Virus record (IMG/VR): IMGVR_UViG_3300025151_000327
Span: 1-22,757 of that record
DNA: 22,757 bases
From: a virus
Strand: one strand, 5' to 3'
Notes under the pieces: generated by a model
Told to the model about the DNA's origin: nothing
Database searches by the model: none
The model's input: the letters and a program-made list of their open reading frames with translations, nothing else
Shown: positions 1 through 22,757 of the stretch, in pieces
How the letters are laid out: every line of letters begins with the position of its first letter
How positions within the stretch are numbered: the stretch's first letter is position 1
Translations under genes and position numbers: made by a program

Positions 1-1
1 C

Positions 2-805
2 GTAGATGATGCTAGAGAAGTAGGAACAAGAGGTGAAAAGGTTACTCTAGATACACGTGGTCCTCGTACACGTGGTTATGTAGAGGATCAAGCAGGTGGT
101 CGCACAGGTGCTGCAAGAGCACGAAGGTATTTAGCTTTAAAAAATAAAGTTGATGGCGGTACGGCAACAAGAGCAGAACGCCTTGAATTTATGCGTATGG
201 CTTTTGCTGATGCTGATGCATTTACTCGTCAACAAGGAAGAAATATTAAATCTCGACAAGCAAAATCTACTGCTGGAAGATTATCTGCAAGGCAACGTGA
301 AAATGCTGTACAAAAATTTTATAACACAGGAGAAATTGTAGAAGGTTTTGAGCCTACACCTAATCAAATAAAAATTGCAAAGCAAAATGCTAAACGACGA
401 AAAGAATTAGCTAGTGATGGTGATGATACAGAAGCTATTTTGGCAGGTATGGCAGAGCGAGATGCTGCAAGAACTCAGCCACCAGCACGTAAACCTCTAA
501 GTGGTATTAGAGCCGAAGACGCTGGTGGTATGAAAGATGGTGGCCTAACTCGTAAAAAACGAAAGATAGCAGAAGCATATAAAGAGTACATGAAGACAAG
601 TGCAGTTAAAAAACGAAAGAAAAATGTAAAAAATACAGCATCTGCAAAGCGAAAACGAATTACAGCAAATATTATGTCTGCTGCAAAGGGTGGCATGGCA
701 GGTAAGAAACCTCGTAATGCTAACATAGACTACCGTAAAGGTGGTATGTTCTACGTAGGTGGTACGTCAGCTAAAGTTACACCTATTAATAAAGGTAAAA
801 AGTAA
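2..805 (+). CDS. C-terminal part of a basic, probably virion-associated protein (5' truncated)
   Basis: The reading frame is open from the left window edge, so the true start lies upstream. 267 residues are visible. I do not recognise a named family. The first half is rich in Arg, Ala and Gly. The last ~90 residues are strongly basic (runs such as AVKKRKKNVKN) and end in Gly/Lys-rich segments including KGGMAGKK and RKGGMFYVGG. Such a tail would suit a nucleic-acid-contacting or internal virion protein, but this is inference from composition. Its TAA shares its last A with the ATG of the next ORF, so the two are probably translationally coupled. An internal ATG at 191 is only a local Met in the open frame. 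Confidence 0.75.
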   Translation, partial: VDDAREVGTRGEKVTLDTRGPRTRGYVEDQAGGRTGAARARRYLALKNKVDGGTATRAERLEFMRMAFADADAFTRQQGRNIKSRQAKSTAGRLSARQRENAVQKFYNTGEIVEGFEPTPNQIKIAKQNAKRRKELASDGDDTEAILAGMAERDAARTQPPARKPLSGIRAEDAGGMKDGGLTRKKRKIAEAYKEYMKTSAVKKRKKNVKNTASAKRKRITANIMSAAKGGMAGKKPRNANIDYRKGGMFYVGGTSAKVTPINKGKK

Positions 806-933
806 TGCCCGTAGTTACTGTTGCAGGAAAAAAGAAACATCTTAAGTATCCTGCTAACTGGAGCAAAATGTCTGCAAAGCAAAAGGCTGCGTGGATCAGA
901 GGTAAAAAAGCAAAGATGACAAAGAAAGCATGA
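805..933 (+). CDS. Small basic hypothetical protein (42 aa)
   Basis: Starts at the ATG that overlaps the preceding TAA by one base and ends at a TGA that overlaps the next ATG by four bases. The protein starts MPVVTVAGKKKHLKY, has a central KQKAAW segment and ends in a lysine-rich tail (KKAKMTKKA). About one third of residues are Lys, Arg or His. The tight overlaps on both sides and the even reading context favour a real gene. No family is recognised. It could be a DNA-binding or packaged peptide like the other lysine-rich ORFs in the window, but nothing in the sequence proves that. Confidence 0.55.
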   Translation: MPVVTVAGKKKHLKYPANWSKMSAKQKAAWIRGKKAKMTKKA

Positions 934-1046
934 AGTTTACAAATACATATACTATTAGAAAACGTAGAACACGTAGGAATAAACCAAAAGGTTTGAGGCA
1001 CAGAAAAAAATTAGGACCAAAATCATCCTTGCGTATACATAAATAA
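930..1046 (+). CDS. Very small Arg/Lys-rich hypothetical protein (38 aa)
   Basis: The ATG at 930 overlaps the preceding stop (ATGA arrangement), typical of coupled phage genes. The product is MKFTNTYTIRKRRTRRNK followed by another basic stretch. About 45 percent of residues are Arg, Lys or His and only an acid-free sequence is seen. The arginine-rich character resembles protamine-like or RNA-binding peptides, which is inference only. It is short enough that chance cannot be excluded, but its position filling the gap between two coding regions supports it. Confidence 0.45.
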   Translation: MKFTNTYTIRKRRTRRNKPKGLRHRKKLGPKSSLRIHK

Positions 1047-1054
1047 TATAATGA

Positions 1055-1492
1055 ATGACAAAAAATGCCACCAACTTAGATGATAATACAAGATTTGCGA
1101 TGCCAGTTCGCAATCTTATTACCATTGTATCAGCAGTAGCTGTAGGTGTGTGGGCTTGGTTTGGAGTACAGGAAAGATTAAATATAGTAGAAACTCAACA
1201 GATACTAGTTCAATCTGATCTGGAAAAAAATACTGAGTTTCGTATTAAATGGCCTAGAGGAGAGTTAGGTTCTCTTCCTGCTGATAGTGAACAGTTTATG
1301 TTAATTGAGCACTTGTCTTCAGAATTTGAAAAGCTTGCTACTAATCTTGAACAAGGTAAAGCACCTTTTGATCAGCAGCAAGCATTAACTTTAGAGTTCT
1401 ATGAAAAAAGAATTACTTCTTTAGAACGTAAACTTGACAAATTAAAAGATGAAGTTTATCGCATGAAGGCTAACGGTAAAGGAGGACACTAG
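1055..1492 (+). CDS. Membrane-anchored coiled-coil protein, possible lysis (spanin-like) or envelope protein
   Basis: 145 residues. One membrane segment lies at about residues 20-38 (NLITIVSAVAVGVWAWFGV), followed by a long, charged, heptad-like region at about residues 85-140 that ends RKLDKLKDEVYRMKA. A short N-terminal part followed by one membrane helix and a coiled coil is the layout of inner-membrane spanins and of some other phage envelope proteins. No catalytic motif is seen. The start at 1055 was chosen over the out-of-frame ATG at 1051. It lies 8 nt after the previous stop without a clear ribosome site, so translation may depend on upstream coupling. I cannot assign a function with confidence. 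Confidence 0.75.
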   Translation: MTKNATNLDDNTRFAMPVRNLITIVSAVAVGVWAWFGVQERLNIVETQQILVQSDLEKNTEFRIKWPRGELGSLPADSEQFMLIEHLSSEFEKLATNLEQGKAPFDQQQALTLEFYEKRITSLERKLDKLKDEVYRMKANGKGGH

Positions 1493-1493
1493 T

Positions 1494-1745
1494 ATGGTAG
1501 AAACTATGTTCATACTTATACTGTATCTTAAAGGCTCTGCTATAGAATATATGGGACACTACGATGTTCAAGGTAGGTGGAGAGTAATGGGAATGTCAGG
1601 TTGTCTTTCCATGAAGAGAACATTGAAAAGAAATGGATGGAGAGATTCTAAGGTATCCGATACAAGATACTCTTGTGAAAAAAGAAAGGTTTATTTAGAG
1701 AAAGATAAGTTCGGGCGCATGGTTGTAGCAAGGATTGTAGAGTAA
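1494..1745 (+). CDS. Small hypothetical protein (83 aa)
   Basis: A strong Shine-Dalgarno GGAGG at 1481-1485 sits 8 nt before the ATG. The protein begins with a hydrophobic strand (MFILILYLKG), then has a tyrosine/tryptophan-rich middle, two cysteines (in SGCLS and YSCEK) and a basic C-terminal half. The pattern of a hydrophobic start, CLSMKR and YSCEK resembles short proteins I associate with marine phages, but no function is known to me. It overlaps the Fe-S carrier gene by one base (TAATG), so the two are probably co-translated. Confidence 0.7.
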   Translation: MVETMFILILYLKGSAIEYMGHYDVQGRWRVMGMSGCLSMKRTLKRNGWRDSKVSDTRYSCEKRKVYLEKDKFGRMVVARIVE

Positions 1746-2077
1746 TGCCAAATGCAGTAAGCCTTACAGAAAAAGCAAGAAGTCACCTATTAAATATCTG
1801 CAATGATGAAAAACAAAATTATATACATCTATCTGTAGCTGGAGGTGGATGTGCAGGATTTTCTTACAAGTGGGATTTTGCAAACGAGTACGAAGCTACC
1901 GACGAGGTTATAAGTATAGAGCACGATAAAAAACTAATTATAGATGGTATGTCTCTAATGCATCTGATTGGTATGGAGATAGACTATAAAAAAGATATCT
2001 TCGGTTCTATTTTGCATATAGACAATCCAAATGTAACATCTAGTTGTGGTTGTGGAGAATCGTTTAATATCTTATAA
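1745..2077 (+). CDS. A-type iron-sulfur carrier (HesB/IscA/ErpA family)
   Basis: 110 residues, the usual length of A-type Fe-S carriers. In this family three cysteines hold Fe or a 2Fe-2S/4Fe-4S cluster and pass it to apo-proteins. Here they are C36 (in AGGGCAGFSYKW) and C101/C103 (in SSCGCGESF), with the family spacing of about 65 and 2 residues. An extra C19 is present. The family fold is visible in order: N-terminal helix (LTEKARSHLL), beta strands around the GGGCAGF loop, a central DGMSLMHLIGMEIDY segment and the C-terminal CGCG motif. The ATG overlaps the upstream stop. It was probably acquired from a bacterium and may help mature host or phage Fe-S proteins during infection. This is a metabolic-support role inferred from the family. 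Confidence 0.93.
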   Translation: MPNAVSLTEKARSHLLNICNDEKQNYIHLSVAGGGCAGFSYKWDFANEYEATDEVISIEHDKKLIIDGMSLMHLIGMEIDYKKDIFGSILHIDNPNVTSSCGCGESFNIL

Positions 2078-2093
2078 CAGGGAGGATATTTCG

Positions 2094-2387
2094 ATGGAGG
2101 CTCTCATTATGGCTATTGGAGCAAAGACCTGCTGTATTCTTGCTTCTGGTTGCGGGGGTTTAACAAATTGGGCGGTACAAAAAAGAATTTCGTGGAAAGA
2201 CTTAGGACTAGCTTGCCTTGTAGGTTGGATAGCTGCTGAGTTTTTTCTACCTCCAGTTATGATGCATTTTGAGTTAGAGATGGTTTGGGGGCCAGCTATG
2301 GCTTTTATAATTGGCTACTGTGGTATTCGTATACTACCAACTATAGAGGAACGACTTAAGAATTTAATTTCAAGTAGCAAAATTTAA
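2094..2387 (+). CDS. Small multi-spanning membrane protein, holin-like
   Basis: 97 residues with two clear hydrophobic helices, about 35-55 (LGLACLVGWIAAEFF) and 62-82 (MVWGPAMAFIIGYCGIRIL). A weaker hydrophobic segment occurs near residues 4-23, and the tail is charged (EERLKN). A GGGAGG ribosome site ends about 8 nt before the ATG at 2094. I therefore chose it over the upstream GTG at 2046, which lies inside the Fe-S carrier gene. Size, two or three helices and charged tail fit a phage holin, but no family-specific motif is recognised. A second, better holin candidate lies at 3846, so this one could be a partner or an unrelated membrane protein. Confidence 0.7.
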   Translation: MEALIMAIGAKTCCILASGCGGLTNWAVQKRISWKDLGLACLVGWIAAEFFLPPVMMHFELEMVWGPAMAFIIGYCGIRILPTIEERLKNLISSSKI

Positions 2388-2390
2388 AGC

Positions 2391-2419
2391 TTGCTTTAGT
2401 ATATTATTTATGGTACAAT
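2391..2419 (+). promoter_or_regulatory. Possible sigma70-type promoter ahead of the metallothionein/oxygenase genes
   Basis: TTGCTT at 2391-2396 and TACAAT at 2414-2419 are separated by exactly 17 bases. The -10 hexamer overlaps the ATG of the 84-residue ORF at 2418. If it is used, transcription would begin at about 2426, inside that ORF. The transcript would then serve the downstream genes at 2676 and 2835 rather than the overlapped gene. The region is AT-rich, so chance matches are common. Confidence 0.35.
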
Positions 2420-2672
2420 GAGCGAACGTGAATCCAATAACATAGTTTTTTTAGAAGAGGTAATAAAGCAGAAGTTACGTAAGGAAAAAGAGCTTGCTTT
2501 TTACGAACAAGAACTTGTCGTATTACAAACAAGGTTAGATTTTTTGAAAAGTGAGATTAGCCTTACAAACTTAATTATAAACCTCGTAACATCTGAAAGC
2601 GAATTGGATATCAAAAAAGTTCCACAGAACTTACGTATAGTGGAATATCTTGATAAAAAAATAAAGGAATAA
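2418..2672 (+). CDS. Small coiled-coil hypothetical protein (84 aa)
   Basis: The protein begins MSERESNNIVFLEEV and has a long charged amphipathic stretch at about residues 10-60 (LRKEKELAFYEQELVVLQ, then LDFLKSEISL). This is typical of a helical coiled coil. No membrane segment, cysteine cluster or catalytic motif is present. No obvious ribosome site precedes the ATG, and the start codon lies within a possible -10 hexamer. It sits between the membrane protein and the metallothionein-like gene. The role is unknown. Confidence 0.65.
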   Translation: MSERESNNIVFLEEVIKQKLRKEKELAFYEQELVVLQTRLDFLKSEISLTNLIINLVTSESELDIKKVPQNLRIVEYLDKKIKE

Positions 2673-2675
2673 AAT

Positions 2676-2828
2676 ATGGCTTGCTCTTGTAAAAATTGTC
2701 TTAATCCAGAGTGTCCTTGCACGGGACCAAATTGTGATGGATGTGACTGTGGTTGTCACCATCAAAAAAATTTAAAGAACCATTTATTGTGGAATGGGTT
2801 TTCTAATTTTACATACAGTGACATGTGA
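2676..2828 (+). CDS. Metallothionein-like cysteine-rich protein (50 aa)
   Basis: A 50-residue ORF starting 3 nt after the previous stop. The first 29 residues hold nine cysteines, C3, C5, C8, C13, C15, C20, C23, C25 and C27, followed by H28-H29. The spacing is C-x-C-x2-C-x4-C-x-C-x4-C-x2-C-x-C-x-C. Asn, Asp, Pro and Gly fill the gaps, and no aromatic residue occurs before W39. That is the signature of a metallothionein, a small thiolate cluster that binds Zn, Cd or Cu. The C-terminal 21 residues (KNLKNHLLWNGFSNFT and onward) are an ordinary polar/aromatic tail. The pattern does not match the SmtA type exactly, so a new subtype is possible. Metal binding is inferred from composition and spacing. 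A redox or zinc-ribbon role is less likely because the cysteines are too dense. Confidence 0.72.
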   Translation: MACSCKNCLNPECPCTGPNCDGCDCGCHHQKNLKNHLLWNGFSNFTYSDM

Positions 2829-2834
2829 GTACGC

Positions 2835-3833
2835 ATGAACCGTAAAGAACGTAGAGCGAAAGCTAAAACAGAAAAGACAGAAACAAAGAAAGAATACAAT
2901 CCGCTAGAAAATTCTAACGATCAGCCTTTCAAGGAACATATGCTTCATATGAAGGAAGCACATGATATAGGGCATCTTTTATGGTTACTGAATACAGGGC
3001 GTCTTTCACTTCCGTATCATCATCATCACGAGGAAGCATTAAATCTAAAACTTCCCTTTGATGCTATTTCAGAAAACTACTACAAGACACAACCAAACAT
3101 TGTAGTTATTGATGACTTTATGAATCTGGAAGCGTTGCAAAAATTAAAGAACTACTGTCTTGAGTTTCCATTTTGGAATACAATCTATGGCAGAGGATAC
3201 TTAGGTGCATTTAGGCAAAATGGATTTACACCACAAACTTTAGAAACATTAGCTTTAGAGATGGTGCAGAACCTACCCGATATTTTTAATACGACCAACA
3301 AACGTAATCTATCGCAGATGTGGGCATTTAAATATGAGTCTAAGTGTCCCGGCATTGATATACACGCAGACTTTGCGGCTGTTAATGTAAACTTCTGGAT
3401 TACTCCCACAGAAGCAAATGCAGATTATGATAAAGAAAAAGACATTGGTAAAACAGGGGGCATGTGGATTTGGGATGCAGGTGCTCCTCCTGACTGGGAC
3501 TTTAATAGATACAACGGTGACGATAAGAATGAAGTTATGGAGTATCTAGAAAAGCAGCAATCAAAGGCTGTATATATTCCATATAAGTATAATCGGTGTG
3601 TTATGTTTGATTCTAATCTGTTTCATAAAACAGCAGATGTAAACTTTCTTCCGGGGTTTGACAATAAAAGAATAAATGTAACGATGCTATTTGGTCAACG
3701 TGAAAACACTGGAGTAGAACCTCAAGATATGTTAGAGGCTGAAAAGTTACGAAAGATGACTTCTCAATCTATTTTAGAAAACTTTGATTTAGAAACAGGC
3801 AAAATTAAATCCGTAATGGAAGAAGCTGTATAG
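2835..3833 (+). CDS. 2-oxoglutarate/Fe(II)-dependent oxygenase-like protein (332 aa)
   Basis: The expected facial triad of the 2OG-Fe(II) oxygenase fold is visible. H177 and D179 lie in DIHADF, and H264 in SNLFHKT. R279 in NKRINVTMLFG is placed to bind the 2-oxoglutarate carboxylate. The surrounding strands match a jelly roll: VNVNFWITP after HxD, GGMWIWD, then VYIPYKYNRCVMFDSNLFH. The N-terminal ~20 residues (MNRKERRAKAKTEKTETK) are a basic tail, and residues 62-65 are four consecutive histidines. The family hydroxylates proteins, small molecules or nucleic acids. The substrate here is unknown. It follows the metallothionein-like gene by 6 nt and probably shares its transcript. A sugar/SAM enzyme is unlikely given the HxD...H...R order. 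Confidence 0.75.
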   Translation: MNRKERRAKAKTEKTETKKEYNPLENSNDQPFKEHMLHMKEAHDIGHLLWLLNTGRLSLPYHHHHEEALNLKLPFDAISENYYKTQPNIVVIDDFMNLEALQKLKNYCLEFPFWNTIYGRGYLGAFRQNGFTPQTLETLALEMVQNLPDIFNTTNKRNLSQMWAFKYESKCPGIDIHADFAAVNVNFWITPTEANADYDKEKDIGKTGGMWIWDAGAPPDWDFNRYNGDDKNEVMEYLEKQQSKAVYIPYKYNRCVMFDSNLFHKTADVNFLPGFDNKRINVTMLFGQRENTGVEPQDMLEAEKLRKMTSQSILENFDLETGKIKSVMEEAV

Positions 3834-3845
3834 GAAAGGATACAT

Positions 3846-4229
3846 ATGTTAGGTGCACTTATAGGTCCAATTGCTAACTTAGCTGGAACTTTTCTTCAGG
3901 GTCAGTTAGAAAAGACCAAAGCAAATAATGAAGTTAAAGTTGCTACTGCAAAAGCAAAAGCAGCGGTATTGGAAAAGCAAGCAACAGGTGAGATTGAGTG
4001 GGATGTAGAAGCAATAAAAGGTTCTACAAGCTCGTGGAAAGATGAGTGGCTTACTGTACTATTTTCCATTCCTTTGATACTTGCTTTTATTCCCGGTGCT
4101 GATCATATTGTTATGAATGGATTTGAGCAACTTCACAAGATGCCAGATTGGTATCAATATAGTTTAGGAGTAATTGTAGCAGCTAGTTTTGGCGTTAGGA
4201 GTGCCTCTAAATTCTTTGGAAAAAAATAA
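3846..4229 (+). CDS. Holin, 3-TM type similar to gene-transfer-agent release holins
   Basis: 127 residues. The central and C-terminal parts match the GTA_holin_3TM pattern: a KDEW motif at residues 65-68 leading into a membrane helix (LTVLFSIPLILAFIPG), then the W102 region and a second helix (LGVIVAASFGVR). The family ends in a conserved G-x-R as here (FGVRSASKFF). An N-terminal segment (ALIGPIANLAGTFLQ) could be a third, amphipathic helix. A GGAAAGGAT ribosome site precedes the ATG. Holins form membrane lesions that release the lysozyme, consistent with the GH24 gene downstream at 5351. The dispersed layout, with five genes between, is common in marine phages. Confidence 0.8.
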   Translation: MLGALIGPIANLAGTFLQGQLEKTKANNEVKVATAKAKAAVLEKQATGEIEWDVEAIKGSTSSWKDEWLTVLFSIPLILAFIPGADHIVMNGFEQLHKMPDWYQYSLGVIVAASFGVRSASKFFGKK

Positions 4230-4231
4230 CC

Positions 4232-4687
4232 ATGAAAGAAATTCTGATGAACTATCGCAACTTAGTAGGAGAAATAGTTTTTATTTTACTACTTCTATTT
4301 GCTATTATTTATTCAACTGTTGCGTATTCACAAGAAATTTCAAAGAATACTGTTGTACCTATGCCGGGACCAGCAATGTATTGTGGAGATAAAATTAGTT
4401 TAAAAAACACATTAGACAAATATAAAGAGCAAGAATTTATAGCTTTAACAGGACATGTAGTATCTAATGATGAGCCATACTATATCTTATATAGAAATTT
4501 TAATACGGGTTCATGGAGCCTAATAGTTTACAATGTGCGAAATGCTCCAAAAGATATTGCTTGTTTAATGGGTGGTGGAGAAAAATCACTTGTTGTTCCT
4601 GACATAAAGGCTTTAACTGAAATGTTAAACAAACAAGATAAAGGTTTTGATCCTCCAGTTCCTACAAATAATGAAAGATCAAGTTAA
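4232..4687 (+). CDS. Signal-anchored periplasmic hypothetical protein
   Basis: 151 residues with a strong hydrophobic stretch at about 12-30 (VGEIVFILLLLFAIIYSTVA) ending in a possible signal cleavage region AYSQ. The rest is soluble and contains just two cysteines, C51 (in AMYCGDK) and C111 (in IACLMGGG), which could pair in the periplasm. A beta-rich middle (PYYILYRNFNTGSWSLIVYN) precedes the second cysteine. It lies between the holin and lysine-rich ORFs upstream of the lysozyme. A lysis-related (spanin-like) or superinfection-exclusion role is possible but unproven. Start at 4232, two bases after the previous stop. Confidence 0.7.
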   Translation: MKEILMNYRNLVGEIVFILLLLFAIIYSTVAYSQEISKNTVVPMPGPAMYCGDKISLKNTLDKYKEQEFIALTGHVVSNDEPYYILYRNFNTGSWSLIVYNVRNAPKDIACLMGGGEKSLVVPDIKALTEMLNKQDKGFDPPVPTNNERSS

Positions 4688-4863
4688 TGGCTGCAAAGAA
4701 AAAGAAACCTGCAAAGAAAAAAAGCGGTGCAAAACCAACTAATCCTAAACTCTATGCAAGAGTTAAATCAGAAGCTAAACGTAAGTTTGATGTATATCCA
4801 AGTGCCTATGCAAATGCTTGGCTAGTGCGTACCTACAAGAAACGTGGAGGTGGTTATGCCTAA
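4687..4863 (+). CDS. Small lysine-rich marine-virus protein (58 aa), possibly DUF5872-related
   Basis: The ATG overlaps the upstream TAA by one base. The product begins MAAKKKKPAKKKSGAKP. Then comes a folded-looking core with the characteristic FDVYPSAYANAWLVRTYKKR and a GGGYA end. I recall this YPSAYANAW...RGGGY pattern as a conserved short domain in marine phages and algal giant viruses. The assignment to DUF5872 is from memory and should be treated as provisional. The ORF ends inside the start region of the next gene, with an 8 nt overlap, suggesting coupling. The lysine-rich start suggests nucleic acid binding; function is unknown. Confidence 0.8.
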   Translation: MAAKKKKPAKKKSGAKPTNPKLYARVKSEAKRKFDVYPSAYANAWLVRTYKKRGGGYA

Positions 4864-5152
4864 ACCTACAGGTGGCCTTACTGCGTGGTTTGGTAAAGGC
4901 CCAAAAGGTGATTGGGTAGACATAGGTGCTAAAAAGAAAAAGGGAAAGTTTCAAGCTTGTGGTAGAAAATCTACGAAGACAAGTAAACGAAAATATCCTA
5001 AATGTGTGCCTAGAGCTACAGCAAATAGAATGACAAAGGCACAAATAACAAGTGCCGTAACAAGAAAAAGAGCAGCAAGTAATGTAGGTGGCAAACCTAA
5101 AAACGTAGCCACATTTGTAAAAAGAAAAACAGCAAAAAAGAAAAAAGCTTAA
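4856..5152 (+). CDS. Lysine-rich marine-virus protein with CGR...YPKCVP motif (98 aa)
   Basis: Starts at ATG 4856, preceded by GGAGG at 4846-4851, so the in-frame GTG at 4844 is unlikely. The first 15 residues (MPKPTGGLTAWFGKG) lead into DWVDIGAKKKKGKF. Then come ACGRK and KRKYPKCVPRATA, giving two cysteines 15 residues apart that may bind a metal. The last third is basic (KRKTAKKKKA). I associate this order (GGLTAWF..., WVDI, CGR, YPKCVP) with a small family shared by marine phages and giant viruses. Its function is unknown to me. With the 58-residue gene it forms a pair, possibly two halves of one domain family. Confidence 0.8.
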   Translation: MPKPTGGLTAWFGKGPKGDWVDIGAKKKKGKFQACGRKSTKTSKRKYPKCVPRATANRMTKAQITSAVTRKRAASNVGGKPKNVATFVKRKTAKKKKA

Positions 5153-5165
5153 GGAGTTATGCACT

Positions 5166-5351
5166 ATGAAAAAACTTACAGATGCACAAAAAACAAAACT
5201 TAAATCTCATTCAAAGCCACATAAAAATAAAAAGGGTCAAACAGTAGATGGGCATTCACCAAAACATCTTAAGGCTATGAAAGTAATGATGGAACATGGT
5301 ATGTCCTTTGATAATTCCCATGATGCTGCTATGAAAATTATGGGAAAGTAA
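5166..5351 (+). CDS. Small basic helical protein (61 aa), marine-virus type
   Basis: Begins MKKLTDAQKTKLKSHSKPHK, then HSPKHLKAMKVMMEHGMSF and an AHDAA-like helix ending MKIMGK. The pattern of Lys/His-rich helix, KHLKAMKVMM and MSFDNSHDAAMK recurs in short ORFs I associate with marine phages and algal viruses. No catalytic residues are seen. An AAGGAG ribosome site lies at 5150-5155 (AAGGAGTTATGCACTATG), and the stop overlaps the lysozyme ATG by one base. Probably a DNA- or RNA-associated small protein; that is an inference from charge. Confidence 0.75.
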   Translation: MKKLTDAQKTKLKSHSKPHKNKKGQTVDGHSPKHLKAMKVMMEHGMSFDNSHDAAMKIMGK

Positions 5352-5839
5352 TGTTTAAGTACGATAAAAACGAGTTGATTAAGCAAATTGCACATCACGA
5401 AGGCGTAGTATTAAAAGTTTATAAAGATAGTTTAGGAATAGATACGATAGGCATAGGAAGAAACTTAGAACACAGAGGTATTGCAGATTTAGAGTTATCC
5501 CATATGGAAAAAACTATGGGTGAAATTTATGAAAATGGTATAACAGAACAGGATGCATATTTTTTAGCACATAGAGATGTTGAGATTGTTGAGAGAGAAC
5601 TACTGGCTTCGCGCCCAATTGTAAAAGAATTAGACAATATTAGACAAAGAGTATTAGTTGACATGGCTTTTAATATGGGTATACCTAGACTAACTAAGTT
5701 TTATCGCATGTGGAGTGCTGTTAACGAGCATGACTTTAAAGGTGCAGCAGTAGAAATGTTAGATTCATTATGGGCGCGTCAAGTAAAATCTCGCTCTGAT
5801 ACTTTAGCTTATGCTATGGAACATGGAAAGTTTGCATAA
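5351..5839 (+). CDS. Endolysin: T4-type lysozyme (GH24 muramidase)
   Basis: 162 residues, the normal T4-lysozyme length. The glycoside hydrolase 24 catalytic triad is present with exact T4 spacing: E17 (HHEGV), D26 (YKDSLG) and T32 (DTIGIGR), which correspond to E11, D20 and T26 in T4. The C-terminal lobe has the usual QRVLVDMAFNMG and LWARQVKSR motifs. The enzyme cuts the N-acetylmuramic acid-N-acetylglucosamine bond of peptidoglycan. No signal peptide is seen, so release would need the holin at 3846. It is co-translated with its neighbours through one-base ATG/stop overlaps at both ends. Confidence 0.93.
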   Translation: MFKYDKNELIKQIAHHEGVVLKVYKDSLGIDTIGIGRNLEHRGIADLELSHMEKTMGEIYENGITEQDAYFLAHRDVEIVERELLASRPIVKELDNIRQRVLVDMAFNMGIPRLTKFYRMWSAVNEHDFKGAAVEMLDSLWARQVKSRSDTLAYAMEHGKFA

Positions 5840-6168
5840 TGTCCTTAACAGATGCAGAAAAAGGTAGACTAAAACGAGCAGGGCTTAGTGGTTTAAACAA
5901 ACCAAAGCGCACACCGAAGCATCCAACAAAGAAGGCTGTGGTAGCTATACGTGATGGTGATAAAGTAAGGATTATTCGTTTTGGTGATCAAAAGATGGGA
6001 CATAACTATTCGCCTGAAGCGCGTAAATCTTTTAAAGCTAGGCACGGAAAAAATATTGCAAAAGGTAAAACATCTGCTGCTTACTGGGCTAACAAGATGT
6101 TTTGGTCGGGGCCGGGAGGTTCTAAAAAATCTCCTCCCAAATCTCAGAAACACAAAAAGGGTGTATAG
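5839..6168 (+). CDS. Lysine-rich marine-virus protein, possibly DUF6321-type (109 aa)
   Basis: Has a recognisable order: KRTPKHPTKKAVVAI, DGDKVRIIRFGDQKMG, ARKSFKARHGKNI and SAAYWANKMFW. These motifs (RFGDQ, ARRKSF-like, RHxKNI, YWANK) recur in short proteins I associate with marine phages and giant viruses; the DUF6321 label is from memory. There is no membrane helix. It ends in a lysine-rich tail (KSPPKSQKHKKGV). It starts one base into the lysozyme stop and is followed 13 nt later by another small gene. Function is unknown. A role in condensing or protecting DNA is speculative. Confidence 0.8.
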   Translation: MSLTDAEKGRLKRAGLSGLNKPKRTPKHPTKKAVVAIRDGDKVRIIRFGDQKMGHNYSPEARKSFKARHGKNIAKGKTSAAYWANKMFWSGPGGSKKSPPKSQKHKKGV

Positions 6169-6181
6169 CAAAGGAGAAATT

Positions 6182-6313
6182 ATGATTAAAACTATTTCAA
6201 AGTGGGTTATGCTTATTCCTATTAAAGTTGTAGAGTGGATTATGTGGCCTGTAGCACAGGCGCATATACAGCTAACAAAATTATCAAAGTGGATAAAAGA
6301 TAAATTATCATAG
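6182..6313 (+). CDS. Small amphipathic membrane-associated peptide (43 aa)
   Basis: A good ribosome site (AAGGAGAAATT) precedes ATG 6182. The 43-residue product has a hydrophobic helix at about residues 8-26 (WVMLIPIKVVEWIMWPV), flanked by basic residues (MIKTISK at the start and SKWIKDKLS at the end). This suggests a peripheral or single-pass membrane peptide. The longer frame beginning at 5981 would run inside the previous gene and lacks a matching ribosome site, so I rejected it. It could be a lysis accessory peptide. No homologue is recognised. Confidence 0.6.
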   Translation: MIKTISKWVMLIPIKVVEWIMWPVAQAHIQLTKLSKWIKDKLS

Positions 6314-6325
6314 AAAGAAATGTGA

Positions 6326-6691
6326 ATGTCTAGAAACCTTACAGCAAAGCAAAATAAATTCTTATCTGCTTTATTTGATGAAGCAGAAGGAGATGTAGTA
6401 AAAGCAAAACTGCTTGCTGGATATTCTGAAAATACCAGTACTACTGAAATTATTCGTGGTATGAAAGAAGAAGTGATTGAAGCCACACAGTTGTATATGG
6501 CGCGTAATGCTCCACGTGCAGCTATGGCTATGGTAAGTGGTGTAACTGATCCAACAGAGTTAGGCATACGTGATAAACTAAATGCTGCAAAAGAATTACT
6601 AGATCGTAGCGGTATTGTTAAAACCGAAAAGATGCAGGTAGAAAGTTCTGGTGGTATTATGTTGCTACCTGCAAAAGATACTAATGAGTAG
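6326..6691 (+). CDS. terS: Terminase small subunit
   Basis: 121 residues with the TerS-type order. The N-terminal helix-turn-helix is LTAKQNKFLSALFD...AGYSENT. It is followed by a helical oligomerisation core (EEVIEATQLYMARNAPRA) and a C-terminal LLDRSGIVKTEKMQVESSGG segment. The last part is a frequent ending in phBC6A51-like small terminases. It would bind phage DNA at the packaging site and hand it to the large terminase downstream. Its stop overlaps the next start by 8 bases. Confidence 0.8.
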   Translation: MSRNLTAKQNKFLSALFDEAEGDVVKAKLLAGYSENTSTTEIIRGMKEEVIEATQLYMARNAPRAAMAMVSGVTDPTELGIRDKLNAAKELLDRSGIVKTEKMQVESSGGIMLLPAKDTNE

Positions 6692-7091
6692 AACTGTTGG
6701 CGAGTGGAAATTACCACAGCCTACAGATATTAAGGAAGAAGATGAGTGGGTATCTATACCTCGTATAGCACGTACTGTTCCATTTGGTTATAAGTTGGAT
6801 GAGAATGATTCTGGTATTCTTCGACCAATACCACAACAGCTTGATTTTTTGGAGCAAGCTAGACAACATATTAAACAATATTCTTATAGAGAGGTAGCTA
6901 ATTGGTTATCTACTCGTACCGAAAGATACATCTCGCATGTAGGATTAAGGAAAAGACTTGCCCATGAGCAGCAGCGTAAGAGACAAATTACAAGCCTCCG
7001 CAAGTGGGCAGAATATGCGGAAACGGCAATCAAAAAGGCAAAAGAACTCGAAACCGAAAGACTTGGAGCAAAAGCCGCTACAGCAGAATGA
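6684..7091 (+). CDS. Helix-turn-helix protein between the terminase genes (135 aa)
   Basis: Start at ATG 6684, which overlaps the TerS stop by 8 bases. The upstream in-frame GTG-like starts (6651) lie deep in TerS. Visible motifs are SIPRIARTVPFGYKLDEND, then an acidic/aromatic spacer, then a helix-turn-helix at about residues 66-95 (YSYREVANWLSTRTER, ISHVGLRKRL). This resembles the DNA-contacting helix region of serine-recombinase-type proteins. The C-terminal ~40 residues are Lys/Glu/Ala-rich. They lie in the stretch that also encodes the terminase N-terminus. A role in packaging (accessory terminase protein) is inferred from position. No recombinase catalytic serine domain is seen. Confidence 0.7.
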   Translation: MSRTVGEWKLPQPTDIKEEDEWVSIPRIARTVPFGYKLDENDSGILRPIPQQLDFLEQARQHIKQYSYREVANWLSTRTERYISHVGLRKRLAHEQQRKRQITSLRKWAEYAETAIKKAKELETERLGAKAATAE

Positions 7092-8520
7092 AGTAGAAGA
7101 AGAAACAGTTGATGCTGTAGAAGATACACATGTAGTAATATTTAAACCAAACGAAGGGCCGCAAACAGAATTTTTAGCGGCAAGTGAACGTGAGGTTTTA
7201 TATGGGGGTGCAGCAGGAGGTGGCAAATCCTATGCCATGTTAGCTGATCCATTACGTTACTTTGGGCACCCCGACTTTAGTGGCTTGTTACTTAGGCATA
7301 CAACAGAAGAGTTGCGTGAGTTAATATACAAGTCACAGGAACTGTATCCGAAAATCTGGCCGGGAATTAAGTGGTCAGAAAGAAAGATGCAGTGGACTGC
7401 GCCTTCTGGTGCGCGACTATGGATGTCGTACCTTGACAGAGACGAGGACGTGTTGCGTTATCAGGGTCTAGCTTTTAGCTGGATAGGCTTTGACGAGTTA
7501 ACACAATGGCCTACGCCTTATGCATGGAATTATATGCGCTCTCGTCTACGGTCCACTGCCCCTGATTTGCCCATCTTTATGAGGGCTACTACCAATCCGG
7601 GTGGTAGGGGGCATGGTTGGGTCAAGAAAATGTTTATTGATCCTTCACCCGCGAATAACACGTTTAACGCTGTTGATATAGAAACAGGAGCCGATTTAGT
7701 TTTTCCAGAAGGGCATGATAAAGCAGGACAGCCCTTATTTAAACGAAGATTTATTCCTGCATCCTTAGTAGACAATCCTTATCTTGCGGCAGCAGGTGAT
7801 TACGAAGCAATGCTTTTGTCTTTGCCTGAACAACAAAGAAGGCAACTACTACACGGTGATTGGGATATTAAAGAAGGTGCGGCGTTTACGGAGTTCAATA
7901 GAGAACACCATGTCGTTGCTCCTTTTGAAGTCCCTCACAATTGGAGAAAGTTTAGGGCTTGTGATTATGGCTATGGTTCCCATACTGGTGTGCTTTGGTT
8001 TACGATTGCTCCAGATGAGCAATTAATAGTTTATAGAGAACTATATGTTTCCAAAGTTCTTGCGACAGACTTAGCTGACATGGTTCTAGATTTAGAACAG
8101 GATGATGGCAATATAAAATACGGTGTGCTAGATAGTAGTCTTTGGCACAAGCGTGGTGATACAGGCCCATCATTGGCAGAACAAATGATATTAAAAGGTT
8201 GTAGATGGCGACCTTCTGATAGAAGTAAAGGAAGTAGAGTTTCGGGTAAAAATGAATTGCACAGACGTTTACAAATAGACGAGCATACACAAGAAGCAAG
8301 ATTAGTATTCTTTGATAGCTGCGTAAATACAATAGCTCAAATACCTGCTATACCACTTGATAAAAATAATCCTGAAGATGTAGATACAAAAGCAGAAGAT
8401 CACTTGTATGATGCACTTAGGTATGGTATAATGTCTAGACCAAGATTTAATATTTTTGACTTTGATGTACCTCTTTCACAACGTCGATATGAACCTGCAG
8501 ATGCAACATTTGGATATTAA
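6964..8520 (+). CDS. terL: Terminase large subunit (packaging ATPase/nuclease)
   Basis: 518 residues from ATG 6964. Walker A lies at residues 81-89 (GGAAGGGKS), Walker B at D177-E178 (FSWIGFDEL), and a TTNPGG coupling motif near 209-214. The C-terminal RNase H-like nuclease has acidic residues D334 (ACDYGYG), D390 (VLDSS) and the D479/D483 pair (EDHLYDALRYG). Together these identify a TerL motor that drives DNA into the prohead and cuts it. The start is uncertain. A TTG at 6958 has better spacing (6 nt) from the AAGGA site at 6947-6951, while ATG 6964 has 12 nt. Both lie far inside the preceding gene. No in-frame ATG exists after that gene's stop at 7091. Confidence 0.94.
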   Translation: MSSSVRDKLQASASGQNMRKRQSKRQKNSKPKDLEQKPLQQNEVEEETVDAVEDTHVVIFKPNEGPQTEFLAASEREVLYGGAAGGGKSYAMLADPLRYFGHPDFSGLLLRHTTEELRELIYKSQELYPKIWPGIKWSERKMQWTAPSGARLWMSYLDRDEDVLRYQGLAFSWIGFDELTQWPTPYAWNYMRSRLRSTAPDLPIFMRATTNPGGRGHGWVKKMFIDPSPANNTFNAVDIETGADLVFPEGHDKAGQPLFKRRFIPASLVDNPYLAAAGDYEAMLLSLPEQQRRQLLHGDWDIKEGAAFTEFNREHHVVAPFEVPHNWRKFRACDYGYGSHTGVLWFTIAPDEQLIVYRELYVSKVLATDLADMVLDLEQDDGNIKYGVLDSSLWHKRGDTGPSLAEQMILKGCRWRPSDRSKGSRVSGKNELHRRLQIDEHTQEARLVFFDSCVNTIAQIPAIPLDKNNPEDVDTKAEDHLYDALRYGIMSRPRFNIFDFDVPLSQRRYEPADATFGY

Positions 8521-8598
8521 AATGTTTTTGTATTTGTATTATAACCACTTTCAAAAATATTTTATTAGGATAAAAAACAAACTTGTAAGGATAAATAA

Positions 8599-10737
8599 AT
8601 GGCTGATGAAGATACCTCATTGATTGAAGCAACCTCTACTGCGTTAGAGGATATTGAGGATGATAGTGTTGTAGAAGATGCTGGTATATCGCCTGTTGTG
8701 AACTATATTTATCACAAGTATCAGCTTGCAAAAGATTATCGAAAAACAGATGAGCAAAGATGGTTAAAAGCTTATACAAATTACAGAGGATTGTACGGAC
8801 AAGAAGTACAATTTACAGAAGCAGAAAAGTCTCGTGTATTTATTAAGGTAACAAAAACAAAAACATTGGCTGCATATGGGCAGGTTGTAGATGTTTTGTT
8901 TGCAGGACAAAAGTTTCCATTAAGTATTGAACCCACAAAAATGCCAGAAGGTGTAACGGAAAATGTATCTTTTGATCCAAATAAACCAGAGCAACTAAAA
9001 GAAACAGAAAATCCATATGGTAATAGAGACGATGACGGTTTACCAGCAGGTGCTACACTTACTAGTTTAGAATTAGGACCGCTTGAAGAAAAGTTGGAAG
9101 GATTACCTATTGAAGAAGGTATTGGAAAAACTCCAACTGCTGCAACATTTAGTCCCGCTATGGTTGCTGCAAAGAAAATGGAAAAGAAAATTATGGATCA
9201 GCTAGAGGAAAGTAATGCCTCTAAGCATCTTCGTAGTACAGCATTTGAAATGGCACTTTTTGGAACAGGTGTTCTTAAGGGGCCATTTGCTACAAATAAA
9301 GAATACCCTAACTGGGAAGAAGATGGTTCATACAATCCTACATACAAAGTTATGCCACAAATTAATCATGTCAGTATCTGGAATATGTATCCTGATCCAG
9401 ATGCAAATAATATGGACGAAGCACAATACATTGTTGAAAGACATAAACTAAGTCGCACACAACTTCGTGCTTTAAAGAAACGTCCTTTCTTTCGCAATAA
9501 GGTAATTGATGAATGTATTACTATGGGAGAATCTTACACAAAAGAATCGTGGGAAGATGATCTTGCAGATTATGAAATTCAACACAGTATTGAAAGGTTT
9601 GAAGTACTAGAGTATTGGGGTATTATTGATAACGACCTTATTAATTTAGAAGAGTTGGATATACCTAAAGAACTTGAAGACGTTGATCAACTACAGGCAA
9701 ACATATGGTTATGTAATAATAAAGTAATACGACTTGTTTTAAATCCGTTTAAGCCTGTACGTATTCCTTACATGGCGGTGCCTTATGAGCTTAATCCTTA
9801 TAGTTTTTTTGGTGTGGGTATTGCGGAAAATATGGACGATACACAAACACTGATGAATGGTTTTATGCGGATGGCTGTAGATAATGCCGTACTATCGGGT
9901 AATTTAATTGTTGAAGTAGATGAAACAAATCTGGTGCCGGGACAGGACTTAGCATTATATCCCGGCAAAGTGTTTAGGCGACAGGGTGGAGCACCCGGAC
10001 AAGCTATATTTGGAACAAAGTTTCCAAATGTAAGTAATGAAAATATGCAGTTGTTTGATAAGGCCCGTCAGCTTTCCGACGAAAGCACGGGCTTTCCTTC
10101 GTTTGCACATGGACAAACTGGTGTAAGCGGTACGGGACGTACTGCAAGTGGTATTAGTATGTTGATGAATGCAGCAGCAGGAGCAGTTAAAGGTGTTATT
10201 AAAAATGTAGATGATTATTTGTTACGTCCATTAGGACAGGGTTTCTTTCAGTTTAACATGCAGTTTGATTTTGATTCAGACATTAAGGGTGATCTTGAGG
10301 TAAAAGCTCGTGGCGTTGAAAGTCTCATGGCTAACGAAGTTCGTAGTCAACGGCTAATGCAATTTTTGGGTATTGCAAGCAATCCTGCTCTTGCGCCATT
10401 TGCTAAGTTTCATTACGTGATTGCGGAGATTGCTAAGTCATTAGGTCTTGATCCAGAAAAAGTTACAAACAGTATGGAAGAGGCAGCAATACAGGCAGAG
10501 CTTCTGAAGCAGTTTCAGGCTACACAGCCGCAACCTCAACAGCCACAACAAGTACCAGCAGGTATGAATCCACAAGATACAGCAGGAACAGGTGGCGGTA
10601 CGATAGGAACAGGACAAGCACCTGCTCCACAAGAACAAGGATTTACTGGAAATGAACAACCACAAGGACCACAAGGAACTCCTAACGAAGCTCAAGCCTC
10701 TGCTCAACAACCACCGTCAATGGCAACACTTCAATAA
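8599..10737 (+). CDS. Portal protein (head-to-tail connector)
   Basis: 712 residues, close to the large P22-class portal (about 725) and longer than the T7 type. An AAGGATAAATAA ribosome region precedes the ATG, after a 78 nt AT-rich gap. Visible core features are SPVVNYIYHKYQLAKDYRK near the start, ALFGTGVLKGPF, VSIWNMYPDPDA, GVGIAENMDDTQTLMNG and the SGISMLMNAAAGAVKG region, in the order usual for podovirus portals. The C-terminal ~70 residues are Pro/Gln/Gly-rich and probably disordered. The portal forms the dodecameric gate for DNA entry and contacts TerL and the gp4-like adaptor. The last 86 nt overlap the next gene. Confidence 0.9.
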   Translation: MADEDTSLIEATSTALEDIEDDSVVEDAGISPVVNYIYHKYQLAKDYRKTDEQRWLKAYTNYRGLYGQEVQFTEAEKSRVFIKVTKTKTLAAYGQVVDVLFAGQKFPLSIEPTKMPEGVTENVSFDPNKPEQLKETENPYGNRDDDGLPAGATLTSLELGPLEEKLEGLPIEEGIGKTPTAATFSPAMVAAKKMEKKIMDQLEESNASKHLRSTAFEMALFGTGVLKGPFATNKEYPNWEEDGSYNPTYKVMPQINHVSIWNMYPDPDANNMDEAQYIVERHKLSRTQLRALKKRPFFRNKVIDECITMGESYTKESWEDDLADYEIQHSIERFEVLEYWGIIDNDLINLEELDIPKELEDVDQLQANIWLCNNKVIRLVLNPFKPVRIPYMAVPYELNPYSFFGVGIAENMDDTQTLMNGFMRMAVDNAVLSGNLIVEVDETNLVPGQDLALYPGKVFRRQGGAPGQAIFGTKFPNVSNENMQLFDKARQLSDESTGFPSFAHGQTGVSGTGRTASGISMLMNAAAGAVKGVIKNVDDYLLRPLGQGFFQFNMQFDFDSDIKGDLEVKARGVESLMANEVRSQRLMQFLGIASNPALAPFAKFHYVIAEIAKSLGLDPEKVTNSMEEAAIQAELLKQFQATQPQPQQPQQVPAGMNPQDTAGTGGGTIGTGQAPAPQEQGFTGNEQPQGPQGTPNEAQASAQQPPSMATLQ

Positions 10738-10879
10738 TTATATAGATTTTACAATTGAACAGCATCATCGAATACTAGAACAATCCGATGATGTAGTTTT
10801 ACTTCATAAAGCTCAAGGAGCTATTGAAATTCTAAGAAAAATAAAAACATTAGATAATTTTATTCAAGGGGATAAGTAA
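10652..10879 (+). CDS. Small helical protein overlapping the portal gene (75 aa)
   Basis: Begins at ATG 10652, with AAGGA 10 nt upstream at 10637-10641. It shares 86 nt with the portal C-terminus in another frame. No ATG, GTG or TTG start occurs after the portal stop in this frame, which forces the overlap unless a rare start is used. The product has LLTKLKPLLNNHRQWQHF, then a helical segment (FTIEQHHRILEQSDDVV) and KAQGAIEILRKIKTL. It ends one base into the next ATG. Helix- and Trp-rich short ORFs in this place after a portal occur in other marine podophages, to my recollection. Function unknown. Confidence 0.65.
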   Translation: MNNHKDHKELLTKLKPLLNNHRQWQHFNNYIDFTIEQHHRILEQSDDVVLLHKAQGAIEILRKIKTLDNFIQGDK

Positions 10880-12486
10880 TGTACGAACAACAGATGGATA
10901 TGTTTCAAGAGGGTGGTGTTACTCTCAAGGACGAAGGCGGCGAGATTGAAGAAGTATCTGGCAACGAAGTTCCTTTAGGTGGTGTAAAAGAAGGAGTGGC
11001 AGATGATCAACCTGCTCAGTTAAGTTCGGGAGAAATGGTTCTTTCAGAGGATGTTGTTCGTTATCATGGTGTTGAAAAAATTATGGCACTACGAGATGAA
11101 GCTAAAATAGGCTATCACAAGATGGAAGCAATGGGACAGTTAGGTAACTCAGATGAGGCTACTATTCCAACTGAAGCTATATTTAATCCGGGCGGTATGC
11201 CATTTTCTGTGGTTGATCTTGAATATATTGAAATGGATGAGAATGACGATGAAGCTGAAGTTATGGCTATGGCAGATAAAGAAGACGAGCCAATTGAAGC
11301 GCAAACGGGTACACTTGTGCCTGTGCAACAACCTGCTGCTTCATTTAGTCGTATTAATCCAACAACAGGTTTGCCAGAAATTACTACTGCTCCTGCAGCT
11401 TCTGTACCACAAGTGTTACAGCCGGGAACACCTGCACCTATTACAACGGGTTCAGCATTAACACCAACTACATTGTCAACACTTACACCTACAAGCACAT
11501 CTATTAGTGCACCCGATAGACCTGTAACACAACAACCTGTTCCACTTGCACAGTTACCTAAAGCAACACAATTTTTAGGTGGTGTATCAAGCACTAACTT
11601 TTTTATTAATGAAATAGGGCAGGTTATACAAATTCCTGTAATTAATGGTAAACAACTTTTTGAGGAGCCAGAAGGTTTTCAGCCACACGATCCAACAAAT
11701 CCACAACCATTTGATCCAGATTTAGAAGAAGATACAGGTACTGATACAGAACAACCACAGCAACGTAGACGTACAATTACGGAGCGTGAGGAAGGTGGTC
11801 AGCCGGATGCTGGTCCGGGCGGCGCTGATACACCGACAGGTGCTGGAGTGCCGGGAGTAGACGTTGGCCCTTCAGCAGAAGGTTTAGGTTTAGGCAGTTT
11901 AGGTGCTGTCAATGCTGCTGTAGACGCAATTAATGAATTAGAAAATCCCGACATAGAGCAGATAAATAGTGTTTTAGACGTAAATCGAGTTTCCATCGCG
12001 GACATTGAAAACTATGGTAAAACCATACCTGCTGCAGGTATAATAGGTGCATTGGTTAGTGCAGCAGCAAATGCCGTTACTTCAAAAGATCGTCAAGCGG
12101 CATCTTTGGCAATAACCGAAGCGGTAGCTACAGCACGAGAAGAAGGAACACGAGACAGAAGCAAAAGTCGTCAGGGTATTAGAGGATTCAGCCCTGCTCC
12201 CGGTGTTCCCGGTGGGCCAGCAGGAGGTACTACTAGTACAGCATCCGCCGCCGCCGCTATGGGTGATCCTACTACTGCTGCTGGTGCATTTGGTGGTATG
12301 GAAGGTGGTGGCCGTCAATCTGGCGCTAGTACGGGTGGTGGTCTTGGCGGCACTGGTATGGATGCTCCGGGGGCTGCGGAGAATCCGGGTATGGAAGGAC
12401 AACTTAATACTGGCGGCTTTGTGCCTAAGATAAAATTTAAGAGTAAACCTAAAAATCGGCGCAAGGGGTTAGCGCAGCGTAAATAA
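10879..12486 (+). CDS. Long virion-associated protein with conserved N-terminal domain (535 aa)
   Basis: The N-terminal ~100 residues contain a pattern I associate with marine-phage structural proteins: GNEVPLGGVKEGVADDQPA, QLSSGEMVLSEDVVRYHG and MALRDEAKIGYHKMEAM, then GNSDEAT. After an acidic stretch (DENDDEAEV) comes a long Pro/Thr/Gln-rich linker (about residues 140-300). A helical segment (SIADIENYGKTIPAAG, then LVSAAANAVTS) follows. The end is a Gly/Ala-rich tail, about 440-520, terminating in a basic stretch (KSKPKNRRKGLAQRK). Position between portal and scaffold suggests an internal or neck virion protein; the exact role is unknown. The low-complexity regions look natively disordered. 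Confidence 0.75.
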   Translation: MYEQQMDMFQEGGVTLKDEGGEIEEVSGNEVPLGGVKEGVADDQPAQLSSGEMVLSEDVVRYHGVEKIMALRDEAKIGYHKMEAMGQLGNSDEATIPTEAIFNPGGMPFSVVDLEYIEMDENDDEAEVMAMADKEDEPIEAQTGTLVPVQQPAASFSRINPTTGLPEITTAPAASVPQVLQPGTPAPITTGSALTPTTLSTLTPTSTSISAPDRPVTQQPVPLAQLPKATQFLGGVSSTNFFINEIGQVIQIPVINGKQLFEEPEGFQPHDPTNPQPFDPDLEEDTGTDTEQPQQRRRTITEREEGGQPDAGPGGADTPTGAGVPGVDVGPSAEGLGLGSLGAVNAAVDAINELENPDIEQINSVLDVNRVSIADIENYGKTIPAAGIIGALVSAAANAVTSKDRQAASLAITEAVATAREEGTRDRSKSRQGIRGFSPAPGVPGGPAGGTTSTASAAAAMGDPTTAAGAFGGMEGGGRQSGASTGGGLGGTGMDAPGAAENPGMEGQLNTGGFVPKIKFKSKPKNRRKGLAQRK

Positions 12487-12488
12487 CC

Positions 12489-12524
12489 CCAGTACTGGCT
12501 ACTCATCCCCCGTGTATCGCACGG
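12489..12524 (+). promoter_or_regulatory. GC-rich hairpin element before the scaffold gene
   Basis: In a 67 nt gap after the 535-residue protein, a 10-base palindrome CCAGTACTGG occupies 12489-12498. A 5-bp hairpin with arms CCGTG (12510-12514) and CACGG (12520-12524) and loop TATCG follows. The segment is clearly richer in G and C than flanking genes, and it has no run of T, so it is not an ordinary terminator. It may be an mRNA-structure or processing element near the AAGGAG site of the scaffold start. Function is not shown. Confidence 0.35.
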
Positions 12525-12553
12525 CTACGGTGGCCCCAGAAGGAGTATATATT

Positions 12554-13429
12554 ATGCCTGAACTAGTAGAAGTAGAACAACCTACAAGAAAAACTTTTGT
12601 TTCTCGACCAAACTCAAATGCAGACAAGATTGAAAAGGAAGAAGAGGAGCTAGAGAAATTACTTAAGGAACAGGAAAGTGCTGAAGAAGATAGTGGACAC
12701 GTAATTGAAGACGACGATTCTCCAGCAACACCAGAAGAAAAAACATTTAAGAAACGCTATGGTGATTTACGTAGGCATTCACAGAAGCAACGTGAGGAAT
12801 ACGAAAACAAACTAGCTGCTCTTAAAACACAGCTTGCAGCGGCTACTAATCAACAGATACAGTTACCTAAGTCAGAAGATGAACTGTCAGAGTGGGCTGA
12901 AAAATATCCAGATGTTGCAGCTATTGTTGAAACTATTGCGTTAAAAAAGGCAAAAGAGCAATCTCACGATTTAGAAGAAAAGGTGCAAAAAATAAATGAA
13001 TTGCAGGAAAGTGCAAACAGAGACAAAGCAGAAGCGCAGCTTATGCAACTACATCCAGACTTTGAAGAAATTCGTGGGTCAGACGATTTTCATCAATGGG
13101 CTGAAGAGCAGCCTACGTGGGTACAGAACTCTCTGTATGAAAATGACACCGACGCTTACTCTGCTGCCCGTGCTATTGACCTGTACAAAGCAGATCGAAA
13201 TTTAACGGGTAAGGCTAAAAGTAAGCCTTTAGACAATTCGGAAGCGGCTAAATCTGTAAACACACGTGCTTCCCGTAGTAAGCCGCAAGCAGAAAATACA
13301 TCAGGGCAGATTAGAGAATCTGATGTAGAGCAAATGTCTTCTCAGGAATATGAGAATAATGAGAAGGAAATTATGGAAGCAATAAAAACTGGTAAATTTA
13401 TTTACGATGTATCGGGTTCAGCGCGTTAA
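12554..13429 (+). CDS. Capsid scaffolding protein
   Basis: 291 residues from ATG 12554, chosen because an AGAAGGAG site lies 8 nt upstream; the GTG at 12512 lacks one. The sequence is highly charged and predicted mostly coiled coil (DKIEKEEEELEKLLKEQE, KFKKRYGDLRRH-like). It then has an alpha-helical core with EWAEKYPDVAAIVETIAL, LHPDFEEIRGSDDFHQWAEE and QPTWVQNSLYENDTDAYSAA. The last two stretches match scaffolding proteins in podophages of this sort. There is no fold for catalysis. It lies directly upstream of the coat protein gene, the usual order, and would direct prohead assembly before leaving the shell. Confidence 0.85.
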   Translation: MPELVEVEQPTRKTFVSRPNSNADKIEKEEEELEKLLKEQESAEEDSGHVIEDDDSPATPEEKTFKKRYGDLRRHSQKQREEYENKLAALKTQLAAATNQQIQLPKSEDELSEWAEKYPDVAAIVETIALKKAKEQSHDLEEKVQKINELQESANRDKAEAQLMQLHPDFEEIRGSDDFHQWAEEQPTWVQNSLYENDTDAYSAARAIDLYKADRNLTGKAKSKPLDNSEAAKSVNTRASRSKPQAENTSGQIRESDVEQMSSQEYENNEKEIMEAIKTGKFIYDVSGSAR

Positions 13430-13433
13430 TAGC

Positions 13434-13461
13434 TTGACTTTTGTGGATAAATTTATATAAC
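13434..13461 (+). promoter_or_regulatory. sigma70-type promoter for the major capsid gene
   Basis: TTGACT (13434-13439) and TATAAC (13456-13461) are separated by 16 bases; each hexamer matches the consensus at five of six positions. It lies directly after the scaffold stop. The predicted transcript starts near 13468 and has a leader of about 190 nt before the coat ATG at 13661. An additional TATATAA sits immediately downstream. Match quality and position before a highly expressed gene make it a good candidate. Confidence 0.6.
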
Positions 13462-13467
13462 TATATA

Positions 13468-13660
13468 AACGACATGACCCCCATGTTTGGGCAACTCATA
13501 CACTACTAAGCAACTACAGTATTCTTACTGATTTACCTAATTAAGTACAGGCCCGTAACATATATTTATTTGCAAGACTTATATGTTATGCACCCTAGAA
13601 AGATTAGCCGCAATGAGAAGACAGTAAGTTAGCGTCTGTTTTACGTGAAAGGATAATACA
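13468..13660 (+). other. Long untranslated leader of the capsid gene (no gene seen)
   Basis: This stretch has no supported CDS. It holds a 9-bp inverted repeat (13556-13564 and 13580-13588) and a weaker short repeat, ACATG/CATGT, near 13473-13487. It ends with an AAAGGA ribosome site about 9 nt before the coat ATG. A very short ORF (13474-13509, 11 codons) starts near the predicted mRNA start but has no supporting evidence. The leader may stabilise mRNA or control coat translation. Confidence 0.5.
13556..13588. repeat. 9-bp inverted repeat in capsid leader
   Basis: TAACATATA (13556-13564) pairs perfectly with TATATGTTA (13580-13588) around a 15 nt loop. It is AT-only apart from one C/G pair, so a stable hairpin in RNA is weak; it could instead be an operator-like site. 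Confidence 0.5.
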
Positions 13661-14734
13661 ATGGCTTTTCAACGTGCAGCGGGGTATAACAGTTTACCGA
13701 ATGGTAATTTTAGCCCCGTAATCTATTCCAAACAGACTCAGCTTGCTTTTCGCAAGAGTTCTGTTGTGGAAGATATCACCAATAATGATTACTTTGGTGA
13801 GATCGCAAATTTCGGTGATACAGTTCGTATCATCAAAGAGCCTGAGATCACGGTTAAAGAGTATGCTCGTGGTGCTCAGATTTCTCCTCAAGACCTTGAC
13901 GACGAAGATTTCAGCCTTGTCGTAGACAAGTCGAACTACTTTGCCTTTAAGGTTGACGATATTGAAGAGGCACATTCTCATGTGAATTTTCAGTCGATGG
14001 CGTCTGATCGCGCTGGCTATCGCCTCAAAGATCAGTACGACATGGAAGTACTTGGCTACCTTTCGGGGTTTGCTCAAGCTTCTCTCAGTGCTGTTGCGAG
14101 TACCGCTAATACTACGGTATCTGGCACCAAAGCTGTTTCGACTGCTGGTTCAGACGAACTGTTGTCTTCGATGCAGCTAAAGAAGGGTGACTTCGGTAGC
14201 ATTACTACTACGTCAGCGGGTACGCACTCGATTCCGATTGCTCCTCGTCTGCCGGGTGCTAGTGCTCTTCCAACGGCGACTGCATCTCCCAATATGGTTA
14301 TTGCGAGGATGTCTCGTCTTCTTGACACGCAGTTTGTGGACAAGGACGGGCGTTGGCTTGTTGTGTCACCTCACTTCATGGAAGTTCTGATGGATGAAGA
14401 TTCACGTCTTCTAAATCAAGACTTTGGTGAGTCGGGTGCTATTCGCAACGGCTTGGCTCTTAATAATCTTTATGGCTTCAGGGTTTATGTTTCTAACAAC
14501 CTTCCGTCAGTTGGTACTGGTCCGGGTACTTCAGGTACTGCTAACCAGAACTCTAACTATGGCTTGATTGTTGGTGGACATTCGTCTGCTGTAGCAACGG
14601 CAAGTCAGATTACGAAGACTGAATCTTATCGTGATCCTGACAGTTTTGCTGATATTGTTCGTGGTATGCATCTTTATGGTCGCAAGATTTTGCGCCCAGA
14701 AGCGATTGCTACTGCGAAGTATAACGTAGCATAG
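13661..14734 (+). CDS. Major capsid (coat) protein, HK97-fold type
   Basis: 357 residues. The usual coat order is seen: a start at MAFQRAAGYNSLPNGNFSPV, then SVVEDITNNDYFGEI, the EPEITVKEYARG hairpin region and PQDLDDEDFSLVVDKSNYFA. FKVDDIEEAHSHVNFQSMAS, MEVLGYLSG and a C-terminal NLYGFRVYVSNNLPSVG follow. The pattern is typical of marine podophage coat proteins. An AAAGGATAATACA region precedes the ATG. Codon use is strikingly biased: of 17 Arg codons, 15 are CGT or CGC and none is AGA, unlike neighbours. It is about 60 percent GC in places while flanking tail genes sit near 38. This fits very high expression. It follows the strong promoter at 13434. Confidence 0.9.
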   Translation: MAFQRAAGYNSLPNGNFSPVIYSKQTQLAFRKSSVVEDITNNDYFGEIANFGDTVRIIKEPEITVKEYARGAQISPQDLDDEDFSLVVDKSNYFAFKVDDIEEAHSHVNFQSMASDRAGYRLKDQYDMEVLGYLSGFAQASLSAVASTANTTVSGTKAVSTAGSDELLSSMQLKKGDFGSITTTSAGTHSIPIAPRLPGASALPTATASPNMVIARMSRLLDTQFVDKDGRWLVVSPHFMEVLMDEDSRLLNQDFGESGAIRNGLALNNLYGFRVYVSNNLPSVGTGPGTSGTANQNSNYGLIVGGHSSAVATASQITKTESYRDPDSFADIVRGMHLYGRKILRPEAIATAKYNVA

Positions 14735-14746
14735 GGGGGTAGGACA

Positions 14747-15280
14747 ATGGCAACTTTTGACATGACGGCCAAAGCTACCACTGGCGTGAGTGCTAGCTCT
14801 AGTGCTATTAACCAAGCTAATCGGGCTGGACAGAACATGCGAATGATTGAAGCTGTTCTTGACATGGATGCTCTTACGGCTGATGGTTACAGTTGTACGG
14901 ATGGTGACATCTTTCAGCTTCTAGAAGTTCCCGCAAATACGTTTGTTCTATTTGCTGGTGCAGAAGTTCTGAAAGCTTTTGATGGCTCTTCGCCTACAGT
15001 TGATATTGACTTTGCGGCTGGCGATGACATCATTGATGGCGGTGACGTTACTTCAACGGGTATTCTCGCTGAAGGAACTAACGGTCAATCCAATGACGTT
15101 ATTACTGGTGCAGATTCGCTATTTGAATGTTTCGTAACTAGTGTAGACACGATTGACGTTAAGTTGATTGCTGGTTCTGCTGATGTTACGTCAGGCAGGT
15201 TGCGAGTTTATGCTTGCGCTATCGACTGTAATGGTTGGGCCGAAGATACTGACGAAGTTGATCGTGATCAGCTTGCGTAG
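14747..15280 (+). CDS. Capsid decoration or head-associated structural protein (177 aa)
   Basis: A purine-rich site (GGGGGGTAGGA) precedes the ATG, 12 nt after the coat stop. The protein is Ala/Thr/Ser/Asp-rich, all beta in appearance and lacks a known catalytic motif. Motifs include AINQANRAGQNMRMIEAVL at the start, LLEVPANTFVLFAGAEVL in the middle and a C-terminal YACAIDCNGWAEDTDEVD. Its GC content resembles the coat gene rather than the tail genes, and it is followed directly by a strong terminator, so the two appear to form one transcript. A role as head decoration or stabilising protein is inferred from position and size; no family name is certain. Confidence 0.75.
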   Translation: MATFDMTAKATTGVSASSSAINQANRAGQNMRMIEAVLDMDALTADGYSCTDGDIFQLLEVPANTFVLFAGAEVLKAFDGSSPTVDIDFAAGDDIIDGGDVTSTGILAEGTNGQSNDVITGADSLFECFVTSVDTIDVKLIAGSADVTSGRLRVYACAIDCNGWAEDTDEVDRDQLA

Positions 15281-15289
15281 TTAATAAAG

Positions 15290-15329
15290 AGTGGAGAGGG
15301 CTACTACGAATGCTCTCTCCACTACTTTT
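15290..15329 (+). terminator. Rho-independent terminator after the capsid genes
   Basis: Arms AGTGGAGAGGGC (15290-15301) and GCTCTCTCCACT (15312-15323) pair over 12 positions with a single G-U wobble. They are separated by a 10-base loop and followed by ACTTTTAT. The stem is strong for this AT-rich genome, and the hairpin starts 9 nt after the stop of the decoration gene. Confidence 0.85.
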
Positions 15330-15345
15330 ATAGAAAAGAGAATAC

Positions 15346-16281
15346 ATGGCAAATTCATTTTTAACATATACTAATGACGTGCTTGCAAAATTAAATGAGG
15401 TACAACTTACCTCTACAGATTTTGGTGATGCTCGTGGTATTCAAATACAAGCTAAAAATGCGGTTAATCAAGCTATTCGTTATATTAATCAACGAGAGTT
15501 TAATTGGCCGTTTAATGCTGCAGAGGCAAGCCAAACTCTTACGGCAGGAGTTATAAAGTATTCTTTGCCATCAAATACAAAGCATATAGACTATTCCACT
15601 TTTAGAATTAGAAAAAGTGAAACATTTGGTAACGAAGCTAGACATCTTTCTTTGATTGATTACAAAGAGTATCTACATTATTTTGTTCGGCAGGAAGATG
15701 ATACGGTAACAACTACACTGAGTAGCGGTATTGATGATGATGATACTACTATTCCTGTATCAAGTGCCTCATCTTTTGATTCTACAGGAACAATTATTAT
15801 TGGTTCAGAAAACATAACTTATACAGGCACAACCTCTACATCTTTTACAGGAGCTACAAGAGGAGCAGAAAGCACAACCGCAGCAAGTCATTCAACAGGA
15901 GCTACTGTAGCTCAAATTGATGCAGGAGGAATACCTACTCACGTATTTAGGCACCCTGATAATACGTATGGTCTTTGGCCTTTTCCAAACAAAGCGTATA
16001 GTTTAACCTTTGATTACTTTACTTTTCCAAGTTCTGATTTATCTGCACATGGGGACACAACTACAATTCCAGATAGATTTGGGCATGTAATTGTGGATGG
16101 TGCAGTATCCTACGTATACTTGTATCGTAGTGAAGTTCCTTTATATGAACGGACGTTTGCACTTTTTAATGAAAGTATTAAAAATATGCAAACCTTACTT
16201 ATTAATCGTTTTGATTATGTTAGGTCTACGTATGTCCCAAGAGCAGGTGGAACTGCTTATATAACTTCGGCATCTTTTTAA
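15346..16281 (+). CDS. gp4-like head-tail adaptor (tail tubular protein A type) with an inserted beta module
   Basis: 311 residues. The N-terminal part (LTYTNDVLAKLNEVQLTS, AKNAVNQAIRYINQREFNWP) is typical of podovirus tail-tube adaptor proteins, and the C-terminal part (ERTFALFNESIKNMQTLLI) completes the fold. T7 gp11 is about 196 and P22 gp4 about 166 residues, so this protein is oversized. The excess sits at about residues 121-191, a Ser/Thr-rich beta segment with DTTIPVSSASSF, IIIGSENITYTGTTS and GATRGAESTTAASHSTGATV. I take it for an inserted Ig-like or adhesion module. It would form the ring under the portal. Start ATG 15346 follows the terminator by 16 nt. Confidence 0.82.
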   Translation: MANSFLTYTNDVLAKLNEVQLTSTDFGDARGIQIQAKNAVNQAIRYINQREFNWPFNAAEASQTLTAGVIKYSLPSNTKHIDYSTFRIRKSETFGNEARHLSLIDYKEYLHYFVRQEDDTVTTTLSSGIDDDDTTIPVSSASSFDSTGTIIIGSENITYTGTTSTSFTGATRGAESTTAASHSTGATVAQIDAGGIPTHVFRHPDNTYGLWPFPNKAYSLTFDYFTFPSSDLSAHGDTTTIPDRFGHVIVDGAVSYVYLYRSEVPLYERTFALFNESIKNMQTLLINRFDYVRSTYVPRAGGTAYITSASF

Positions 16282-16296
16282 CACAGGAGAAAATTA

Positions 16297-16596
16297 ATGA
16301 CGCAGATACCACAAGGAAATAACATGTTCTGGGATGTACAGTCAGTTGTTACTGTAGGTTCTACTGCTGGTGGAACAAATGTCTCAAGTTACAATTTAGT
16401 AACAATGCACCTAAACGGTGAAATTTACGTTAACTTTGGTGCTTCTAGTACGGCTGCTGTTAGCACTGCAAATGATATTAAATTAGCTGCTGGCTTACAT
16501 TCACTTACTGTGCCTAAACAGGCAGGTGATTCTCAATACCTGAATTACGCAAGAGTAGGTGGTACGGATGTAACTATGCGCTTAGTATTGTCATAA
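16297..16596 (+). CDS. Small beta-rich structural hypothetical protein (99 aa)
   Basis: ACAGGAGAAAAT precedes the ATG. Residues such as FWDVQSVVTVGSTAGGTNVS, MHLNGEIYVNFGASS and LAAGLHSLTVPKQ give a compact beta-sandwich-like pattern with few charges. No family is recognised. Its place between tail adaptor and paralogous structural genes suggests a virion component, perhaps a decoration or tail-associated protein. Low confidence in function. Confidence 0.65.
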   Translation: MTQIPQGNNMFWDVQSVVTVGSTAGGTNVSSYNLVTMHLNGEIYVNFGASSTAAVSTANDIKLAAGLHSLTVPKQAGDSQYLNYARVGGTDVTMRLVLS

Positions 16597-16607
16597 GGAG
16601 AAGATTT

Positions 16608-17093
16608 ATGTCTCTATTAAATGGACTTGTAAATCAAAATGTCGATAGGCATACTAGAGACATTGTAACTCTGACTGCAACTGCATCAATAACAACTGCA
16701 GATCATTCAGGTAGAACACTTCTTATGGGAGAAGTTGGTGGCGATGCTGCTGCCACTTTTACGCTTCCTGCTGCTACAGGAACAGGAAGTGTGTTTAAAT
16801 TTGTTGTGTCGGTAATAAATACTTCTAATTATCTAATTAAAGTGGCAGATGCAACAGATACCATCGACGGTCAGATTGTGATTACCGATGCAGACGGAAC
16901 TGATGCCTCTTCTATGGTAACAGCCTCTGCATCAGATACCATTACGTTAAATGGTACGACTACTGGTGGGGGTGCGATAGGTGACTATGTTGAAGTGATT
17001 GACATAGCATCTAATCAATACGCAGTGAGTGGTATGGTAACATGCGCTGCAGGGTCTAATCCTGCAACAATGTTTAGTGCTACCGTATCATAA
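16608..17093 (+). CDS. Structural protein, paralogue of the next gene (161 aa)
   Basis: AAGGAGAAGATTT precedes the ATG. After a short N-terminal part (MSLLNGLVNQNVDRHTRD), the rest is beta-rich and Ala/Thr/Gly-rich. It includes LLMGEVGGDAAATFTLPAAT, NTSNYLIKVADATDTIDG and DTITLNGTTTGG. About 145 residues align with the 194-residue gene following at 17120. In phage virions such small beta domains form decoration or fibre-base proteins. The specific function is not known to me. A tandem duplication is evident. Confidence 0.75.
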   Translation: MSLLNGLVNQNVDRHTRDIVTLTATASITTADHSGRTLLMGEVGGDAAATFTLPAATGTGSVFKFVVSVINTSNYLIKVADATDTIDGQIVITDADGTDASSMVTASASDTITLNGTTTGGGAIGDYVEVIDIASNQYAVSGMVTCAAGSNPATMFSATVS

Positions 17094-17119
17094 TATTTAG
17101 CTAAGAAAGGAATGTAAAA

Positions 17120-17704
17120 ATGGCTAGTTTTAAAATGACACAAGGTGTATCTCGTGTCCCTGAAGATGTTTTTGTTGAAGATGGTATGACTGTAACTTCA
17201 GGAGGACTTACAGTTACGGCTGGAGGTCTTACTGTTACTGCTGGTACGACTACTCTTGGGGGATCGTTTATACGAGATTTAGTTACTCTAACTGGAACCG
17301 CAACACTAACAAACGCTGATCATGCAGGACGTATTCTGCTAATGGGTGAAGTTGGTGGCGATGCGGCGGCAACCTTTACGCTTCCTGCTGCAACGGGTTC
17401 TGGTGCAGAATTTCAATTTATTGTATCTGTAGTAAATACATCCAACTACGTTATTAAAGTTGCTGATGCTACTGATACGATTGATGGTTCTGTTATTCTT
17501 CATCAAGATAGCGCCAATTCGGTTGTTTCTTTTAATACTGCTGCTGATTCAGATACCATTACGTTAGATGGTACGACTACAGGCGGTGTTTCTATTGGTG
17601 ATGAGATTACACTTATTGATATTGCTTCTAATCAGTATATGGTTAAGGGCATCCTAACTGCGAGTGGCACAGAAGCTACTCCATTTAGTGCTTCGGTATC
17701 GTAA
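17120..17704 (+). CDS. Structural protein, paralogue of the previous gene with a short repeat-rich arm (194 aa)
   Basis: The C-terminal 145 residues match the previous gene: LLMGEVGGDAAATFTLPAAT, NTSNYVIKVADATDTIDG and DTITLDGTTTGG are all kept. The N-terminal ~45 residues differ. They contain tandem short repeats (VTSGGLTVTAGGLTVTAG), a pattern common in trimeric phage fibre shafts. It is therefore a domain shared with its neighbour plus an extra shaft-like arm. A ribosome site AGAAAGGAATG precedes the ATG. Its stop is followed by the terminator at 17720, so it closes this small transcript. Confidence 0.75.
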   Translation: MASFKMTQGVSRVPEDVFVEDGMTVTSGGLTVTAGGLTVTAGTTTLGGSFIRDLVTLTGTATLTNADHAGRILLMGEVGGDAAATFTLPAATGSGAEFQFIVSVVNTSNYVIKVADATDTIDGSVILHQDSANSVVSFNTAADSDTITLDGTTTGGVSIGDEITLIDIASNQYMVKGILTASGTEATPFSASVS

Positions 17705-17719
17705 GCACGAATTATGCAT

Positions 17720-17774
17720 AAATGCTTGCTCATCTACGTATTAGTAAATAGGTGAGCAAGCATTTTATGATTTT
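17720..17774 (+). terminator. Strong rho-independent terminator with a 16-bp stem
   Basis: AAATGCTTGCTCATCT (17720-17735) and AGGTGAGCAAGCATTT (17750-17765) pair over 16 positions with one G-U, around a 14-base loop. They are followed by TATGATTTT. The A run on the left and T run on the right would let it work in both directions. Confidence 0.9.
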
Positions 17775-17791
17775 AGTAAAAAGGTTATGAC

Positions 17792-18133
17792 ATGGCTGTA
17801 AGATTAAAAAATGCTGCTTCAGCTTTGTCAAGTACAGATTTAACAACTGTGTACACATGCCCTACTAACTTTACTGCAGTGGTACGAGAAGTAATTGTAG
17901 CAAACGTAGATGGAAGCAGTGCTGCAGATATATCATTAAAATACACAGATACTTCGGCAAGTGCTACATTTGATTTGGTAAGTACAAAAAGTGTAGCAGC
18001 AGATGATTTTTTACGATTAGACAATGCAAATATAGTATTAGAAGCAGGAGATATTTTTAAGGCGCAAGCTTCTGCTGCAGATGATTTAACAGTTTCTCTG
18101 TTTATTGAGGAGCAGATTACACCAGCAGGATAA
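17792..18133 (+). CDS. Small beta-sandwich structural protein (113 aa)
   Basis: The ATG lies 27 nt after the terminator hairpin. The protein starts MAVRLKNAASALSSTDLTTV, has VREVIVANVDGSSAADISL, ASATFDLVSTKSVAADDFL and ends in SLFIEEQ plus a polar tail. This compact beta pattern resembles small proteins found beside tail genes in other phages. It is a plausible tail or decoration protein. No motif gives a specific function. It starts a new transcription unit that continues into the tail-tube gene. Confidence 0.7.
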   Translation: MAVRLKNAASALSSTDLTTVYTCPTNFTAVVREVIVANVDGSSAADISLKYTDTSASATFDLVSTKSVAADDFLRLDNANIVLEAGDIFKAQASAADDLTVSLFIEEQITPAG

Positions 18134-18139
18134 TAATAA

Positions 18140-19645
18140 ATGCCAGATACTTCAGCTATATCTCCTGTAACTGTTTCTTTGGGTGGAGGTTTAATTCTTG
18201 ATCAAGATGACTTTTCCATGCCACCCGGAGCAGCAGTTCAGCTACAAAACTTTGAACCTAGTATTCAAGGTGGTTACAGGAGACTTACAGGCAATTCAAA
18301 GTTTGACAGCAATCAAGTAGATAGCAGTAATGCTATACTTGGTGTTAAAATTTTTAACAACGGTGTACTTGCTGCTGCAGGTAATGTAGTAAAGTTTAGC
18401 ACAGGAACAGGTTGGAGTACTTCTATTGGTACACGAACTTCTGCTGGCCGTTACAAGTTTGATGACTTTAACTTTAACAATACTACTAAAGTTGTTATGG
18501 TGGACGATGTTAATCAAGCAGCTACGTATGATGGTTCTACCTATACGTTATTAAATGCTACGGGTGCTCCTGCTGATCCTGCCTCTGTAGCGGTATTTCG
18601 AGATCATATGTTTTTTGCTGGAATGTCTACTAACCCACAAGAGATTGTGTTCTCTGCTCCGTTTAATGAAGCAGATTTTACTGCAGCAAATGGTGCAGGA
18701 TCAATTAAAGTAGACACACCGATTGTAGAATTAAAAGTCTTTCGTGATGCTCTGTTCATTTTTGGTAAAGATAAAATCTATCAACTTCAAGGAACAAGCA
18801 TAGCCGATTGGCAAGTAGCTCCTGTAACAAGAACATTGGGTTGTGCAGATGGGTTTTCAGTACAGGAAATAGGTGGTGATCTACTCTTTCTGTCACCAGA
18901 TGGTTTAAGAACAGTAGCCGCAACTGCAAGAATCGGTGACGTAGAATTAGGTTCTGTATCTAAACCAATACAAAAACGAATACAGGATATTGGATTTGAT
19001 AACATTAGTTCTGTAATTGTAAGGAATAAAAGTCAATACCGTTTATTTTATCCTAAAGATGGAGCAGCAGCAGGTGATTCAAACGGCATTTTAGCTACAC
19101 TAAAAAGAACACAACAGGGTATAGGATTTGAGTTTGCTGATATAAAAGGAATGAAACCCTCTTCGATGGATTCAGGATTTATAAGCAACACTGAGTATAT
19201 TATAGAGGGTGGATACGATGGATATGTTAGGAGGCAGGAAAGTGGTGACACATTCGACGGAAGTAATGTTGTCGCTGTGTATAGATCACCTGATCTCTCT
19301 CTTGGAGATACCGGCATTCGCAAACTTATGCAGCGTGTTATTTTAAACTATGAGGTAGAAGGAACAGTAGACGCACAACTTAGAATTAGATATGATTCGG
19401 ATAGTAAGGATGTGCCTCAACCTACATTTTTTGATATTGCATCTCCCGGCGGCATTGCCATATACGGAAGTTCTTCATCTACGTATGCCAGTGCTGTGTA
19501 TGATTCAAGTGGAGCACCAATCTTTAGACGAGCCATTGAAGGATCAGGATTTCTTATTGCTGTAAGAGTTAATCACGACAGCGCAAACAATCCATTTACT
19601 TTACATTCATATCAATTAGAATTTACTGCAGGAGGAAGACGATAA
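18140..19645 (+). CDS. gp10-like tail tube/nozzle protein (tail tubular protein B type)
   Basis: 501 residues, close to P22 gp10 (472) in length. It is a beta-propeller-like sequence with recurrent strands: VSLGGGLILDQDDFSMPPGA, LQNFEPSIQGGYRRL, MVDDVNQAATYDGSTYTLL and MFFAGMSTNPQEIVFSAPF. Also present are LFIFGKDKIYQLQGTS and LLFLSPDGLRTVAA. The C-terminal part has a beta segment ending FTLHSYQLEF. In short-tailed phages this protein closes the tail tube distal to the adaptor. It begins 6 nt after its neighbour and its TAA overlaps the fibre ATG by one base. Confidence 0.82.
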   Translation: MPDTSAISPVTVSLGGGLILDQDDFSMPPGAAVQLQNFEPSIQGGYRRLTGNSKFDSNQVDSSNAILGVKIFNNGVLAAAGNVVKFSTGTGWSTSIGTRTSAGRYKFDDFNFNNTTKVVMVDDVNQAATYDGSTYTLLNATGAPADPASVAVFRDHMFFAGMSTNPQEIVFSAPFNEADFTAANGAGSIKVDTPIVELKVFRDALFIFGKDKIYQLQGTSIADWQVAPVTRTLGCADGFSVQEIGGDLLFLSPDGLRTVAATARIGDVELGSVSKPIQKRIQDIGFDNISSVIVRNKSQYRLFYPKDGAAAGDSNGILATLKRTQQGIGFEFADIKGMKPSSMDSGFISNTEYIIEGGYDGYVRRQESGDTFDGSNVVAVYRSPDLSLGDTGIRKLMQRVILNYEVEGTVDAQLRIRYDSDSKDVPQPTFFDIASPGGIAIYGSSSSTYASAVYDSSGAPIFRRAIEGSGFLIAVRVNHDSANNPFTLHSYQLEFTAGGRR

Positions 19646-22600
19646 TGGGGGCAACCTATACAAGACAAAGTAGCACAGAAATTGTTGATGGTGAAGTCAT
19701 CAATGCAGCAGACTTTAATAATGAATTTGCTCAATTAGTTTCTGCCTTTGCTGCTTCTACTGGACATACACATGATGGCACCACTGCTGAAGGTGGCCCT
19801 GTTACTAAACTTTTGGGTACGGCTATCACAATTGGTGACGGTACAGCAGGAACAGATATTGCAGTAACTTTTGATGGAGAAACTAGTGATGGTCTTCTTA
19901 CATGGATGGAAGATGAGGATCACTTCAAGTTTAGTGATGATGTAGTTATTGATAGTTCAAAACGTCTTTACCTGTTTGATGAAGGTGGAGAGTATATTTC
20001 TGGTGATGGAACAGATATTACTGTAACATCTGGCGCTGACATCAATCTTACTGCTACTTCTGATGTTAACATACCAGCCAATGTGGGAGTTACATTTGGC
20101 AATGATGGAGAGAAGATCGAAGGAGATGGTACTGATCTTACTATCTCAGGCAATAATATCAATCTTACTGCCACCGCTGATGTTAATATTCCTAGTGGGG
20201 TGGGTGTCACATTTGCAACAGCGGAAAAGATTGAGTCAGATGGTACAGACCTTTCAATTACAGTTGGAAGTGGTGGAGATATTAATATTCCAGCAGATAT
20301 CGGGCTTACTTTTGGTAATGACGGCGAAAAGATTGAAGGTGACGGCACTGATCTTACAATTAGTGGCAATAACATTAATCTCACTGCCACTGCTGACGTT
20401 AACATTCCTAGTGGAGTAGGAATTACTTTTGCTACGGCTGAGAAAATTGAATCTGATGGTACGGACCTTAGTATAACTGTAGGTTCAGGTGGTGATATCA
20501 ATGTTCCTGCAAATATCGGTGTTACATTTGGTGACGATGGTGAGAAAATTGAGGGTGATGGTACAGATTTAACAATTAATGCAAGTGCTGATCTAAACCT
20601 TACTGCTACTACAGATATTAATATTCCAGCTAATGTAGGTCTTACATTTGGTGACGATGCAGAAAAGATTGAGGGTGACGGAACAGACCTTACAGTTTCA
20701 GGTAACAACATTAACCTTACTGCTACGGCTGATGTAAACATTCCAAGTGGTGTTGGACTTACGTTTGCTACTGCTGAAAAGATTGAATCTGATGGTACTG
20801 ATCTTTCAATCACTGTTGGCTCTGGTGGTGATATTAATATTCCTGCAAACATCGGTGTTACTTTTGGAGATGATGGGGAAAAAATTGAAGGTGACGGGAC
20901 CGATCTTACAATATCCTCTTCTGCTGTACTGACAATAGATGCTGGTACAGACATTGTATTGGATGCAGGTGGTGCTAATGTAACCTTTAAAGATGATGGT
21001 ACTGCTATCGGTGACTTCTCTAATTCATCTTCTGATTTTGTAATAACTTCCAGTGTACAAGATAAAGATATTGTCTTTAAGGGAGATGATGGTGGCTCTG
21101 CTGTTACAGCCTTAACATTGGATATGTCTGATGCTGGTGCTGCAACATTTAATAATGCAATTACTTCTGGAGCCGTTATTACTTCTGGAGCAGGTCTTGT
21201 TATTGCTGATGCTGGAAATATAGGTAGTGCATCAGATACAGATGCTATTGCTATTGCTTCTAATGGAGTTGTTACATTTAGTCAAGTTCCTGTTCTTCCA
21301 GATGATACGATTGAAACAGCAGATATTCAAGACAATGCAGTTACACTTGCTAAGATGGCAGGTTTGGCACGAGGCAACCTTATTATTGGTAATGCATCTG
21401 GTGATCCAACGGCACTTGCTGCTGGTTCTGCAAACTATGTTTTAACTTCAGATGGCACTGATATTGCTTGGGCAGCAGCCAGTAGTTCTGCTGATCCTTC
21501 TTCTGCTGATGGCGATTCATTAGGTACAGCTTCAGCAGAATGGTCTGATCTGTATTTAGCAGATGGTGGTATTATTTACTTTGGTAATGATCAAGATGTT
21601 ACAGTTACACATGATCCTGATGATGGTCTATTTCTTAAAAGTATAGCAACAGGAGATAATAATCCATTTCTTTTAACTTTGCAAACTGGTGAAACAGATA
21701 TTGCTGCTGATGATGTTATAGGTAAGATTGCTTTTCAAGCACCAGATGAAGGTACAGGTACAGATGCTATTCTTGTATCTGCTGCAATTCAAGCAAGATC
21801 AGAAGGAGACTTTAGTTCTAGTGCAAATGCAACTTCAATAGATTTTATGACAGGTGCTTCTGAAGCTGCTGCTACTAAATGGTCAATTACATCTGCTGGA
21901 TCATTCTTGAATGCTGGAACTAATACAATAGACATGAATGCTGGTGAACTTATCTTAGATGCTGATGCAGATACATCAATCACAGCAGATACAGATGATC
22001 AGATAGATATCAAGATTGCTGGTGCTGATGACTTTCAGTTTACTGCAAATACATTTACGGTGGCATCTGGATCAGTTATTGCACTTCCAGACGGGAGCGT
22101 CGGTGCGCCATCTATCGGGTTTACCTCAGATGCGGACACGGGGGTTTACATCGTTAATGCCGGTCAGCTTGGCATTACAGCCGCCGGTGCTTTGCAAATG
22201 AGAATTCAAGATAATTCGATCAGAATGCAAGACGCTGGCGCTGTCGATGCTCCATCGTACACTTGGAACGACGCCGCTGACACCGGTCTATATTTTGCTT
22301 CGCCAGACATGAAGATCACCGTCGATGGAGTGTTCTCCGCCTCGTTCACAGACGACGGAGCCGGGTTAGGAAATAGAGCGCTATTCGGTAAAACCGCTGA
22401 GGGTGCATCTGCGACACTGGGATGGGATTTCCCTTGTACGCCTGCCACTCAAAGCAATGCGTATGGAACTTCTGGCGGGACAACAACGCTAATTCTCAAT
22501 CGTCAAACTAACGATGGAGCGATTATCGACCTCAAACAGGCGAACAGTTCGGAGGGAACCATCTCTGTCAGTGGGACGACTGTAAGTTACAACGGTGCAC

Positions 22601-22757
22601 ATTTATCGAGGTGGTCGCAGCTTGCCAATAACGCCAAAGTCGAAATTCCTCGTGGCACCGTAATGTCAGGCATTGATGAGATGTGTCAGTGGTGGATGGA
22701 ATCATGGACAGACACCACGCTAGTAAAGGACGGCGTCGTCGTGCCTCGTGAGAAAAT
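19645..22757 (+). CDS. Tail fibre, 3' truncated by the window
   Basis: Open for at least 1037 codons; the end lies beyond the window. The N-terminus (STEIVDGEVINAADFNNEF, then STGHTHDGTTAEGGPV) is a fibre attachment pattern. Residues about 113-441 are nine 33-42 residue repeats (EKIEGDGTDLT... and EKIESDGTDLSITVGSGGD...). A linker follows with ETADIQDNAVTLAKM, NLIIGNASGDPTAL and YVLTSDGTDIAW. From about residue 815 (nt 22085) GC content rises from near 38 to near 58 percent. New motifs appear: GAPSIGFTSDADTGVY, APSYTWNDAADTGLY, and LSRWSQLANNAKVEIPRGTV near residues 987-1006. The last resembles Peptidase_G2-like intramolecular chaperone domains (from memory). It probably binds the host surface. 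Confidence 0.85.
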   Translation, partial: MGATYTRQSSTEIVDGEVINAADFNNEFAQLVSAFAASTGHTHDGTTAEGGPVTKLLGTAITIGDGTAGTDIAVTFDGETSDGLLTWMEDEDHFKFSDDVVIDSSKRLYLFDEGGEYISGDGTDITVTSGADINLTATSDVNIPANVGVTFGNDGEKIEGDGTDLTISGNNINLTATADVNIPSGVGVTFATAEKIESDGTDLSITVGSGGDINIPADIGLTFGNDGEKIEGDGTDLTISGNNINLTATADVNIPSGVGITFATAEKIESDGTDLSITVGSGGDINVPANIGVTFGDDGEKIEGDGTDLTINASADLNLTATTDINIPANVGLTFGDDAEKIEGDGTDLTVSGNNINLTATADVNIPSGVGLTFATAEKIESDGTDLSITVGSGGDINIPANIGVTFGDDGEKIEGDGTDLTISSSAVLTIDAGTDIVLDAGGANVTFKDDGTAIGDFSNSSSDFVITSSVQDKDIVFKGDDGGSAVTALTLDMSDAGAATFNNAITSGAVITSGAGLVIADAGNIGSASDTDAIAIASNGVVTFSQVPVLPDDTIETADIQDNAVTLAKMAGLARGNLIIGNASGDPTALAAGSANYVLTSDGTDIAWAAASSSADPSSADGDSLGTASAEWSDLYLADGGIIYFGNDQDVTVTHDPDDGLFLKSIATGDNNPFLLTLQTGETDIAADDVIGKIAFQAPDEGTGTDAILVSAAIQARSEGDFSSSANATSIDFMTGASEAAATKWSITSAGSFLNAGTNTIDMNAGELILDADADTSITADTDDQIDIKIAGADDFQFTANTFTVASGSVIALPDGSVGAPSIGFTSDADTGVYIVNAGQLGITAAGALQMRIQDNSIRMQDAGAVDAPSYTWNDAADTGLYFASPDMKITVDGVFSASFTDDGAGLGNRALFGKTAEGASATLGWDFPCTPATQSNAYGTSGGTTTLILNRQTNDGAIIDLKQANSSEGTISVSGTTVSYNGAHLSRWSQLANNAKVEIPRGTVMSGIDEMCQWWMESWTDTTLVKDGVVVPREK
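19981..20970 (+). repeat. Nine-unit protein repeat in the tail fibre
   Basis: Coding repeat of 33-42 residues. Two unit types alternate (EKIEGDGTDLTISGNNINLT... and EKIESDGTDLSITVGSGGD), giving a 216 nt pair period (72 residues), for example from 20191 to 20407. One later interval is 336 nt (20407 to 20743). The units are nearly identical in protein but not in DNA. Confidence 0.9.

Follow-up and report, generated by a model that had tools for sequence, protein, structure and literature searches.

A nine-cysteine protein family of HMO-2011-type marine phages with probable metal-thiolate chemistry

The question raised by this locus is whether a short reading frame crowded with cysteine codons in a phage genome encodes a metal-binding protein, and whether such a protein would be a metallothionein. 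The locus lies in the window (the whole 22,757-base virus record analysed here), and the frame, which is a real gene, translates to MACSCKNCLNPECPCTGPNCDGCDCGCHHQKNLKNHLLWNGFSNFTYSDM, followed by a stop. The length of 50 residues, the nine cysteines and the spacing given for them in the initial annotation agree exactly with this translation, in which the cysteines stand at positions 3, 5, 8, 13, 15, 20, 23, 25 and 27 and are followed by H28-H29. All nine fall within 25 residues and form four CxC motifs (C3-C5, C13-C15, C23-C25 and C25-C27), and the core is laid out as three CxC..C units and then a histidine, that is CSCKNC, CPCTGPNC and CDCGC, joined by LNPE and DG and closed by H. The gene sits inside a compact run of genes that are all on one strand, and a start-anchored pattern of nine cysteine codons matched once in the window and not at all in 100 dinucleotide shuffles. 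The features discussed below are collected in Table 1.

Table 1. Positions of the cysteine-rich gene and its neighbours in the window
Feature	Position	Strand	Remarks
A-type Fe-S carrier (IscA/ErpA/HesB type)	1745..2077	+	PF01521, 4e-17; three Cys in place
Small membrane protein, holin-family-like	2046-2387 (possible start 2127)		phrog_2359, 6e-5
Partner gene, 84-residue coiled-coil-like protein	2418..2672	+	3 bp upstream of the Cys-rich gene
Shine-Dalgarno-like purine-rich stretch (AAAGGA) before ATG	2663..2675	+	3' end of the upstream gene; sequence reading
Cys-rich 50-residue protein gene	2676..2828	+	Cys9-His core (3-28) plus tail (30-50); tail kept in the close group
Presumed metal-binding core, residues 3-28	2682..2759	+	Cys 16/16, His 15/16
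2OG-Fe(II) oxygenase-like protein	2835..3833	+	HxD (IHADF), later His (LFHKT) and Arg (NKRIN) visible

The phage and the neighbouring genes

At the portal, the window phage shares 72% identity with Roseobacter phage CRP-1 and 70% with Puniceispirillum phage HMO-2011, and on these grounds it belongs with the HMO-2011-type marine podoviruses (PMC9038755). The window carries terminase, SU10-type portal and coat genes, which bear out the earlier view that the protein is phage-encoded, and their order (lysozyme, terminase, portal, coat) is that of HMO-2011-type phages. These phages share the packaging order and, like the window, have variable cargo before the lysozyme and terminase genes; HMO-2011 itself, in contrast to the window, has a methanesulfonate monooxygenase subunit gene in this region. 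Full searches of three cultured genomes (HMO-2011, CRP-1 and Pelagibacter phage HTVC033P) found no cysteine-rich gene. As a separate observation, several small basic proteins that otherwise differ from one another carry a motif like 'KKRxGHxDYRKGGMFY', in most cases at the C-terminus or close to it, and the motif recurs several times within a genome (window 191-805; L005 891-1229, 1235-1843, 1773-2423 and 2600-3022; L010 1788-1979), and it looks like a common tag for binding, packaging or localisation.

The most constant neighbour is the coiled-coil-like gene. A version of 75-94 residues lies upstream of every cysteine-rich gene found, usually at a distance of 1-4 bases and at most ∼0.6 kb, although most loci were retrieved via neighbouring genes and are thus biased toward linkage; the same linkage was seen in all 13 stretches from an independent pattern scan. 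The partner also occurs at 60 other loci without the cysteine-rich gene. Neither Pfam nor PHROGs has a family for it, and a search of deposited phages with one representative gave no match. We also observed that the partner, with its motif QKLRKExELxFYE (L198-L275), is common in marine phage contigs, where it precedes many different genes. On the other side, the 2OG oxygenase-like gene, whose product shares 30% identity (4e-15) with a Synechococcus phage protein annotated as a 2OG-Fe(II) oxygenase, directly follows the cysteine-rich gene in the window's group and lies ∼0.8-1.4 kb downstream of it in L010, L012, L015, L022, L027 and L034. The holin-like gene between the IscA-like and coiled-coil genes was not seen there in, for example, the relatives L003 and L006.

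Relatives, conservation and selection

A direct search with the cysteine-rich protein recovered six IMG/VR relatives that were 60-100% identical across all 50 residues. With the neighbouring oxygenase gene as bait, 59 loci were obtained, and a scan of these exposed more distant members, so that, summed over several searches, the gene is present on 20 IMG/VR contigs besides the window. These include a contig of 54.5 kb whose portal is HMO-2011-like. A fixed-spacing nine-cysteine DNA scan of viral contigs gave, among the matches listed, one true member (L120), the rest being low-complexity or antisense matches, and the start-anchored pattern took its place; this pattern returned 13 stretches of viral contigs, all of which were already in the group or carried its marker gene. 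Every cysteine-rich gene found is in an HMO-2011-type marine phage or has marker genes of such phages beside it. Among ∼85,000 species genomes of bacteria and archaea the start-anchored pattern had no match and a profile scan gave none that was confirmed, but these scans require near-exact short stretches, and highly diverged cellular relatives could escape them. A tblastn search of deposited phages and plasmids gave no credible match; hits to a Rhizobium phage and a bajarodmic virus had E near 1, covered half of the query and were rejected. The gene is accessory, because the oxygenase gene occurs without it in ∼19 loci that have at least 2 kb of upstream DNA.

Across 16 distinct sequences all nine cysteines are kept and the histidine after the ninth is missing from a single one, while most other positions vary. 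Gaps 3, 5 and 6 between the cysteines vary (4-5, 4-5 and 2-7, respectively), and the remaining gaps are constant. The His-His pair noted earlier is present in the window protein, but only H28 is conserved. Likewise, no aromatic residue stands among the cysteines of the window protein, as had been stated; the relatives L010, L022 and L034 do carry F or Y there. What had been described as a polar tail does exist but is not merely polar, as it holds L38, W39, F42, Y47, D49 and M50, which are unchanged across the six closest rows. This tail (LW..F....Y.DM) is a property of the close group; a similar ending, LW...Y.DM, is found in L010 and L012, other members are without it, and L017 has an altered start and has lost the tail. 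Whole-gene dN/dS was 0.14-0.42 for 15 pairs of the window's branch, values that are rough because few sites are available. Broken frames in close relatives had been proposed as a finding that would refute the initial reading; the frame is intact in them.

Metal-thiolate chemistry and its alternatives

We infer, with good support, that the protein is a metal-thiolate protein, because its nine cysteines are invariant and its histidine is conserved, the gene is under purifying selection, and the reading frame is intact in relatives. Moreover, the traits of metallothioneins as a functional class are present (small size, many cysteines, CxC motifs, few aromatic residues in the cysteine region). The explanation that we consider the most probable, with a fair measure of confidence, is an M3Cys9(His) cluster protein that acts like a metallothionein, is probably made together with its coiled-coil partner and handles metal of the host cell. 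The nine cysteines would most likely hold three divalent ions, Zn or perhaps Cd, with Cu(I) as a further possibility, and the adjacent histidine would, from known chemistry, serve as an extra ligand, in line with the ligand set of PflQ2 MT and with the three Zn of MSL2 CXC (both described below). In the infected cell the metal might be buffered, sequestered or passed on as by a metallothionein, a role that is speculative. Since the gene lies between the phage genes for the Fe-S carrier and the Fe(II)-dependent oxygenase, its product would plausibly keep Zn or Cu off iron enzymes, or else it may store Zn freed during take-over. This link to iron may be a coincidence, because the iron-linked neighbours are not constant, as the varying distance of the oxygenase illustrates. 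Neither a metal sensor or transporter nor a canonical metallothionein signature was seen. Alternatively, the tail together with the constant coiled-coil gene could hint at action through protein-protein contacts.

A rather unlikely alternative, although the one that survives best, is a compact CXC-type Zn3Cys9 domain with structural zinc, which would bind DNA or a host or phage protein, possibly jointly with its coiled-coil partner, and would serve host take-over and not metal handling. In the CXC domain of MSL2, nine cysteines in the order CxC, C, CxC, C, CxC, C hold three Zn (PMC3447885), and the phage protein has this same order, which it shares with the eukaryotic CXC, TCR, MSL2-CXC and pre-SET Zn3Cys9 domains; the fixed neighbour gene and the conserved tail of a subset would also suit a binding module. 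However, the published consensus CX[C/H]X2-13CX4-7CXCX5-60CX2-4CX1-2CX2-15CXN (PMC3447885) is matched by none of the 16 members; they mostly have 4 residues in gap 5 and a single one in the last gap, and CXN is absent. With loosened gaps and without CXN all 16 pass, but full-length mammalian MT2 passes too. The Pfam families TCR, MSL2-CXC and pre-SET did not match the phage members. Moreover, the core is mostly neutral or acidic, with a charge of -6 to +3 compared with +4 for MSL2, which speaks against DNA binding, and the window core is without a Tyr or Arg like those that enter DNA in LIN54 and MSL2. AlphaFold2 gave mean pLDDT values of 53 and 56 and no confident fold, which is neutral for a peptide that is folded by metal.

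An improbable reading is that of an iron chaperone or cluster intermediate that delivers Fe or Fe-S in concert with the IscA-like carrier and the 2OG-Fe oxygenase encoded next to it. HMO-2011-type phages have been reported to carry iscU/erpA (PMC9038755), and the order of IscA-like, holin-like (not always), coiled-coil, cysteine-rich and oxygenase genes in the window and its close relatives is consistent with such a role, as is the adjacency of IscA-like and NifU-like genes in L046. Nevertheless, the cysteine-rich genes of L010, L012 and L027 show no IscA gene alongside, the IscA-bearing L046 shows no cysteine-rich gene, and the protein has no ferredoxin-, IscU- or NifU-like cysteine motif. 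In L046, apart from this question, the IscA-like gene is directly followed by a NifU-like scaffold gene (PF01106, 3e-20; 2347-2661 and 2672-3010, respectively), which places two Fe-S assembly parts in one phage. Finally, a metal-free, disulfide-rich or merely cysteine-rich peptide, such as a redox buffer or a small protein that is part of the virion or secreted, is very unlikely, since the odd number of cysteines and the conserved histidine argue against pure disulfides, the CxC spacing disfavours them as well, and there is no hydrophobic N-terminal signal stretch.

Comparison with metallothioneins and CXC domains

The metal-thiolate reading leaves the question of family. The term metallothionein-like, as first applied to the protein, holds for the likely chemistry but not for family membership, as there is no Pfam match and the cysteine order differs from those of SmtA and MT2. 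The window protein (P0001) and nine relatives did not match PF02069 (prokaryotic metallothionein) even at E≤10, whereas the controls scored 4.5e-21 (SmtA) and 4e-22 (mammalian MT2) in Pfam. The layout of PF02069 (a CxCxxCxC start, a YCxxxCA zinc-finger part and a C-terminal CxC) was not found, as the gaps differ and the insert is absent, and the phage members tested had neither a profile match to PF00131 (animal metallothionein, beta-domain) nor its CxCx5CxCx3CxCx2CxCx2C order. NCBIfam and PHROGs gave nothing for the protein. Profile matches to TFIIIA, ZNF462 and Metallothio_Euk had E of 0.15-5 and were rejected. Profile comparison with SmtA, the metallothionein beta-domain and MSL2 CXC gave no meaningful alignment, although a single sequence on one side makes this a weak test. 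These sequence comparisons detect no membership in a known metallothionein family; the protein represents a new small phage family with its own cysteine order. Possible, though more tentative than the cluster reading above, is a phage-specific minimal M3Cys9(His) family, unrelated by descent to metallothioneins or CXC domains, that with its coiled-coil partner controls metal, or binds a host target via a CXC-like zinc cluster, in the infection of marine bacteria.

In the openly accessible, non-preprint literature that we searched, nothing relevant on a phage or viral metallothionein was found, and an earlier report may exist. An SmtA-like protein of 'Microcystis phage MaAM05' was rejected as a phage precedent, as its neighbours fabI and engB look bacterial; this protein (L276, MW495066.1 110278-113439) is annotated as hypothetical, and the record may be bacterial DNA. 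Fe-S-related genes are known in marine phages, and a phage metal-thiolate family is not described in the papers and libraries searched. If metal binding is true, phages of an abundant ocean group would handle the Zn or Cu of their host cells.

The bacterial metallothioneins (BmtA, SmtA and PflQ2 MT) resemble the phage protein in their length of ∼50 or more residues, nine cysteines and CxC motifs, and have one or two His ligands. The gaps of SmtA are 1,2,1,15,3,10,4,1 compared with 1,2,4,1,4,2,1,1 in the phage protein, which is without the zinc-finger insert; the initial annotation was therefore right that the two layouts differ, and no SmtB-like regulator as in SmtA systems was seen at the phage locus. 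In PflQ2 MT of Pseudomonas the cluster is Zn3Cys9His or Cd4Cys9His and the tail is disordered (PMC7387436), and its ligand set, Cys9His, is that of the phage protein. The vertebrate and crustacean beta-domain (M3Cys9), like the phage protein, has nine cysteines over 25 residues, and holds three divalent ions, but its gaps (1,5,1,3,1,2,1,2) give an order of CxC and single cysteines unlike that of the phage protein. The CXC domain of MSL2 has gaps of 1,11,4,1,6,2,1,2, and compared with CXC domains the phage protein is shorter, not basic, free-standing and without a sequence match. If the metal-thiolate reading is true, the phage protein would be a natural nine-cysteine cluster of 25 residues whose arrangement stands between those of metallothioneins and CXC domains.
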